From: Blastocatellia bacterium
GTDB lineage: Bacteria > Acidobacteriota > Blastocatellia > HR10
Assembly (NCBI GenBank): GCA_025055075.1
Contig: JANWYV010000014.1
Location: 1-64,000 of the forward strand
Direction of reading: 5' to 3'
DNA length: 64,000 bases
Shown here: positions 1 to 64,000 of the stretch, piece after piece
How the letters are laid out: each line of letters opens with the position of its first letter
Numbering within the stretch: the stretch's first letter is position 1
Notes under the pieces: model-generated
Told to the model about the DNA's origin: nothing
What the model saw: the letters and a program-made list of their open reading frames with translations, nothing else
The model's database searches: none
Program-made: the position numbers and the translations under genes

Positions 1-25
1 AGACCACATGGAGGGCACAGTTGCT

Positions 26-340
26 TCACACCACCTTCAGGAAGATGACGGCGAGCGTGAAGAGCACGAGCGTCTCGATGAAGACGACGCCGATGAGCAT
101 GAGCGTTTGGAGACGCCCGCCAGCTCCGGGATTGCGCGCTACGCCCTCACACGCGGCGCTGATGGCGCGCGAGTCGGCGTAAGCCGCCGCCGCCGCGGCA
201 ATTGCCATGCCGAAGGCAGCCGAGATGTACTTGAACGTCGTGTCCGTCACTCCCGTCCCACCTTGCTGCGCCCATGCTGGAGCGGTGAAGAACAGCAGCG
301 AACCCATCCCCATGAGCGCTCTCGCGAACATCGGTTTCAT
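26..340 (-). CDS. atpE: ATP synthase Fo subunit c
   Basis: Forms the ion-carrying rotor ring of F1Fo ATP synthase in the inner membrane. The 104 residues show a signal-like N-terminus (about 1-25, ending APAWA), helix 1 (about 36-64), the polar loop ARNP (68-71) and helix 2 (about 79-102) carrying the ion-binding carboxylate E89. An ungapped comparison through the loop with the known Ilyobacter c subunit puts A49, A51, A53 and A55 where the GxGxGxG packing motif normally lies. It puts D56 where Na+-type rings have Gln. AGGAGGGGGA lies just upstream of the ATG. It follows atpB after 207 bases and points out of the window, where the other Fo/F1 genes may lie. Identity is certain; ion specificity is not. 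Confidence 0.95.
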   Translation of the reverse strand: MKPMFARALMGMGSLLFFTAPAWAQQGGTGVTDTTFKYISAAFGMAIAAAAAAYADSRAISAACEGVARNPGAGGRLQTLMLIGVVFIETLVLFTLAVIFLKVV

Positions 341-547
341 ATCCCCCTCCTGAGCATCGTGATCATCAGGGCCGCGCGGGGCGTATGAGGCCTTCGATGC
401 CCGGTATACTTCCGTCCCCCTCTTACGACGGAAGCTCCAGACGGCATCGAATCTCGTCCATACATTGAGCCCCCGGCCCTTCCCCGCCTCACGCGGAGAG
501 CGAAAGACATCGCCGCCGACGCGCCTGTCCTTCGCTCTCCCCTCGCG

Positions 548-1411
548 TCAGGCGTGAGCCGCTTCCTCCTGAAGCTCGACGCGCGAGATCGTACTCGCCT
601 CCGCGTGATGCGTCACTTCGCCGATGTAGATGATCGAGAGCATGACGAAGATGAACGTCTGCATGAGCGCGACGAAAAGGCCAAGCGGCATCAGCAGCAC
701 GGGCACCCCCCAGGCGACGATCTGAGCGAAGACGCTCACCAGCGTCTCATCGCCGAAGATGTTCCAAAACAGACGCATCGAGAGCGAGATGATCCGCGCC
801 GAATTGCTCACGATCTCCACCGGGAAGAAGAGTGGCGCGATCGCCAGGACCGGTCCCGCGAAGTGGCGCAGGTATTCGACAAGCCCGTTCTCCTTGATGC
901 CGACGTAGTTGTAGTAGAGGAACGACATCAGAGCGAGCGCGAGCGGGACGTTGTAGTTGGCCGTGGGCGCGATGAGTCCTGGGATGAGACCCATGACGTT
1001 GCACACGCCGATGATGATGGCGAAGGTCCCGATCACGGGAAAATATCGCAATCCGTGCGGGCCGATATTCTCCCGCATCAGGTTGCGCAAGCCGCTGAAG
1101 ATCAGCTCGAAGAGCTGCTGACGCGGACTCGGATTCTCCAGCGAGAGCCGTCCGAGCAAGAGCCGAAGTCCCACCGTACTGATCAGCACGGCGACGAAGA
1201 ACATGACGACGTGCGTCGGAATTGGGAGATTCGGATCTCCGTGCCACTCGGCGCCGAAAAGCCCATAGAGCCGAGGCATGAGCGCTTGTTGCCAGCGATA
1301 GACAGTCGGGCCGAAGACATGATTGACCCATTCGACGAGTGCCGGGACATGATGCGCCGATCCGGCTTCCGATCCGACGGCCAAGAGGGCCAGCCCCGTG
1401 GCGACCATCAC
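548..1411 (-). CDS. atpB: ATP synthase Fo subunit a
   Basis: Membrane stator subunit that provides the ion half-channels facing the c ring. The 287 residues are very hydrophobic. The family hallmark SMRLFWNIFGDE (residues 211-222) contains the essential Arg (R213). The last helix pair carries QTFIFVMLSIIYIGE (from Q251), also typical. The first codon appears to be GTG at 1411, directly followed by ATG at 1408. GGGAGG, inside the end of the upstream gene, is 9 bases before the GTG, which favours it. The stop of atpI directly abuts this start, so translation is probably coupled. The N-terminal 60 residues are a periplasmic-type extension common in long AtpB proteins. Confidence 0.96.
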   Translation of the reverse strand: MMVATGLALLAVGSEAGSAHHVPALVEWVNHVFGPTVYRWQQALMPRLYGLFGAEWHGDPNLPIPTHVVMFFVAVLISTVGLRLLLGRLSLENPSPRQQLFELIFSGLRNLMRENIGPHGLRYFPVIGTFAIIIGVCNVMGLIPGLIAPTANYNVPLALALMSFLYYNYVGIKENGLVEYLRHFAGPVLAIAPLFFPVEIVSNSARIISLSMRLFWNIFGDETLVSVFAQIVAWGVPVLLMPLGLFVALMQTFIFVMLSIIYIGEVTHHAEASTISRVELQEEAAHA

Positions 1412-1834
1412 CTATTCGTCCCTCCCCAAGAGGATGCCACCGATGCAGTACCCAACCTCGAGCATAACGGCTACGACGAAGGCGCAGAATCCGGCGACCA
1501 GCGCGAGAATGTCAACCGCCCGGCTCCAGAAAGCGAATCCGATCGCTCCCCAGATGACGAGCGCTCGAAGGCTGAAGAACAAGATCGCTCGACGCGAAGC
1601 CTTCCTCGACGATCCGATCGAAGCGAAGAGCGTCCGCGTGCTCGCCGAGAGCCAACTATAGTTGGCCCAACCTAACGCTCCACCGAGGGCCACACCGAGG
1701 ATAACCCCCGGCTCTCTCGTCCACGCCGCGATGAGCAGCATCGCGGCGAGCGCAAGCCACGTGTTTCGCTCCAACCGATGTCGCAGCCGGTGGAGTTCGC
1801 GCTCTTCACCGGATGTGAAGCACGCCTCGCTCAT
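1412..1834 (-). CDS. atpI: ATP synthase subunit I-like membrane protein
   Basis: Small membrane protein of about 140 residues with four hydrophobic segments, directly upstream of atpB, the usual place of atpI. AtpI-family proteins assist c-ring assembly or cation supply. I chose the ATG at 1834 (MSEACFTSGEERELHRLR) because the longer frame to 1942 begins with low-complexity sequence that does not look like protein. The N-terminus is charged and helical, followed by membrane segments around residues 25-40, 45-65, 85-100 and 105-130. Sequence similarity in this family is weak, so the call rests largely on size, topology and position. Confidence 0.75.
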   Translation of the reverse strand: MSEACFTSGEERELHRLRHRLERNTWLALAAMLLIAAWTREPGVILGVALGGALGWANYSWLSASTRTLFASIGSSRKASRRAILFFSLRALVIWGAIGFAFWSRAVDILALVAGFCAFVVAVMLEVGYCIGGILLGRDE

Positions 1835-2120
1835 CCCTGAAAGGGGGAAATGGTAATCCACCGCTTTCCGTTTTGTCCAGGAGTTGGATTCGCGGTAACG
1901 GCTTCCGCTCTGGGGACGTGAATCAAGGGGGGACTCGCACAAGGTGCGATGCTCTCCGCTATGCTGGAAGCCACAAAGATGGCGGAGAGATTCGGTCCTC
2001 CTCCCGCCCTATCAGATCCCGAGGGCGTAGGTGAGATCACTCGGTTCCGAAACGCATCTTGTGCGCATTAGCGTTCGTTCGGCCCAAGGATGGAAGTCGC
2101 CATTCGTCAGAGCCCTTCGA
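1835..2120. other. 286-base intergenic stretch between leuD and atpI
   Basis: No convincing gene. It should hold the promoter of the minus-strand atp genes if they are not simply read through from leuCD. Two inverted repeats are visible: CGCAC/GTGCG at 1936-1948, and CTCTCCGC (1952-1959) with GCGGAGAG (1982-1989) around a 22-base loop. Neither is followed by a U-run on either strand, so I do not call a terminator. Confidence 0.4.
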
Positions 2121-2714
2121 TCAAAATCCAGTCAAGTAGGGGAGCTGAGCAGCGGTGCGTTCGATGGCCTCTCCGGCTTCCAAGAGGACGAAGGTCGAAT
2201 TCCAAGTCCCTTCCAGAAATTGTCGCCGAGTGCCTTCGGGCATCTGCACGGGGATCGTGCGATCGCCCGCGCGCAGGACCATCGTCTCCAAGCTGAGGTG
2301 AAGCTCCAGCTCGGGACGCTCGGCGACGGTCTCCCGCAACCATCGGGCTTCTTCGGGCGAGACCATCACGCAGGGGATGCCGATAGCCGTGCAGTTAGCG
2401 AAGAAGATCTCGGCGAACGATTCGCCGATGATGCCGCGAATGCCCCATCGCATAAGGGCTTGCGGCGCGTGCTCGCGCGAGGATCCACAGCCGAAGTTGC
2501 GTCCCACAATCAGCAAGGACGCCCCGCGATACTTCTCCTGATTGAACGGATGGTTGGGGTTCTGCCGCCGATCGTCCTCGAAGACGTGAGCCTCCAAACC
2601 CTCGAAGGTCACAACGCGCAGGAATCGCCCCGGGATGATCCGGTCCGTATCAATATCATCGCCGGGCAACGGAATTCCTCGACCGCTGATCTGGCGAATC
2701 GCCGCCGACGTCAT
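2121..2714 (-). CDS. leuD: 3-isopropylmalate dehydratase small subunit
   Basis: Small (swivel-domain) subunit of isopropylmalate isomerase, which converts 2- to 3-isopropylmalate in leucine synthesis in the cytoplasm. About 197 residues, the normal length. Family motifs are [14 protein letters not shown] near the N-terminus and [14 protein letters not shown] in the middle. The start at 2714 overlaps the leuC stop as ATGA, so the two subunits are translationally coupled. A longer frame to 2900 lies inside leuC and is ignored. Downstream is the atp cluster on the same strand. Confidence 0.95.
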
Positions 2715-4114
2715 CGCAGTATCTCCCGCACGTCTACGACTTCGCCCGCAATGGCTGCAGCAGCGACCATCGCGGGGCTCATGAGCAAGGTTCGTCCCGT
2801 CGGACTTCCCTGACGACCCTTGAAATTCCGATTGCTCGAAGAGGCGCAGATCTCGCGTCCACGCAGCCGATCGGGATTCATGCCCAAGCACATTGAGCAT
2901 CCCGGCTTACGCCACTCGAATCCCGCTTCGAGAAAGATCTCATGCAAGCCTTCGGCCTCGGCCGCGCGAGCGACGGCTTCCGACCCGGGCACGACTAATG
3001 CGCGCACGCCACGTGCGACCTTGCGTCCGCGCACGACTTCGGCAGCCGTGCGTAGATCCGAGAGCCGCGAATTCGTGCACGAGCCGATGAAGGCGACATC
3101 AATCGGCGTCCCGAGCATGAGCTGCCCGGGTTTGAAGGACATGAATTCGAGCGCTTCCCAATAGGCGGTGCGCTCGGTTTCAGGCACCTCTTCGGGGGTG
3201 GGGATCGGCTCGGTCACCCCCACGGATTGCCCGGGGTTGATTCCCCAGGTCACCATTGGTTGCATCGTCGAAGCGTCCAAGTGGACCTCATCATCGTACG
3301 AAGCGCCAGGATCGGACGCGACCTGCTGCCACCATCGGACAGCGCGCTCGAAGGCGTCGCCTTGCGGGGCGAATGGACGTCCGCGCAGATACTCAAACGT
3401 CGTGCGATCCGGATTGACATAGCCGATGCGCGCTCCCCCTTCGATCGTCATGTTGCAAATGGTCATGCGTTCTTCCATCGTCATCGCTTCGATGGCCGAG
3501 CCCGCATATTCGTACGCGTATCCCACGCCTCCCTTCACGCCGAGTCGTCGAATGATGGTCAGGATCACATCCTTCGCGTAGACGCCGCGCGGCAATGTCC
3601 CTTCGACGACGATGCGCCGAAGTTTAGGTTTGCTCATGGCCAGACATTGTGTCGCCAGGACGTCGCGCACCTGGCTCGTCCCGATGCCGAAGGCGAGCGC
3701 CCCGAACGCCCCATGCGTCGAGGTGTGGCTGTCGCCGCAAGCGATCGTCATCCCCGGCTGCGTCAATCCCAACTCGGGCCCGATGACATGCACGATCCCT
3801 TGCCGTCCGCTGCCGAGATCGAACAGGGTGATGCCGAAATCTCGGCAGTTCTTCACCAGCGCGGCGGTCATCTGTTCGGCCAACTCATCGGCGAAAGGGC
3901 GCGCGTGCGAATCCGTGGGGACGATGTGATCTACCGTGGCGAATGTGCGGTGGGGAAAACGCACCGTCAGGCCCAGATCCCGCAGCATCGAGAACGCCTG
4001 CGGGCTGGTCACCTCATGGATGAGATGCAAGCCGATGAACAATTGGGTCTGTCCGGAGGGCAATTCTCGAACCGTGTGCCAGCGCCAAACCTTATCCAAA
4101 AGCGTCTCGGCCAT
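2711..4114 (-). CDS. leuC: 3-isopropylmalate dehydratase large subunit
   Basis: Aconitase-type large subunit, 467 residues, partner of LeuD in leucine biosynthesis. The [4Fe-4S] ligands are visible as C346 in GSCTNSRL and as C406 and C409 in CSMC. DHIVPTD (62-68) and [12 protein letters not shown] (128-139) are family signatures. The start at 4114 ([10 protein letters not shown]) is preceded by GAGGAGA at good spacing; the longer frame to 4330 runs into the glycosyltransferase gene and is rejected. leuCD sit downstream of the polysaccharide genes without an obvious separate promoter in the 97-base gap. Confidence 0.96.
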
Positions 4115-4211
4115 AGGCGTCTTCTCCTCGCCGCGCGAAGGGGGAATTGTAGGTTTGGCCATCGCCAGCGTCAAGCCGGAGTTCGCGAGCGCTTCTTTGT
4201 GCGCGGGCGCA

Positions 4212-5396
4212 TTATCGCTCCGAGAGGTCGCGTAGGACAGCGAGCACGCGCTCAGCGATGACGGGCCAATCGTAGCGCTCGCGATAGAGTGCGCGCCCGC
4301 GTTCGCCGAGCTGACGGCGTCGTTCGGCATCCTCGGCTAAGGCGACGACGTGTCGCAGGAATGCATCGAGGTCATCTGCCGGGGAAAGCAAAAGCGCTCC
4401 CGAATGCTTCAGGCTCTCGTCGGTCAACCGTCCCGAGGTCCCCACGACCGGAAGCCCATGGCTGAGAGCGGCCATGAGCGAGGAGCGGCGCGTCGAGACC
4501 CCATCGCTCAAGGGGAGAAGGAAGAGATCGCTCGCTTGCAGCAAGCGTGAGACGGTCGGCGCGTCCACATATCCGAACGCGAGGATCTTCTCTCGCACCT
4601 TCATCGGAGCGAGCGCGAGCAGCTCTTCCGAGTCGGGTCCGATCGCCAGCAGGCGCGTTGGAATCTGCCGGGCCGAGAGCGCCTCCACGCTCCGCAAGAG
4701 CCACATGCGTTTCTTCGAGACGTGTAACGTCCCGAAGAAAGCGAGGACGACCTCCTCCTCCCGAAGGCCAAGGTGTCGGCGCACGCGCTCGCGATCGGTC
4801 GGTACGGGTTCGATATTGGAAGGGCTGGGCAGGTGAAAGATTCGCGCGCGCGTCCATCGGATCGGCGGCGCTTGGCGAAGCCATGTTGTCCAGGGTTCAA
4901 TCGAGACGGCGAGGCCGCGCGCGGCGCCGGCAGCGAGCCAGAACATCGCGCGCTGTGCGAGCGCTGCGCTCAAATGTCGAAGGGGGAAGAGCGGGAGATC
5001 GGCATAGAGCTCATGAACGAGGAGCAACAGGCGTCGTCCCCGGAGCCGTTCTCGAACGAGCATCAGGGGAAAGGCCAAATTTACCCCTCCTCGTCCATAG
5101 GCATGGGGCACATACGGCACGAGGAGCCAATCCGGTGCCGCGCGAGTGATCTCTCGCGCGAGCGAAGCGAAGCCGCGCCATCCCCAGTGCGCGATGACGC
5201 GCCGCACGAGGACGCCGGCAACATCTTCCTCCTGCGCCTCCGTCGGGACTGCTGCGCCTCCTTCTGAAACGCTCGTCGTGAGCACGATGACCTCGTTTTG
5301 GCCGAGTCGGCGAAGATGTTCGGCCAGATGCCGCGTGTGATCCGCGAGCCCGCTCCGTTTCGGAGGATAGTCAGGGGAGAGGATGACGATCCGCAT
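4212..5396 (-). CDS. Family 4 glycosyltransferase (EPS locus, GT-a)
   Basis: GT-B fold sugar transferase of 394 residues. The N-terminal domain starts with the Rossmann strand [16 protein letters not shown], containing the glycine-rich nucleotide-sugar loop. The C-terminal domain has [11 protein letters not shown], where GT4 enzymes hold the donor. In place of the common E-x7-E acidic pair it has [18 protein letters not shown], a variant lacking the first Glu. It probably adds one sugar to the lipid-linked repeat unit on the cytoplasmic face. Last of five consecutive GT4 genes in the transcription direction. Sugar specificity cannot be read from sequence. Confidence 0.88.
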
Positions 5397-5417
5397 CTTC
5401 GTTTCGCGCGACCTCGA

Positions 5418-6647
5418 TCACGAGCGAGCGCTCGCCCACTCCCGCCGCGTATCTTCAAAAGCGCGCATCAGGCATTCCAGATGGCGCCAGGAGGCGAACA
5501 TCACCTCGGCGAATTCGCGCGCGCGGGAGCGGAGCGCGATCATCAGCTCGCCTTGGGTCACCAGACATTCGATGGCTGCCGCCAGCGCACGAATGTCCCC
5601 CGGTTCGACGAGCAATCCCGTCTCCCCATCGCGCACCCATTCCGGAAGCGCCCCGACGCGAAAAGCGATGACCGGCGCCCCATGCCACAGCGCTTCAGCG
5701 CTGACGCGACAAAAGGGCTCGGGCCAGACCGATGGAACGACGACGGCGTGCGCGCAGCGATACAAGTGAAAGATGAACGGGCGATCGAGCCATCCGAGAA
5801 AAGAGACGGTATGCCGCGTCGGCACGCGTGCGGCCAAGCGCTCCAAGCGCGGTTGTTCCGGACCTTCGCCGATGAGAACAGCATGGATGGAAGGCGCGAC
5901 GAATTCCAATGCGCGGAGGAAGAGGTCAGCGCCCTTGTGGGCGTACAGACGTCCGCAGAACAGAACGATCGGCAGAGGAGTCGGTGGGAATTCCGATTCC
6001 GGAAGCGGACGCTCTTCCCCCACGAGCGCAGGCTGCACGAAAATGGGATTCGTGACGATCCGGTCTTCGGGCAGCCCGACGGCCATAAGCTCGCGCTTCA
6101 TGTACTGGCTCGCCACGAGAAGGCGCGGCAACTGGCGCGCCGCTTCGATCCACTGCTTCGTCACGCGAACATTGGCCCAAAGGCGCCAAGGTCGGCGCGT
6201 CGCGCACCCGTGCAGATATGGGGCGATGAGGCAATACGGGCTGAAGGGTCTTTGGCAAACGCGCTGCTGGCGTGCGTAGAACTTCCCATGTCCCGGACAC
6301 ACGTAGCGACTGTGAACGTGGATGAAGGGAATCGTGGGGCGAAGTCGATCGAGGAGGCGAAGCACGGCGGCCTCCTCCACATCGTGCGCGAGGATGACAT
6401 CGGGATCGAGTCGTTCCACGATCCGGCGCAATTCGGCGGCGCGCTGTGGCCATGGTCCGGTATTCGGTCGCAGCGCGGGAACATGAACGCGCGCGGACGT
6501 GATCGCCCGAAGCCGTTGCGTGACGGCCAGGCCATGCAGCAACGTGATCTCGTGCCCCTCTCGCTCCAAGAGCCGATGGAGATCGGCAGCGTACGTCTCC
6601 GTGCCGCCGACGATCTCTCCATGAAGCGTGATGTGCACGATGCGCAT
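5418..6647 (-). CDS. Family 4 glycosyltransferase (EPS locus, GT-b)
   Basis: GT4 enzyme of about 409 residues with start MRIVHITLHGEIVGGTETYA, a typical N-terminal glycine loop. In the C-terminal domain FCGRLYAHKGADLF and EPFCRVSAEALWHGAPVI carry the donor-binding Lys and the E-x7-E motif. I chose the ATG at 6647 because it follows the preceding gene's stop (6658) by about 10 bases; the longer frame to 6824 would overlap that gene. A central Cys-containing segment (YVCPGHGKFYARQQRVCQ) is unusual but seen in some GT4 proteins. Role: assembly of the surface-polysaccharide repeat unit. Confidence 0.9.
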   Translation of the reverse strand: MRIVHITLHGEIVGGTETYAADLHRLLEREGHEITLLHGLAVTQRLRAITSARVHVPALRPNTGPWPQRAAELRRIVERLDPDVILAHDVEEAAVLRLLDRLRPTIPFIHVHSRYVCPGHGKFYARQQRVCQRPFSPYCLIAPYLHGCATRRPWRLWANVRVTKQWIEAARQLPRLLVASQYMKRELMAVGLPEDRIVTNPIFVQPALVGEERPLPESEFPPTPLPIVLFCGRLYAHKGADLFLRALEFVAPSIHAVLIGEGPEQPRLERLAARVPTRHTVSFLGWLDRPFIFHLYRCAHAVVVPSVWPEPFCRVSAEALWHGAPVIAFRVGALPEWVRDGETGLLVEPGDIRALAAAIECLVTQGELMIALRSRAREFAEVMFASWRHLECLMRAFEDTRREWASARS

Positions 6648-6657
6648 CGCGAGACCC

Positions 6658-7833
6658 TCATCCCGTGCGGAGCGCCTCTCGATAGATCGCCAGGCACCGG
6701 CGCGCGACGGCCTCCCATGTGAATCGTTCCAAGACGCGCGCGCGTCCTCGTTCCCCCATGCGGCGCGCTTCTTCGGGATGTCGCCGCAGCCACGCGATCC
6801 GATCGGCCAATGCGCGCGCATCATTGGGTGGGACGAGGAATCCCGTCACTCCGTCCTCGACGATCTCCGGAAGCGCGCCCACCGTCGTCGCGATCACGGG
6901 CGTCGCACACGCCATCGCTTCCAGAAGCGTCAGCCCGAAAAGCTCCGGAGTCGCATGCCGCGTCCCGAAGACGTCCGTGTACACCGAGGGGAGAACCGTC
7001 ACGAGCGCCGCGTTATACTCGCGAACGAGGCGCTCATCGTCAGCATTGAAGATGAAACTCACGCACTTGCCGCGCGCCAACGTCCGCAGCAGCTCCAAGT
7101 ATTCCGCGCTCCGCGTCGCACCGAGCTGCGGCTCCCACAACCGTCCGACGAGCCGCAACTCGACCGTCGCGTCCACGGCTTCGACGAGATAATTGATCCC
7201 TTTGTGCGGAAGCAGTCGTCCGACATAAAGCACCGTCTCATACGTGCGCCCAGGCAGGGGACGAAATCGCTCGACGTCTACGCCCGCGAAGATGATGCGA
7301 TTCTTCCCTTCGTAGCGCGCGAACCGCTGTGCGGAGAACTGCGAAAGGTGCAGGAACCCATTCACCCATCGCCCAGTGTCGAGGTGGTAGGAGACGTCCC
7401 ATCCCCCTCCTCCGAGGTCCGTGACGAAGACGCGTTTGCCCGTGACGCGAGCATAGGCGATGGCGAGCGTCGTCGCGACGACGTGGAATTGGTGGCAATG
7501 GATGACGTCCGCATCCGCGAGCGCCGTGAGGAATCGAAGGCTGACGGGATTGGTCCGCTGCCCACGCGGATACCAGAAGGGGCGGAAGAGCCGCACCTCC
7601 AGCGAAGCCCATTCGAGGCGCGACTCTTGCTCGTCCGCGCGCGCGGCGAAGCTCACCAGTCGCGTGGGCGTCAACCGCGCCATCGCGCGCGCGAGTTCTG
7701 TGGCGTAGCGCTCTCCTCCGCCGAGGATCGAACGTTCGCCGAAGTACGCCGGCGAGACGTGAACGACGCGAATCGGTTTGTCAGCGTCGTTCACCTCATT
7801 GTGACGAGCGCGCTTTCGCACGGGCGCGATCAA
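6658..7833 (-). CDS. Family 4 glycosyltransferase (EPS locus, GT-c)
   Basis: GT4 enzyme of about 391 residues. It has the N-terminal PIRVVHVSPAYFGERSILGG, donor-site YVGRLLPHKGINYL and ELFGLTLLEAMACATPVIAT with the E-x7-E pair. The start appears to be TTG at 7833: GGAGG lies six bases upstream, inside the end of the neighbouring gene, giving a 38-base overlap. A GTG at 7794 right after the neighbour's stop is the alternative. The TLARGKC and VTVLPSVYTDVFG segments resemble GT4 proteins of O-antigen clusters. Confidence 0.9.
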   Translation of the reverse strand: MIAPVRKRARHNEVNDADKPIRVVHVSPAYFGERSILGGGERYATELARAMARLTPTRLVSFAARADEQESRLEWASLEVRLFRPFWYPRGQRTNPVSLRFLTALADADVIHCHQFHVVATTLAIAYARVTGKRVFVTDLGGGGWDVSYHLDTGRWVNGFLHLSQFSAQRFARYEGKNRIIFAGVDVERFRPLPGRTYETVLYVGRLLPHKGINYLVEAVDATVELRLVGRLWEPQLGATRSAEYLELLRTLARGKCVSFIFNADDERLVREYNAALVTVLPSVYTDVFGTRHATPELFGLTLLEAMACATPVIATTVGALPEIVEDGVTGFLVPPNDARALADRIAWLRRHPEEARRMGERGRARVLERFTWEAVARRCLAIYREALRTG

Positions 7834-9181
7834 CGACGTCCTCCAAGATCTCGGCCAAACGACGCGTTAGGGCGCGCCGCTCGTAGCGGCGGATGACCGC
7901 CGGCTGCGGATGATAAAACTGCCGCGCGAAGCCTTCTGGGTCAAGGGTCGCGTGGCGCAGCAGAGTGCGCAGTCGTTCGCCTTCGCGAGGCTCCACGCTC
8001 ACGCCGACGCCAGCTTCCGCGATCAACGCGGAGGCCAATCCCGATGGCACCACGGCGAGGATCGGGCGCCCGGCGGCCATGTACTCGAAGAGCTTTCCAG
8101 GAAACCACTTCCTCCCTCCCTCATGGCTCGTGATGAGCAGAAGTAGCACGTCGGCGGCGACCATGCGCGCCAGCACCTCGCGATGCGTCGTGCGCGGCTC
8201 GATCGCGACCACATCGTGCAACCCTCGCTCGCGCACGAAACGCAAATTTGAGGGCGGCAATCCTCCCACGAAATGCACGCGCCAAGAGGACGGCGTCAAC
8301 GTTTGCTCCTTGAGCCAGGCGATCGCTTCCAAAAACGCCGTGGCCGCATCTCCCCACACCATGCCCGTGTGCACGAGTGTCGTCGGAGCGCCGGCCTCAG
8401 GGGATACTCGCACGAGCGTTCGAAAATCCTCCGCATCGTAGCCGTTCGGGATGACGACCGAACGCGCGATCGTCTCCGGAACGAGTCGCGCGAAGTCTTC
8501 GACCATGGCCTCGTGCACGCAGACGAGGCGATCGGCGGCGCGCAAGATCCATCGTTCCGCCCACGCATCGAGGCGATCGCGGACGGGACGTCGCGCTTTG
8601 ATCGGCCACTGCGTCCAATAATCGCGGAAATCCACGATGAGAGGCCGATGGAGCCATCGCTTGAGCCAAACGCCGAGCATCACCGAAGTCCACGGGCTCG
8701 CGGAGACGAAGATGGCTTCCACTTGATGTCGCCGCGCGATCCGCACGCATGTGGGCAGTGCGCGCATCGCCCAGTAGAAATGCTCGTCGCCGATGGGCGC
8801 TAAGCTGAAGTGATAGAGCGCGCGCAGCAGACGGTACCACCGCGCGCGCGGCGCATCTTCGCTGGGGACTTCGGAGAGGGTGACGGGATCGGTCCCCGTC
8901 GCCAGCGGAGAAGTGAACGAGAGCCTTCGCCGCACCCGTTCGCCTAGGGCCTGCACTGGATTGAAAGGCGCAAGCCGGTAGATGGGGAGATCGGGGGGCA
9001 GATCTTCAAGTAGCGTCTCGTCTCGTTCCTGCGGAGCGAGCACGCGGGCCCAATCGAGGGTGACGACGACGGGCTCCCACCCGAACTCGCCGAGATATTT
9101 GACGAACTTCACCGAGCGGAATGTGCCGCTGCTATTTTGCGGTGGGAACGCCAGAGCGATGAACAAGACCCGGCGCGGCAT
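7796..9181 (-). CDS. Family 4 glycosyltransferase, WcaI-like (EPS locus, GT-d)
   Basis: 461-residue GT4-type protein beginning MPRRVLFIALAFPPQNSSGT, the pattern of the longer colanic-acid WcaI-like group. The central part has IVDFRDYWTQWP and a GT-B linker. The C-terminal donor site carries GKLFEYMAAGRPILAVV. Length and the opening motif set it apart from the other four transferases in the block. The stop lies just inside the next gene, so the pair is probably translationally coupled. Acceptor and donor are unknown. Confidence 0.88.
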   Translation of the reverse strand: MPRRVLFIALAFPPQNSSGTFRSVKFVKYLGEFGWEPVVVTLDWARVLAPQERDETLLEDLPPDLPIYRLAPFNPVQALGERVRRRLSFTSPLATGTDPVTLSEVPSEDAPRARWYRLLRALYHFSLAPIGDEHFYWAMRALPTCVRIARRHQVEAIFVSASPWTSVMLGVWLKRWLHRPLIVDFRDYWTQWPIKARRPVRDRLDAWAERWILRAADRLVCVHEAMVEDFARLVPETIARSVVIPNGYDAEDFRTLVRVSPEAGAPTTLVHTGMVWGDAATAFLEAIAWLKEQTLTPSSWRVHFVGGLPPSNLRFVRERGLHDVVAIEPRTTHREVLARMVAADVLLLLITSHEGGRKWFPGKLFEYMAAGRPILAVVPSGLASALIAEAGVGVSVEPREGERLRTLLRHATLDPEGFARQFYHPQPAVIRRYERRALTRRLAEILEDVVDRARAKARSSQ

Positions 9182-9187
9182 AGGTGC

Positions 9188-10399
9188 TCAAGAGACGTTC
9201 GAGGATCGCGTCGTCGCGCGCGATGCTTCGATCACCGACCAATACAGCGCCTCGAGTCGAGGGGCTTCGCGGCGAATGTCATGGTGTTCAGCGACGAACG
9301 TGCGGCCGGCTTCGGCCATCGAGGGCCACCGCGCGGGATTCTCGATGAGCTCGAGAAGCGCGTCGGCGAGTGCCGCGACATCGCGCTCGGGGACGAGTCG
9401 AGCGCTCTCCCCCTCGCGAACGACATAGGGAATATCCGCGTGGCGCGTCGCGACAATGGGCATGCCCGAGGCTTGCATCTCCAGCAGGACCGTGGGGGCT
9501 CCTCCCTCATCATCGCCATTGGCGGCGACGACGCTCGGCTGCACGAGGATATGGCAGCGCTCGGCCACCTCGCGATACGCCGCGCGCGAGAGAGGGCCCA
9601 GCCAATGCACGGCTCCAGCGATTCCCAACTCCCCAGCGAGTCGTTCCAAATGCGGACGCAGCGGTCCATCCCCGATGATGTAGAATTCGCTCTCGCGAGC
9701 GCGCGAGCGCACGTGCGCGAACGCGCGCAGCGCATACTCGTGCCCCTTCTTCTCCACCAGACGCCCGACTTGCAGCAAGCGGAGCGGTCCCTCGCGCCAC
9801 ACGCGCGGACGAAAGGGGAATTCATCGAGATCAATCGCGATGCGTCGCACGCGGATCTTCTCCGGCGGACATCCGAGCCGAATGAGTCGCTCGCGCATGT
9901 GCGGGCCTTCGACGAGAAAGAGCGCGCCGTGAGCGAAGAGGTGACGGTATCGCGCTCGCCACGCGGGATCTCGTGCGAGAGCCGAGAGGTCGTAGCCGTA
10001 GAAGGAGGTGATCAGCGGAACGCCCAGACGTCGCGCGGCCGCGAGCACGAGAACCCCTGTCGGCCCGAAATGCGCGTGCACAAGCTGCGGATGCAAGCGT
10101 CGCAGCGCCGCATGATACCGATAGGCGCGCGCGTTCTCGAATCGGAGCAGAATCGCGAGCAGCCGATCCCTCATGCGCTCTCTCAACGTCAGCTCCAACG
10201 TTCGCACGCGAACGAGTTCCTTCACGGGAAAGAGATCGAGATGCTTCACCTCCTCGGCCACGACGACCGGGCGCACACGACGCAGCGCGCGCAGGTATTC
10301 GTAGATGAAGGTCTCCGTCAGCGGCAGATACTCCGGTTTCACTTCGGCGACGATAGGCCGCGCATCCGCTGTGTTCCTCATCTGGTCCGTCCGGCGCAT
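9188..10399 (-). CDS. Family 4 glycosyltransferase, WcaL-like (EPS locus, GT-e)
   Basis: About 403 residues. The N-terminal FPLTETF-like stretch (YLPLTETFIYEYL) and VHAHFGPTG are typical of colanic-acid WcaL-type transferases that add a late side-chain sugar. The C-terminal domain has LLQVGRLVEKKGHEYAL and EGGAPTVLLEMQASGMPIVA with the E-x7-E pair. Only six bases separate its stop from the next gene. The ATG at 10399 has no obvious ribosome site; an in-frame ATG at 10381 is an alternative. First of the five transferase genes in transcription order. Confidence 0.9.
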   Translation of the reverse strand: MRRTDQMRNTADARPIVAEVKPEYLPLTETFIYEYLRALRRVRPVVVAEEVKHLDLFPVKELVRVRTLELTLRERMRDRLLAILLRFENARAYRYHAALRRLHPQLVHAHFGPTGVLVLAAARRLGVPLITSFYGYDLSALARDPAWRARYRHLFAHGALFLVEGPHMRERLIRLGCPPEKIRVRRIAIDLDEFPFRPRVWREGPLRLLQVGRLVEKKGHEYALRAFAHVRSRARESEFYIIGDGPLRPHLERLAGELGIAGAVHWLGPLSRAAYREVAERCHILVQPSVVAANGDDEGGAPTVLLEMQASGMPIVATRHADIPYVVREGESARLVPERDVAALADALLELIENPARWPSMAEAGRTFVAEHHDIRREAPRLEALYWSVIEASRATTRSSNVS

Positions 10400-10493
10400 C
10401 CGCGTCGGCGTCGCAGGCGCGAGGTTTCGGCCGTCATCGCTTTCGTCTGCGTTCCTGCTCTCTCCATGGCGATCGCACGGATCGAACCCGCCG

Positions 10494-11669
10494 CTACGGC
10501 CGTTTCGCCTCCACAGCGACGAGGCCGCGCTTCATCAGGATGGCGAGGACGACGCCGACGAACATCCCCATGAGATACCCGTAGGGGAGTCCGACCGCCA
10601 GGAGTCCGACGAGCAAAATGATCATCCAATCGCTTCGAGACGACGTGGCCTCGCCCACCAGTCGCAAAAGCGCCACGCCCTCGAAGAACAAGATGACGCC
10701 CAGAATCGGCAGCGGAAAGATCTTCACAATCGCATCAAATCCCCGCCCGAAGAAGAGGCCTAGAAGCAGGTAGAGCGCGCCTTCGATGATCACCGAACCG
10801 CCTGTGCGCGCGCCGAAGGTGTAGTGTCCGGCGACTCCTCCGGAGCCGTGACAAGTGGGAATGCCCCCGAAGAAGGGATTCACCACGTTCATCAACGCAT
10901 ACGTGAGGCTGAGCTGCCGCGCCGTGATCCGGCGCTCGGGGAAAAGGTCCTCGACGATCTGTCGCGTGGCCAGGATCGAGTTCCCGAGCGAGAGGGGGAT
11001 TTGCGGCAACGCCAGAAGGAGAACGCCCGTCCAGATGTCCGACCATTGGGGAAGGTGAAACTTCGGCGCGCTGAAGCCGACGCCCTGGACGAGGGCGGAG
11101 GGGGAGATTTTGAACGCGAGGCTGTAGGCGAAGCCCATCAGGACGAGCAGCAGGGCGACCGGATATCGCCGATTTCCCAACAGGATGAGCGTGAGGGCGA
11201 ATCCCACGATGGCGAGCGCATATCCGAAGAAGCCATCTGCCGGCACGTACTCCCGCAGAGCGAGCATCGCCAATTGCAGGCCGAGTCCGAATTGAATCCC
11301 CCGCACGACGCTCTTCGGAATGACTCGCGTCAGCCACTCGATGAGGCCTGAGAGGGACAGCAGCAGCATAATGACGCCGATGGCCAATCCGGCTCCGTAG
11401 AGGACCGAGCCACTGAGTTTCTGCGTGATCACGATGGCGGCCATCGCCTTGAGCGGCTGCACCGGCATCGGGAGGCGGTATCGCCATCCCGTCAGAATTT
11501 GCATGAGGCCGAACATGGTGAGCACGCTCGCGCTATCCAGTTGGGCCGCCAGCGTGACGCCAACGACCAGTGGGAAATCCGTGCCCAGGTCCCCGAACGC
11601 GCCCGCCCATTCATTGCGGTCGAAGCGGATGGGGAACGCTTTGGATTTCGCCGTCGCGATGGTCTCCAT
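10494..11669 (-). CDS. MOT1-like molybdate/sulfate transporter
   Basis: Polytopic membrane protein of about 391 residues related to the MOT1 molybdate transporter family, once filed with sulfate permeases. Diagnostic motifs are GAFGDLGTDFPLVVGV near the N-terminus, PVQPLKAMAAIVI and the GGIPTCHGSGGVAGHYTFGA loop, with roughly ten hydrophobic segments. The start METIATAKSK at 11669 is the first Met that fits the family; the longer frame to 11840 overlaps the flippase. It sits between the flippase and the glycosyltransferases with no polysaccharide role that I can name. The substrate (molybdate, tungstate or sulfate) is not decided by sequence. Confidence 0.82.
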   Translation of the reverse strand: METIATAKSKAFPIRFDRNEWAGAFGDLGTDFPLVVGVTLAAQLDSASVLTMFGLMQILTGWRYRLPMPVQPLKAMAAIVITQKLSGSVLYGAGLAIGVIMLLLSLSGLIEWLTRVIPKSVVRGIQFGLGLQLAMLALREYVPADGFFGYALAIVGFALTLILLGNRRYPVALLLVLMGFAYSLAFKISPSALVQGVGFSAPKFHLPQWSDIWTGVLLLALPQIPLSLGNSILATRQIVEDLFPERRITARQLSLTYALMNVVNPFFGGIPTCHGSGGVAGHYTFGARTGGSVIIEGALYLLLGLFFGRGFDAIVKIFPLPILGVILFFEGVALLRLVGEATSSRSDWMIILLVGLLAVGLPYGYLMGMFVGVVLAILMKRGLVAVEAKRP

Positions 11670-11808
11670 AGATTCCCCCACGGCTTTCCGCAATCTCGCG
11701 CCAGGAGCCACAGAGGATAAATTCCCGTGGAGGGGGCAGGCAAGGGCGAACCGAGCCCGAGCGATGCTTCGGCATCGTAGGCGAAGCGCGCGGGCCACAC
11801 TGTGATGT

Positions 11809-13296
11809 TCATTCGCTCGAGCGCGCCTCGCGCCGAGCAATGAGGCGCAGCAGCTCGCGCAGCTCGCGGAACGCGCTCGGTCGGAGACGGCTCAGGGCGA
11901 AGGCGTAGAGGCTCGCGCCAAGACCAGCTTGTAGCGCCAATGCCGCGAGATCGCTCGATGTGCGCGGAAGAATGAGCTGGAGGCGAGCGAACATAACTCC
12001 ACCGGCCATGATGAAGGTGCTCGCAGCCGCGGGCGCGAGCGCGCGCAGAAAGACGCGCATCGGCAACGCGATGATTCGATTGGCGAGCGCGTGCGAGAAG
12101 TACCAGGCCGCGACACTCACGCTCGCATAGGCCAGGGCGACGCCTTCGATCCCCCATCGAAGGCCGAGCGCGATGGCGCCAACGACGGCGGGCGTGAAGA
12201 TGAGGTTCCAGCGAAACAAGACATCCGGTCGCCCTTGAGAGAGACAAAGCGGCCCGATGGTCGTCCCGATCGCCTGCAGTGCTCCGATGACGCAGAAGAC
12301 GCGCGCTAAGAAGATGGCGCGCTCCCATTGCGGCCCATAAAGCAATCGAATCAATTCGGGCGCGACGATCGCCATGCCGATCATCGTCGGGAAGGCCACG
12401 AGGGAGATTCCTTCGACCACGCGCCGATAGCCCACGCGCACGTGCTCCATATCGGATACTCGCGCCAGCGCCGGGAAGAGCGCACGCCCAAGCGCCCACG
12501 AGATGTTTTGCAATGGGAAGAGCAGCAGCCGATAGGCGAGGGCATAATACCCGAGCGCTTGCGCTCCGAGGAATCGCCCGATGAGCGCATTGTCCGCATT
12601 CCGAGCGATGTAGTTCAAGACGTTGATCCCCATCAGCGGTCGTCCGAAGCGCAATAACTCTCGCAGAGCGTCGCGATCCACGCGCGTCGGGTTCCCCAGC
12701 TCTTGGGGGCGCACAGAGAGCATTCCCCATGCCGCGATGACCGTCGTTCCCGACGCCACGAGCGTTTGTCCCACCAAGCTCCACGCTCCGCCTCCACGAA
12801 ACGCGAGGCTTATGGCGGCGGCTCCGCCGAGTCCGAGCGCGAGGATCTCCACCAGGGCGAGCCGCCCCAACCGAAGCTCGCGCTGCAGGAGGTTGAGTGG
12901 TACGGTCGCCAATGCGACCAGCGGGAAATTCGCGGCGAGCGCAAGCGTAAGCGGCACAAGCAACGCATCCGCGTAGGCAACGGCGACCAGCGGCGCGCTG
13001 AGCATCAGGATGAGCATCAGCGCCAAACCGGTCACGAAACTCCCCCAAAAGGCCGCCGAAAGGTGCGCGCTCTTCAACTCGCGCTTCTGGATCAAGGCGG
13101 GGCCAATTCCCAGCTCGCTGAAGAGGTTCAAGAATCCCGTCACGACGCCGATCATCGCCACGCGCCCGAAATCGGCCGGAGTGAGCCATCGGGCGAGGAT
13201 CGCCATGATCCCGAGCTGCAATAGCTGCTTGAAGAGTTGCGCGCTCCAGGACCACAACGCGCCGCGCGCCGCTCGGACCAAGAGCGCGGTCGCCAT
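11809..13296 (-). CDS. Polysaccharide flippase, Wzx/MOP superfamily
   Basis: Membrane protein of about 495 residues with 12-14 hydrophobic segments, matching the MOP exporter superfamily (WzxC/TuaB-like). It would flip the lipid-linked repeat unit across the inner membrane. Signatures are the amphipathic start (RAARGALWSWSAQLFKQLLQ), ILARWLTPADFG in helix 1-2, and the NADNALIGRFLGAQALGYYALAYRL segment in the second half. I prefer the ATG at 13296 because GGAG lies six bases before it; an upstream in-frame ATG at 13341 has no ribosome site. Its place among transferases and a Wzy-type ligase supports a Wzx/Wzy-type assembly route. Confidence 0.92.
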   Translation of the reverse strand: MATALLVRAARGALWSWSAQLFKQLLQLGIMAILARWLTPADFGRVAMIGVVTGFLNLFSELGIGPALIQKRELKSAHLSAAFWGSFVTGLALMLILMLSAPLVAVAYADALLVPLTLALAANFPLVALATVPLNLLQRELRLGRLALVEILALGLGGAAAISLAFRGGGAWSLVGQTLVASGTTVIAAWGMLSVRPQELGNPTRVDRDALRELLRFGRPLMGINVLNYIARNADNALIGRFLGAQALGYYALAYRLLLFPLQNISWALGRALFPALARVSDMEHVRVGYRRVVEGISLVAFPTMIGMAIVAPELIRLLYGPQWERAIFLARVFCVIGALQAIGTTIGPLCLSQGRPDVLFRWNLIFTPAVVGAIALGLRWGIEGVALAYASVSVAAWYFSHALANRIIALPMRVFLRALAPAAASTFIMAGGVMFARLQLILPRTSSDLAALALQAGLGASLYAFALSRLRPSAFRELRELLRLIARREARSSE

Positions 13297-13418
13297 CCTT
13301 TGCTCCGCATGTCCCTCGGATTCGATCTCCGATCGTCGCATATGGCGGCGGTGTCTATCTCAGCGTGGGCTCGGCCGTGATGCTGGACGATCGAGCGTCG
13401 GCGCGAGATACCCAAGCC

Positions 13419-14024
13419 TCAGGAATCGCGCGCGGCTTCTACGGCGTCAATGCGTTTGATGACGCGCGCCGGAACACCGACGGCGATGGAGAAAGGCGGG
13501 ATGTCCCGCGTGACGACAGCGCCAGCGCCGACGATCGCACTGCGGCCAATGGTGACGCCGGGCAGAACGACGGCATTCGCCCCGATGGTCGCATTCTCCT
13601 CCACCACGATGTCGCCCATGCGCTTCGGCTGAAAGCGCGCCGGCCGACTCAGATCGCGATAGCTGTACATCTCCGAGACGAGCACGGCTCCGGCCCCCAC
13701 GATCGCGAAGTCGCGGAGGATGATCTGAGCCCCACCTCCATGCAGGATGCATCCCCAAGCCAATTCGACGTGATTGCCGATGACGATGCGTCCTCCCTGA
13801 CGATACTCCGGCGCATGCCCCGCGCAGTAGAGCACGCAGTGGTCGTGGATGATGACGTTCTCCCCCAGGATGAGCCGATCCGGCCGAATGATCGTGACAT
13901 GTCGGCCCAGTTGAAGGCCGGGCGCTCGTGCTTGAAGCTCATCGCGGAGCTTCTCCTCGTAATACGCGCGCTTCAGATCGGACTGCATGCGACGCCAGAG
14001 GCGGAGAAGGTCCCTCCACGTCAT
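13419..14024 (-). CDS. Hexapeptide-repeat acyltransferase
   Basis: 201-residue left-handed beta-helix acyltransferase of the LbH/maltose-acetyltransferase type. The C-terminal two thirds contain hexapeptide repeats (for example VVEENATIGANAVVLPGVTI), and the end has VTRDIPPFSIAVGVPARVI, the usual terminal coil. It likely adds an O- or N-acetyl group to a sugar of the polysaccharide using acetyl-CoA. Its ATG overlaps the stop of the upstream gene as ATGA, so the two are co-translated. It is followed by the flippase gene after a gap of about 120 bases. Confidence 0.9.
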   Translation of the reverse strand: MTWRDLLRLWRRMQSDLKRAYYEEKLRDELQARAPGLQLGRHVTIIRPDRLILGENVIIHDHCVLYCAGHAPEYRQGGRIVIGNHVELAWGCILHGGGAQIILRDFAIVGAGAVLVSEMYSYRDLSRPARFQPKRMGDIVVEENATIGANAVVLPGVTIGRSAIVGAGAVVTRDIPPFSIAVGVPARVIKRIDAVEAARDS

Positions 14025-15043
14025 AGGTCATAATCCCTCTTCGTCCGATCGGCGAACCACCCGCGGGAGATGCTGGAGAGCAAGCGCGCGCGCACCGTCG
14101 CATACATGCGGGAGAATTCATTACCTCCGACCTCCGCCGCGTGGAAGTAGAGCATCTGCGGATGGAATGATTGCTTGAAGCGCACAACGCCCGCATGACC
14201 GCCGCTCGGGTTGAAGTCGTACCATTCGTAGCCCCGCTCGCACGCATCGCGAATGGCTTCAGCGTGCACGAGATTGCTCGGCCGATATTCGAGGAAGGCC
14301 CCGACGAACGCGCCGTGCCAATAGACGGCATGACGATTGTGATACAGGACGAGAATCCCGCCGATGACCACTCCGGACTTTCGCACGAGCCACAGGCGCA
14401 CGTATCGCGCATCGTATTGGCGCAAGATTTGGAACAGGGTGAACGGATAGCGACTGGTCGCTCGCTCTCCCCAACGTCGCAATGCGTCCTGGTAGGCCGC
14501 GTAGTACTGCGCGTAATCGCTCTCGCTCTCGGCGAGAGTCACCTGCAACCCACTACGCATCGCCTTGCGAATATTGCTGCGATTCCCTCGTGAGAACTGG
14601 CGCCAGAGGTCTTTGTACTCCCCCGACAGGCGCAAGGCTTGCGTGAAGAGCACCGTCGGGCGAAACGCTTCCGGTATTCCAAAGGGCGCATAGGGATTGC
14701 CGAACAGACGCACCCATGCCGTGCGCGGTCCCCGCACGCTCGCGTAAATCGCGCGCACCTGTTCTGGGGAGAGATCCCCTTCGGCGATGATCCCTCCGTA
14801 GACGCCCGGGAACATCGATTCGTAGCCGCGAAAGAGACCGCGAAGTCCGGCGCGATACCGCATGAGCGGAACGATCGCCACCGTGCCGTCCTCGAAGAGA
14901 TACGCGCGCGTCGCGATGCGAAGGTGAGGGAAGGTCGCCGCCATCGCCTCCGCCCACAGGCGCGTGTGAAAGAAGGTGGCATATGGACAACGCGCGCACA
15001 CACGATCCCACAATTCCGACGGCGCTGGATCCAGCACCTGCAT
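14021..15043 (-). CDS. FemAB/BioF2-like GNAT-fold transferase
   Basis: About 340 residues with the double-GNAT architecture of FemAB-like proteins (Acetyltransf_6/BioF2 type). Key parts are the N-terminal ATFFHTRLWAEAM, a central NRSNIRKAMRSGL typical of the group, and IGGILVLYHNRHAVYWHGA followed by WYDFNPSGGHAGVVRFKQSF in the second domain. Family members transfer aminoacyl or acyl groups, and several occur in exopolysaccharide clusters with unproven targets. I chose the ATG at 15043, preceded by GGGGGA; an in-frame ATG at 15085 is possible. Overlaps the acetyltransferase start by four bases. Confidence 0.8.
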   Translation of the reverse strand: MQVLDPAPSELWDRVCARCPYATFFHTRLWAEAMAATFPHLRIATRAYLFEDGTVAIVPLMRYRAGLRGLFRGYESMFPGVYGGIIAEGDLSPEQVRAIYASVRGPRTAWVRLFGNPYAPFGIPEAFRPTVLFTQALRLSGEYKDLWRQFSRGNRSNIRKAMRSGLQVTLAESESDYAQYYAAYQDALRRWGERATSRYPFTLFQILRQYDARYVRLWLVRKSGVVIGGILVLYHNRHAVYWHGAFVGAFLEYRPSNLVHAEAIRDACERGYEWYDFNPSGGHAGVVRFKQSFHPQMLYFHAAEVGGNEFSRMYATVRARLLSSISRGWFADRTKRDYDL

Positions 15044-15157
15044 TCGAATCCCCCACGCATCCGTTGCGTCGGGCTCTCTCCCCATCGGGAGATCGTGCCC
15101 TTCACTTACCGGGGCTTCATCCCTCGATCCTCTGGATCAGCAGCCACCCGCACGCCT

Positions 15158-17530
<2,373 letters not shown>

Positions 17531-17547
<17 letters not shown>

Positions 17548-18937
17548 CGGATACTCGCGTGAGCGCGAACGCATCGAACCATGCGCGTCCGCGAATGTAA
17601 TCGTGCAGTGGATGCACCGGCTCGCGGCCGAGCACCATTCGCACCGCGCGCGTCTCGGCCGTCGTCACGAATTCCAATCGCATGAGGACCCACTCCTCGC
17701 TCGCGGGAAGCGGCTCCGATCGCACCCGCATTCGGCGCGCATCCTCGGCATCGGTGACTTCGACGTACAGTCCATTGGACGAGAGCATTCCTTGCGTCTT
17801 ATACGCGAATTGCAGCACGTAACGCGTCGCGGGCTCGACCACGATCTCGCGCGCGACACCGGTATAGCGCACGTTCTCTCGCGCGCGGAATTCGAGAAGG
17901 AGCGAGCGCGAATCTCCGTATCCCGTGCTCTCATCAATGCCGGCCGCGACTTCCCGCGAAGAGGCGATCCGCCAGTCCAATCCCCCCTCGACGATGGGAT
18001 GCTCGAAGTCGCCGTTCCAGAGCGTCGTCGCGGGCTCACGCCCATACTCCCGCCGCAGCCACTGGTGCCAGACGCGTTCGGCCTCTCTCCATTTCCGCGC
18101 GCGGACCAGCCCGCGCACCAAACGCCGCCCGCCCTCTCGTGTCGCCGCGTCCCAGTGTGGGAGTGCCCACCACAATGCGATCGCCTCTTCCGCTCGACCC
18201 TTGGCCAGAAGGTACTCCCCGATCTTCACCACCACCCACGCCGGGCGACCTTCGGCCAAGCGCTGCAGCACAGCGACGTCCCCTTCGCGCACGTGCCAGA
18301 TCAAATCGCACACGTTCTCCACAACGTCCGGCGTCATCGCTACGAGCGCATGCAGATGCTCGAGCGCAGCATCCGTTCGCCCGGCGCGCAGCAGGAAATT
18401 CGCATAAAGCCAGCGAGGGCGAAAATGGTACGGAGCCAAGGTGACGGCCCGCTCATACGCCTGCGCCGCGCGCGCCCACGCTCCCTTCGCCTCGTAAGCA
18501 CGTCCAAGCCCCATCCAGTAGCGCGCGTCTTGAGGAGAGAGCGCGACGGCCCGTTGAAAATACGCCACGGCTTTCGACGGATCGAAGTGCGTGGGATCGA
18601 GCAAGTGGATCATTCCGAGCTGCTCGTGCACTTCCGGCGCCTTCGGGATGAATCGCAGCGCCTCTTCCAATCCCTCGGCGTCTTGAAAAAGCATCGCCAG
18701 CGCGTATCCGCGAAACTCGCGCACGAGATGATGCATCCCATAGCCGAGCAGCGCGAGCCAGATCAAGAGAAACAGCGCGCGAGCGCGCAAGGAAGAGAGA
18801 GCGATGACGATCCCCGCCTCCGACGGCAGCTTCGAGAGAGGCATCCGGGCGCAGAGGGAGGATTCCGGGAGCGCTGAGGGCGATCTCCCGCACGTTCGTT
18901 CGTCCGACCGCCTGAGCAGGAGAAGGCGCCGAACCAT
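17531..18937 (-). CDS. Membrane-anchored TPR protein with C-terminal carbohydrate-module-like domain
   Basis: 468 residues. A hydrophobic anchor (about 54-70) is followed by tetratricopeptide-like helices (about 95-330, for example SKAVAYFQRAVALSPQDARYWM). The C-terminal beta-rich domain (about 335-465) opens with NGDFEHPIVEGGLDWRI, the typical start of CBM4/9-like jelly-roll modules. The ATG at 18937 follows the FecR-like stop by a few bases, so coupling is likely. Because it is always read with the ligase, I infer a scaffold or sugar-binding role in polysaccharide polymerisation at the periplasmic face. Exact function unknown. Confidence 0.75.
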
Positions 18938-18943
18938 TGTGCG

Positions 18944-19627
18944 TCACCGCTGTGGCGCGACGGGACTGACAACCTTCGACCGTTCGCCGCGGGCGACCGT
19001 CAGAGCCAACGTCACGACGAGGGCCCCGAGGACAAGGGCGGGGAGCACGACGTTTCGACGCGCACGCCGTGGCTGTGGGGATTGCGGCGCCACCTGCGCG
19101 GTCCCCCCGTGCAAGAGGAGCGATTGGCCGGCCGAGAGTCTCAGCTCTTCACCTGCAGCGTGAATCATCACGGGGTTTTCTAGCGCGTCTACGCGAATGC
19201 CCTCGCCGCTTGTGGTGAGGCGATACCCATTCCCATACGGCGAGCGCACGCGCACGCCTTCGCAGATCACCTCCGTCGCCTCTCGCGCGCGAACGAGGAT
19301 CTCTCCCTGCGCGAGTTCAATCGTCCATGTGCGATTCACCTCTCGCACACGCGCTTCGCTCTCCGGCAGCAAGGCGATCACTCCCGCTCCGGCTCGAAGC
19401 GCGAGGATCGCTCTGGCTTCGCGCGCCGTGCGAAGACTCGCCCCGTTGAAGACCGTGCTCCCGGAGGTCACCCTCACCCCATTCAGGAATACCGACCCAT
19501 TGGCAATCACTTCCCCAATCGGGATATTTCGATCCCTCGCGAGGCGACTGGCCATCTCGGCCTTCAGGGTTAACGGGCGAGCTATTGAGAGCAAGAGGAG
19601 CAATGCGATCATCACCTTTCGCATCAT
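18944..19627 (-). CDS. FecR-domain-like secreted/membrane protein
   Basis: 227 residues with an N-terminal signal peptide (MMRKVMIALLLLLSIARPLT), a beta-rich FecR-like region, and a hydrophobic segment near the C-terminus (about 195-212). The FecR-like region includes GEVIANGSVFLNGVRVTSGS, TWTIELAQGEILVRA and AGEELRLSAGQSLLL. FecR domains sense or bind at the periplasmic side; here no sigma factor or TonB receptor accompanies it. First gene of the polysaccharide run, 170-odd bases after a promoter candidate. The combination FecR-like, TPR/CBM, ligase may act as one export or polymerisation module. Confidence 0.7.
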   Translation of the reverse strand: MMRKVMIALLLLLSIARPLTLKAEMASRLARDRNIPIGEVIANGSVFLNGVRVTSGSTVFNGASLRTAREARAILALRAGAGVIALLPESEARVREVNRTWTIELAQGEILVRAREATEVICEGVRVRSPYGNGYRLTTSGEGIRVDALENPVMIHAAGEELRLSAGQSLLLHGGTAQVAPQSPQPRRARRNVVLPALVLGALVVTLALTVARGERSKVVSPVAPQR

Positions 19628-19807
19628 CGGCCGCTGCCTCCGTTACACACGCCGAACGTGCCGTCGCTCGCATCCCTCATCCATCGGGCAACTCGCTGCG
19701 CAATGCCGATCGCGCGCGACGCCTCGTAGGAGAACCGACTCGCCCGAGAGTTCCCTTAGGCGCGCCGTATCACCGATGCGCTCGCCTCTCCGCGTCACGT
19801 CTTCGGC
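19628..19807 (-). other. Long untranslated leader of the polysaccharide run
   Basis: About 170 bases between the candidate promoter and the FecR-like gene, without a gene on either strand. I see no known riboswitch core in it. Short GC-rich repeats could fold, but I cannot assign a structure. It might hold post-transcriptional control of the 15-kb polysaccharide transcript. Confidence 0.3.
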
Positions 19808-19837
19808 ATGGTATTACGGACAGGGAAGGAAAGTCAA
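19808..19837 (-). promoter_or_regulatory. Candidate promoter of the polysaccharide run
   Basis: On the minus strand TTGACT (19837-19832) and TACCAT (19813-19808) are separated by 18 bases. This matches sigma-70-like spacing and the same -10 variant as the candidate in front of ccmF. Confidence 0.45.
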
Positions 19838-19924
19838 GGCGATCTTCGACGCGACCTCGCGCTCACCCTTTCCCCACATCGGCGCAGCGCGATCCGAAGA
19901 GGCGCCCGCGATCAACGGTGGGCT

Positions 19925-21238
19925 TCATCCACGCTTTCTCTCGGCGAGAAATTCGGCGAGGGCTTGGAGGAACGCGCGCACCTCTTCGACCGTGTTGTAG
20001 TGAGCGAGCGAAGCCCGCACGCTCTCCCGAACGCCGAGTTGCCGATGCGTTTCGACGGCATAATGATCGCCCCCGCGCACGGCGATGCGATGGCGTTGCC
20101 ACAGCCATGTGGCGACCTCATCGCTCGTGTATCCGGCGACGTTGAAGCTGAAGGTCGGCTCCTTCACGGGATAGAACTCCGGCTCGCGAATCCCATAGAG
20201 CATCACCCCTTCGAGCGCGCGCAATCCCGGCGTTCCATCCACTCCATCGAGCATCGCCCGCACCAGTTCGTGCTCGTACTGGCGAATCGCCTGTTGTCCC
20301 AGCCGCACCCATTGGCGCCGGTCGGCTATCTCCGCGGTCGGAGAAGGAAAGCATTGGCGCCCCAGCCACGCGAGATATTCGACGACTTCGATGATCGGTG
20401 CGAAATCCGCCGGATTCCGAAAGCCCCATTCCCAACTCTCCGGCGGGCGCTCCGGAGCTGGAGCGAGTTTATAATGCGGGAGCTGGAGGATCGCATCGCT
20501 CGCATACGCCCAACTCAATCCGCGCTGAGCGAAGATCTTGTAGCTGGAGAAGACGTACGCATCGGCGCCCATGGCCTGCACATCCACAGGTCCATGAGGG
20601 ATGAAGTGCACGCCGTCTACGATGAGCCATGCTTCGGGCGCCGCGCGATGGAGAAGATGGCGGATCTCCCGAAGAGGATTCTCCGCGCCGAGCACGTTCG
20701 AAGCGTGCGAGACGGCGACGACGCGCACGCGCGCGTCAGCGAGCGATTCCAAATGGTCGAGATCCACCGTGCCCGTTTTCGGATCGAAGCGCACGAGCTG
20801 AACGTCGAACTGCTTCGACGACAGAGAAGCCGCCATCGTTCGCCATGGGTCCACGTTAGCGTTGTGATCGGTCGCCGAGATGAGGATGCGGCTTCGATCC
20901 GGGAGCCCTGGGAGGATCGCTTCCGCGAGGCGCCGCAAGAGGGCCGTCGCCGATTCGCCGGTGAAGAGCTGTTCGGGGGAGGGAGCGTTGAGGAGATCAG
21001 CAACAGCCGCGCGCGCGTCGGCCACCACTTGATCCACCCATTGGGAGTCGGGAAAGGGGCCGCCGCCATAGGAGCTGAGGCGCGAGGCGCGCTCAATGGC
21101 CGCATGCGCTGACTTGAGCACCAGGCTCCCCGCTCCACTGTCGAAGAAAATCCTGGGAGTGCCCTGGTGATCTTCGGACACGTGCCAGAATTTCTCCCGA
21201 ATCGCAGCGTGCAATCCATTCGAGAAGGGTGCGCGCAT
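19925..21238 (-). CDS. Class V aminotransferase, cysteine-desulfurase-like
   Basis: PLP enzyme of 437 residues, fold type I. The PLP lysine is K234 in [13 protein letters not shown]208 and H211 in [11 protein letters not shown] hold the cofactor. The loop where SufS/IscS carry the catalytic Cys shows only [15 protein letters not shown], without Cys, so classical cysteine desulfuration is doubtful. It resembles SufS-like or isopenicillin-epimerase-like members of class V. AGGAGGACAGAA directly precedes the ATG at 21238, which decides the start. Transcribed away from the GTPase gene. Confidence 0.85.
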
Positions 21239-21302
21239 TTCTGTCCTCCTGAATCGCCGCATCCTGGCCGGATGCGAGAAGCGCCCCAATGACGCTGCCT
21301 GG

Positions 21303-21308
21303 TATAAT
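21303..21308 (+). promoter_or_regulatory. Extended -10 promoter element for the TGS GTPase
   Basis: TGGTATAAT forms a perfect TATAAT with an upstream TG, about 50 bases before the GTPase start. No good -35 box is visible, as is usual for extended -10 promoters. Confidence 0.5.
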
Positions 21309-21356
21309 AGGCGCGGGAAGAGAACTCCATGGGGGGCTTGTGAAGAGGAGGTCGCC

Positions 21357-22361
21357 ATGCCGGCCAATCTGACGCCGGAATATCTGGAGGCTGAGCGAAA
21401 GTTCCGCGCGGCGACGACTCTCGAGGAAAAGCTCGCCGCCCTCGAAGAGATGCTCGCCACCATTCCCAAGCACAAAGGGACCGAGAAGATGCAAGCCGAC
21501 ATCCGTCGGCGCATCGCGAAGCTCCGACAGGAAGCGGGACGGCGGCCGAGCACGGCCCGACATAAGCCCTTCTATCACGTGGAGAAGGAAGGGGCCGGAC
21601 AAGTCGTGCTTGTCGGTCCCCCCAATTCGGGGAAATCGTCGCTCTTGGCCCGCTTGACGCACGCCACGCCGGAGATCGCCGCGTATCCGTTCACGACGCG
21701 GCTGCCCATGCCGGGCATGATGGAGTTCGAGAACGTGCAGATTCAGCTCGTGGACATGCCGCCGCTCGCTCCTGCTTACACAGAGCCATGGATGTTGGCA
21801 CTCGTGCGAAACGCCGATGCCGCGTTGCTGGTGTTCGATCTCGCCGATGACGATGTGCTCACGAGGATCGAAGAGACGCTGCTCCTTTTGGAACAGGCGA
21901 ACATCCATCTCCGCTCGCTTTCGCTCGCCGATTCTTCCCCAGGGCCGGAAGGAGGACGGACATCGGCAGTCAAACGCGCGTTGGTTCTCGGCACGAAGCT
22001 CGATCTGCCGGGGGCGCGTGAGAACGTGGAGCTTGTGCGGGAGTGGCTCGGCGAGCGCTTTCGCCTGCTGCCCGTCTCCGCTCAGACGGGGGAAAATCTG
22101 GAGGCGTTGCGCCGCGAGGTTTACGCTCTGCTCGACATCATCCGCGTCTACACGAAGGAGCCAGGAAAGAAGCCCGACCTGACCGCTCCCTTCGTGCTCA
22201 AGCGTGGGAGCACCGTCGCTGACATCGCCCGCGCGATCCATCGGGACTTCGTCGAGCGCTTGAAGTACGCGCGCATTTGGGGGGTCGGGAAATTCGACGG
22301 CCAGCTCGTCCACCGCGATCACGTGCTCCAGGATGGGGACATCATCGAGTTGCACGTGTGA
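21357..22361 (+). CDS. DRG/Obg-like GTPase with C-terminal TGS domain
   Basis: 334 residues. The N-terminal helical part (1-62) is followed by a TRAFAC GTPase domain. G1 is GPPNSGKSS (87-95), the G2 region contains PFTT (111-114), G3 reads DMPP (133-136), and G4 reads TKLD (213-216). The last 65 residues form a TGS domain ([17 protein letters not shown] ... [11 protein letters not shown]). DRG-type proteins act on ribosomes or RNA. G3 lacks the Gly of DxxG and G4 has Thr for Asn, so nucleotide use may be altered. GAGGAGG lies at good spacing before the ATG. No operon partner. Confidence 0.88.
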
Positions 22362-22387
22362 CCTCGTGCGCTTCTCCTCATTGGCCG

Positions 22388-22888
22388 TCACCGCGATTCT
22401 TGTCGTCCTTGCCCCTGAAACTCATTCGGCTCGGACGCCGTCGCTGGGGTCGTCGAACGGATCTCCGGATGCCGAATGTACGCGCCCAGATGCGCCGTCC
22501 GACCAATCAGGATTCCCGCCGCGAGCGCGAGCACGAGGACGAACCATCCGTATCCTCGGGACCATGTCCCCGCGGAGCGAAAGCGCACCAGTCCCACAAG
22601 TGCGACCGCTCCCAGAACGAGCATGGTGATGAGCGTGGGCAAGGCCGCTTCCTCGTGCTCTTCAATGGTCGCTTCCGAGATGCCGGGCCATCCGTGGAGC
22701 ATCTCTTCTGCCGGTTCTCCGCTTAAATAGGCGGGAAGCGTCAAAACGGCCATCAGCACGAAGACGCCCAGGCTGAGCGATCGCCACTCAGGCTTCTTCA
22801 CGAGGGCCACGAGATACAGCACGATGCCCAACCAGAGGCCGATGACCGGAATGTGATTGAGCAGCAAATGCACATGCGCCGGATTCAT
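22388..22888 (-). CDS. DUF2231-like four-helix membrane protein
   Basis: 166 residues with four hydrophobic segments. The start MNPAHVHLLLNHIPVIGLWLG has the His-rich first-helix pattern of DUF2231/cytochrome-like membrane proteins (His in LNHIPV). A second His-containing helix carries IGRTAHLGAYIRHPE. The histidines could bind haem, but this is unproven. I chose the ATG at 22888, with GGAGG nine bases upstream; another ATG lies at 22897. It faces the GTPase gene tail to tail and diverges from ruvC. Confidence 0.75.
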   Translation of the reverse strand: MNPAHVHLLLNHIPVIGLWLGIVLYLVALVKKPEWRSLSLGVFVLMAVLTLPAYLSGEPAEEMLHGWPGISEATIEEHEEAALPTLITMLVLGAVALVGLVRFRSAGTWSRGYGWFVLVLALAAGILIGRTAHLGAYIRHPEIRSTTPATASEPNEFQGQGRQESR

Positions 22889-22989
22889 CCTCCTCATCCT
22901 CCAGTTCCAGTCTCGCCGAGCATAGGGGAGAGTATAGCTCGATCGCTTCCGAAGCGGTCAAGCGCGCGCCGTCTCTCGGCGAGCTTCTC

Positions 22990-23019
22990 TTGCCCGCGCT
23001 TTCCCGATTCGCGTAGAAT
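22990..23019 (+). promoter_or_regulatory. Candidate ruvC promoter
   Basis: TTGCCC at 22990-22995 and TAGAAT at 23014-23019 with an 18-base spacer, about 60 bases before the ruvC start. Confidence 0.4.
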
Positions 23020-23077
23020 GCCTCTTTGCTCGGGAAGCTCTCTTCTCATGCGATGGCGCGGGAAGGGAGGACCAGAA

Positions 23078-23596
23078 GTGCGGCATATGCGAATCCTCGG
23101 TGTTGATCCCGGCAGCGAGACGACCGGTTACGGCGTCATCGAGACGGATGGCCGAACGCATCGGCTTGTCGAAAGCGGTGCCATTCGCCCTCCCCGCAAT
23201 CGTCCGTTTGCGCAGAAACTGCTCTACATCGCCGAGCGCCTCCAGGACGTTCTAGATCGCCTTCGACCCGAAGCTGTCGCGTTGGAAGAAGCGTTCGCAG
23301 CGATCAATCCCAAGAGCGCCCTTAAGCTCGGCCATGTGCGCGGTGTCGTCTTGCTTTTGGCAGCGCGGATGGGCGTGCCCGTCTCCGAATACTCGCCCTT
23401 GGAAGTCAAGAGTGCGACCGTCGGATACGGTCGCGCTGAGAAATTTCAAGTTCAACGCATGGTGGCCGTCTTGCTCGATCTCCCCGAGGTTCCCGAACCC
23501 CATGACGTCGCCGATGCGTTGGCCGTCGCCATCTGCCACGCGCATCATCTGAGTGTTCTCCAGCGCTCCTCCGGGCCGCTTCCAACGCCGTCGTAA
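23078..23596 (+). CDS. ruvC: Holliday junction resolvase RuvC
   Basis: Endonuclease that cuts Holliday junctions processed by RuvAB during recombination repair. About 172 residues, normal length. The four acidic metal ligands are D10 (GVDPGSETTGYG), E70 (ALEEAF), D143 and D146 (PHDVADALAVA). GGGAGG seven bases before the GTG at 23078 makes that the likely start; the first ATG is three codons further at 23087. ruvA and ruvB are not adjacent. Confidence 0.96.
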   Translation: MRHMRILGVDPGSETTGYGVIETDGRTHRLVESGAIRPPRNRPFAQKLLYIAERLQDVLDRLRPEAVALEEAFAAINPKSALKLGHVRGVVLLLAARMGVPVSEYSPLEVKSATVGYGRAEKFQVQRMVAVLLDLPEVPEPHDVADALAVAICHAHHLSVLQRSSGPLPTPS

Positions 23597-23621
23597 TCCC
23601 ATGGCGCTTCAGGGAGCCTTC

Positions 23622-23630
23622 TGATAGAAT
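23622..23630 (+). promoter_or_regulatory. Extended -10 element before nuoI
   Basis: TGATAGAAT (TG one base before TAGAAT at 23625-23630), about 33 bases before the gene; no clear -35. Confidence 0.35.
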
Positions 23631-23662
23631 GCCCCTTTAAGGGCGAGACGAGGAGGATGAGC

Positions 23663-24133
23663 ATGCGGGTACTCGATGTCGTTAAAGCGATCGCACAAGG
23701 GCTAGCGACGACCTTTCGCCATCTGCCGGATCGCGTGACGACGCAATATCCGGACGAGCCGGTTCGGTTGGAGCGAAGGTTTCGCGGTCAGCATATCCTG
23801 CACGTGGATGAGAACGGGCGCGAGAAGTGCGTCGCTTGCTTCCTGTGCGCCATTGCGTGTCCGGCCGATGCCATTTACATCGAAGCGGCGGAGGATTTGC
23901 GTCCCTATCCCGAGCGCATCGGCGTGGATATTCGCTACGCCCGCGTCTACGATATTGATTACGGCAAGTGCATCTTCTGCGGCTTTTGCGAAGAGGCGTG
24001 TCCCAAGGATGCGATCACCATGGGGCCGAATTTCGAACTGGCGTGGTATACGCGCGAGGACATGATCAAGCACAAGGAGGATTTGCTCATCACTCGCCAG
24101 CGCGTCTCGCCGCATTTGGAGATCACCTCGTAG
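23663..24133 (+). CDS. nuoI: NADH-quinone oxidoreductase subunit I (solitary)
   Basis: Peripheral arm subunit of complex I that passes electrons through two [4Fe-4S] clusters. About 156 residues. The first cluster set is C56, C59, C62, C66 (CVACFLCAIACP). The second is C103, C106, C109, C113 (CIFCGFCEEACP). IAQGLATTFRHLP at the start is the NuoI membrane-facing helix. AGGAGG lies six bases before the ATG at 23663; an ATG at 23657 directly abuts it. No other nuo gene is in the window. A stand-alone ferredoxin-like role is possible, but the full NuoI-type N- and C-terminal parts argue for complex I. Confidence 0.9.
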   Translation: MRVLDVVKAIAQGLATTFRHLPDRVTTQYPDEPVRLERRFRGQHILHVDENGREKCVACFLCAIACPADAIYIEAAEDLRPYPERIGVDIRYARVYDIDYGKCIFCGFCEEACPKDAITMGPNFELAWYTREDMIKHKEDLLITRQRVSPHLEITS

Positions 24134-24185
24134 AGACGCTCCTGGCTCTCCCTTCCCTGGCACGCGTCCGCGATCGAATGCGCGC

Positions 24186-25271
24186 TCACCGCGCGGTGCC
24201 ATAGATCGGTTCCACTTCGTTCATCCATTCGGCCTCTTCCTCGTCGGATCGGAAATGCTCGAGCCATGCCGGTTCTTCGAGCAGATACCCGAGGCCTAGC
24301 GCGACCGACTCCAGGGGATTCTCCGCGCGAAAGATGGGAATGTTCAATTCTTGCTGAAAGCGCACGTCCAAATCGCGCAGAAGCGATCCGCCGCCCGTCA
24401 GCGTGATGCCCGTCGCGCACAGGTCGGCCGCCGTCTCCGGCGATATGCGCTCCAGCATGAGCCGCACGCCCTGAAGGATCGTCTCCACCGGCCCGTTCAG
24501 GACAGCGAAAACCTCATCGCTCGTGAGCCCGATTTCACAGGGCGCCCCCGTATGCGCGTTCTTCCCGGCGACGGCCATCTGCCGAACGGGCGTTCGAGGG
24601 AGCGCAGCGCCTAGGTTGATCTTGATCATCTCGGCCACTTGCTCGCCCACGATCACCCCATAGCGCTTCAGTACATAGTCGCTGATGGCGTGATCCATGG
24701 CGATGCCCGCTACGTTCAAGGAGTACGCGGCGATCAATCCCGATGCGGTGACGAGGCTGATGTCGGTCGTCCCACCGCCGATGTCCACGATGAGGCTCGC
24801 CTGGCCGTTGTGCGCGAGCGCTCCGGCGCCTAATGCCGCGGCGATTCCATCCTCGATGAGGGTCGTGTGAAAGCCGCCAGCCCGATGCGCGGCTTCTCGA
24901 AGAGCGCGCCGCTCGACATACGTTGAGACGCTCGGCGTGCCCAGGACCAGGCGCGGAAAAACCCATGCGCGCAATCGGTACCCGAGCGCTCGTTCCAGCA
25001 AGCCTCGCAACAACTTCTCCGCCAACTCGTAATCCGCAACGACGCCCGATCGAACCGGACGATGTACGGCGATCTCTCGCGGCTCGCGACCGAGCATGCT
25101 CAAGGCTTCGCGCCCAAGAGCAACGACGCTCCCATCGGCGCGATTCACCGCGATGGCCGTTGGCTCCGCGAGCACGATCCCGCGATGTCGCACGTAGATG
25201 AGCGTGTTCACCGTCCCCAGATCAACCGCCACGCTCGGCGCCAATGCATGTTCGATTCGCTCCCAGATCAT
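24186..25271 (-). CDS. mreB: MreB-type actin-like rod-shape protein
   Basis: Bacterial actin of 361 residues that forms membrane-associated filaments guiding cell-wall synthesis. Nucleotide-site motifs are VDLGTVNTLIYV (phosphate 1), VDIGGGTTDISLV (phosphate 2) and ITLTGGGSLLRDLD (adenosine). The length is slightly above the usual 335-350 because of an acidic C-terminal tail. GAGGAGG precedes the ATG. mreC and mreD do not follow, so it may be a second MreB or an isolated copy. Transcribed divergently from the B12 operon. Confidence 0.92.
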   Translation of the reverse strand: MIWERIEHALAPSVAVDLGTVNTLIYVRHRGIVLAEPTAIAVNRADGSVVALGREALSMLGREPREIAVHRPVRSGVVADYELAEKLLRGLLERALGYRLRAWVFPRLVLGTPSVSTYVERRALREAAHRAGGFHTTLIEDGIAAALGAGALAHNGQASLIVDIGGGTTDISLVTASGLIAAYSLNVAGIAMDHAISDYVLKRYGVIVGEQVAEMIKINLGAALPRTPVRQMAVAGKNAHTGAPCEIGLTSDEVFAVLNGPVETILQGVRLMLERISPETAADLCATGITLTGGGSLLRDLDVRFQQELNIPIFRAENPLESVALGLGYLLEEPAWLEHFRSDEEEAEWMNEVEPIYGTAR

Positions 25272-25422
25272 CGTTCGCCTCCTCGCTTCTGTTCTTCACT
25301 GCCATCCGCTTAGATGCCTGTTCGGGAGATTCCGTTTCGGGAAATTTGTAAACCGGCTTTTTCAAGGCGCCGGAGCGCTCGCCGCCTTCCGAAGGACCCT
25401 TCGCGGAACACCGCCCGTCAGC

Positions 25423-25452
25423 TTGACACGCGCGCGCCGCGAATGCTATTTT
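25423..25452 (+). promoter_or_regulatory. Promoter of the B12 uptake operon
   Basis: TTGACA (25423-25428), an 18-base spacer and TATTTT (25447-25452). Transcription would start about 25 bases before the riboswitch. Confidence 0.55.
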
Positions 25453-25486
25453 CCCCGCCTCATCAGCGAGGCTCTTTCACAACGCG

Positions 25487-25681
25487 GCGGGTGCCCGGAG
25501 GGCCCGCAGGCATGAGGGCGCTCCGGGAGAATAGGGAAGTCCGGTGAGAATCCGGCACGGCCCTCGCCACTGTGATGTCCCGCATGGTCGGCACTCAAGC
25601 CACTGGCCGGTGACGGCTGGGAAGGCGCTGACCTGCTCATCGCGCGGATGAGCCAGGGGCTCAGTCAGGAGACCTGCCCGC
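25487..25681 (+). ncRNA. Cobalamin (B12) riboswitch
   Basis: An adenosylcobalamin-class aptamer in the leader of btuF. Conserved blocks in order are ATAGGGAAG, CCGGTGAGAATCCGG, CGCCACTGTGA (the B12-box side), GGCTGGGAAGG and the 3' GTCAGGAGACCTGCC. The ends GCGGG (25487-25491) and CCCGC (25677-25681) can pair as stem P1. The btuF ribosome site GAGGTG (25705-25710) lies only about 24 bases after P1, so control by masking of the ribosome site is likely. High B12 should turn off the uptake genes. Confidence 0.95.
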
Positions 25682-25718
25682 TCGCGTGTGGCAGAAACTG
25701 GCGCGAGGTGACGCTGGG

Positions 25719-26642
25719 ATGCCAACGTCAACGCGAGCTGTTCTTCTCCTTCTTGCGTCCCTCCTTTACTTGTGGGCTTGTCGTCCCCTCTCCTCGCAAG
25801 AAGGCGTACCGCGATCGGCGGAGCATCGGATCGTCACCGATGAGATCGGCCGGCGCGTGGCGATTCCCTCGCCTCCGCAGCGCGTGATCTCGCTCGCGCC
25901 AAGCGTCACCGAGATGCTCTTCGCGCTCGGCTTAGGGGAACGCATCGTGGGCGTGACCAGCTATTGCGATTATCCTCCAGCGGCGCGCGACAAGGAGAAG
26001 GTCGGCGATCTCCTCAATCCGAGTATAGAGCGGGTCCTAGCGTTGCGACCGGACTTAGTCATCGTCTCGACGGCGACGCAACTGGAGCGGTTTGCGCGAC
26101 GATTGGAGGAAGTGGGCATTCCCCTTTACGTCGTAGATGCCGAGCGCGTCGAGGATGTTTTGCGTTCGCTCGGCAATCTCGGGGAGATCTTCGGTCGCCG
26201 CGAGGAGGCCGAACGCGTCGTGCGCGCGCTGCGGGCTCGCTTGGAAACCGTGCGCGCGAAGGTGCGAGGACGGCCGCGTCCGCGCGTCCTGATGGTCATT
26301 GATCGCGATCCGCTCATCGTTCCTGGGCGCGGCGCTTTCTTGACCGATCTCATCGAGCAGGCGGGCGGACAGTCCATCACCGCTGACGCCGAGCGAGAAT
26401 GGACGCCCTACAGCCTGGAGACGGTTCTGACGCGCGCTCCGGAGGTGATCATTCTGCCCTCGCGCGAACGTACCACGCGACGGCGCGCTGATACGCATTG
26501 GCCGGAACTTGCGGCGACACCAGCGCTGCAGCATGGACGCGTCTATGCGATCAACAATGATCTGCTCTTCCGTCCTGGGCCTCGGCTCATCGAAGGGCTG
26601 GAGGAAGTGGCGCGCGTCCTTCATCCAGAGGCGTTCCGATGA
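25719..26642 (+). CDS. btuF: Cobalamin ABC transporter substrate-binding lipoprotein
   Basis: 307 residues. The lipoprotein signal MPTSTRAVLLLLASLLYLWAC ends in the lipobox LWAC, so the mature protein would be anchored at Cys21. The BtuF/FhuD-like binding fold follows: RVISLAPSVTEMLFALGLG, GVTSYCDYP, the second half GRGAFLTDLIEQAGG and EVIILPS. It delivers B12 to BtuCD in the periplasm. GAGGTG eight bases upstream supports the ATG at 25719; a GTG at 25686 would begin too close to the riboswitch. The end overlaps btuC by four bases. Confidence 0.92.
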   Translation: MPTSTRAVLLLLASLLYLWACRPLSSQEGVPRSAEHRIVTDEIGRRVAIPSPPQRVISLAPSVTEMLFALGLGERIVGVTSYCDYPPAARDKEKVGDLLNPSIERVLALRPDLVIVSTATQLERFARRLEEVGIPLYVVDAERVEDVLRSLGNLGEIFGRREEAERVVRALRARLETVRAKVRGRPRPRVLMVIDRDPLIVPGRGAFLTDLIEQAGGQSITADAEREWTPYSLETVLTRAPEVIILPSRERTTRRRADTHWPELAATPALQHGRVYAINNDLLFRPGPRLIEGLEEVARVLHPEAFR

Positions 26643-27724
26643 TTCGCCATCGTCCCACTTCTGCGACGGGCGCAGCGGCGGGTGAGCGTCGCGCCTTCTG
26701 GCGCGCGCTTTTTGAACGCGGACCGGCCACGCCGAAGAAAGTCGCCCTCGTCTGCGGGATGCTCAGCGTGTTGCTGTTGCTCAGTGCGGTGATCGCTCTT
26801 CACTTGGGAAGCGAGCCAGTGTCGCACGCGGTCGTCCTGGAGGTTTTGCGAACGCATCTGTTCGGCACCGCCCAAGAGCCGACCGTCTCCGAGATCATCG
26901 TGTGGCGCATTCGAGGGCCGCGCATTCTGTTGGGACTGGCCGCTGGCGCGGCGCTCGCCGTTGCCGGCGCTCTGCTTCAAGCGCTGCTCCGCAATCCCTT
27001 GGCCGAGCCCTATGTGCTGGGTATTTCCGGGGGAGCAGCTCTCGGCGCGATCCTCGCCGTTTTGGGGTTCGAGGAGGTGCCACTCATGCGCCCGTCGCTC
27101 GCCTTCGCTGGGGCTGCGCTGGCGACGGCGCTCGTCTACGCGATGAGCCGCAGTCGAGCGGGGATGTTCACCGAACGCCTCGTTCTCGCTGGGCTGATCC
27201 TAGCGACCCTGCTGTGGGCGACGATCGCGCTCCTGCTCGCTTTGGTGCCGGATTCTCGGTTGCGTGGACTCACCTTCTGGATGATGGGCGATTTGAGCGG
27301 AGGGGGGAATGGCTTGCTCCCAATCGTCTTCGGGATCGTTCTTGCGGCCATCGCCTTGGCGTATCGGCAGGCGCGCCGGTTGAACCTCCTCATGGTGGGG
27401 GAAGAGGAAGCACGAGTGCTCGGTTTGGACGTGGAGCGCGTGAAGACGGTGACGTACCTGCTGGCGTCACTGCTAGCGGGCGTGATCGTCTCGGTGGCTG
27501 GAGCGATCGGATTCGTCGGGCTCTTAGTGCCCCATCTGGTGCGCTTGTTGTGGGGGAGCGACAATCGGTTGGTGATCCCGGCGGCCGCGCTCTCCGGCGC
27601 GATCCTCGTCGTGCTCGCCGATGCCGCAGCGCGAACGGTGTTGGCCCCGCGCGAACTGCCCGTCGGCGCGGTGATGGCAGCGCTGGGCGCGCCGGTTTTC
27701 ATTCTCCTGTTGCGGAGGGCATGA
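26639..27724 (+). CDS. btuC: Cobalamin ABC transporter permease
   Basis: 361-residue FecCD/BtuC-type permease with about ten membrane segments. Typical motifs are WRIRGPRILLGLAAGAALAVAGALLQ near the second helix, NPLAEPYVLGISGGAALGA, and GAIGFVGLLVPHLVRLLWG close to the coupling helix. A 40-residue positively charged N-terminus precedes the first helix. It overlaps btuF by ATGA and is followed by btuD after three bases. The substrate is inferred from the riboswitch and the neighbours; the fold alone would also fit iron-siderophore uptake. Confidence 0.92.
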   Translation: MIRHRPTSATGAAAGERRAFWRALFERGPATPKKVALVCGMLSVLLLLSAVIALHLGSEPVSHAVVLEVLRTHLFGTAQEPTVSEIIVWRIRGPRILLGLAAGAALAVAGALLQALLRNPLAEPYVLGISGGAALGAILAVLGFEEVPLMRPSLAFAGAALATALVYAMSRSRAGMFTERLVLAGLILATLLWATIALLLALVPDSRLRGLTFWMMGDLSGGGNGLLPIVFGIVLAAIALAYRQARRLNLLMVGEEEARVLGLDVERVKTVTYLLASLLAGVIVSVAGAIGFVGLLVPHLVRLLWGSDNRLVIPAAALSGAILVVLADAAARTVLAPRELPVGAVMAALGAPVFILLLRRA

Positions 27725-27727
27725 GCG

Positions 27728-28591
27728 ATGTTCGAAGTCCGCGATCTGACGTTCGCCTATGAGCGGAGCGCTCGACCGGTACTCGTCGGGATCTCATTCG
27801 TCGTCGCTTCAGGGGAGCTGGTCGCCATCATCGGTCCGAACGGATCGGGAAAGACGACGCTGTTACGGTTGATGTGTGGACTCCTCCGCCCGCAGCGGGG
27901 TCAGGTGTTGTGGGATGGAAAACCCCTGACGCGGATCTCTCCCCGCGAGTTGGCGCAACGGCTCGGCGTCGTCTTGCAGGAACCGAAGGTCGGCTTCCCG
28001 ATAACTGCGCTCGAATACGTCCTGCAGGCGCGGTTCCCATATTCGAACGGCTTCGGCTTCGAGGATGAAGAGGACGTGCGAATCGCCCTCTCGGCGCTTC
28101 GCCTCACGCGCGCGCTGGAGTTTTGGGACCGCAGGCTCGCCGAACTCTCCGGGGGCGAACGACAGCGCGTCATCCTCGCGCGCGCGCTCGCTGGAGAACC
28201 TCGCGCGTTGTTGCTGGATGAGCCGACGGCGAACTTGGATGTGCGCTTTCAAGTCGAGCTGTTAGCGCTCATTCGACAGCTCACGCGCGAACGGGGGCTC
28301 GCGGCGGTCTTCATCGCGCATGAGCTGAACGTGGTGGCCGAATTCGCCGATCGCGTCCTCCTCCTGAAGGATGGACGAGCGCTCGCCTTCGGTCCACCTC
28401 ACGAAGTGTTCACCGAGGCGCTGCTCCGACAGGCCTTCGAGGCGGAGTTCCTCGTGGATCGCCATCCGCTGAGCGGGGCGCCGCGCATCACCCTCGTGGG
28501 ACCGATCTCCAATCGCCGTCGCGATTCGTCGAGCGAAGATCCCGATCGTGCGGCGTCCACCTCAACGTTCGCGCTCCGACAGGAGCGCTGA
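27728..28591 (+). CDS. btuD: Cobalamin ABC transporter ATPase
   Basis: ATP-binding subunit of 287 residues that powers the BtuC permease on the cytoplasmic side. Walker A is GPNGSGKTT, the Q-loop is VVLQEPK, the signature is LSGGERQRVI, Walker B is LLLDEPTANLD and the switch His is IAHELN. The last 40 residues are an extra, poorly conserved tail. It is followed after 22 bases by the outer-membrane receptor gene, completing a cell-envelope-spanning uptake set. Confidence 0.93.
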   Translation: MFEVRDLTFAYERSARPVLVGISFVVASGELVAIIGPNGSGKTTLLRLMCGLLRPQRGQVLWDGKPLTRISPRELAQRLGVVLQEPKVGFPITALEYVLQARFPYSNGFGFEDEEDVRIALSALRLTRALEFWDRRLAELSGGERQRVILARALAGEPRALLLDEPTANLDVRFQVELLALIRQLTRERGLAAVFIAHELNVVAEFADRVLLLKDGRALAFGPPHEVFTEALLRQAFEAEFLVDRHPLSGAPRITLVGPISNRRRDSSSEDPDRAASTSTFALRQER

Positions 28592-28613
28592 ATTCTCATG
28601 GGAGGGCAAGGAG

Positions 28614-31100
28614 ATGAACAGGATGACGCTTTCGATCGTCGCATTGCTCATGGGCGGTCTTCTCGCCACGGGATCGCCTTTTTCACTCTTCGCCGGGCAA
28701 CATATCGCTTCAACTGGCAGCGCGTTGGAAGGACGGATCACCGATCCGTTCGGTGCTGTCCTCCCAAGAGCTTCCGTGGTCCTCTTGCGCAATGGGCAGG
28801 AGGTCGCGCGCACAAGCGCGGACGAGAACGGACGGTACCGATTCGCGGGCTTGGCGAGCGGTCTCTATGACCTGCGGGTGGAGCACGAAGGGTTCGCGCC
28901 GCGCACGATCCCGAACATCTTCGTGCCCGCGCGTGCCGTGCGCGTTCTGGATGTCGTGCTCTCGGTCGGTCCACTGCGAGAGGAGATCGTTGTGACGGCG
29001 ACGGCGACCGAAGTCCCCCAAGCTCAGCTCGGCGCTTCGATCGCCGTGCTGGATGAGAGCGATTTTCAACGCCAGGCGAAGGTGCACGTCCTCGAACTCC
29101 TTCGGACCATCCCGGGCCTCTACGTCGCGCAGACGGCGGGTCGCGGAGGTCTGACCAGCCTCTTCATGCGCGGTGGGAATAGCAGCTTCACGAAAGTGCT
29201 CCTCGACGGCGCTCCCATCAATCAGATTGGCGGCTTCTTCGACTTCTCCACGCTCGTGGGGACGCAGATCGAGCGGGTCGAAGTTATGCGGAATCCAAGT
29301 AGCGTCCTCTACGGGTCGGATGCCACAACGGGCGTCATCCAAATCTTCACTCGTCGGGGACAGGAACACGCGCGCATCCCTCTGTTCGGATATGCCATCG
29401 AGGGGGGAAGCTACAGCAGCCTGCGGCAGGAGGCGTCCCTGTCCGGGGTTGCTCGCACGTTCGATTACGCCTCGAGCTTCAGCCGCTACGATACCGACAA
29501 TCACCTTCCCAATCACACCTACCACAACGGGACGTACGTGGGAAATTTCGGTTGGCAGCCGAGCGTCACGTCGGAGATTCGTCTCGTGCTGCGCCACACG
29601 GCGATGGGGCTCGGCACACCGAACGCGCTCGATTTCTACGGCATTCCCGATGATTCCTTCATGCGCGGGCGCGAGACCTACGTCGTCCTGAGCGGGCGGC
29701 ATCAGACCGCGCGCCGTTGGCAGAACCAGATCCGCTTCTCCTCCGTTCACTCGATGAGTCGTTCCGTGAACCCGGCGCCGACGGGCGAACCTTTCAATCC
29801 CTTCGGCACTGGCTTCGTTTACCTCGGCGCTCCGGTCACCATCGTCGGCGGGAATGGGTTCCGCGTGCGGGGGCGCGCCATCCTGGATTTCGGGGGCACT
29901 TATCCGCGAACGTTTGTGACCGATACGGTGCGACAATCGCTCTTCGCGCAGTCGGACGTGCGCTTGGGAGAAACGCTCACCGGCACGTTCGGATTCCGGT
30001 ACGAGAACGAGCGCGGTCGTTCGGGCGCGCGGCGCGTCTCTCGCGACAACTTCAGCTATTTCCTGCAGGGGCAGTATAATTGGGCCGCTCGATGGTTCGT
30101 GACGGCAGGCGTGGGCATCGAGGATAATGCCGTGTTCGGTGTGAAGGCGAATCCGCGCGTCTCAATGGCATATGTGCTCCGGCGCGGGGAGACCTCATCG
30201 TGGTGGAATGAGACGAAGCTACGGTTCTATTTCGGCACGGGCATCAAGGAACCAAGTATTTTCCAGGAGGGATCCTCGCTCTTCACCGTGCTGCGCAACC
30301 TGGGACCGTCGGGAGAAGCCTTGATCGCGCGCTTTCGGATCGCGCCGATTGGGCCAGAGCGCAATCGCGGATTCGACTTCGGACTGGATCAGGATTTCGC
30401 GCGGAATCGCGCGCGCCTCTCGCTCACGTTCTTCCACAATCGGTTCAAGGACGTGATCGAGTTCCTCTCGCGCTCGGCGCTCGTGCAACTTGGGGTTCCC
30501 GCGGAGGTCGCGCAGGCGACACCGTTCGGGGCGAACGTGAACGCGCAGACGTTCCGGGCGCGGGGGGCGGAGGTCGAACTCATGGCCGATTTCGGCTATG
30601 GGCTCATGGCGCGCGGGAACTACACCTACTTGGATGCGAAGGTCCTGCGCTCGTTCTCCAGCGATGCGTTGCGGCCTTCGTTCAATCGGGCGTTCCCCGG
30701 CATTCCCATCGGGGCTTTCGCGCCACTGGTGGGCGCGCGTCCATTCCAACGGCCGCCGCATACGGGAAGCGTGCTCGTCGCATGGGCGCGTTCGCGCTGG
30801 AGCGTAGCGGTCGTCGGATCGTTCGTCGGCCGCCGCGATACGAGCACGTTCCTCTCGGATCCCTTCTTCGGCTCTTCCATGTTGCTGCCCAATCGCAATC
30901 TGAATCCGGGGTATCAGAAGGTGGACGTGAGCTTGAGCATACGGCCGCACGATCGCCTCACGCTGGTGGCCGTCGTCGAGAACGTGTTGAATCAGCGATA
31001 TACAGAGGTCTTCGGCTATCCCGCGCCGAAGCTCAACTTCCGCGCGGGCGCGCGATTGAATTGGGGTGGCGTCGCCGCCTGGCGGGACATCTTTCGGTAG
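28614..31100 (+). CDS. BtuB-like TonB-dependent receptor with N-terminal carboxypeptidase-regulatory-like domain
   Basis: Outer-membrane receptor of 828 residues. A signal peptide (1-28) is followed by a CarboxypepD_reg-like beta sandwich (about 35-118), a TonB-box-like EEIVVTAT (123-130) and a plug with [10 protein letters not shown] and [18 protein letters not shown] 22-strand barrel ends in an aromatic residue (Phe-Arg). The plug motif and size resemble BtuB, and its place directly behind btuFCD under one riboswitch supports B12 as cargo. The extra N-terminal domain is absent from E. coli BtuB. GGGAGGG seven bases upstream fixes the ATG at 28614. Confidence 0.9.
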
Positions 31101-31128
31101 GCCGACCATATGGGCACGAGGGCCCTCT

Positions 31129-31710
31129 ATGACCACCGTTGAGCGCATCAAGGCCTTGGCGCGCGAGTCTCTCCGAGTGAAAGAGCGCTTCTTCGAAGCG
31201 CACGCGGAGGACGTCGCGCGCGCGGCCGAGCTGATGATCGCCGCGCTGCGCTCGGGCCGCAAGATCCTTCTTTTCGGGAACGGGGGCAGCGCGGCCGATG
31301 CTCAGCATATCGCCGCCGAGCTGGTCAATCGCTATCGGCGCGAGCGTCCGGCGCTGGCCGCTTTGGCGTTGACGACGGATACGTCTATTCTGACCTCGAT
31401 CGCCAACGACGCTTCCTTCGAGGACGTCTTCAGCCGGCAGATCGAAGCCCTTGGGGAACCGGGCGATGTCGCCGTCGCCATCAGCACGAGCGGTCGCTCG
31501 CCCAATGTCGTGCGCGCGGTGGAAGTAGCGCGACGACTCGGCTTGCGCACGATCGGTCTGCTGGGGCGCGACGGCGGCCTCGTCGGACAGCTCGTGGACG
31601 TGCCGCTCATCGTCCCATCGGACGAGACGGCGCGCATTCAAGAGACGCACATCACGCTCGGCCACATCCTCTGCGAATTGATCGAGAGCGCCTTCAGCGA
31701 CGCTTCCTGA
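31129..31710 (+). CDS. gmhA: SIS-domain phosphosugar isomerase (GmhA/DiaA-like)
   Basis: About 193 residues, the length of sedoheptulose-7-phosphate isomerase, which starts the heptose pathway for LPS. Sugar-phosphate loops are [17 protein letters not shown] and [29 protein letters not shown] near the end carries the catalytic Glu/His pair of GmhA. GAGGG lies six bases before the ATG at 31129. It starts 28 bases after the receptor gene and may be read with the B12 operon. DiaA, a replication regulator with the same fold, is the main alternative. Confidence 0.85.
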
Positions 31711-31785
31711 GGAAGACCGCGTCGAACGCGCGGGATCCTCAGCGAACCGATGCCGCGATCGCGCAGCGTTCGATCCCTTGAAGGC

Positions 31786-31814
31786 TTGCGTGAGGCTGCC
31801 GAGTCGTCTATTTT
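31786..31814 (+). promoter_or_regulatory. Candidate promoter of the polyamine transporter operon
   Basis: TTGCGT (31786-31791), a 17-base spacer and TATTTT (31809-31814), only about 20 bases before the potA ATG, so the leader would be very short. Confidence 0.4.
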
Positions 31815-31834
31815 TATAGCCCCGAAGACGAACG

Positions 31835-32926
31835 ATGGCGATTCAGACCAGCGCGATTCGCTTAGAAGGCGTGACGAAGTGCTACGGCGCGGTCACGGCG
31901 CTTGAGTCCGTTTCCTTCGAGGTCGAGCGTGGAGAATTCCTCACGTTGCTTGGCCCTTCGGGCTCGGGGAAGACGACGCTCTTGCGGGTGATCGCGGGAT
32001 TGGAACGACCGGATGCGGGGCGCGTGTATCTCGGTGGCGAAGATGTGACCGAGCTTCCTCCCTATCGGCGGCGCGTGCATACGGTCTTCCAGCAGTATGT
32101 GCTCTTCCCGCATCTGAACGTGTACAAGAACGTCGCCTTCGGGCTCGAGCAGAAGCGACTCTCGCGGCGGGAGATCGCGCGACGAGTCGGTGCGGCGTTG
32201 GAGTTGGTGCGGCTCTCGGGATACGAGCGACGATGGCCGCACGAGCTATCCGGTGGCGAACAACAGCGCGTGGCATTGGCGCGCGCGCTCGTGCTGGAGC
32301 CGGAAGCGCTGCTGCTGGATGAACCATTGGCGGCGCTCGATCTCCAACTTCGCAAAGAGATGCAGCGCGAGTTGAAACGCCTGCAGCGCGAGGTCGGCAT
32401 CAGCTTCCTGTTGGTGACCCATGATCAGGAAGAAGCCCTGGCCCTCTCGGATCGGATCGCCGTGATCGCCGATGGGCGTCTGCAGCAGATCGGCACGCCT
32501 CGCGAAGTGTACGAGCGTCCGGAGACGGCTTTTGTCGCGACTTTCCTCGGAGCGGCCAACGTCTTGGAAGCCGAAATCCTGCACCGCGAGAACGGCGATG
32601 CGCTCTTGGGATTGTGCGGGCACACGGTGCGCGTGCCGCTCAACGGGCGGCGGATCGAGGGCTCGCGGGCTCAAGTGGCCATTCGCCCGGAGAAGATCGC
32701 TTTGCGGGCGCGCCCGCTGCGTCGAACGGATCTCGTGCAATTGGAGGGCGTCATTGAAGAGCGCCTGTATCTGGGCGAAGCCACCCATTGGCGCGTGCGC
32801 GTCGGCGAGCACTACGTCACGGTGACTGAGCCGAATCGCCCGGGCTCGAAGACCGACGCCTTCCGCGACGGGCAACGGGTCTTCCTCTGCTGGGCGCGCG
32901 AGAGCATCGTCGTCCTCTCTCGGTGA
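31835..32926 (+). CDS. potA: Spermidine/putrescine ABC transporter ATPase
   Basis: 363 residues. The N-terminal ABC domain has Walker A GPSGSGKTT, signature LSGGEQQRVALARAL, Walker B LLLDEPLAALD and switch His VTHDQEE. The C-terminal TOBE domain (about 280-360, for example RPEKIALRARPL) is typical of PotA. It couples ATP hydrolysis to polyamine import through PotB and PotC. The gene lies seven bases before potB. The operon's three genes encode all four Pot functions because of the downstream fusion. Confidence 0.95.
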   Translation: MAIQTSAIRLEGVTKCYGAVTALESVSFEVERGEFLTLLGPSGSGKTTLLRVIAGLERPDAGRVYLGGEDVTELPPYRRRVHTVFQQYVLFPHLNVYKNVAFGLEQKRLSRREIARRVGAALELVRLSGYERRWPHELSGGEQQRVALARALVLEPEALLLDEPLAALDLQLRKEMQRELKRLQREVGISFLLVTHDQEEALALSDRIAVIADGRLQQIGTPREVYERPETAFVATFLGAANVLEAEILHRENGDALLGLCGHTVRVPLNGRRIEGSRAQVAIRPEKIALRARPLRRTDLVQLEGVIEERLYLGEATHWRVRVGEHYVTVTEPNRPGSKTDAFRDGQRVFLCWARESIVVLSR

Positions 32927-32933
32927 GGACGAA

Positions 32934-33782
32934 ATGCGGGAGACGGGCGCCAACCGCTGGCTGTTGCTCGCCCCTTCCATTCTCTGGCTGCTTCTGTTCT
33001 TCCTCCTCCCTTTGGGGCTCATCGTCGTCATGAGCTTCGCCGAACGCGGCCTCTACGGCGGCGTGCGGTGGACGTTCGGACTGTGGAATTATCGGCAGGC
33101 GATGGATCCCCTCTATCTGTGGGTATACGGGCGTTCGTTCGCCTTGGCGGCAGTGACGACGGCGCTGTGTCTGGTGATCAGCTATCCGGTCGCCTACTAC
33201 ATCGCCCTGCGCGCCGATCCGAAGTGGAAGAATCTGCTGCTGGTCCTCTCGATCCTTCCCTTCTGGACGAGCTTTCTGCTCCGCACGTATGCGTGGATGT
33301 TCCTGCTTCGCGTGGAAGGTTTCGTGAATACGACGTTGCTCGCCCTGGGGGTGATCGAACGTCCGATGTCTGGACTCCTCTACTCGGACTTCGCCGTGGT
33401 GATCGGGCAGGTCTACGGCGAGCTGCCTTTCATGATCCTGCCGCTTTATGTGGCGCTGGAGCGCGTGGATGTGCGCCTGATTGAGGCGGCGATGGATCTC
33501 GGAGCGAATCGCCGTCAGGTCTTCCGGCGCATCGTGCTCCCGTTGACCATGCCGGGGATCATCACGGGGATCGTGCTCGTGTTCATCCCGAGCCTCGGAG
33601 CATTCATCACGCCGGATTTACTCGGCGGGGCGAAATCGGCGATGATCGGCACGGTCATCCAGAATCAGTTCGTGCAACGGAATCAGCCACTGGGATCGGC
33701 GCTCTCGGTCCTGCTGATCGTCGTCGTGTTGACATTGCTGCTCATCGCTTCGCGGGCAGCCCGCCCGAGGAGAGGACTATGA
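32934..33782 (+). CDS. potB: Spermidine/putrescine ABC transporter permease PotB
   Basis: 282-residue binding-protein-dependent permease with six membrane segments. The EAA coupling loop reads IEAAMDLGANRRQVFRRIVL, and FIPSLGAFITPDLLGGAKS is the PotB signature. It forms the translocation pore with PotC and docks on PotA. The stop overlaps the next start as ATGA. Confidence 0.95.
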   Translation: MRETGANRWLLLAPSILWLLLFFLLPLGLIVVMSFAERGLYGGVRWTFGLWNYRQAMDPLYLWVYGRSFALAAVTTALCLVISYPVAYYIALRADPKWKNLLLVLSILPFWTSFLLRTYAWMFLLRVEGFVNTTLLALGVIERPMSGLLYSDFAVVIGQVYGELPFMILPLYVALERVDVRLIEAAMDLGANRRQVFRRIVLPLTMPGIITGIVLVFIPSLGAFITPDLLGGAKSAMIGTVIQNQFVQRNQPLGSALSVLLIVVVLTLLLIASRAARPRRGL

Positions 33783-35608
33783 GGGCGCGTGCGCGGACAT
33801 CGCCGATCCTCCTGATGTGGATGGGGGCGACCTATTTGTTCCTCTATGCGCCGATCCTCGTTCTGGCCGTCTTCTCCTTCAATGACTCGCGGCTGCTGGC
33901 CGTGTGGCGCGGATTCACCTGGGAGTGGTACAAGGCGGCTCTCAGCAATCATCCGATGCTCGATGCTCTGCGCACGAGCTTGCTCGTGGCCGCGCTCACG
34001 ACGCTCATCGCTACGACGTTGGGGACGAGCGCCGCGCTCGCTCTCGAACGCGCGCGGCGGCGGGCGCGCTCGCTCTCGGAGGCGCTCTTCGTGCTCCCGA
34101 TCGTCGTGCCGGAGATCGTCGTCGGATTCGCCTCGGTCGTCTTCTTCGGCTGGATCGGTCTGCGACTCGGACTCCTGACCGTCCTCATCGCTCACGTCGC
34201 GTTCAGCATCTCCTATGTTTTCTTCGTCGTGCGGGCGCGGCTGGCCGCGTTCGATCCTCGGCTGGAAGAAGCGGCGATGGATTTGGGAGCTGATCCGTGG
34301 CGCGTGTTTTGGAAGATCACTCTGCCGCTGCTCACCCCTGCGATCGCCGCCTCGGGGCTCCTGGTCTTCACCCTCTCGCTCGATGACTACGTCATCACGT
34401 CGTTCGTCGCAGGCGCTGGCGCGACGACCCTCCCGCTGCGCATCTATTCGATGATCAAGACGGGGATCACGCCCGAAGTGAATGCCATCTCGACGCTGCT
34501 GCTTGCGGTGACGCTCGCGCTCATGGCCTTGGCCTTTCGCATCGAGCGACGGGGGATGACGCGCACGAATTTGGTGCTCGTTGGACTCATTCTCCTTGGG
34601 CTCGTGGGCTTCGCCTTCGGCGACATCGCCACGCGGCGCCCGCGCGCGACGTTGAACCTGCTCATTTGGTCCAATTACATCTCGCCGCGCGTCGTGCGCG
34701 CCTTCGAGGAGAAGACCGGAGTTCGGGTGAACATCGAGACCTATGATTCCAACGAAGCGCTTCTGGCCAAGCTGCAGGCGGGCGTGGTCGCTTACGACCT
34801 CATCGTCCCGAGCGACTACATGGTGCGCATCCTGATTCGGGAGAACCTTCTGCGACCGCTCGAGCTGACGCGGATACCGAATCTCCGACATCTCGATCCT
34901 TCGGCCCTCGGGCTCCCCTTCGATCCGACGAACGCTTATTCGCTCCCCTATACGCGTGGGGTCACGGGCATCGGATACCGCAAGGACAAAATCACCGATC
35001 CCATCCAAAGCTGGGCCGATCTCTGGGACGCGCGGTGGCGCGATCGCATCGCGATGCTCGACGACATGCGCGAGGCGTTCGGCGCTGCGCTGAAACTCCT
35101 CGGATATTCCATCAACAGCACCGATCCGGAGCAACTTCGACGCGCGCGCGATCTGCTGCAGCGACAGAAGCCTCTGGTGCGCGCCTACGACAGCGCGAAT
35201 TTCGATCAGCTCCTGTTGAGCGGCGAAGCGTGGATCGCCCAAGCCTGGGATGGGCAGATCGTCAAAGCGCGGCGAGAGAATCCGAATATCGAGTTCGTGA
35301 TCCCCCGCGAGGGGACGACGCTCATCGTGGACAATCTCTGCATCCCGCGCTCGGCCGAACGCCCCGATCTCGCGCATGAGTTCATTAATTTCTTGCTGGA
35401 CCCGGATATCGCCGCCGAGAACATGAACGACATCCTCTACCTCATGCCCAACCGTTCGGCGTGGCCGCGGCTGCGTCCCGAGTTGCAGCGACATCCGATC
35501 TTCTCCATCCCGCCCGAGGTATTGCGTCGAAGCGAATACCTGCAAGACCTCGGTCCGACGACCGTGCTCTATGATCGTTACTGGACCGAGGTGAAACTCG
35601 CGCGGTGA
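33779..35608 (+). CDS. potCD: Fused PotC permease - PotD polyamine-binding protein
   Basis: A single 609-residue frame holding two transporter parts. Residues 1-255 are a PotC permease with six membrane segments and the EAA loop EEAAMDLGADPWRVFWKITL (163-182). Residues 264-280 form a seventh hydrophobic helix. Residues about 290-609 are a PotD-like binding protein (LLIWSNYISPRVVRAFEEKT, YDLIVPSDYMV, LPYTRGVTGIGYRKD, LCIPRSAE). Since the PotC C-terminus is cytoplasmic, one more helix places PotD in the periplasm, so the topology works. No stop, frameshift or internal start with ribosome site is visible at the joint. No separate potD is in the operon. Confidence 0.93.
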   Translation: MRARARTSPILLMWMGATYLFLYAPILVLAVFSFNDSRLLAVWRGFTWEWYKAALSNHPMLDALRTSLLVAALTTLIATTLGTSAALALERARRRARSLSEALFVLPIVVPEIVVGFASVVFFGWIGLRLGLLTVLIAHVAFSISYVFFVVRARLAAFDPRLEEAAMDLGADPWRVFWKITLPLLTPAIAASGLLVFTLSLDDYVITSFVAGAGATTLPLRIYSMIKTGITPEVNAISTLLLAVTLALMALAFRIERRGMTRTNLVLVGLILLGLVGFAFGDIATRRPRATLNLLIWSNYISPRVVRAFEEKTGVRVNIETYDSNEALLAKLQAGVVAYDLIVPSDYMVRILIRENLLRPLELTRIPNLRHLDPSALGLPFDPTNAYSLPYTRGVTGIGYRKDKITDPIQSWADLWDARWRDRIAMLDDMREAFGAALKLLGYSINSTDPEQLRRARDLLQRQKPLVRAYDSANFDQLLLSGEAWIAQAWDGQIVKARRENPNIEFVIPREGTTLIVDNLCIPRSAERPDLAHEFINFLLDPDIAAENMNDILYLMPNRSAWPRLRPELQRHPIFSIPPEVLRRSEYLQDLGPTTVLYDRYWTEVKLAR

Positions 35609-35624
35609 TCCCACGCCGCCGTCA

Positions 35625-36629
35625 TCAGCTCGAAGGTGCGGCTCGCGCGCGAGCGAGCGCCAGGAACACCTCCAGCTCGTCGGGCAAAGGAGAGGTGAAC
35701 TCCATCATCTGTCCCAATCGGGGATGGCGAAAACCGAGCCGATAGGCGTGCAGGAAATGGCGACCAAGTTGCGCCATCGCTTGGCGAAGCACGGGATCGC
35801 GAACCTTCGTCCAGAGCGCGCGCCCATATACGGCGTCGCCGACGACGGGATGGCCGAGCGAATGAAAGTGTACGCGAATCTGGTGCGTGCGTCCCGTTTT
35901 GATCTCCACGTCCAGCAAAGAGAAGTCCCCGATCATCTCGATCACGCGATAGAGCGTGAGCGCATCGCGCCCCTGCCCTGGAGGACGAACAGCCATCATC
36001 GTCCGATGAACGGGGTGACGCCCGATGGGGGCAGCGATGCGTCCCTCGCGCGGAGTGACGTGTCCAATGACGAGCGCGCGATAGCACTTCTGCACCTGGC
36101 GTCGAGAGAATTGCTCTGAGAGGGCTTCGTGCGCCCGATCGTTCTTGGCGACGACCAGCAGACCCGACGTCTCTCGATCGAGTCGGTGCACGATCCCCGG
36201 TCGCATTGTCCCGCCGACTTCGGAGAGTTGCCGGAAGTAAAAGCACAGCGCGTTGGCGAGCGTCCCTCCGGAGACACCAGCTCCAGGATGGACGACCATC
36301 CCGGCCGGTTTCTCCACGACCAAGAGGTCTTCGTCCTCGTACACGATCGTGAGAGGAATGGGCTCTGGTCGAAGCTCGAGCACCGGAGGAGGAGGCAGCT
36401 CGATCTCAATCCGATCGCCCGCGCGCACACGATAGCTCGGCTTGACCGGACGTTCGTTCACGAGCACGGCCTGATCTTCGATCAAGGCTTGGATGCGCGT
36501 GCGGCTCAATTCCGCGAGAGCGCGCGTCACATACACATCGAGCCGCATGCCCGCTTCCGAAGCCGAGACCGTCACCGTGCGAATCTCAGTTCCGTCCTGA
36601 AGCTTCATCCGTTGCTTCGTCGAAGACAT
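35625..36629 (-). CDS. rluD: RluD-family 23S rRNA pseudouridine synthase
   Basis: 334 residues. An N-terminal S4 RNA-binding domain (about 28-80, RLDVYVTRALAELSRTRIQALIED) is followed by the RluA-type catalytic domain with D151 in HRLDRETSGLLVVAK, the nucleophile. The second signature LDVEIKTGRTHQIRVHFHSLG also matches. It converts uridines of 23S rRNA helix 69 to pseudouridine if truly RluD; RluC is the alternative, though HRLDRETSG and the length favour RluD. Convergent with potCD, divergent from ino1. Confidence 0.93.
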   Translation of the reverse strand: MSSTKQRMKLQDGTEIRTVTVSASEAGMRLDVYVTRALAELSRTRIQALIEDQAVLVNERPVKPSYRVRAGDRIEIELPPPPVLELRPEPIPLTIVYEDEDLLVVEKPAGMVVHPGAGVSGGTLANALCFYFRQLSEVGGTMRPGIVHRLDRETSGLLVVAKNDRAHEALSEQFSRRQVQKCYRALVIGHVTPREGRIAAPIGRHPVHRTMMAVRPPGQGRDALTLYRVIEMIGDFSLLDVEIKTGRTHQIRVHFHSLGHPVVGDAVYGRALWTKVRDPVLRQAMAQLGRHFLHAYRLGFRHPRLGQMMEFTSPLPDELEVFLALARARAAPSS

Positions 36630-36804
36630 CGGGTTCGGACGATCACCTTCTCATGATAGGAGGGGACGTCCGCGCGAACAAGGCGCCCGTGGCTTCGCGC
36701 GGAGCACGTCGCGCGCGGCGGTTTGCTGAAAGGGCTCGCGCCAGAACGCAAGCGAGCGCAAAATTTGAGCAAGCGGGCGCGAGACGCGCGCGCCGCCGCA
36801 CCCG

Positions 36805-36810
36805 TATACT
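36805..36810 (+). promoter_or_regulatory. -10-like element upstream of ino1
   Basis: TATACT about 65 bases before the ino1 start in the divergent gap; no convincing -35 box. Confidence 0.25.
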
Positions 36811-36876
36811 GGCCTTCCGGAGAATATCCGCCACATACCGATCAGAGAGGTGGCATCTGTTGAGGAGGAGAGGGCG

Positions 36877-38196
36877 ATGATCGAAAAAGGCGTGAAAATT
36901 GCGGAGCCGACAGGGACGCTCGGCGTATTGCTCGTCGGCCTGGGAGCCGTGAGCACGACGTTCATCGCGGGCGTGTACGCCATCCGCCGCGGTATCGGCA
37001 AACCCATCGGGAGCTTGACTCAGATGGGGACGATTCGACTCGGGAAACGCACCGAGGGGCGCGTGCCGAAGATCAAAGACTTCGTCCCCTTGGCGCGGCT
37101 GGAGGATCTCGTCTTCGGGGCGTGGGACATCTTCGAGGACGACGCCTACGAGGCGGCGCTGCATGCCGGCGTCCTGGAGAAAGAATTGCTCGCTCTACTG
37201 GAGCCGGAGTTGCGAGAGATCAAGCCAATGGCAGCCGTCTTCGACCAGGCCTACGTGCGACGCTTGAACGGGCCGAACGTGAAGACCGCGCGGACCAAGT
37301 ATGAGCTGGCCGAGCAGCTCATCGAGGACATCGAGACGTTCCGCGCGCGACATCGCTGCGCCCGCTTGGTCATGATCTGGTGCGGCTCGACCGAAATCTA
37401 TATGGAGCCGAGGCCCGACGTGCACAGCTCGCTCGAAGCCTTCGAGCGCGGGCTGAAGGAGAACTCTCCGCACATCGCGCCCTCGATGATCTATGCCTAC
37501 GCGGCCTTGCGCTGTCGCGTCCCGTTCGCCAATGGCGCGCCCAATCTCACCGTGGACATTCCGGCTCTCATCGAATTGGCTCAGCGGAACAACGTCCCTA
37601 TCGCCGGAAAGGATTTGAAGACCGGACAGACGCTGCTCAAGACGATCATCGCGCCAGGCCTCAAAGCGCGCTTGCTCGGACTGAGCGGATGGTACTCGAC
37701 CAATATCCTCGGCAATCGCGATGGGGAGGTGCTCGACGATCCCGAGAGCTTCCGCACGAAGGAGGAATCGAAGCGGTCGGTTCTGGACTACATCTTGCAG
37801 CCGGAGCTGTATCCCGATCTCTACAAGGATTTCATCCACCTGGTGCGCATCAACTACTATCCGCCGCGCGGCGATAATAAGGAGGGGTGGGACAACATTG
37901 ACATCTTCGGCTGGCTCGGCTACCCGATGCAGATCAAAATCAATTTCCTCTGCCGCGATTCCATCCTGGCGGCGCCCTTGGTGCTGGATCTCGTGCTCTT
38001 CCTCGATCTCGCCCAGCGATGCGGCATGCGCGGAATCCAAGAGTGGTTGAGCTTCTACTTCAAGAGCCCGATGACGGCGCCCGGCCTCTATCCGGAGCAC
38101 GATCTCTTCATTCAACTCATGAAGCTCAAGAACACGCTCCGCTACCTTCGCGGGGAGGAACTGATCACGCATCTTGGCCTGGAATATTACGATTGA
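36877..38196 (+). CDS. ino1: myo-Inositol-1-phosphate synthase
   Basis: NAD-dependent cyclisation of glucose 6-phosphate to inositol 1-phosphate, the first step to inositol lipids or to di-myo-inositol phosphate. About 439 residues. The NAD site is LLVGLGAVSTTFIAG near residue 20. Catalytic-core stretches include GKDLKTGQTLLKTIIAPGLKAR, GWYSTNILGNRDG and GYPMQIKINFLCRDSILAAPLVLD. GAGGAG lies nine bases before the ATG at 36877; an in-frame GTG at 36850 lacks support. No inositol phosphatase or phospholipid synthase gene is adjacent. Confidence 0.95.
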   Translation: MIEKGVKIAEPTGTLGVLLVGLGAVSTTFIAGVYAIRRGIGKPIGSLTQMGTIRLGKRTEGRVPKIKDFVPLARLEDLVFGAWDIFEDDAYEAALHAGVLEKELLALLEPELREIKPMAAVFDQAYVRRLNGPNVKTARTKYELAEQLIEDIETFRARHRCARLVMIWCGSTEIYMEPRPDVHSSLEAFERGLKENSPHIAPSMIYAYAALRCRVPFANGAPNLTVDIPALIELAQRNNVPIAGKDLKTGQTLLKTIIAPGLKARLLGLSGWYSTNILGNRDGEVLDDPESFRTKEESKRSVLDYILQPELYPDLYKDFIHLVRINYYPPRGDNKEGWDNIDIFGWLGYPMQIKINFLCRDSILAAPLVLDLVLFLDLAQRCGMRGIQEWLSFYFKSPMTAPGLYPEHDLFIQLMKLKNTLRYLRGEELITHLGLEYYD

Positions 38197-38742
38197 GCAT
38201 TCGGACAGCGCGCGACGTCTTCTCGCCGAGAGGCTTCCCTCTCGACTCGCTGACCGTGCGCGCACCGAGATCGTCCATCCTCGCGATGTCTCCTTCGGCC
38301 CGTCCCGGATCCACCAGCGGCTCGCCATCAGCGCATACCGCCTCCCCCTTGGGGGCCCCTGCGACAGTCATCACCTCCCTCCGGTGCCCAACGCGCCGAT
38401 CCGTGTCAGGGCCAATAGTCGCTGTCAAACGAAGGGGTGCGATAATCCGCCTTCAAGCCGAGGATCATCGAAAGGCTCACGAGCCCAATTGCCATCGCAC
38501 GCTTCCACTCAGCGAGCGCGCTCGTGATCTCTGTCGTCAGCAGTAAAAAGGACCATGGCGCGATCAGCAACGGAGACAACGCCGCGCAGGAGGACGGCGG
38601 ATAGAGCGTTCGCCTCAATGCGATCCCGAGAAAGACGCAGCGTCCGGCAGGAACCATCATGAGCGAAATTCATATAGAATTTGACATCCCGAAGGAGCTT
38701 CCCAAAATAAGCTCTTGAAAAACGCGCAAGGAGATTTTCACC
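38197..38742. other. 546-base stretch without a convincing gene
   Basis: No frame here looks like protein and no tRNA is visible. The right end is AT-rich compared with the rest of the window. It carries two inverted repeats: AAATTC/GAATTT at 38666-38682 with a 5-base loop, and GAGCTT (38695-38700) with AAGCTC (38709-38714). A promoter overlaps the second. A minus-strand frame at 38406-38660 has one hydrophobic stretch but neither a ribosome site nor known motifs; I do not call it. Confidence 0.4.
38681..38709 (+). promoter_or_regulatory. Candidate promoter of the orphan secreted-protein operon
   Basis: TTGACA (38681-38686), a 17-base spacer and AAAATA (38704-38709), with an inverted repeat (GAGCTT/AAGCTC) spanning the -10 region that could be an operator. 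Confidence 0.4.
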
Positions 38743-39195
38743 GTGAAGAATGCGTTGAGATGGGTTGGGCTTTCCCTCCTTCTGGGAGTCATGCCTGCAT
38801 TCGAACCCGCCACCGCCCGAGCACAAAACTTGTGCTGCCGAGATCTGACGGAATGTACCGGAACCCCATGCTGCAATAGTCCGGGGACTACGATGGGATG
38901 CGCCATTTCCTGCCAAGGAGGGGGATTGATCATATGCCGCAGAAGTGGTGGCGGCGAGGAGTTTATTACGGGCCTGAGGAGCAACGAGAGTGCTGAGTCC
39001 CTCGCAGCGTGCGCTTTTGAGGATACGGTGGAGCGAATTGATATCAACGAGTCGTACCACGTTCTTCGTCAAGCTGCGCGGGCTTGGTCGAAGCAGGATC
39101 CTCGACGAGCGGAGCGATTGCTCACGCTGGCTCAGCGGCTCATGGCCGCCGCTCCGAGATTAGAAATAACGCAGATGACGCATCCTCCGAAATGA
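38743..39195 (+). CDS. Secreted Cys-rich protein of unknown family
   Basis: I do not recognise it. 150 residues. A clear signal peptide (1-27, ending ATARA) is followed by a compact segment with eight Cys (31, 32, 38, 43, 44, 53, 57, 65) and then C90, which could form disulfides or bind metal. The C-terminal part (about 105-140, LRQAARAWSKQDPRRAERLL) is helical and resembles helix-turn-helix repeat units of the next two genes. AAGGAG nine bases before the GTG at 38743 fixes the start. The stop overlaps the ribosome site of the next gene. Base composition looks less GC-rich than its neighbours. Confidence 0.7.
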   Translation: MKNALRWVGLSLLLGVMPAFEPATARAQNLCCRDLTECTGTPCCNSPGTTMGCAISCQGGGLIICRRSGGGEEFITGLRSNESAESLAACAFEDTVERIDINESYHVLRQAARAWSKQDPRRAERLLTLAQRLMAAAPRLEITQMTHPPK

Positions 39196-39205
39196 GGTGG
39201 GCAAT

Positions 39206-39778
39206 ATGAAATGCATCGTCGCACTCGCGGTCATATTTGAGATCGCCCTCTTACAACCGACGTTTCAACTAAGAGGGTTCTCAGAAGCGCAGGATGTCCA
39301 GGATCAGCAAACGTGGGCGGTCATACTGCTTGAACAGGCCGAACGAACGCTTCGAGAGGAGCGGCACCCTCTTCGATTTGCCCATGGCGCTCTCGTGATC
39401 GTCGAACTGGTGAAACCGATCGAGCCGGAACGAGCGAATCGGTTGGTGCGCGCCGCCGCTCGGGCGCTCGCTGAGGTAGACTTCGAGACGCCCGAGGCGC
39501 GCATGATGAGGCTCAAACAGCGCGTAGCGATTCGCAACCCCTACGAAGTGGACTTCCTGTGGGAGAAGCTTTTGGAGCATGGTGCGGATTTGGATGTCGA
39601 ACTTTTGAAAGGGAGCCTCGAGCGACTGAAAGCCAGTGAACAATGGAAAGCTAATGTCCTGACCAACATCGCTCGCTCCCTCATCGCTCGATCATCCGGT
39701 TCTTCGGAGAACGAGCGAAAAAATCAGCGAGCTGAGCAAGCTGAGCATGAGATACGGGGTGACCCTCTCGCTGGTTAA
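39206..39778 (+). CDS. Secreted helical-repeat protein, N-terminal part (probably frameshifted)
   Basis: 190 residues as read. The signal peptide MKCIVALAVIFEIALL is followed by repeated helix pairs (EQAERTLREERHPLRFAHGALVIVE; EPERANRLVRAAARALAEV). Family unknown to me. GAGGTG precedes the ATG at 39206; an in-frame GTG lies at 39197. The last 20 residues after ENERK lose the helical pattern. At a run of six A (about 39718-39723), skipping one base joins this frame smoothly to the next (ERK-ISELSKLSMRYG). I therefore read it as the front half of one roughly 590-residue protein. Confidence 0.6.
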   Translation: MKCIVALAVIFEIALLQPTFQLRGFSEAQDVQDQQTWAVILLEQAERTLREERHPLRFAHGALVIVELVKPIEPERANRLVRAAARALAEVDFETPEARMMRLKQRVAIRNPYEVDFLWEKLLEHGADLDVELLKGSLERLKASEQWKANVLTNIARSLIARSSGSSENERKNQRAEQAEHEIRGDPLAG

Positions 39779-40940
39779 TCTCCTGTTCCATCTCAGACAG
39801 GAGAATCCGGACCTGGCGCATACCCTCTTTCGTTCCGCTCTGCAGCATGCCGCGGCCCGAGGGGATCTGGATGGCTTGTATTGGTTGGGCGCCTATGCGA
39901 TTCCCGGAGTGAGCCTACCCGATCGGTTTCCTCTTGTTGATCCCCCACCACCGGATCCCTACCTGGCACGTCTATATTTGGATGTCCTCGTCGAACAGCT
40001 CGCGCACGTCGCATTTTCGAGGCCTCGCATACCCGCCCACGTTTATTGGGCCCTCATGAACATTCGTCCGGAGGTGGAACGGTTCGCTCCCGAGTTGATA
40101 GGGCGGGTTGAAAGTTTGTTGACCTTCGTCACCAGCCGACTTCCGGCTTCTGCGATCGCTGATGTCGAACGCCGCGAGCAGCAACGTCGGACGGATCCAC
40201 GGGCGGAAGCTGAGGACCTGATCACCAAAGCCCAGACGGCTCGGGACGATTCGACGCATGACGCGATGATAGCCCATGCTGCCCACCTTCTCTCAGGGCG
40301 ACATGACTTCGAGAAGGCTCTCTCCACTGCTTCCAGGATCCGCGATCGGACGTCCCGTAAGGAGATGAGCGATCTCATACGCTTCGAGGCCGTCGCTCAC
40401 TTCCTCAAAGAGGGCGCCCTGAACGAAGCCGAAACGTACGCCTTAGCCGTAGAGAATGCAGAAAGAAGCGTGGTCGCCGCCGCTCAGGTTCTCGAGAAGG
40501 TGAAGGACGCTGAGCGTCGAACCCTGCTCCTTGTGCGCATGCAGAACCGGTTCGAACAAATACTCGCTGAAGAGGGGAAGGCGCGCGCTGCACTCTATTT
40601 GGCCGCCGCTTTGCTGCCGAATGATCCGACTCAAGGAGAGGTGCTGTTGATGCGGGCCGTGGAGCTTTTCAATAAGGCCCGTCTCGACCTGAATGGAGCG
40701 ACGGAAGCTGGAATCACGATCGAGATCGGACAGTTCGCCGCCGTACGCGTTATTGGATCGTTCGACCTCGCGCCCATCGTTGTTCAAATCTTCCGGCAAC
40801 TTGCCCGGCGAGAGCAAGAGCTTCCGCGCCTGATCGCCCTGGCCTCGAGTTGGACGAGCCCGGAGATTCGCGCCATCGCCCAAGCCGCTCTAGCGGTCGA
40901 AGTGCTCCAACGCGTGAAGCGAGATCGCGAAGAACACTAA
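39747..40940 (+). CDS. Helical-repeat protein, C-terminal part (probably frameshifted)
   Basis: 397 residues from the first ATG, almost all alpha-helical with Ala/Arg/Glu-rich repeats. It includes LRQENPDLAHTLFRSALQHAAARGD, HLLSGRHDFEKALSTASRIRD and KEGALNEAETYALAVENAE. No catalytic motif is visible. It lacks its own signal peptide and a ribosome site before the ATG at 39747, and overlaps the previous frame by 32 bases. This fits a continuation of the upstream gene better than a separate gene. A TPR-like protein-interaction role outside the cytoplasm is my inference. Confidence 0.6.
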   Translation: MRYGVTLSLVNLLFHLRQENPDLAHTLFRSALQHAAARGDLDGLYWLGAYAIPGVSLPDRFPLVDPPPPDPYLARLYLDVLVEQLAHVAFSRPRIPAHVYWALMNIRPEVERFAPELIGRVESLLTFVTSRLPASAIADVERREQQRRTDPRAEAEDLITKAQTARDDSTHDAMIAHAAHLLSGRHDFEKALSTASRIRDRTSRKEMSDLIRFEAVAHFLKEGALNEAETYALAVENAERSVVAAAQVLEKVKDAERRTLLLVRMQNRFEQILAEEGKARAALYLAAALLPNDPTQGEVLLMRAVELFNKARLDLNGATEAGITIEIGQFAAVRVIGSFDLAPIVVQIFRQLARREQELPRLIALASSWTSPEIRAIAQAALAVEVLQRVKRDREEH

Positions 40941-41497
40941 GGACCGTTCCAAGGCGCGACGTCTTTTGGCATCCTGAAGCCGACCTCTGAGCTCCGGGCG
41001 GAAACCGCCGCGAGTTCCACGTGCTGAGATCACGTGCGAGCCCTCGTGCTCTTTCACCCCTCGCGCGATCGCGAAGCGATTCCTCCTGGCGCAAGAGCCA
41101 GGCGCGCACGACTTGGACGGTTCATGAGATTCACGCTGGCCCGAACGCCTCCGAGACGTCATCAGCGGAAGCGATCCTCAGCAAACAGACGCTCTCGCTC
41201 GGCGGAACGGCGCGTGCGACACTCTGCGCGCCTTCGTGCGGCATCGCCGTCCCAGGGTCGGCTCTCCCTTGGCGACGTCAAATCTTTCCCAGATCGAGCT
41301 AGAGGTCGGGCTCGTTCGATGACCAGTGGCGCTCCGCACATCGAGCTGTCACCGCTCATCACCCCCCACATCGGAATAGGACGGCTCAAGATGAGGAGAG
41401 CGGTCGTCTTCGTTCGCGCTGTGTCCTGCGCTTTTCGCTGAGAGAGCATCCTCATTTTGAGAAACGGCACGGCGCCGACGAACGTTCGTCTGCTCGT
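40941..41497. other. 557-base stretch without a gene
   Basis: Lies between two convergent genes. No frame looks like protein and no tRNA is seen. Short GC-rich hairpins are present: GGCGG-AAA-CCGCC at about 41000, and CTGGC-GCAAGA-GCCAG at about 41086-41101. Either could be a transcription end for the upstream operon, although no U-run follows. A decayed gene or a small RNA cannot be excluded. Confidence 0.4.
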
Positions 41498-42856
41498 TCA
41501 GCGAACCCTGCGCGCCACCTGATCTTGTCCGCCCTGGTGGAGGATGAGGTGGGTGACCTCTCCCTTCTCGTCCTTCACGAAGGTGATTTGCGCGTCTACG
41601 ATCCGGAGGAAAAATTTCGTCTCCGATTCGGGAAACATCCTGATCGGTGGCTGTCCCCCTACCTGCAGCATCAACCGATCGTCCTCTCTCGTGACGGTGA
41701 GGACGAGATTAGGAGCGAGTTCGTATCGTCCGACATATGCGTCGTAGATCCTCGGGTCGAGCGCGATGGCCACGCGCTCTCTGGGAAGCTCGTAAGGTTC
41801 GCCGAAGACGATGGCAGCGAGATCGCGCGCGATCCGACCCGATGGCGCGCTCTCGAGATTGCTGAGCACGACGACCACCACCCTCTCGTCCGGGTATCGC
41901 GCGATGAATGTGCTGAAGCCGTTGATGCGCCCTCCGTGCCCGATCATCTTGCGATTCAAATGCGTGGTGACCACCCAGCCGTAGGCGTAGTTGTTCTTGA
42001 ACGGGGTGAACATCTTCTCCAATGATGCCTTCGAGACGAGCCGCTCCGTGTGCAGGGCCTGATCCCAGAGATAGAGATCTTCCACCGTCGAATACAGCCC
42101 GCCGGCCGCGTGGGGGATCGTCATATCAATATACGGGGCGTTGGCGAGCGCATCGTCTTGCCAGGTGTAACCTGCCGCGCGGTGTCTCATGATCCGGCTG
42201 TTGCTGTCAACGCCTGTGTTCACCATCCCCAGTGGCTCGAAGATATTCTTGCGCAGGAACGCCTCATACGGCTCGCCCGCTACTTTCTCGATGATATAGC
42301 CGAGCACGATGTAGCCCGAATTGCTGTAGCTCGCGCGCTCTCCTGGTCGGAAATCGAGCGGTTTGTCTCGGAACCGATCGAGCGTGCTCGCTGGAGGTGC
42401 GGGCTCTCCCAAACATTGCGTCTTCACATACTCGGGGAAGTTGGTGAAATTCGGGATTCCCGACGTGTGCGTGAGCAGATGATGGATCGTGATCTCCCGC
42501 CATGCTTCGGGACAGTTTGGCACATATCGGCACACGGGATCATGCACGCTCAATCGGCCGCGTTCTTCGAGCATCAGGATCGCCATCGCCGTGAATTGCT
42601 TGGTGATGGAGCCCAGACGAAATTTCGTCTGCGGCGTGTTGGGCACCTCGTGTTCGAGATTCGCCCAGCCGTATCCTTTGCTCACGATCACCTTTCCCTC
42701 GCGGGCCACCAGGATCGCCCCGCTGAAGCGATTCGCGCGGACGTGAGCATTCATGTACGCTTCGATCTTCGAGACGATGTCCTGAGCGACGCCGCGCGCG
42801 TTGGTCAAAAGGATGAGCGCTACGAGCGCTCCCGCTCTGAGGTCGAGTCTTCTCAT
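41498..42856 (-). CDS. Class C beta-lactamase-like serine hydrolase
   Basis: 452 residues with an N-terminal signal segment (about 1-24) and a serine beta-lactamase/D-Ala-D-Ala peptidase fold. The SxxK is S83-I-T-K86, the YxN is Y177-S-N179 and the KTG-equivalent is H307-G-G309. These match the beta-lactamase-related esterase/peptidase group rather than true AmpC. The C-terminal 100 residues form a DUF3471-like beta domain (LAPNLVLTVTREDDRLMLQVGGQPPI-type). Probably periplasmic; the substrate (peptide, ester or cell-wall fragment) is unknown. Divergent from the ccm operon. Confidence 0.88.
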   Translation of the reverse strand: MRRLDLRAGALVALILLTNARGVAQDIVSKIEAYMNAHVRANRFSGAILVAREGKVIVSKGYGWANLEHEVPNTPQTKFRLGSITKQFTAMAILMLEERGRLSVHDPVCRYVPNCPEAWREITIHHLLTHTSGIPNFTNFPEYVKTQCLGEPAPPASTLDRFRDKPLDFRPGERASYSNSGYIVLGYIIEKVAGEPYEAFLRKNIFEPLGMVNTGVDSNSRIMRHRAAGYTWQDDALANAPYIDMTIPHAAGGLYSTVEDLYLWDQALHTERLVSKASLEKMFTPFKNNYAYGWVVTTHLNRKMIGHGGRINGFSTFIARYPDERVVVVVLSNLESAPSGRIARDLAAIVFGEPYELPRERVAIALDPRIYDAYVGRYELAPNLVLTVTREDDRLMLQVGGQPPIRMFPESETKFFLRIVDAQITFVKDEKGEVTHLILHQGGQDQVARRVR

Positions 42857-43061
42857 CGCGAGCTCTCCCTGACGTCGGATTTCGGCGAGCGTGCTGGCTA
42901 GTATCGCCGAGGGCCCTCCGCGCCGTCAATTGGCAGAGTCACGAAACGCGATGCCACGTGCGTTCGCCGCGAGCGGGAGCGACCGAGGTCTGGAGGTTGC
43001 GGATGGCTCGCTGCGCGGGGGAGTCTCGGCTCGACGAGCCAAAGAGTGCTCTTCGGCCTGC

Positions 43062-43091
43062 TTGACGCTCTCGGCGAGCGGCAGGTACCAT
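43062..43091 (+). promoter_or_regulatory. Candidate promoter of the ccm operon
   Basis: TTGACG (43062-43067), an 18-base spacer and TACCAT (43086-43091), about 33 bases before the ccmF ATG. Same spacing and -10 variant as the polysaccharide promoter. Confidence 0.45.
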
Positions 43092-43123
43092 TTACCTTCA
43101 GCTTCTCGAGGAGACGGACGCAA

Positions 43124-45157
43124 ATGATGGACTCGTTAGGCTCCTTCGCCATTTTGCTCGCTCTGACGGCCTGCGCGTACGCGTTCCTCGTGGGAATCGT
43201 CGCTCACCTGAAGGGACATCGCGTCCTCGGAGCGATGGCGCGACGGGCGGGCATCACAGTCTTCCCCACCTTGAGCGTCGCGATCGCTTGTTTGTGGGGA
43301 CTCTTCCTCACTGATGAGTTCTCGATCGCGTATGTGGCGAATCACAGCAATCGCGATCTCCCCCTCTTGTACAAATTCGCGGCGCTCTGGTCGGGGCAAG
43401 AGGGATCGCTGCTCTTCTGGAGTTGGATCCTCTCCGGCTATATGTTCCTCGTGCTCCTGAAGCATCGAGAGGAGGGAGAATTGCGGCCGCTCGCTGGCGT
43501 GATCCTGGCCGGGATTCAGCTCTTCTTTCTCCTCCTGAACGCCTTCGTCGTGAGTCCGTTCCGCGTCTTGGCGGAGGTGGCTCCCGATGGGGCGACGCGT
43601 CCGTTCGTGCCGATGGATGGGCGCGGATTGAATCCGTTGCTGCAGTATCCGGAGATGGTCCTGCATCCTCCGACGCTCTATCTCGGATATGTTGGCTTCT
43701 CCGTCCCCTTCGCCTTCGCATTGGCGGCGTTGATCACGCGATCGCCGGGGGAGCGATGGATTCACGTCACGCGCCGATGGACGATGATCGCCTGGGGGTT
43801 TTTGACCTTGGGCATCTTGATGGGGGCGCATTGGGCCTATGCCGTCCTCGGATGGGGAGGGTATTGGGCATGGGATCCGGTCGAGAACGCTTCGTTCATG
43901 CCGTGGCTGACGGGAACGGCCTTCCTCCACTCCGTGATGATGCAGGAGCGTCGGGGCATGTTGAAGGTCTGGAACGTCTGGCTCGTCTTCATCACCTTCT
44001 TGCTCTGCATCTTCGGTACGTTCCTGACGCGCTCGGGAGTGGTGAGTTCGGTGCATGCGTTCGCGCAATCGCCGATCGGGCATTGGTTCATCGGATTCCT
44101 GCTGATTGTGCTCGCTGTGTGCTTGTTCTTCTTCGCTCGTCGTCGCGACTACTTGCAGAGCGAGCATCGGTTGGAAGCGGTGCTCTCGCGCGAGTCATCC
44201 TTCCTCTTCAACAATCTGGTGCTGTTGGCCGCGTGTTTCGCTGTGCTGTGGGGGACGCTCTTTCCGGTGATCTCGGAGGCGGTGACGGGGAATAAGGTGA
44301 GCGTCGGACCGCCGTTCTTCAATCGGGTGAACATCCCGATCTTCCTGTTCCTGCTCTTGCTGACGGGAGTGGGGCCACTTTTGGCTTGGCGACGGACGTC
44401 GTGGGAGAGTCTGAAGCGGAACTTCACGTATCCGACGCTCATTGGGGTGGCGACCGGCGTGATCCTCTTCGCTCTTGGCGTGAGGAACCTCTATGCCCTG
44501 ATGGCCTTTGGGCTCTCGGCGTTTGTGACGGTCACGATCGTGAGCGAATTCTACCGAGGGGCACGGGTCATCCGTTCGCAGACGGGGCGGACGTGGGGGC
44601 AAGCGCTCTTGGAGCTGACGCTTCGGAACACGCGGCGGTATGGAGGGTACGTCGTGCATTTCGGGATCGTCGTGATGGCCATTGGGATCGCCGGATCGGC
44701 CTTCGATAAGGAACGGGAGATGGAGATGACGGTGGGCTCGACGCTGACGCTGGGCCAGTATGCCGTGACGTTGAAGGATCGGGCGCAGGGGGAGACGCCG
44801 AATTACATCTACGAGCGCCTCACGCTCGAAGTGCGTCGGGGGGATAAACTGCTCACGACGCTTGAGCCGGAGCGACGGCTCTACAAAGCGAGTGAGCAGC
44901 CGTTGACGAAGGTGACGATTCATTCGGGATGGCGCGAGGATCTCTATATCTATTTCGCGGGGGTGAATTCGGAGACGGGAGCGCCGATCGTTCACGCGTA
45001 TGTGAATCCGCTGGTGCGATGGCTCTGGATCGGTGGAGGGATCGTCATGCTGGGAACGTTGCTGGCGCTGCATCCCGGGCGTCGGCCGGTGAAAGTGGCC
45101 GTCTCCGAGCGCGCTCCGGCTCGGGAGAGGGAGGTGGCGTATGCGAAGGGGGATTGA
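43124..45157 (+). CDS. ccmF: Cytochrome c maturation haem lyase CcmF
   Basis: About 677 residues with some 15 membrane segments. It receives haem from CcmE and attaches it to apocytochrome c at the periplasmic face. The haem-handling WWD motif WGGYWAWDPVENASFMPWL and the following LTGTAFLHSVMM are clear; a second conserved stretch is SGVVSSVHAFAQSPIG. A soluble C-terminal domain precedes the last helix. GAGGAGA nine bases upstream fixes the ATG at 43124. First gene of a tightly packed ccm operon; ccmH begins 17 bases before its end. Confidence 0.95.
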   Translation: MMDSLGSFAILLALTACAYAFLVGIVAHLKGHRVLGAMARRAGITVFPTLSVAIACLWGLFLTDEFSIAYVANHSNRDLPLLYKFAALWSGQEGSLLFWSWILSGYMFLVLLKHREEGELRPLAGVILAGIQLFFLLLNAFVVSPFRVLAEVAPDGATRPFVPMDGRGLNPLLQYPEMVLHPPTLYLGYVGFSVPFAFALAALITRSPGERWIHVTRRWTMIAWGFLTLGILMGAHWAYAVLGWGGYWAWDPVENASFMPWLTGTAFLHSVMMQERRGMLKVWNVWLVFITFLLCIFGTFLTRSGVVSSVHAFAQSPIGHWFIGFLLIVLAVCLFFFARRRDYLQSEHRLEAVLSRESSFLFNNLVLLAACFAVLWGTLFPVISEAVTGNKVSVGPPFFNRVNIPIFLFLLLLTGVGPLLAWRRTSWESLKRNFTYPTLIGVATGVILFALGVRNLYALMAFGLSAFVTVTIVSEFYRGARVIRSQTGRTWGQALLELTLRNTRRYGGYVVHFGIVVMAIGIAGSAFDKEREMEMTVGSTLTLGQYAVTLKDRAQGETPNYIYERLTLEVRRGDKLLTTLEPERRLYKASEQPLTKVTIHSGWREDLYIYFAGVNSETGAPIVHAYVNPLVRWLWIGGGIVMLGTLLALHPGRRPVKVAVSERAPAREREVAYAKGD

Positions 45158-45653
45158 GGGTCGAAGCGGACGGTGGATCGGGCTCTTCTTTCTCGGCGCG
45201 CTCCTCATCGTTCCGTACCTGGTGCATGCGCAATCTTCGGAAGCTCTCGAAGAGCGGGTCAAGCGGATCGGAAAGAAGCTCCTTTGCCTCTGCGGATGCA
45301 ATCAGATCTTGGTCGAATGCAATCATGTGAACTGCCCGTTCTCCGGGCCAGCCATCGAGATGTTGCGGCAGGCGGTGCGGCGATACGAGAGCGATGATCT
45401 GGCCATTCAGGCGATGATCCAGCAGTATGGGACGGCCGTGCTGGCGGCCCCTCCGGCGCAGGGGTTCAATCTGGCGGCGTGGATCACGCCGTTTGCGGCG
45501 GCGACAGGGGGACTCGTGCTCATCGCTTTGGTACTTCGACGGTGGTCTCGGCGACACGCGGCGCCGACGGAGAGCCCGACGCTTCCCGACGATCCCGCTT
45601 GGCGCGAGCGCGTGCGTCAAGAAATTGAGAAGGAATTGGGAGGGCTCTCGTGA
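45141..45653 (+). CDS. ccmH: Apocytochrome c reductant CcmH (CxCxC variant)
   Basis: 170 residues. A signal segment (about 14-30) is followed by a three-helix CcmH domain and a membrane anchor (about 110-132). Canonical CcmH has LRCxxC; here the site reads LLCLCGCNQ with C49, C51 and C53, followed by C60 and C65 (ECNHVNC). CcmH keeps the haem-binding thiols of apocytochrome reduced and works with CcmF. GGAGG six bases upstream supports the ATG at 45141, inside the end of ccmF. Confidence 0.9.
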   Translation: MRRGIEGRSGRWIGLFFLGALLIVPYLVHAQSSEALEERVKRIGKKLLCLCGCNQILVECNHVNCPFSGPAIEMLRQAVRRYESDDLAIQAMIQQYGTAVLAAPPAQGFNLAAWITPFAAATGGLVLIALVLRRWSRRHAAPTESPTLPDDPAWRERVRQEIEKELGGLS

Positions 45654-45949
45654 CCGTCCTCGTCGTAATCTTGTGCAGCATTCTGGCGCTGGTGACGCTC
45701 CTCTACATCTTCTTCGAGGAAGCGCCCGAGGTCGAGCGCCGCAGGGATCGCTGGGCCGTCCTGATGGAGAAGAAGGAACAGTTGCTCGATAATCTGCGGG
45801 ACTTGCGCTTCGAATATCGCGCGGGGAAGCTCTCGGAGGCTGATTACGAGCGAGCGCGGGCGACCTTGGAAGCCGAGATCGCTGCCGTGCTCGCGGAATT
45901 GGAGAAGCTCTCATCGGAAGATGCGGCCCGCGTCGCGCCGCAACGTTGA
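45650..45949 (+). CDS. Small CcmI-like membrane protein
   Basis: 99 residues. One N-terminal membrane helix (3-22) is followed by a charged coiled-coil containing EYRAGKLSEADYERARATLEAEI, the motif seen at the start of CcmI cytoplasmic loops. CcmI-family proteins hold apocytochrome c for CcmF/H. The TPR part of full CcmI is missing. The GTG at 45650 overlaps the ccmH stop, so coupling is strong. I infer a minimal CcmI-like role; a generic coiled-coil partner is also possible. Confidence 0.7.
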   Translation: MTVLVVILCSILALVTLLYIFFEEAPEVERRRDRWAVLMEKKEQLLDNLRDLRFEYRAGKLSEADYERARATLEAEIAAVLAELEKLSSEDAARVAPQR

Positions 45950-45976
45950 AGCGCGAGCACACATTAAGGAGGGAAC

Positions 45977-47185
45977 GTGAACCGAAGGTCTGGTCCTAGA
46001 CGATCGCTCTCATGGTATCTCCGATGGTGCGGATGGGTGTGTCTTCTCGGCGCCCCGGTGCTCGTGCGCGCGGAGGTGCGGGGCACAGTGATCAACGGCA
46101 CAACGGGGAAGCCAGCAGCCGGCGTCGAGGTGCATTTGGTCGTGCTCGAAGAGGGGATGCAAGTCGCCGAGAAGACGCAGACGGATGCGCAGGGACGGTT
46201 CGCCTTCTCAACCGCGGTGACGAAGCCCGCGATGGTGCGGGTGACCTATCAAGGCGTCAACTATCACGAGACGCTCTCTCCCGGGAGCACGTCCGTCACG
46301 CTGCGCATCTACGACGCGCGCGCGACCGGGACCTATGCGGTCGAGCGGCTCACGTATCTTGTGCAACCGATGGAGGGGCGTCTGTTGATCGGGCGGGAAT
46401 ATCTCGTTCAGAATCGGACGACGCCGCCGGTGACGCTCTCCCGTCCGGAAGGAGTGTTTGTATTCGCTCTTCCTGAAGGCGCGCGTCCCGAACGGGTCTC
46501 GGTGATCGGAGCCAGTGGGATGCCGCTGGCGATCGCGGCGCGCCCGACGAACGATGGGAGCTGGCGCATCGAACATCCGTTGCGACCGGGGGCGACGCCG
46601 TTCTTCGTCGTCACCCAACTCCCGTACGAGCAGGAGCAGGCACAGATTCGGGAAGTCTTGCCTTGGAATGTGGAACGCGTGCGGCTGCTTGTGCCCGAGC
46701 CGATGAAGGTCGAAGCTCCGGGCTTTCGACCGCTGGGGTCAGAGCAGGGGCTCTCGGTCTATGTCCTCGACAATGCCCGCGCCGGGATGGAGATCGCCTG
46801 GAGCGTGAGCGGTCGCGCGCCAAATGTTTTGGCCGAGGAAGCAGAGGGAGAGGCAAGAGGGACTGTTCGTGCCGTAGCGGGTCCGATCGCTAAGCGGCAA
46901 TGGATCCTTCTGGCCGCCTTGGCCGCGGCCTTCGCCATGAGCAGTGTGTTCGCCGTGCGGCGGCAGAAGGTGCGCGCGACGCCGGCGAAAGAGCGATCGT
47001 CGGAATCTCCTGCCGCCGCTCCTCCTCAAACGAGTGAGATGGCGGCGTTGAAGGATGAGCTTTTTGCGCTCGAACTCCAGCGACAGCGCGGGGAGATCTC
47101 CGAAGAGGACTACGAGGCCAAGCGTCGCGCGCTTCAGCGTTCCCTTGAAGCCGCGTTGCGCGCCGATGCTGGAACGTCCTCGTGA
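45977..47185 (+). CDS. Secreted carboxypeptidase-regulatory-like protein with CcmI-like tail
   Basis: 402 residues. A signal peptide (about 15-30) is followed by a CarboxypepD_reg-like domain (about 35-110, VRGTVINGTTGKPAAGVEVHLV). A larger beta-rich domain follows, then a membrane helix (about 308-324). The cytoplasmic tail has LKDELFALELQRQRGEISEEDYEAKRR, repeating the motif of the 99-residue neighbour. AAGGAGG four bases before the GTG fixes the start. Its place inside the ccm operon suggests work in cytochrome c assembly, but no known family covers the whole chain. Confidence 0.7.
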   Translation: MNRRSGPRRSLSWYLRWCGWVCLLGAPVLVRAEVRGTVINGTTGKPAAGVEVHLVVLEEGMQVAEKTQTDAQGRFAFSTAVTKPAMVRVTYQGVNYHETLSPGSTSVTLRIYDARATGTYAVERLTYLVQPMEGRLLIGREYLVQNRTTPPVTLSRPEGVFVFALPEGARPERVSVIGASGMPLAIAARPTNDGSWRIEHPLRPGATPFFVVTQLPYEQEQAQIREVLPWNVERVRLLVPEPMKVEAPGFRPLGSEQGLSVYVLDNARAGMEIAWSVSGRAPNVLAEEAEGEARGTVRAVAGPIAKRQWILLAALAAAFAMSSVFAVRRQKVRATPAKERSSESPAAAPPQTSEMAALKDELFALELQRQRGEISEEDYEAKRRALQRSLEAALRADAGTSS

Positions 47186-47296
47186 AGGCGATGCGATCAT
47201 CATGGCGCGTGGCAAGGCTTCTGCGGTATCTTGTGTGTGTTGCATGATGGGACATCGGATCAGTCCGCCACAAGAGATCGTTCGAGGAGGAAGGCG

Positions 47297-47719
47297 ATGA
47301 GCAATCCGAAGGTGAAATTCGCCGTCGCCATTGCGATTCTGTTGGGAGCGCTGGCGTGGTTAGCCGTGATCGGCATGCAGGAGAGCAAGGCCTACTACAT
47401 CACGGTCGCCGAGTTGAAGCGCATGGGCGAGAGCGTTCGGGAGAAGCGACTGCGAGTGGGCGGGCGCGTCGTTCCGGGCAGTATTCAGCGCGAAGGGCGA
47501 TACGTGAGGTTCCTGCTCGAGCAGGAGGACGAGACGCTGCCCGTCGTCTACGTGGGCAGGGATCCTGTGCCCGACACCTTCGTGGATCATGCAGAGGCGC
47601 TCGTCGAGGGACGATGGGGGGCGGATGGCGTCTTCCAAGCGCAGAAGCTGCAGGCCAAATGCGCCTCCAAGTACGAACCGGCGGAAGGCACTGGGGCTTC
47701 GGCTTCGTCGGGACGATGA
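47297..47719 (+). CDS. ccmE: Haem chaperone CcmE (CxxxY variant)
   Basis: 140 residues. A signal-anchor helix (about 8-26) is followed by an OB-fold domain (about 48-120) that shields haem. In most CcmE the covalent haem ligand is His in HxxxY; here the site is C122-A-S-K-Y126, so Cys stands in for His. The same change is known from Desulfovibrio-type and archaeal CcmE. GAGGAGG upstream supports the ATG at 47297. Separated from the preceding gene by 111 bases. Confidence 0.92.
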   Translation: MSNPKVKFAVAIAILLGALAWLAVIGMQESKAYYITVAELKRMGESVREKRLRVGGRVVPGSIQREGRYVRFLLEQEDETLPVVYVGRDPVPDTFVDHAEALVEGRWGADGVFQAQKLQAKCASKYEPAEGTGASASSGR

Positions 47720-47769
47720 GCACGCCAGCGCGCGCGGTGGCTCGTCTTTGATTGTCCGCATGCTCGCCA

Positions 47770-48480
47770 ATGGGTGACGTCCTCAATTCCAAGGCACTCG
47801 TCTTTGATGGCGTCTGTAAGACGTTCGGCGAGACCGCTGCCCTCTGGCAGGTGAGTTTCACCCTCGGCCCTGGGGAGATTGTGGCCGTCACAGGCGGCAA
47901 TGGTGCCGGGAAATCCACGCTCCTTCGTGTGGCCGCCTTTTTATTGAAGCCGACCTCGGGCAGCGTCTTCGTCTTCGGTCAACCGCGTCCGACGCCGGAG
48001 GTGAAGCGGCGGATCGGTCTTCTCGGGCACGCTCCGTTCCTCTACGAGGAATTGTCGGCGGAGGAGAATTTGAAGTTCTACGCTGCCCTTTATGCCTTAG
48101 GGCGAGGGGCCGATGACCGCATCGCGCGCGTACTGCGAGAGGTCGGGGCCGAAGATTTTCGACATCGTCCCGTCCGCACGCTCTCGCATGGGATGCGGAA
48201 GAGGGTCTCCTTGGCGCGCGCGATGCTCTCGGATCCGGATCTGCTTCTGTTCGATGAACCCTTCTCCGGGCTTGATGTGGCGAGCGTCGAGCGCGTGCGC
48301 GCCTTGATGATCGAATGGCGCCAGCGGGGGAAAGCGTTGCTCGTCACAACGCATCAGGTGGAATTGTTGGAGGGAATCGCCGATGGGGAGCTTGTCCTCG
48401 ACCGAGGGCGCGTCCTCTGCTGGCGGGCGCCGGTCCTTCGCGAGTCGGCGATCCCTCATTCTGTGACGGAACGCGCATGA
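47770..48480 (+). CDS. ccmA: Haem-handling ABC ATPase CcmA
   Basis: About 236 residues. Walker A is TGGNGAGKSTLL, signature LSHGMRKRVSLARAM, Walker B LLLFDEPFSGLD, switch His VTTHQVE. LSHG in place of LSGG is a normal CcmA trait. With CcmB it uses ATP to release holo-CcmE from CcmC. The start is uncertain: the ATG at 47770 lacks a clear ribosome site, and a TTG at 47752 is in frame. The stop overlaps ccmB as ATGA. Confidence 0.92.
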   Translation: MGDVLNSKALVFDGVCKTFGETAALWQVSFTLGPGEIVAVTGGNGAGKSTLLRVAAFLLKPTSGSVFVFGQPRPTPEVKRRIGLLGHAPFLYEELSAEENLKFYAALYALGRGADDRIARVLREVGAEDFRHRPVRTLSHGMRKRVSLARAMLSDPDLLLFDEPFSGLDVASVERVRALMIEWRQRGKALLVTTHQVELLEGIADGELVLDRGRVLCWRAPVLRESAIPHSVTERA

Positions 48481-49151
48481 GCTATTGGACGGCGGCGACG
48501 CGCATCGTGGCGAAGGATCTCTTGAGCGAAGCGCGAACGCGCGAGATGACCAACGCCATGCTCTTTTTCGCACTCCTGGTGCTCGTGCTCTTCAGCTTCT
48601 CCTTTCAGCCGGCTTCGGATGAGGAACGTCGGTTGGCCGCGGGCGTGCTGTGGATCGCCTTCCTCTTCGCCGGATTGAGCGTGCTCGATCGCTCGTTCCT
48701 GCGCGAGCGGGTGAACGATTGTCTGGATGCCCTGCGATTGACGCCCGCTTCGGCGAGCGCCCTCTTCGTGGGCAAATGCGTGGCGAACGCGCTCTTCCTG
48801 CTTCTGGCGGAGGTCATCTTGGTGCCGCTCTTTCTCATCTTCTTCGACCTCTCGTTTCGCGGCGATGTGGGAACGTGGCTCCTGGCGCTCATGCTGGGGA
48901 CGTGGGCGCTTGTCGTGAACGGGACGTTCTTCGCGGCGATGACGACGAACGTGCGGAGCCGCGAGTTGTTGTTGCCGCTTTTGCTTCTGCCGATCTCGGT
49001 GCCGGCGTTGATCGCCGTCGTCGAGGCGACGTCGGCGGCGCTCCTTGGTGAAGGCGCGATGGGCGTGTGGATCCAGGTGCTCATCGCGTTCGATGTCATC
49101 TACACGACGCTCGCCATGCTGCTTTTTGAAACGGTCCTGGAGGGAGCATGA
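48477..49151 (+). CDS. ccmB: Haem exporter permease CcmB
   Basis: 224-residue membrane protein with six hydrophobic segments. The family signature near the N-terminus is ATRIVAKDLLSEARTREM, and DRSFLRERVNDCLDALRLTP follows the second helix. Partner of CcmA in the release of haem-loaded CcmE. Overlaps both neighbours by four bases. Confidence 0.94.
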   Translation: MSYWTAATRIVAKDLLSEARTREMTNAMLFFALLVLVLFSFSFQPASDEERRLAAGVLWIAFLFAGLSVLDRSFLRERVNDCLDALRLTPASASALFVGKCVANALFLLLAEVILVPLFLIFFDLSFRGDVGTWLLALMLGTWALVVNGTFFAAMTTNVRSRELLLPLLLLPISVPALIAVVEATSAALLGEGAMGVWIQVLIAFDVIYTTLAMLLFETVLEGA

Positions 49152-49864
49152 GGAACGAATGGACGCTTCCGCGTTGGTGGTTTGGACTTGTCGGCGTCAC
49201 TGGCGTCGCGCTGATCCTGGGCGTGCTGCATGCGCTTTGGTTCGCGCCGACGGAGCGGACGATGGGGACCGTTCAGCGCATCTTCTACTATCACGTCAGC
49301 TCGGCGTGGACGGCCTTCGTCGCCTTTTTCATCAACTTCCTGGCGTGCATCGCGTACCTGAAGACGCGGCGTCCGAAGTGGGATGCCGTGGCTGTGAGCG
49401 CGGCTGAAGTGGGCGTGGTCTTCAGCACGGTGAATCTCGTTACCGGACCGATCTGGGCGAAGCCAGTGTGGGGGATTTGGTGGACATGGGACGCGCGACT
49501 GACGTCAACATTGGTGATGTGGCTGCTCTATGTGAGCTATCTCCTCTTGCGACAGTTCACCGCTGAGCAACCGAGCCAGCGCGTCTGGGCGGCGGCCTTT
49601 GGCATTTTCGCCTTCGTGGATGTCCCCCTCGTGTATCTCTCGATTCGGCTCTGGCGGACGCAGCATCCGGGGCCGGTCATCGCCGGAGGGGAGGGGTCGG
49701 GCATTGATCCCCAGATGTTCCTGGCGTTGCACGTATGCTTTCTCGCCTTCCTCTTGCTCTTCGCCGTGCTCTTTTACTGGCGTTATCGCTTAGAGGGACA
49801 ACGGGCGGAGCTGGCCGAGTTGCGCGCGCGATTGCATCGGCTGCAACTAGAGCGATTGGCCTGA
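49148..49864 (+). CDS. ccmC: Haem-handling protein CcmC
   Basis: 238 residues, six membrane helices. The periplasmic WWD motif WGIWWTWDARLTSTLVMWLLY and flanking His (FYYHVSSAW and the later LALHVCF) bind haem and load it on CcmE. The last 25 residues form a coiled-coil extension not usual in short CcmC. Followed by the small ccmD-like gene after 11 bases. Confidence 0.95.
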   Translation: MRNEWTLPRWWFGLVGVTGVALILGVLHALWFAPTERTMGTVQRIFYYHVSSAWTAFVAFFINFLACIAYLKTRRPKWDAVAVSAAEVGVVFSTVNLVTGPIWAKPVWGIWWTWDARLTSTLVMWLLYVSYLLLRQFTAEQPSQRVWAAAFGIFAFVDVPLVYLSIRLWRTQHPGPVIAGGEGSGIDPQMFLALHVCFLAFLLLFAVLFYWRYRLEGQRAELAELRARLHRLQLERLA

Positions 49865-49875
49865 GAGGGGGAGAG

Positions 49876-50034
49876 ATGCGAAACCTCGTCATCGCGATGA
49901 TCGTCGCCTGGCTCATTCATCTGGTGTATTTGCTGAGTCTCGCCCGAAGGCAGCGGCGGCTTCAGCAAGAGGCTGAGGAGTTGCGACAGATCGCAGAACG
50001 CTTGGAGCGATCCTCACCTCGCTCCATGTCGTGA
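49876..50034 (+). CDS. ccmD: Small haem exporter subunit CcmD
   Basis: 52 residues with one N-terminal membrane helix (NLVIAMIVAWLIHLVYLLSL) followed by a charged helix (RRQRRLQQEAEELRQIAERL), the size and shape of CcmD, which tethers CcmABC to CcmE. GAGGGGGAGAG precedes the ATG. Last gene of the ccm operon. Confidence 0.8.
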   Translation: MRNLVIAMIVAWLIHLVYLLSLARRQRRLQQEAEELRQIAERLERSSPRSMS

Positions 50035-50126
50035 AGAGGTGCACCGCGCGTGTTCGACAAGGGGCGTTCACTCACCGTGCTCCAGTTGAGCCCCATCCCC
50101 GTCGCGAAGTCCAGCCATCCCCGATT

Positions 50127-50987
50127 TCAGCACGAGCCGGCGAGGTTCAATATCCGGGCGGCGTTCTCATAGAGAATCTGGCGTCGCGTTTCTTCGGAGA
50201 AGCCATCGAGAGCCTCGAAATCCGCGAGCCAGCGCTCGGGGGTGATGAAGGGATAATCGCTGCCGAAGAGCATCTTGGCCGAGAGCCGTTTGCGAGCCGC
50301 CTCGAGGACCGTGGCAGCGATGTAGCGCGGCGACCAACCGGAGAGATCCATATAGACGTTCGGCTTATGTCCGATGATGGCGAGCAATTCCTCGTGCCAG
50401 GGCCATCCCGTGTGCGCGCCGATGATGATTAGCTCGGGGAAATCGGCAGCCACGGTGTCCAAGTAGATCGGTCGCGCATAGTCGAGCTTGATGCCGCCGC
50501 CACCGGGAAGCCCGGCCCCCAACCCGCTCGTGCCCGTGTGAAAGATCGTAGGCACGCCGAGCGCAGCGATCTTCTCGTAGAGGGGGTAAAAGCGCGCGTC
50601 GTGGGGATAGAAGGCTTGAAGGCTCGGATGAAATTTCACGCCCTTCAGGCCAAGTTCCGTGATCGCCCGTTCGACCTCCTCCAGTGCGCGTCGTCCCTTC
50701 CACGGATCCACGCTCGCGAATCCGATGAAACGTCCCGGGTACCGGCGGACGATCTCGGCGACTTCTTGATTGGTCACGGGGGGAAGGCCGGTCGCCGTCT
50801 CCGCATCCCACGCGAGCAAGACGCCAATGATGTCCAAGTCTTCGTAGTAGCGCGCGACGTCATCCATCTCGCGAACGGGGACGCTCGTGCGGAAGAAGCG
50901 CTCGGCTGCTGCGCGATACGGACCGATCGCCCCTTCCAGGAAGCTCGCCGTCGGCAAGTGGACGTGCATGTCAATAGCTCGCGGCAT
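50127..50987 (-). CDS. Amidohydrolase family 2 (TIM-barrel) enzyme
   Basis: 286 residues of the Amidohydro_2 type. Metal-site motifs are DMHVHLP (residues 6-12), FHTGTSG after strand 4, IGAHTGWPWHEE after strand 5 and FGSDYPFITPERW near the end with the metal Asp. Such enzymes hydrolyse or decarboxylate cyclic and aromatic compounds; the substrate is unknown. It overlaps the galT stop by 17 bases and is the last gene of the minus-strand operon. Confidence 0.88.
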   Translation of the reverse strand: MPRAIDMHVHLPTASFLEGAIGPYRAAAERFFRTSVPVREMDDVARYYEDLDIIGVLLAWDAETATGLPPVTNQEVAEIVRRYPGRFIGFASVDPWKGRRALEEVERAITELGLKGVKFHPSLQAFYPHDARFYPLYEKIAALGVPTIFHTGTSGLGAGLPGGGGIKLDYARPIYLDTVAADFPELIIIGAHTGWPWHEELLAIIGHKPNVYMDLSGWSPRYIAATVLEAARKRLSAKMLFGSDYPFITPERWLADFEALDGFSEETRRQILYENAARILNLAGSC

Positions 50988-52074
50988 CGCCCCCTTCCTC
51001 CTTCAGGATCTCGCCCACTTCTCGGCGCAGATATTCAGCCGCAGCTTCCGGCGGGGTGGGATTGATGAACAGCTCGGCGCCCCACTCGAATCCCGCGATG
51101 CGTGTCAGGCGCGGCACGATCTCCAGATGCCAGTGATAGTCGTATTCGATGGAGCTCCAATAGTCGGGATGGCCAGGTCGAGCGAACGCCGGGGGACTGG
51201 TGTGCAGGATGAAATTGTAGGGCGGATCATTGAGAAGCCGCTTCATGGCGCGGAGCGTCACGCGAAGGGCATGCGCCGTTCGCTGCAGCTCCTCATCGCT
51301 CAAGCGAGAGAAATCGTGCCGATGCGTCTTCGGTAAGATCCACGTCTCGAACGGGAACGCTGAGGCGAACGGCGCCCAGACCACAAAGGCGTCATCCTGA
51401 TAGATGACGCGCTCGCCGAAAGCCAGTTCCTGAGCGATGATGTCGCAGATGAGGCAGCGCTCTTTTTTGACGAAGTTCTCTCGGCAAACGGTCAGCTCTT
51501 GCTTGACGGCGGGCGGGACCATGGGCGTCGCGATGAGCTGCGAATGTGTGTGCGCCAACGACGCGCCCGCTTCCGGCTTGTGGTTTTTGAAGATGAGGAT
51601 GTAGCGGAGCCGAGGATCGCGGAAGAGATCGCGGATGCGCTCGCGATAGCTGATGAGCACGTCGCGGATCCAAGGGAGCGGCAAATCGGCGAGCGTCTTC
51701 GTGTGGTCGGGCGTCTCGATGATGACCTCGTGAGCGCCAGCCCCGCTGAGGACGTCGAAGAGGCCGACGCCGTATCGCCGCGCGTGATCCTCGATGCGCA
51801 GCGCTGGGAATTTATTTGAGACGACGCGCACGCGCCAACCCGGCGTGTTCGGCGCCGTCCCCGGCTCGCGCAGGGCGAAGATCTCCGGCGGCGTCTTATC
51901 CTCGTTCCCTTCGCAGAAGGGACAAGCGAGTGGCCGTCCTTCGCGCTCGGCCGGGGGGCGCGCCTCGATCAAATAGTCGCTCGGACGCCGCGCGCGTTCG
52001 GCCGCGATGATGACCCACCGATTGCGCAACGGATCGAATCGCAGTTCGCGAAGCGTATCTCGTTGAGGATTCAT
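50971..52074 (-). CDS. galT: Galactose-1-phosphate uridylyltransferase-like protein
   Basis: 367 residues of the HIT-superfamily GalT branch. The nucleophile motif reads H175-T-H177-S-Q179, a variant of HxHxQ. Zinc ligands are probably C51 and C54 (CPFC) and H124; a second Cys pair lies in CLICD. WHLEIVPRLTRIAGFEWGAE is the C-terminal signature. Classical GalT swaps UMP between UDP-glucose and galactose 1-phosphate; in an operon with a GH57 enzyme a glucose-1-phosphate role in glycogen turnover is possible. AGGAGGGAAG lies before the ATG. Confidence 0.9.
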   Translation of the reverse strand: MNPQRDTLRELRFDPLRNRWVIIAAERARRPSDYLIEARPPAEREGRPLACPFCEGNEDKTPPEIFALREPGTAPNTPGWRVRVVSNKFPALRIEDHARRYGVGLFDVLSGAGAHEVIIETPDHTKTLADLPLPWIRDVLISYRERIRDLFRDPRLRYILIFKNHKPEAGASLAHTHSQLIATPMVPPAVKQELTVCRENFVKKERCLICDIIAQELAFGERVIYQDDAFVVWAPFASAFPFETWILPKTHRHDFSRLSDEELQRTAHALRVTLRAMKRLLNDPPYNFILHTSPPAFARPGHPDYWSSIEYDYHWHLEIVPRLTRIAGFEWGAELFINPTPPEAAAEYLRREVGEILKEEGGDAASY

Positions 52075-52086
52075 TTCGCTTCCCTC

Positions 52087-54171
52087 CTATACCATCCAGT
52101 GCTCCATCTCGAATTCGCGTCCGGGCACTTGCAAGCGCAAGGCGCCGCTTGGCGGGTATCGCTCCAGCAGGCTGTCCACTTTCAACGTAAGGACGAGATC
52201 GAAGGACTCGCCGAAGTCGAGCTTCAACTCTGACAGCGAGAGGGCCATCTCGACGACGTCGGCGACGGCCCACGAAGGCGAATGGCGACCGGCCGAGATC
52301 TCGTACCGCTGCTCCCCGCCCGCCGTGTAAATCTCCACCTGCAGCGTCGCGTGCTCGAGAAGCGGACGGGCGTTCTCCCGCAAGTCAATGCGGAGATAGA
52401 GGTGTTCGGGATCGAATCCGAAATAAAGCGTCACGAGATGTCCGCTCGCGCGATGCATCGCGCCGTGAGCCTGCAGGCGGATCATCCCGGCCGGCGCCCA
52501 CTCGAAGTAGTGCGTGTCGCGTCCATCGAGGATCGGGCGCAGGAACGCCACGGGCGTGCGCAGCACGAGGCTGCGTTCCGTACGAATCGGCGTCTCCAGA
52601 TACGAGGGGGGGACGAGCCCCAAGCCCGCATACACATTCTTCAGATGCCTTCGGAAGAGTTCGTCGAAGATTGGGTCCTGAGGGCTATGATGCGGTTCGC
52701 CGAACCACCAGAACCAATCGCTACCTTCGGCAGCCAGCAGGGAGCGTCGTGCCAGCTCAACGGATGCTTCCTCCTTCGCGGAGAGAGCGGCGTGCACTGA
52801 GGCGGCCCATCGTCGCCGCGCCCGCTCCAAATATCGCCAGGCCGTGTTCTTCTCCTCATCGCCGATCCAAGTCGTGAAGTTCGCTTCGATCCAGGAGCCA
52901 GGATGCATGCGTCGCAGTTCCGGGAGCGTCGGGCACATGGCGAGCGCTCGACTGAAGGTGAGCGTTTCAATCCACGGCTCTTCCTCCAATCGCTGATAGA
53001 GGCGCGTGAGGAAGTCATGGCCGTTGGCCGGATAATGTTCCCACGGATTCTCGCCGTCGAGGATGACGGCGACGATCGCGCTCGGGGCCCGCTCGTGGAT
53101 CGCGCGCAACCGACGGAGGAAATCCTCCACGGCGTCCTCGCTCCGCCATCGCGGATAGACGAAGCCGATCAAATCCGACAGCTCATGATCGCGGAAGAAG
53201 AGCGCGATCGCCCGCCCGTCTTGCGTGAAGCGATAGGGCCGCCAATGTGCGTCCTCACGCCGCGCCTCCGGAGGGAGGCTGTGGAAGAGGACAGCGCCAT
53301 CGCTCGCTGTCCACGCGAGGCCGGCTTCGGCCATGAGCCGCACGGCCTCTTCGCTGATGGCGCCTTCGGCGGGCCACATCCCTTGCGGACGACGACCGAA
53401 GACGGCCTCGCATTTCTCCAACGCCCGGGCGATCTGTTCGCGCGCGTCTTCCGGAAAGCGAAAATGGAGATCATCCAGCCGAATCCCCGGCGTCGCGTGC
53501 CGGGCGATCTCGATGTCGCAGAGCAACGGCAGGATCGGATGATAGTACGGCGTCGTCGAGACCTCAATGCGTCCCTGCTCCCAAAGCTTCCGATAGAGCG
53601 GAAGCGTCGTGCGGAAGATCTGCTCCATCACCTCCTGAAGCTGCCGCTTCTCCTCCTCCCGATACCCCCGTTGCTTCCCGACAAGTGCGCGAATCCCCGC
53701 GTGCGTCCGCTTCCAGCTCTCGCCGAGCCAGTGCAGGTGGAAGAGGATCTGTAGGTCGCGCAGGTCTTGCGGCGCGAACCGACGGCGCGCGTCCCGCCGT
53801 GCTCGCAGCTCGCGATAGCGCGGATGCGCCTCGATGGCCGAAGGGGGGACGAGGAAGTAGTGCTCCAGGAGGAACGCGCGCTCCGCGGAGTCCATCTCCT
53901 CCGGAGCCTTGCGAAAGTGCACGAGAAACGGATCCTCGGCACGACCGCTCGCATAGTCTTCGAGGCTTTCGATCAAACTGGGAACGAGATTGAACGTCAC
54001 CTGGAGACGTTCGTACCGACTCGCAATCCACGCCATCTCGTAATAGTCCTTCAGCGCGTGCAGGTAAACCCAAGGGAGCTCATACCGACCCGTCCGGTAA
54101 TCCTTGTACATCGGTTGGTGCATGTGCCAGAGCAGGAGCAACCTCATACGTCGCTCGGACAAGCAGCCCAT
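52087..54171 (-). CDS. GH57 family glycoside hydrolase
   Basis: 694 residues. The N-terminal beta/alpha-barrel (about 9-400) has the GH57 motifs HMHQP (16-20), YYHPILPLL (209-217), GMWPAEG with probable nucleophile E269, and LDGENPWEHY (371-380) with acidic D372/E374. A beta-sandwich (about 520-690) follows. It resembles the alpha-amylase/alpha-mannosidase (COG1449) branch acting on alpha-glucans. No signal peptide, so probably cytoplasmic and acting on storage glucan. The ATG at 54171 follows the receiver-gene stop by three bases; a second ATG lies at 54147. Confidence 0.92.
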   Translation of the reverse strand: MGCLSERRMRLLLLWHMHQPMYKDYRTGRYELPWVYLHALKDYYEMAWIASRYERLQVTFNLVPSLIESLEDYASGRAEDPFLVHFRKAPEEMDSAERAFLLEHYFLVPPSAIEAHPRYRELRARRDARRRFAPQDLRDLQILFHLHWLGESWKRTHAGIRALVGKQRGYREEEKRQLQEVMEQIFRTTLPLYRKLWEQGRIEVSTTPYYHPILPLLCDIEIARHATPGIRLDDLHFRFPEDAREQIARALEKCEAVFGRRPQGMWPAEGAISEEAVRLMAEAGLAWTASDGAVLFHSLPPEARREDAHWRPYRFTQDGRAIALFFRDHELSDLIGFVYPRWRSEDAVEDFLRRLRAIHERAPSAIVAVILDGENPWEHYPANGHDFLTRLYQRLEEEPWIETLTFSRALAMCPTLPELRRMHPGSWIEANFTTWIGDEEKNTAWRYLERARRRWAASVHAALSAKEEASVELARRSLLAAEGSDWFWWFGEPHHSPQDPIFDELFRRHLKNVYAGLGLVPPSYLETPIRTERSLVLRTPVAFLRPILDGRDTHYFEWAPAGMIRLQAHGAMHRASGHLVTLYFGFDPEHLYLRIDLRENARPLLEHATLQVEIYTAGGEQRYEISAGRHSPSWAVADVVEMALSLSELKLDFGESFDLVLTLKVDSLLERYPPSGALRLQVPGREFEMEHWMV

Positions 54172-54174
54172 CGT

Positions 54175-54561
54175 TCACGATCCAGCATCGCGCGTGCGGG
54201 GAGCCGTCCGCTGGGCGAGGACGCGCTCCACTTCCTCCATGAGCGCGCGAGGATCGGTCGACTTCACACAATAGCTGTGCGCGAGCCAGGACGTGTAGTC
54301 GTCCTGGAATGAGGCGTAAGCCGAGCAGATGATGACCGGGATCTGCGGATATCGCGCGGCGATCTCCCGAAGGAGATCGAGTCCGCTCTCGGCCTTCAAG
54401 CGAATGTCGAGGATCACCAGATCGAAGGGTTCGCTCTCGAGGGCCTTGAGCGTCTGGTGCCCATCTTCGGCTTCGACGACCTCATGCCCGCCCTCGGTCA
54501 ATATGGTCGCATAGAGGAGCCGAATGTTCGGCTCATCATCCACAATCAAGATCTTCGCCAT
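54175..54561 (-). CDS. Single-domain response regulator (CheY-like receiver)
   Basis: 128 residues: one receiver domain and nothing else. Acidic pocket D8 and D9, phospho-acceptor D52 (VILDIRLKAE), switch S80 and conserved K100. It has no DNA-binding output, so it must act through protein contact or pass phosphate on. It lies 30 bases after the histidine kinase and three before the GH57 gene. Confidence 0.93.
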   Translation of the reverse strand: MAKILIVDDEPNIRLLYATILTEGGHEVVEAEDGHQTLKALESEPFDLVILDIRLKAESGLDLLREIAARYPQIPVIICSAYASFQDDYTSWLAHSYCVKSTDPRALMEEVERVLAQRTAPRTRDAGS

Positions 54562-54591
54562 GACCGTTCTCCGTAACTTCCGCGCAGCGCC

Positions 54592-56256
54592 TCAAGAAGC
54601 TCCGCGCGCCGATTCGCCTTCCGCAAACGTCTCGGAAGGCATCTCGGAAATAGGAAGGCGGATGATGACCTCGCACCCTTGACCGAGTTGACACAGGAGC
54701 TGAAGCTCTCCGCCTAGGCTCTCGACGATTCGTTTGGCCGTGTAGAGGCCCAGTCCGCTTCCTGTCGGTTTGGTCGTGAAAAACGGCTTGAAGAGATTGC
54801 GCGCTGCTTCTTCGGTCAGGCCGGGCCCCGTATCTCTGACGATGATGAGGATCGTACCATTGGACTGACGGCTCTCGATGAAAAGATCGCCCCCGTCGCT
54901 CATGGCTTCCAGAGCGTTGTTCACGATGTTCTCCAGGCAGTGATAGAGCTGACGTTCATCGGCGAGAATCGGGGGGACAGGGCCAAGATCCAAATGCCAC
55001 CGAATCGGCGCTCTGTGGCGCAGGGTCTCCATCTTCTCGTGGGCCAGCAGTTCGAGGATCTCGTTGACGTTCACCGGATGGCGCTCAGTCGAGTACTTCA
55101 GCGCGGCGAATTTCACGAAATCCTGTACCGTCTCTTCCAATCGGGAGGCCTCTTGGGCGATGGCGGTGGCGAACCGGCGATGCGGGGAATGCTCATCGAG
55201 CTTCTTCTGAAGGTGTCGAGCGAGCCCGCCGATGGCGACGACCGGATTTTTGATCATATGCGTCAGTTGCAGCATCATCTCGGCGATCGCAGCTTCTTCT
55301 CGAAGACGAACGATTGTCTGTTGATGCTCTCGGATGCGCCGATAGGCTTCTTCGAGCATCTCCATCTTCTCGCGCAATTCCGCATAGGCGAGAGCCCGCT
55401 CCAAAGCGACGGCGATCTCTACAGCGAACAACTCCATGGCGAGCCGATCCTCGGCCGAGATCGGGCGCCTCGTCAGAAAGTTATCGAGCAGCAGCACGCC
55501 CAAGGGTTGCTCCTCGTGAGAGAGCAATGGGACGATCCAGAAGGTCACATTCCCATAAAATTCTCGCAGCGCCTCAGGCAGCGGCGTCTCCGCCGTGATC
55601 TCCAACACGCGGCCCGCCTCTGGCACATGCGGGATGGGCAGCGAGAAGGCTTCGCGAAACGGCGAGTCCGAGAGCATGAAGCGAAAGCGCTCCAGCCACA
55701 GCCGGAATTTCTCCCGCTCTCGAGCGAAGGCTTCCGGGGAATAGTCCAAGAGGTCGGCCAGCGTCACGCCTCGTTCCGTGACCTCTCGCCAGATGCGCGC
55801 CGCTTCCTCCTCATCGCGTGGGCCGAGAGCGAAATATCCGCGCAGTTGACCTTCCTCGACCAGAAGGGCGAGCGCGCGATTGAACCCAAGGCTCCCGCCA
55901 GCCGTGAAAGCGACCAAGCCTTTGTAGAGGATCTCATCCGGATCAAGCGCCAACTGCAAGCTGCGCGAGAGATGCCGGAGGATGTCCAGCAACTCCTCTT
56001 TGATTTGGAGCGTGCGGAGGATCGGGGGGCATCGGTTCAAGGCTTCATCGAGGATCACCGTCAACGCTTCAAGGAGGGGACCGCCGGTGCGCCGCACGTC
56101 GGCGAGGTCGCGACGCAACTCATCGCAGCCGATGCATTTCTCTCGATTTCGACGCCGCACGTCCGAGAGCAGATGCGCGTCCTGCGCGCCGAGATACGGA
56201 CACGCCGTCGGATCGTCGGCGATCAGCCAGCAATAGCTGTCCCCCACGCGCGCCAT
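54592..56256 (-). CDS. Soluble GAF-domain histidine kinase with N-terminal Cys cluster
   Basis: About 554 residues, no membrane segment. Residues 1-50 carry C9, C19, C41 and C44 (C-x9-C-x21-C-x2-C), possibly metal or Fe-S binding. A GAF-like domain (about 90-285) and a coiled-coil (about 290-325) follow. The HisKA helix has H333 in QLTHMIKNPVVAIGG, and the HATPase domain has N-box ENIVNNALEAM, G1 DTGPGL and G2 GSGLGL. It should sense a cytoplasmic signal and phosphorylate the next gene's receiver. I prefer the ATG at 56256; a TTG at 56268 is in frame. Confidence 0.9.
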   Translation of the reverse strand: MARVGDSYCWLIADDPTACPYLGAQDAHLLSDVRRRNREKCIGCDELRRDLADVRRTGGPLLEALTVILDEALNRCPPILRTLQIKEELLDILRHLSRSLQLALDPDEILYKGLVAFTAGGSLGFNRALALLVEEGQLRGYFALGPRDEEEAARIWREVTERGVTLADLLDYSPEAFAREREKFRLWLERFRFMLSDSPFREAFSLPIPHVPEAGRVLEITAETPLPEALREFYGNVTFWIVPLLSHEEQPLGVLLLDNFLTRRPISAEDRLAMELFAVEIAVALERALAYAELREKMEMLEEAYRRIREHQQTIVRLREEAAIAEMMLQLTHMIKNPVVAIGGLARHLQKKLDEHSPHRRFATAIAQEASRLEETVQDFVKFAALKYSTERHPVNVNEILELLAHEKMETLRHRAPIRWHLDLGPVPPILADERQLYHCLENIVNNALEAMSDGGDLFIESRQSNGTILIIVRDTGPGLTEEAARNLFKPFFTTKPTGSGLGLYTAKRIVESLGGELQLLCQLGQGCEVIIRLPISEMPSETFAEGESARGAS

Positions 56257-56302
56257 ACTTCCCTGCAAAGGGTATCATCAATGCGCCCCTCGGGCAAACG
56301 TT

Positions 56303-56315
56303 CCGTCTGAGACGG
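56303..56315. promoter_or_regulatory. Perfect 6-bp inverted repeat upstream of the kinase operon
   Basis: CCGTCT-G-AGACGG, about 50 bases before the kinase start in the 120-base gap. It could be an operator. No assigned regulator. Confidence 0.25.
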
Positions 56316-56376
56316 CTGCTTGCACTCGGGCTCTAAGGCTCCCTATTTCCTGAGCGCTCCAGATTGCCCCGCGCTT

Positions 56377-59300
56377 TTAAAATTCCAGGCGCAGGCCCAG
56401 CTCGAGCGTGCGCGGACGGCGCGCCGCGCGAGGCTGCAGGAAGACGGATCGGCCCTCGCGCTCATCTAGCGGCCCGTAAAATCCCGTCATGATGAAGTTC
56501 GGCGTGTTGAAGAGATTGTACGCGTTCACCCAAGGACGAAGCACCAGACGCTCGCCCGCGCGAATGGTTCGAGAAAAGCGCACGTCCACGCGCCGCGTCC
56601 CCGGACCCCGACCCACGTTCCGACCGAGCGTCCCGTTGGTTCCGATCGTCGGGAAGAGAAATTGCGCGGCCATTGCCTCCGAGCGCGCCGTATCGCCCGG
56701 CTTCACGAAGCGAATCGGTCCTCGACCGAGGAAATGAGGCCGATCGGTCAGCGTATCACTCAGATTTCGATCCTGCGCGTTCGTCGTGATATTGAATGGG
56801 CGGCCCGAGGAGAACGTCACAATCGGCGTTAACTCCAATCCCCCGAGCGCCCTGGGCATTCCCAGCGTGCCGCTCAAAACGAAGCGATGGCGTTCGTCCG
56901 TTCGCCCCAGGCCGCGCTCGAGCGCAAGATTGAATTCGTCCTGTGGCGAGCTGGTGTTGAGGTCCATGAGATCAATCAGCTTAGAGAGCGTGTAGGAGAC
57001 GCGAAATCGGAGATGGCGAGCGAAACGCGCGCTCGCGATCACATGAAGGCCGTGATAGGTCGCTTGGCCATCGGACTGAAGCTGCTCGATCTCTCCAAGA
57101 TTGGGATTCGGACGGAGCCTACGCACGGCGTTCAACGCGGCAAGCACGGGATCGGTCGTCGTCGCGCCTCCACCCAGCGCGTTCAGGCCATAAACGCGAA
57201 TGCGGTTGGCACCACTGCCAACGTCGCGCGAGCGCGTGGCGCTCAGATCAAATCGGACGAAGCGAATGCCCACATCGGCGATCTGGCGGGCGCTGTTGTC
57301 GAAGGCGGTCTTCCCATCGGGAGCCTTCACCACGCCAGGGAATCCTTCGGGCGGATCGAGGAGAAAAGCCACGAATCCACCCAGAGGTGGAATTGGCGCA
57401 TTCACGTTGCGACCGCGCCAGAGTCGAAGCGTGCGGTTGAAGACATAGCTGACTTCGAGCGTGAGCGTTCGGCCAAATTGCCGTTCGATCCCCAAGCTGC
57501 TTTGTACGCTGTACGGGATTCGAAGATCCGGCGAGAGACGACGTGTGTTTTGGATCGGGCGGATGAGATCGCGGACCAGCGGATGCGTCGGATCGTTGGG
57601 GAAGATGTTGGGGAAGCCCCCGATTCGGTTCAGCTCTTCCAAACGTCCGGTCGCGCCGGGTCCGCTGCCGAGGTCAATCTCGAACAGGCGCGATTGCACG
57701 GCGAAGTCTTCCAGAGTCCGCAGCAGGACGCGGTTGTAGAAGACGCCGATGCCACTTCGGAGCACCGTCTGGGCGCGATGGCCGGGAGCCCATGCCAGGG
57801 CCAGGCGCGGGCCCCAATTGTTCTTATCGTGATCGAGCGCGGTCTCTCGATCATACCGGAGGCCGAAAGTGAGCGTCAGATTCGGACGCGCACGCCATTC
57901 CTCCTGGAGGAAACCGCCGAGAATCGTATTGTGGATGGGCTGTTCGGGCTGACCGATCCGCTGCCGATAACGCGAGGGGGTGCCGGCGACGAAGTCTCCG
58001 AAGCTCGGGAAGTTGTAGAAGCCGAAGAAGAGGTGGAGCTGTCGCGTCGCCGAGCGCAGATGCATGATGTCGGCGCCGAGCTTGAACGTGTGAGGTCCCG
58101 ATTGTCGGGTGAGCGCACCCGCCCATTGGAAGCGACGTTCCGCGCGCGTCTCAGGAAATCCCGCCGCTCCCGCGATGAAGCCGCTCGCGACCGGGAGCGT
58201 CAGGCCGCGACTGCTGCCGACGATCACGCCCGGGCGCATCACGCTCGGCGTCACATTGGGCGTGAGCGCCGAATACTGGAAGCGAAGCTGAGCGAAGAGC
58301 CGCGAGCCGATCGCCCAAGTGTCTTGGATGGCATAGGCCATGGAATTGCGACGTCGGTTGAAGAGGCCTTCGCGAAGCGTCGCTCCTTGATCGCGCGCGC
58401 GCAGCCGATTGGTGCGAGTGATGTCGAAACGCAAGAGGAGCTGGTGCGCTCCTCCGAATGCCGCGTCGAACCGACCGCTCGCGTATGTGCGATGGCCGAG
58501 CGCGCTCACTTCGTCCTCGAAGAGAGCAACCTGAACGCCATCGCGCACGAAAGGCCGACCGGTGGGCGTCTCCTGCAGGGGATAGGCCGGATTCGCGCGC
58601 GGATCCACCGGAAGCAGGGCGATGATGGCGTCCGTATCCGGCTCTTCCTGACGTTCGATGACGCCGAAGAAGAAGAACCGATCGCGACGGATCGGACCGC
58701 CGAGCCGACCACCGTATTCGCGCCGTTGAAACGGGGCGCGCTTCTGTCCACGCGCATTGCGGAAGAAGCTATTGGCGTTGAGGCTCTCGTCTTGAAAGTC
58801 ACCGAAGATCGCTCCGCGGAATTGGTTCGCTCCGCGACGGGTGAAGAAGTTGAGGCGACCGCCAGAGGCGCGCCCATATTCGGCGGAGAATTGGTTGGTG
58901 ATGATTTGGACTTCGGCGATGGATTCCAAACTGGGGATCGCGCGCTCGCGCGCCGTGCGATCATCGTTGTTGTCGAAACCATCTATGGTGATGTTGTTCG
59001 AGTATGCGCGTCCGCCCGAGAGCGAGAAGATGCCCGCTTCTTGTGGGGGGTCCGCCACGACGTCGCGCGTCGCGGGATCGCCGAGATCGCGCGTCTCAAA
59101 AGGTTCGGCTTGGACGCTCGCGAAGAGGAAGACGAGATCGAGCGGATTCCTCCCATTGATCGGGAGGGCCTCGATCTCCTCGCTTCGCAAACTCAGACCG
59201 ACGACCGTGCGCGTCGGATCGAGCGTCTCTGTATCGGTGACCGTGACGACTTCGACGAGGCTCCCGGGGCGAAGCCGCAGGTCCAGGCGCTGGGTGTGTC

Positions 59301-59610
59301 CGGCCTTCAGCAGCAGCTCGCGATATTCGAAGGGGGAGAAGCCCGGCGCTTCCGCGCGAAGCGCATACGTTCCCGGAGGGAGCATCGCCAGCCGGTACCA
59401 TCCGCGTGCGTCGCTGGTGGCCGTTCGTTTCATTCCGGTCTGCTGCTCGATGAGCGCGATCGTCGCTCCCGGAATCACCGCCTCCGTCGGATCGAGGACA
59501 AATCCTTCCAATGCCGCGTGGTCCAAGTCGTTGGCCCATCCGTTTGGTCTTGTGATGAGCAGAAGGCTCGTCGCGAATGCGATGAGGAGAAGAATGAGAG
59601 GGCGAATCAT
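56377..59610 (-). CDS. Large TonB-dependent receptor, Oar-like, with carboxypeptidase-regulatory-like domain
   Basis: 1077-residue outer-membrane receptor of the type abundant in Acidobacteriota. A signal peptide (1-27) is followed by a CarboxypepD_reg-like domain (about 33-115, LEGFVLDPTEAVIPGATIAL). A plug follows with LPINGRNPLDLVFL and NNITIDGFDNNDDRTARER, then a long barrel ending in LELGLRLEF with the terminal Phe required for membrane insertion. Cargo unknown; relatives are linked to saccharide or peptide uptake. GGAGGGG five bases before the ATG at 59610 fixes the start. No transporter genes accompany it. Confidence 0.92.
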   Translation of the reverse strand: MIRPLILLLIAFATSLLLITRPNGWANDLDHAALEGFVLDPTEAVIPGATIALIEQQTGMKRTATSDARGWYRLAMLPPGTYALRAEAPGFSPFEYRELLLKAGHTQRLDLRLRPGSLVEVVTVTDTETLDPTRTVVGLSLRSEEIEALPINGRNPLDLVFLFASVQAEPFETRDLGDPATRDVVADPPQEAGIFSLSGGRAYSNNITIDGFDNNDDRTARERAIPSLESIAEVQIITNQFSAEYGRASGGRLNFFTRRGANQFRGAIFGDFQDESLNANSFFRNARGQKRAPFQRREYGGRLGGPIRRDRFFFFGVIERQEEPDTDAIIALLPVDPRANPAYPLQETPTGRPFVRDGVQVALFEDEVSALGHRTYASGRFDAAFGGAHQLLLRFDITRTNRLRARDQGATLREGLFNRRRNSMAYAIQDTWAIGSRLFAQLRFQYSALTPNVTPSVMRPGVIVGSSRGLTLPVASGFIAGAAGFPETRAERRFQWAGALTRQSGPHTFKLGADIMHLRSATRQLHLFFGFYNFPSFGDFVAGTPSRYRQRIGQPEQPIHNTILGGFLQEEWRARPNLTLTFGLRYDRETALDHDKNNWGPRLALAWAPGHRAQTVLRSGIGVFYNRVLLRTLEDFAVQSRLFEIDLGSGPGATGRLEELNRIGGFPNIFPNDPTHPLVRDLIRPIQNTRRLSPDLRIPYSVQSSLGIERQFGRTLTLEVSYVFNRTLRLWRGRNVNAPIPPLGGFVAFLLDPPEGFPGVVKAPDGKTAFDNSARQIADVGIRFVRFDLSATRSRDVGSGANRIRVYGLNALGGGATTTDPVLAALNAVRRLRPNPNLGEIEQLQSDGQATYHGLHVIASARFARHLRFRVSYTLSKLIDLMDLNTSSPQDEFNLALERGLGRTDERHRFVLSGTLGMPRALGGLELTPIVTFSSGRPFNITTNAQDRNLSDTLTDRPHFLGRGPIRFVKPGDTARSEAMAAQFLFPTIGTNGTLGRNVGRGPGTRRVDVRFSRTIRAGERLVLRPWVNAYNLFNTPNFIMTGFYGPLDEREGRSVFLQPRAARRPRTLELGLRLEF

Positions 59611-59656
59611 GGAACCCCTCCGACAATGGAAAGATGTCGGATCGTCCCTCGGCGCT

Positions 59657-60166
59657 TCAGGCAAACACTTTCGCGTAGAGGGTGACCTCGGCCGTGTCCG
59701 TCAGTTCCGCGAGCAATTGAGAGAACGGCTTTCCGAGAACAGGATGGCAGCCGTCAGGGTAGATCTCACACAGAGGAACCAGCACAAATCTCCGCTGATG
59801 GAGGCGCGGATGCGGGAGGATGAGCTGCACGTCTTCGGTCTGAAGCGTGAGGACTCGATCTTCGTAGAGCAAGAGGTCGAGATCAATCGTGCGCGGGCCC
59901 TTGGGGATGAGGCGTTCGCGCCCGAGCGCCCGTTCGATCGCCTGACAGGCGCGGAGCAAGGCGATGGGATCCAGCGGCGTGCGCAGGGCGATGACCTGAT
60001 TGAGAAAGCGAGGTTGATCGCGGACGTCCACCGGCTCAGTCTCGTAGAGAGAGGAGCAGCGTTCCAATATCCCGTAGTGGGACAAAGCCCGTCGCGCGCC
60101 CGCAAGATAGGCCTCCCGATCGCCGAGGTTTGATCCAAGTCCGATGAATGCGATATGCTCCCTCAT
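59657..60166 (-). CDS. folK: Hydroxymethyldihydropterin pyrophosphokinase
   Basis: Transfers pyrophosphate from ATP to 6-hydroxymethyl-7,8-dihydropterin in folate synthesis. About 169 residues. Signatures are FIGLGSNLGDRE at the start, RTIDLDLLLYEDRV (the Mg-binding DxD) and LPHPRLHQRRFVLVPLCEI. The ATG at 60166 fits the family; the longer frame to 60292 does not. folB and folP are not adjacent, and the neighbour rlmI diverges. Confidence 0.95.
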   Translation of the reverse strand: MREHIAFIGLGSNLGDREAYLAGARRALSHYGILERCSSLYETEPVDVRDQPRFLNQVIALRTPLDPIALLRACQAIERALGRERLIPKGPRTIDLDLLLYEDRVLTLQTEDVQLILPHPRLHQRRFVLVPLCEIYPDGCHPVLGKPFSQLLAELTDTAEVTLYAKVFA

Positions 60167-60263
60167 TCGGTTTGAATCCGAAGCGCACGTCTTCAGGAGC
60201 GTGCCTTCCATTCCGGGCCTGGAGGTCGCTCCGGAAGGAGAGAGAGTGTAAACCAAAGCGCCG

Positions 60264-61433
60264 ATGTCGTCAACGAAGACAGTTACGATCACGATGCGCG
60301 GAGCCGCGCGCTTACAGAGCGGGCACCTTTGGGTTTATGCCGCGGATTTGGTGGATGCGGGAGGGGCGCAGGGCGGGGAGATCGTCGCCGTGGCCGATAC
60401 GCGGGGGAGACGGCTCGGCTGGGCTCTCTATAGCGATCGCTCGCAGATCGCGTTGCGATGGATCGCTGAGCCAGACCTGGAGATCACTCGCGCGTTCTGG
60501 CGCGAGCGGCTCCTGCGCGCAGCAGACCTCCGCCATCGGATGCTCGGTGATGTCGAAGCCTATCGGCTCGTTTTCGCGGAGAGCGATCGGCTGCCCTCGC
60601 TCATTATTGATCGCTATGGGGACTGCTTCGTCCTGCAAACGCTCTCGCAGGGGATGGAGGCATTGAAGCCGCTTTGGGTGGATCTGCTGGTGGAGCTGTT
60701 CGCGCCGCGCGCGATCGTCGAGCGCAATGATGTGAAGGTGCGCGCGCTCGAGGGATTGCCGCTGACGAAGGGCGTGCTCTACGGGACGGTACCCGAGCAC
60801 GTGGAGGTCACGTTGGGCGAAGGGCGATTCCAGATAGACGTGTTGCAGGGGCAGAAGACGGGGGCATTCCTCGATCAGCAGGAGAATTATCGAGCGGCCG
60901 CTCGCTATGCGCGAGGGCGCGTCTTGGACGGCTTTTGTTACGGTGGCGGCTTCGCTGTGCATTTGGCCGCTCGCGCCGAGAGTGTGCTGGCCGTGGACAT
61001 CTCCGCCGAGGCCGTGGAACAAGCCCGTCGAAATGCGGAGAGAAATAGCCGGACGAACGTGACCGTCGTCGAAGGGAATGTCTTCGACCTCTTGCGGGAA
61101 CTGGATCAGCGACAGGAACGCTTCGACCTGATCGTGCTCGATCCCCCGGCCTTCGCCAAGAGTCGCGCGGCCGTCCCTGGTGCGCTGCGCGGATACAAGG
61201 AGATCAACTTGCGCGCTCTTCGACTCCTGCAACCGGAGGGCGTGCTGGTGACGTGCAGTTGCTCCTACCACATGAGCGAAGAGATGTTTCTCGAAATGTT
61301 GCGCGCAGCTGCCGCCGATGCCCGGCGTTCGGTGCGAATCCTCGAACGGCGAACGCAGGCCTCCGATCATCCGATCCTGCTCTCGATGCCGGAGACGCAT
61401 TATCTCAAGTGCGTGATCCTGCAGGTGTTCTGA
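60264..61433 (+). CDS. rlmI: RlmI-like 23S rRNA m5C methyltransferase
   Basis: 389 residues. An N-terminal PUA domain (about 1-75, LQSGHLWVYAADL) and a central linker are followed by a Rossmann SAM domain. The SAM site is VLDGFCYGGGFAVHLAA, the active stretch is LIVLDPPAFAKS and the catalytic Cys lies in TCSCSYHMS. It methylates C5 of a cytosine in 23S rRNA (C1962 in E. coli). The start is not firm: the ATG at 60264 lacks a ribosome site and an ATG at 60294 is in frame. Confidence 0.92.
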   Translation: MSSTKTVTITMRGAARLQSGHLWVYAADLVDAGGAQGGEIVAVADTRGRRLGWALYSDRSQIALRWIAEPDLEITRAFWRERLLRAADLRHRMLGDVEAYRLVFAESDRLPSLIIDRYGDCFVLQTLSQGMEALKPLWVDLLVELFAPRAIVERNDVKVRALEGLPLTKGVLYGTVPEHVEVTLGEGRFQIDVLQGQKTGAFLDQQENYRAAARYARGRVLDGFCYGGGFAVHLAARAESVLAVDISAEAVEQARRNAERNSRTNVTVVEGNVFDLLRELDQRQERFDLIVLDPPAFAKSRAAVPGALRGYKEINLRALRLLQPEGVLVTCSCSYHMSEEMFLEMLRAAAADARRSVRILERRTQASDHPILLSMPETHYLKCVILQVF

Positions 61434-61461
61434 AGCCCTGGGAGAGCGTCTCGGCCCAAGG

Positions 61462-61467
61462 TATAAT
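61462..61467 (+). promoter_or_regulatory. -10 element of the glycine-zipper protein gene
   Basis: Perfect TATAAT, 35 bases before the ATG, in the gap after rlmI; the -35 box is unclear. Confidence 0.45.
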
Positions 61468-61501
61468 TCTCCTTGAGCATGGGAGATTCGCGAGGAGGGA
61501 G

Positions 61502-62197
61502 ATGATGAACAGCCGATGGCGAATCCCAGTGAGCGTGATCCTCGGGCTGGCGATGGCGCGCGGGTTCTTCGCGGTGCCTCAAGAGGCCGCGACGGTCACG
61601 GTTGCTGAGGGCACCGTCCTGCGGCTCGCGCTGCAAACGCCGGTGAGCACGAAGATCAGCGAGGTCGGCGATCCGGTGCGAGCGACGTTGTACGATGATC
61701 TCTTAGTAGAGGGAAAGCTCGTGCTGGAACGCGGAGCTGAATTCTTGGGCCGCGTCACGCATGTCAAGCCGGCGCGTCGCGGGCAGCGGCAATCGGAGTT
61801 GGCGCTCGTATTCGATCGCATGCGCACGTCATATGGCGTAGAGCCGGTGGCGACCACGCTGGTAGCTATTGATGATTGGCAGGGAGATCGAAAGGTTCGG
61901 GCTGATGAAGAAGGCGTGGCGCATGGAGGTCGCAGCGGCGAGCGCACGTTCCGAAATGTGTATCGCGGGGCGCACGTCGGTTTGGCGGCAGGCTCAGCCG
62001 TCGGATTGATCACCGGCAGCGGGAAGGCGGCGGGCATCGTGATCGCCAGCACGCTTGGGGGGGCAGTGCTCATGACCAAAGGCGAAGACCTGCGCCTGAA
62101 TCCGGGAACGATCCTTCGCGTGCGCGTGGAACGCCCGCTCTCGCTTCCCGTGATCCGTTCACTGCCCGAGTCGCGGCGTCCGGGAGAGCGCTCGTGA
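61502..62197 (+). CDS. Secreted glycine-zipper protein of unknown function
   Basis: About 231 residues. A signal peptide (about 1-30) is followed by a beta-rich domain with VAEGTVLRLALQTPVSTKISEVGDPV and KLVLERGAEFLGRVTHVKPA. A Gly/Ala membrane-like zipper (AHVGLAAGSAVGLITGSGKAAG) and a short beta tail come next. It resembles envelope proteins with a VirB10/TrbI-like fold found near housekeeping genes in Acidobacteriota. GAGGAGGGAG directly precedes two tandem ATGs (61502, 61505). Function unknown; an envelope-stabilising role is a guess. Confidence 0.7.
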   Translation: MMNSRWRIPVSVILGLAMARGFFAVPQEAATVTVAEGTVLRLALQTPVSTKISEVGDPVRATLYDDLLVEGKLVLERGAEFLGRVTHVKPARRGQRQSELALVFDRMRTSYGVEPVATTLVAIDDWQGDRKVRADEEGVAHGGRSGERTFRNVYRGAHVGLAAGSAVGLITGSGKAAGIVIASTLGGAVLMTKGEDLRLNPGTILRVRVERPLSLPVIRSLPESRRPGERS

Positions 62198-62206
62198 GTC
62201 CGACGT

Positions 62207-63136
62207 TCAGAGCTGGATGCTCTCGAGGAGCGCGCGCACGGCCTCAGCCGAACGATGCAAGGCGGCGTGCTCTTCAGGCGTCAGGCTGATTTCGATGATC
62301 TGCTCCACACCCGAGGCTCCGAGCTTCACCGGAACGCCGATGAAGACGCCCTTGATGCCGTATTCCCCATCCAGATAAACGGAGCACGGGCGAATCTTCT
62401 TCTTATCCTTGAGCACGGCCTCGATCATCTCCACAACGGCGGCTGATGGAGCATAGTAAGCCGATCCTGCCTTGAGCAGACTCACGATCTCAGCCCCTCC
62501 CTCGCGCGTGCGTTTGACGATCGCCTCGATCTTCTCCTTCGGCAGCAAATCCGTGAGCGGAATGCCCGCGACTGAGGAATATCGCACCAGCGGAACCATC
62601 TCATCGCCGTGCGAGCCGAGGACAAAGGCGAAAACGTCCTCGACCGAGACGCCGAGCTCCTCCGCGATGAAATAGCGCATGCGGGCCGTATCGAGAATGC
62701 CGGCCATGCCGAAGACGCGCTCGCGCGGAAAGCCCGAGACCTTGTAGGCCACATAGGCCATCGCATCCAGGGGGTTGGAGACGACAATGAGGATGGCATT
62801 CGGAGAATATTTGACGACCTCTTGCGTGACGCTGCGGACGATGTCCGTATTAATGGTGACGAGATCGGATCGGCTCATCCCCGGTTTGCGGGGCACACCG
62901 GCGGCGATGACGACGATGTCGGAATCGGCCGTCTCGCGATAGCCGTTTGATCCGATGACGCGAACGTCACGGTCGAGAATGGGCGTGGACTCGGCCAGGT
63001 CCAGGGCTTTCCCTTGTGGCAAGCCTTCGATGATGTCCACGAGCACGACGTCGCCCAACTCTTTATCCACAAGGCGATGAGCGACCGTCGCGCCGACGTT
63101 GCCAGCGCCGACGATGGTGATCTTCTTTCGTGCCAT
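62207..63136 (-). CDS. mdh: Malate dehydrogenase, LDH-like type
   Basis: 309 residues, TCA-cycle oxidation of malate to oxaloacetate with NAD+. The NAD loop is [14 protein letters not shown], the acidic residue of strand 2 is in LVDIIEG, substrate Arg are in [13 protein letters not shown] and the catalytic His in [10 protein letters not shown]. Arg in PRKPGMSR (where lactate dehydrogenases have Gln) marks malate specificity. AGGAGGAACT precedes the ATG. Downstream of icd on the same strand with a 121-base gap, probably a TCA-cycle unit. Confidence 0.96.
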
Positions 63137-63257
63137 AGTTCCTCCTGATGATGATCAAACACCCACCACGGGAGCGCGCTCGTCAGCGCGCTCGACCAGA
63201 GACATACTCCTCCCGAAAACATGCGCGAGCCGCCAGACGTGCCGCGGGCGTCTCCCG

Positions 63258-64000
63258 CTAGCCCATGTTCTCGATGATAGCCGTGGCGAACTCGCTCGTT
63301 TTCACCTGACGGGCGCCTTCCATGAGACGCGCCAGGTCGTAGGTGACGATCTTCTGCTCGATGGTCCGCTCGATGGCCGTCGTGATCAGCGAGGCCACTT
63401 CGCGCCATCCGATGTACTCGAACATCATCGCGCCTGCCAGGATGACGGCGCTCGGGTTGATCACATCCTTATCGGCGTACTTGGGCGCGGTGCCGTGCGT
63501 TGCCTCAAAGAGCGCGATGTAGTCGCCGATATTCGCGCCCGGCGCCATCCCCAATCCGCCGACTTGCGCCGCGCAAGCATCGCTCAGGTAATCCCCATTC
63601 AGATTGGGCGTCGCGATAACGGAGTATTCATCGGGGCGCGTCAATACTTGCTGGAACATCGAATCGGCGATGCGGTCGTTGATGAGGATCTTCCCCTCGG
63701 GAAGCCTCCCGTCGTACTTCTCCCACAACTCCTGTTCCGTGACCGTGAAGTCGCCGAACTCTTCTTTGGCCACCTGGTATCCCCAGTCGCGGAAGGCGCC
63801 TTCGGTGAACTTCATGATGTTGCCCTTGTGCATGAACGTGACGACCTTGCGTCCATTTTCGAGCGCGTATCGGATGGCCTTCCGGACCAGGCGCTTGGTC
63901 CCGAAGCTGGAGATCGGCTTGATGCCGATGCCGCTATCGGGGCGCACCGAGTAGCCGAGGCTCCGAAGGAATTCGATCGTCTTCTGCGCCTGCTCCGTTC
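63258..64000 (-). CDS. icd: Isocitrate dehydrogenase (NADP), 5' end beyond the window
   Basis: Oxidative decarboxylation of isocitrate. Only the C-terminal 247 or so residues are visible; the frame runs without stop to the window edge. Diagnostic stretches are [20 protein letters not shown], the metal-site region [22 protein letters not shown] (two Asp) and [20 protein letters not shown], which binds the cofactor. The Lys-Tyr-Ala spacing after the HGTAP loop is usual for NADP-dependent enzymes of the IcdA type. Upstream partner of mdh. Confidence 0.94.

Follow-up and report, generated by a model that had tools for sequence, protein, structure and literature searches.

The sections of PMC11065425 that deal with the architecture of OpuA (OpuABC), the glycine betaine importer of the monoderm Lactococcus lactis, describe a transmembrane anchoring helix, an 11-residue soluble linker and a binding domain, whose local concentration is estimated at 4 mM. 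Among polyamine importers, the relevant part of PMC3177781 records a potCD gene in mycoplasmas (MCAP_0200), which joins the PotC and PotD activities in one polypeptide in organisms that have no outer membrane. In Escherichia coli PotD-PotABC (8y5h, 8y5i), PotD is a separate soluble periplasmic protein, and the Brucella account, in the part that bears on it, lists potC and, as a gene of its own, the binding protein. The literature searched yielded no account of PotC fused to PotD in a diderm. Here we describe a potA-potB-potCD operon in a 64,000-nucleotide stretch of DNA from a Blastocatellia bacterium (the window). Its last gene encodes, in one frame, a permease, a putative anchor helix, a short linker and a binding domain predicted to lie outside the membrane, which is the layout of OpuA. 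The two systems nevertheless differ: their permeases and binding proteins belong to different families, their ligands differ, OpuA carries two binding domains per transporter where the PotCD system has one, and the PotCD host is a diderm. The likeness to the E. coli importer lies in the subunit set, the PotD and PotC folds, most pocket residues, and the Tyr and Lys of the scoop loop.

The fused gene potCD is a single open frame of 609 codons (33779-35608), the third and last gene of a tight operon in which 7 bases separate potA and potB, and the potB stop and the potCD start overlap as ATGA. The features are, by window position:

31835..32926, + strand, potA, ATPase subunit, 363 aa; TIGR01187 at 364.6 bits, above the cut-off of 355.6
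32934..33782, + strand, potB, permease subunit, 282 aa; best NCBIfam PotB match PRK09497 at 261 bits, below the cut-off of 348
33779..35608, + strand, potCD fusion, 609 aa; from Pfam, NCBIfam and the AlphaFold2 model
33779..34552, + strand, PotC part, residues 1-258, six membrane helices; from domain matches and the model
34562..34621, + strand, added helix, putative anchor, residues 262-281, RTNLVLVGLILLGLVGFAFG; from the model helix and hydrophobicity
34613..34621, + strand, A-x-G, residues 279-281, possible signal peptidase I site; small residues in rows of the class
34622..34648, + strand, predicted periplasmic linker, about residues 282-290; from the helix end at 281 to the first PotD strand at 290 in the model
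34649..35605, + strand, PotD part, residues 291-609; from phmmer and Foldseek to E. coli PotD

Homologs of PotA, PotB, PotC and PotD, the gene set of a PotABCD-type importer, are encoded together. Within potCD, Pfam places BPD_transp_1 at residues 79-253 and SBP_bac_8 at 306-572, while NCBIfam places PotC at 12-258 (246.5 bits, curated cut-off 326) and PotD at 286-608 (229.7 bits, curated cut-off 582), and the PotD part matches E. coli PotD (8y5h_E) by phmmer at 1.3e-64. Since the equivalog cut-offs of PotB, PotC and PotD are all missed, we class the set as Pot-like and not as those equivalogs. An earlier note on this DNA had reported a natural PotC-PotD fusion in the 609-residue frame, without a separate potD, in a diderm, and these three points hold. 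The frame is open and conserved across the class, and both tblastn and Pfam SBP_bac_8 find one PotD-like place, and no second PotD, across the whole genome, which spans 3.02 Mb and is 98.8% complete. The window also encodes a TonB-dependent receptor with an N-terminal CarboxypepD_reg domain (28548-31100), adjoining an ABC ATPase (27728-28591); judged by this receptor, the host is a diderm. We consider it likely that potA-potB-potCD encodes a type I ABC polyamine importer whose binding protein is built into the permease by an anchoring helix.

The AlphaFold2 model represents PotCD alone, without PotB or PotA; its input alignment comprised 72 sequences, 6 of them fused and 66 split halves, and it reached a mean pLDDT of 86.5 and a pTM of 0.76. 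The six PotC helices span residues 9-32, 58-91, 94-126 (in two pieces), 132-156, 173-201 and 232-258. The single added helix, which the earlier note had placed at 264-280, spans 262-281 in the model, following PotC helix 6 and preceding the first strand of PotD, and the PotD domain begins at about residue 290. Over 19 residues, the mean Kyte-Doolittle hydrophobicity of the added helix is 2.18, versus 2.17 for PotC helix 6. Foldseek aligned the model with E. coli PotD (8y5i_E, TM by target 0.93) and PotC (8y5f_C, TM by target 0.88); as the VIA-align rows span only about residues 286-609, the comparison of the permease part rests on Foldseek. The parallel with the mycoplasma PotCD drawn by the earlier note stands in that such fusions are known there, but the layout differs: the mycoplasma family model NF043073 has 1021 positions, and PotCD matches its PotC region at 15-239 and its PotD region at 605-673, with a gap of about 365 positions between the two. 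The whole PotCD scored 248.6 bits and the best piece in the genome search 171 bits, where the cut-off is 1250.

A fusion of this kind could be an artefact of an assembly or sequencing error that conceals a stop or a frameshift at the joint. Nothing was found in favour of this, and we give it practically no weight, as cross-genome comparison shows the joint likewise open in 33 Acidobacteriota rows from different genomes, including the named records L033-L035 and L037, with PotC and PotD kept in one frame in each. In three further rows of the same genus (L004, L005, L006), all 609 codons are open without indels. The PotC and PotD parts differ within the genus mainly at third codon positions; the joint itself (residues 251-291) evolves more loosely, with a clear third-position excess in only 2 of 6 pairs.

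The fusion is not singular: it proved to be shared by the class and to recur elsewhere in the phylum and in two Bacillota. A search of 162 genomes of the class (match threshold E <= 1e-20) returned 27 with a match. The whole protein lies in one frame in 25 of them; G004 has it spread over two contigs with the frame unbroken over the joint (L013), and G025 retains only a C-terminal piece at a contig end. The frame thus runs unbroken through the joint in 26 of the 27, the last being cut by the contig edge, which speaks against the missed stop about which the note had cautioned. No split ortholog was found in the 27 genomes, so that the fused form is that of every readable ortholog in the class. 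One member, G036, encodes beside the fused set an additional, distant Pot-like set in separate frames (L072, contig C18, ~6211-8836; PotC 39% and PotB 38% identity). In a draw across the phylum, 69 of 396 genomes matched, of which 21 kept a single frame through the joint, 8 of these belonging to genomes from outside the class, and by our reading of the listing about two dozen more had PotC and PotD in separate frames; nine split Acidobacteriota loci (L081-L089) were inspected individually. A scan of genome contigs yielded 38 loci, comprising 5 fused (L033-L037, with L036 cut by the contig) and 33 split, the latter being Bacillota by record label except L043 ('uncultured bacterium'). The record of L037 (JAAFHI010000004.1) has an Actinomycetota title and an 'Acidobacteria' scaffold name, and its locus is the same as that of class member G048; it is probably mislabelled. 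Of 299 genomes drawn around a Bacillota member, 89 matched, and two of the loci opened were fused (L100, L101); these represent a separate PotC-PotD fusion in two Bacillota genomes, which likewise has an added hydrophobic segment and lacks a lipobox Cys. Because tblastn on plasmids merges separate genes into one place, plasmid matches were excluded from the fusion counts; in the five plasmid regions read, three were annotated as separate genes and two (L104, L105) had separate frames.

Comparison of fused and split rows bears on where the added helix came from. A Cys ends the hydrophobic N-terminal segment in all nine split Acidobacteriota PotDs inspected (seven by a loose pattern, two by eye), which gives the split relatives within the phylum the appearance of lipoproteins that may be lipidated. 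At the corresponding segment end, none of the 35 fused rows has a Cys; eight have one within the segment, L019 being the only one of the eight to fit the loose pattern. The segment occupies the same position in fused and split rows, with a mean hydrophobicity of 2.02 versus 1.96. Given this shared place, the similar hydrophobicity and the Cys lost in the fused rows, the linker helix is most simply read as the former PotD lipoprotein signal segment whose lipobox was lost, and we infer that a lipid anchor seems to have been exchanged for a transmembrane one. The contrast between a free periplasmic PotD pool and a tether is weakened by the lipoprotein-like appearance of the split relatives; the change was probably from a lipid tether to a protein tether rather than from a free pool to a tether.

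Because the segment is about equally hydrophobic in fused and split rows, hydrophobicity alone cannot separate an anchor from a signal peptide. The added helix could instead serve as a signal peptide within the chain; signal peptidase I would then cut after A-F-G (residue 281) and release a soluble PotD made 1:1 with PotC. Small residues occupy positions 279 and 281 in 24 of 25 class rows, the mean entropy falls from 2.19 bits over 264-275 to 0.72 at 279 and 1.15 at 281, and split PotDs bear cleavable-looking signals at the corresponding place. However, position 282 is Pro in 8 of 25 class rows (Gly in 13), and a Pro after the site blocks signal peptidase I; residue 281 is usually Gly and not Ala (19 of 25 class rows), which is unusual for such sites. 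The small-x-small pattern is also absent in this register from seven of the eight fused Acidobacteriota rows outside the class (L073-L080), L073 being the exception. Pro at 282 and the preference for Gly at 281 argue against cleavage, but only for part of the rows, and the pattern may reflect a hinge, helix packing or a signal peptidase I site. Overall, we regard release by cleavage as improbable. A related reading, to which we grant slightly less, is that the Acidobacteriota PotCD is a processed polyprotein, in which the fusion would serve to fix a 1:1 ratio of permease to binding protein and not to tether, and the clades with Pro after the site would have made the segment a permanent anchor. 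A cleaved fusion has a precedent in FbcH, the cytochrome b-c1 polyprotein of Bradyrhizobium, and if the polyprotein reading were true, cleaved and anchored outcomes would both occur within one family. The permanent periplasmic tether proposed in the earlier note thus stands insofar as the helix is topologically suited to it; 'permanently' goes a step further, as a signal peptidase I cut is possible.

Translation might also begin internally at Met260, immediately ahead of the helix, and yield a free PotD alongside the fused protein. An in-frame ATG is present at codon 260 in all four full-length rows of the genus (L001, L004, L005, L006), and elsewhere 3 of the 35 fused rows (L009, L075, L077) have an in-frame start preceded by a Shine-Dalgarno-like motif. 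Yet none of the four same-genus rows has such a motif before codon 260, a start codon at this place is conserved in none of the other rows, the product would lack a lipobox Cys, and no conserved in-frame start precedes the helix across the 35 fused rows. Unconserved beyond the genus and without a Shine-Dalgarno-like motif, the Met260 start was rejected as very improbable. In L077, which represents a separate fusion, the in-frame ATG with its Shine-Dalgarno-like motif suggests that the old potD start may persist.

The comparison of fused and split forms that the earlier note had proposed was made on a tree of 35 fused and 31 split rows, 66 in all, built from PotC and PotD with the joint excluded. 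It requires at least 4 changes of state, and the well-supported branches also force 4. The fused rows fall into a large Acidobacteriota clade of 30 rows, two more lines of that phylum (L077, and L078 with L080) and the Bacillota pair L100 and L101. The tree was built by a quick method and has long branches (L108, L106, L104, L107, L079); it is unrooted, so that gain and loss are formally indistinguishable, and we infer that the fused state is derived because split forms are widely spread. It leaves out L033-L037, whose genomes apparently are already present as other rows, as well as L013, L029, L071, L072, L102, repeated own loci, unrelated permease loci and 23 of the 33 split loci of the contig scan. 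Direct descent from the mycoplasma PotCD was rejected: the family model NF043073 fails, and on this tree, which has no mycoplasma row, the Bacillota fusions stand apart from those of Acidobacteriota. Operon structure varies as well. In families f4 (6 of 6) and f6 (7 of 7 genomes with both genes), potB is either on a different contig from potCD or separated from it by 0.5 Mb or more; G048 (f6) has no PotB match, and G025 (f4) is outside this comparison. In G024, for example, potCD is at C1:2154637 and potB at C1:692353. With potB so remote in both families, the fusion holds PotC and PotD together despite the break-up of the operon.

Under the preferred, anchored reading, the segment would enter the inner membrane from the cytoplasm, where PotC ends, and cross it, so that PotD would hang in the periplasm from a linker some 8-10 residues long; seven helices, if uncut, would make PotD periplasmic. 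PotD would then capture a polyamine and dock on PotB and PotC in the manner of the E. coli complex; the scoop loop of PotC would displace the ligand, and PotD would swing back on its leash. Each transporter would have one PotD, no second one being encoded; one binding protein per pore would follow from the anatomy if the chain is uncut. With the OpuA volume formula and a linker of 8-10 residues, the local PotD concentration at the docking site comes to about 5-7 mM. In the E. coli structures, as covered in the relevant part of PMC11414716, it is chiefly the C-lobe by which PotD is held, and the scoop loop of PotC reaches into the pocket with Y219 and K223, which Y223 and K227 of the PotC part match by motif.

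Of 13 pocket sites examined, 9 are identical to E. coli PotD (W34, Y37, S83, Y85, D168, E171, W229, D257 and Y293 in E. coli numbering), and T35 is replaced by Ser. E. coli W255, E36 and Q327 correspond here to I516, N299 and L588; the ligand is predicted to be a polyamine by family, its exact identity being uncertain owing to these replacements. According to the part of PMC8666671 that concerns it, the residue at the W255 position tunes how tightly and how specifically PotF and PotD bind. In fused Acidobacteriota rows, the position of I516 (window 35324-35326) is I, V, T, A, F, S, Y or W, and pocket specificity may vary among them. A need for uptake arising from absent polyamine synthesis was considered and found unsupported, as an AdoMet decarboxylase match is encoded and a Spermine_synth match is present. 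The latter (G000, contig C15:41459-41923) lies within a 2183-residue open frame.

Because OpuA and GlnPQ already show covalent tethering, PotCD is no new transport principle but a conserved, recurrent variant of a known design. Within a diderm phylum, it is a clear example of a permease with its binding protein built in, and suggests a route by which a lipoprotein signal could become a transmembrane anchor through the loss of one Cys. Since both states occur within one phylum and the tree requires four or more changes between them, the family offers a useful natural series on the effect of tethering in ABC importers.

Follow-up and report, generated by a model that had tools for sequence, protein, structure and literature searches.

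The window, i.e. the whole stretch of 64,000 nucleotides of Blastocatellia DNA that we analyzed, encodes a run of nine plus-strand cytochrome c maturation (ccm) genes between positions 43118 and 50034, which we delimited using the list of open reading frames and profile searches (Table 1). The CcmABCDEF core of System I*, the variant of the maturation machinery with a CxxxY CcmE, is present according to Pfam and NCBIfam profiles, with the CcmD-like protein just below the cut-off and encoded at the same position as in the operons of relatives. For comparison with the scores listed, the Pfam cut-offs are 24.6 bits for PF03100 and 25 bits for PF03918. The window CcmF scores 461-464 bits against the TIGR00353/NrfE models; its frame is already open from 43046, and its start codon is uncertain. 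The ccmE gene is the fifth of the run and lies directly ahead of ccmA. This placement differs from the usual order of Cys-type operons elsewhere, E-F-H-I-(CarboxypepD_reg)-A-B-C-D, which is the rule in Acidobacteriota and is found again in other phyla. Neither the open reading frames nor Pfam revealed a thioredoxin-like gene between ccmF and the ccmD-like gene (43118-50034), in line with a previous sequence-only reading of this DNA, which had described the operon as lacking ccmG.

Table 1. Genes of the ccm run in the window, with the profile matches and motifs on which their annotation is based.
Gene or product	Coordinates	Strand	Profile matches	Motifs and remarks
ccmF, cytochrome c haem lyase	43118..45157	+	CcmF_C 253 bits, Cytochrom_C_asm 141 bits (Pfam)	WWD motif WGGYWAWDPVEN present
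ccmH, Cys-rich subclass	45141..45653	+	PF03918 65 bits	C49-x-C51-G-C53...C60...C65, then TM helix
Minimal CcmI-like protein	45650..45949	+	TIGR03142 16.5 bits, below cut-off	Position kept in related operons
CarboxypepD_reg ectodomain, TM helix and CcmI-like hairpin protein	45977..47185	+	PF13620 35 bits	
ccmE, Cys type	47297..47719	+	PF03100 86 bits	KCASKY
ccmA, haem exporter ATPase	47752..48480	+	TIGR01189 146 bits, above cut-off	
ccmB	48480..49151	+	PF03379 131 bits	
ccmC	49148..49864	+	PF01578 103 bits; TIGR01191 135 bits	WGIWWTWD
ccmD-like small TM protein, 52 aa	49876..50034	+	TIGR04391 CcmD_alt_fam 23.2 bits (cut-off 24)	

The translated CcmE has 140 aa and a C-terminal end that reads ...QAKCASKYEPAEGTGASASSGR. 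Its residues 122-126, CASKY, align with HDENY of the E. coli protein in an alignment with the PDB structures 8CE8 and 1SR3 (2KCT was also among the structures aligned), and the replacement of HxxxY by CASKY noticed in the sequence-only reading is thereby confirmed. Cys-type and His-type CcmEs differ over the whole haem-site segment: KC[PAG][ST][KR][YF] is common to all 133 Cys-type proteins compared, with an invariant K before the Cys and K or R at +3. CASKY is found again together with a CxCGC-type CcmH at locus L057, and on its own at L052, L060 and L062. The commonest Cys-type motif in our survey is CPSKY, which is also the main motif in the review that listed System I* with CxxxY CcmE in delta-proteobacteria, Chloroflexi and Firmicutes (Stevens et al. 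2011, PMC3601427). Six loci of Chloroflexota (L287-L289 and L291-L293) have CPS(K/R)F, with F replacing Y, alongside a CxxC CcmH and, in most of them, a thioredoxin-like gene. The sequence-only reading had proposed that relatives with HxxxY would point to a sequence error. Such relatives exist, but those with CASKY or CPSKY abound and the whole segment differs, so a sequencing or assembly error in the CcmE and CcmH motifs is practically out of the question. Experiments on M. acetivorans CcmE showed that haem attachment and cytochrome c maturation depend on the haem-binding Cys (PMC9084895), and Desulfovibrio CcmE is reported to bind haem by the Cys of CxxxY (Goddard 2010, cited in PMC3601427). 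By homology to the Desulfovibrio and Methanosarcina proteins, Cys122 is the probable haem ligand of the window CcmE. A point against is that in D. vulgaris the haem is reported to be bound non-covalently through this residue (PMC3884852).

The motif region of CcmH reads KKLLCLCGCNQILVECNHVNC. It contains the CxCxC that the sequence-only reading had reported in place of CxxC, and two further cysteines that were absent from its listing. LLCLCGC occupies the place where the redox motif LRCxxC is usual in the PF03918 family, a feature that the window protein lacks. Across 44 Cys-rich CcmH relatives, CxCxC is constant: numbered as in the window protein, C49, C51, C53 and C60 occur in every one, and at least 90% also have C65. 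Searching the PDB by sequence with the window CcmH gave no match. Its AlphaFold2 model (mean pLDDT 90) has the three-helix-bundle periplasmic domain and the TM helix of the CcmH family, and Foldseek ranks two known structures of CcmH, 2HL7 and 2KW0, first among its PDB matches (for 2HL7, TM-score 0.69 on target and probability 1.00). The cysteines of the predicted model lie in the loop joining the first two helices, at the site of LRCPKC, the redox motif of classical CcmH (PMC3884852). We found no description of a CxCxC...C...C CcmH in the openly accessible literature. What appears to be new here is the CcmH subclass with a five-Cys motif; the Cys-type CcmE itself is that of the known System I*. 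Among other loci, two distinct genes for Cys-rich CcmH lie on opposite strands of the L140 contig, and the CcmH-like proteins of L290 and L246 have partly lost the loop cysteines (LICPTASG, LKSPFGPHMLDMC).

Two proteins of the run resemble CcmI, a family with a TM and CcmI-1 part followed by TPR. Both match CcmI-1 below the cut-off (16.5 and 21.9 bits against TIGR03142, the latter over residues 309-399 of the 45977-47185 protein), and no TPR domain was found in either of them. The smaller one, at 45650-45949, consists of one TM segment and a helical hairpin (GKLSEADYERAR). The AlphaFold2 model of the larger one (pLDDT 83) has a beta-sandwich ectodomain with strands at 34-278, a TM helix at 304-331 and a hairpin at 352-400; the matches from a fold search were all generic beta-sandwiches with low TM-scores and are uninformative. 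Members of its family occur in Cys-type operons from several phyla. Relatives are found at L066, L068, L101, L119, L137 and L157, and we found no established name for the family. This protein may take the place of the TPR domain of CcmI and is a candidate accessory subunit.

Searches of the 3.02-Mb assembly, which is 98.8% complete, identified exactly one CcmE and one CcmH. The sequence-only reading would have been contradicted by a canonical second set elsewhere in the genome: there is none for ccmE and ccmH in this assembly, but possible stand-ins for CcmG are encoded, as is DsbD. The latter is a single full-length protein, whose frame of 782 aa comprises an N-terminal part, a membrane part and a C-terminal thioredoxin part. 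The genome has 13 redoxin matches, among which five WCxxC redoxin/TlpA-like proteins (L036, L037, L038, L040 and L042) have 25-40% identity to the CcmG-type proteins of related operons. There are several TlpA/CcmG-like candidates outside the operon and none can be named as the CcmG; an operon without CcmG does not mean that the function is absent. The genome also encodes multihaem proteins with 5-11 CxxCH motifs, and therefore cytochrome c substrates exist. Multihaem cytochromes with 10-11 CxxCH motifs are clustered at L318:2626-10971. Finally, ResB is encoded on contig C20 (L197:10834-12381) and a CcsA-type protein of 516 aa with the motif WGRYWGWDPKE on contig C32 (L313:8203-9750), so that this genome may have System II as well as System I*. 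System I is patchy within the class: in our survey of the phylum, CcmE occurs there only in the window genome and in three His-type genomes of another family, while ResB is found in 53 of the 58 genomes of the class.

To place the operon among its relatives, we compared stretches of at most 20 kb around the ccm loci of the phylum, where 186 of 297 genomes have CcmE, together with 80 named loci retrieved with a Cys-type CcmE profile, and extended the comparison to the phyla to which L135 (Gemmatimonadota) and L137 (Chloroflexota) belong. Motif pairing was counted over 154 non-redundant loci. Cys-rich CcmH occurs with a Cys-type CcmE in all 47 loci that have it, which belong to several phyla, and never with a His-type CcmE; 46 of these 47 loci have no CcmG in the operon. 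Where a His-type CcmE is accompanied by CcmH, the latter is invariably of the CxxC type (17/17), with CcmG in 15 of the operons. The three features of the window operon (Cys-type CcmE, altered CcmH and no CcmG) co-occur in dozens of loci. The stricter rule by which a Cys-type CcmE always goes with a Cys-rich CcmH or none was rejected: a CxxC CcmH accompanies Cys-type CcmE at nine loci, and at L298 and L300, which the motif rule had missed, with CcmG in 7 of the 11 operons. These include the above-mentioned Chloroflexota loci with CPS(K/R)F, L298/L300, L135 and L162. No CcmH is seen in the operons of 75 Cys-type loci, some of which reach contig ends. CPVC-type CcmH is encoded elsewhere in genomes of Dadabacteria, Deltaproteobacteria and Dehalococcoidia with CcmH-less ccm operons, and none was found in the Desulfovibrio-type and Deferribacterota genomes tested. 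One Gemmatimonadota genome, G339, has two ccm sets, each with matched parts: HSNEY CcmE, CPVCQ CcmH and CcmG in the one (L237), CASRY CcmE and CQCGC CcmH without CcmG in the other (L238).

The phylogeny of motif types that the sequence-only reading had suggested as a check shows that they pair by clade, without significance for independent pairs. On a CcmF tree of 71 loci, the CcmE type changes 3 times and the CcmH type 4 times, and a test on independent pairs is not significant and cannot reach significance, for which at least six concordant pairs are needed. We discounted the Fisher p of about 2e-10 obtained from the plain counts, as the tree needs only 3-4 changes per label. Because of this small number of changes, the pairing holds as a description at the level of clades and need not reflect repeated independent co-adaptation. 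In the same tree the window CcmF clusters with Latescibacterota and with a genome of Acidobacteriota from outside the class.

The core genes A, B, C, D-like, E, F and H and the CcmI-like genes are all present with intact motifs; gene content, motifs, predicted fold and the pairing of motif types are what the analysis shows directly. We consider it likely that the operon is a complete, working System I* of the Cys-rich-CcmH subclass. In the mechanism that we propose, CcmABCD would hand haem to CcmE, which would hold it via Cys122 instead of a histidine; CcmF, CcmH and the two CcmI-like proteins would then pass the haem on to the apocytochrome. The Cys-rich CcmH would keep the three-helix fold with a widened active-site loop (C49-x-C51-G-C53, C60, C65), which would let it keep or restore the apocytochrome thiols without a dedicated CcmG in the operon. 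Its electrons would come from the DsbD of this genome, either directly or via a TlpA-like thioredoxin. Both the redox role of the extra CcmH cysteines and this electron route are inferred. The sequence-only reading had suggested that the hand-over of haem involves a different thiol chemistry; the altered cysteines of CcmH may instead serve in apocytochrome reduction or bind a structural metal. A bolder version, which we consider less likely than not, is that the Cys-rich CcmH forms a distinct thiol or metal-thiolate centre doing the work of both CcmG and CcmH and matched to a Cys haem carrier. There would then be a second thiol chemistry, composed of CcmE-Cys, five-Cys CcmH and a beta-sandwich CcmI-like subunit, over many bacterial phyla.

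The extra cysteines could also form a purely structural metal site, e.g. Zn-Cys4, while a TlpA-like thioredoxin from another locus reduces the apocytochrome thiols and the thiol chemistry is ordinary. Four invariant and one near-invariant Cys in a short inter-helix loop do resemble a metal site, the genome encodes DsbD and several thioredoxin-fold proteins with WCxxC outside the operon, and four loci with Cys-rich CcmH (L072, L074, L079 and L100) have a TlpA-like gene on the opposite strand adjoining the operon. However, five cysteines fit a simple four-ligand site poorly, even if one could be spare, and the relative at L066 has no C65; on balance we find this account rather doubtful. It is unlikely that System II matures the cytochromes of this organism and that the ccm operon is an additional route, specialised or acquired by horizontal transfer, or is losing its function; all nine ccm genes are intact with their catalytic motifs, which argues against decay. 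The presence of ResB and a CcsA-type protein, the prevalence of ResB and rarity of CcmE in the class, and the grouping of the window CcmF with genomes from outside the class are what one would expect in that case, but the genes for ResB and CcsA are on separate contigs and form a putative pair. With both encoded, the window ccm operon may not be the main maturation route.

The sequence-only reading had described the locus as an intermediate or third kind of Ccm system. The combination of a CcmE typical of System I* with a CcmH typical of classical System I could indeed suggest a transitional form between the two. We regard this as very improbable: Cys-rich CcmH is a broad class over many phyla, the CcmF proteins of operons that encode it make up one large part of the tree instead of falling between the types, and earlier work already reports CcmH in System I* bacteria (PMC3601427). 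The Cys-type CcmE is that of the described System I*, and the tree shows a broad clade. For the complete System I* that we favour, a Cys-rich CcmH tied to Cys-type CcmE and to the lack of an operon CcmG provides a concrete candidate for CcmG-free assembly. Its wide distribution corrects the notion that CcmH is just missing from System I* bacteria, and the two matched sets of G339 are a natural experiment on why Cys and His are not interchangeable in CcmE.

System I* has been described in Desulfovibrio, archaea and other bacteria (Allen 2006, Goddard 2010, Stevens 2011, Gupta 2022). The window operon resembles it in its CxxxY CcmE, in having no CcmG gene within the operon and in the presence of CcmABCDF. 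Unlike the experimentally studied examples, which are without CcmH, it has a five-Cys CcmH, as do many bacterial relatives, and it encodes two CcmI-like proteins without TPR. The original definition of System I*, from 2006, reportedly included the lack of CcmH, and the window operon does encode a CcmH (65 bits against PF03918). As for CcmG, none is found in the operon and TlpA/CcmG-like proteins are encoded elsewhere in the genome. The statement in the sequence-only reading that System I* lacks both CcmG and CcmH applies to the studied examples, but CcmH is kept in about one third of the bacteria with Cys-type CcmE and its absence is not characteristic of System I* (Stevens et al. 2011, PMC3601427). 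With classical System I (CcmABCDEFGH of E. coli) the operon shares CcmA, B, C, E and F and a CcmH of the 2HL7/2KW0 fold; it differs from the HxxxY CcmE, CxxC CcmH, operon-encoded CcmG and TPR-containing CcmI of that system. NrfEFG are paralogues of CcmF/H/I that serve the CxxCK haem of NrfA. The window CcmF matches the NrfE models and its CcmH matches NrfF weakly (24.9 bits), but these scores are far below the Nrf-specific cut-offs and the genes of the operon make up a complete ccm set. System II (ResB/CcsA), proteins of which this genome encodes outside the operon, performs the same task with a different machinery that does without CcmE.
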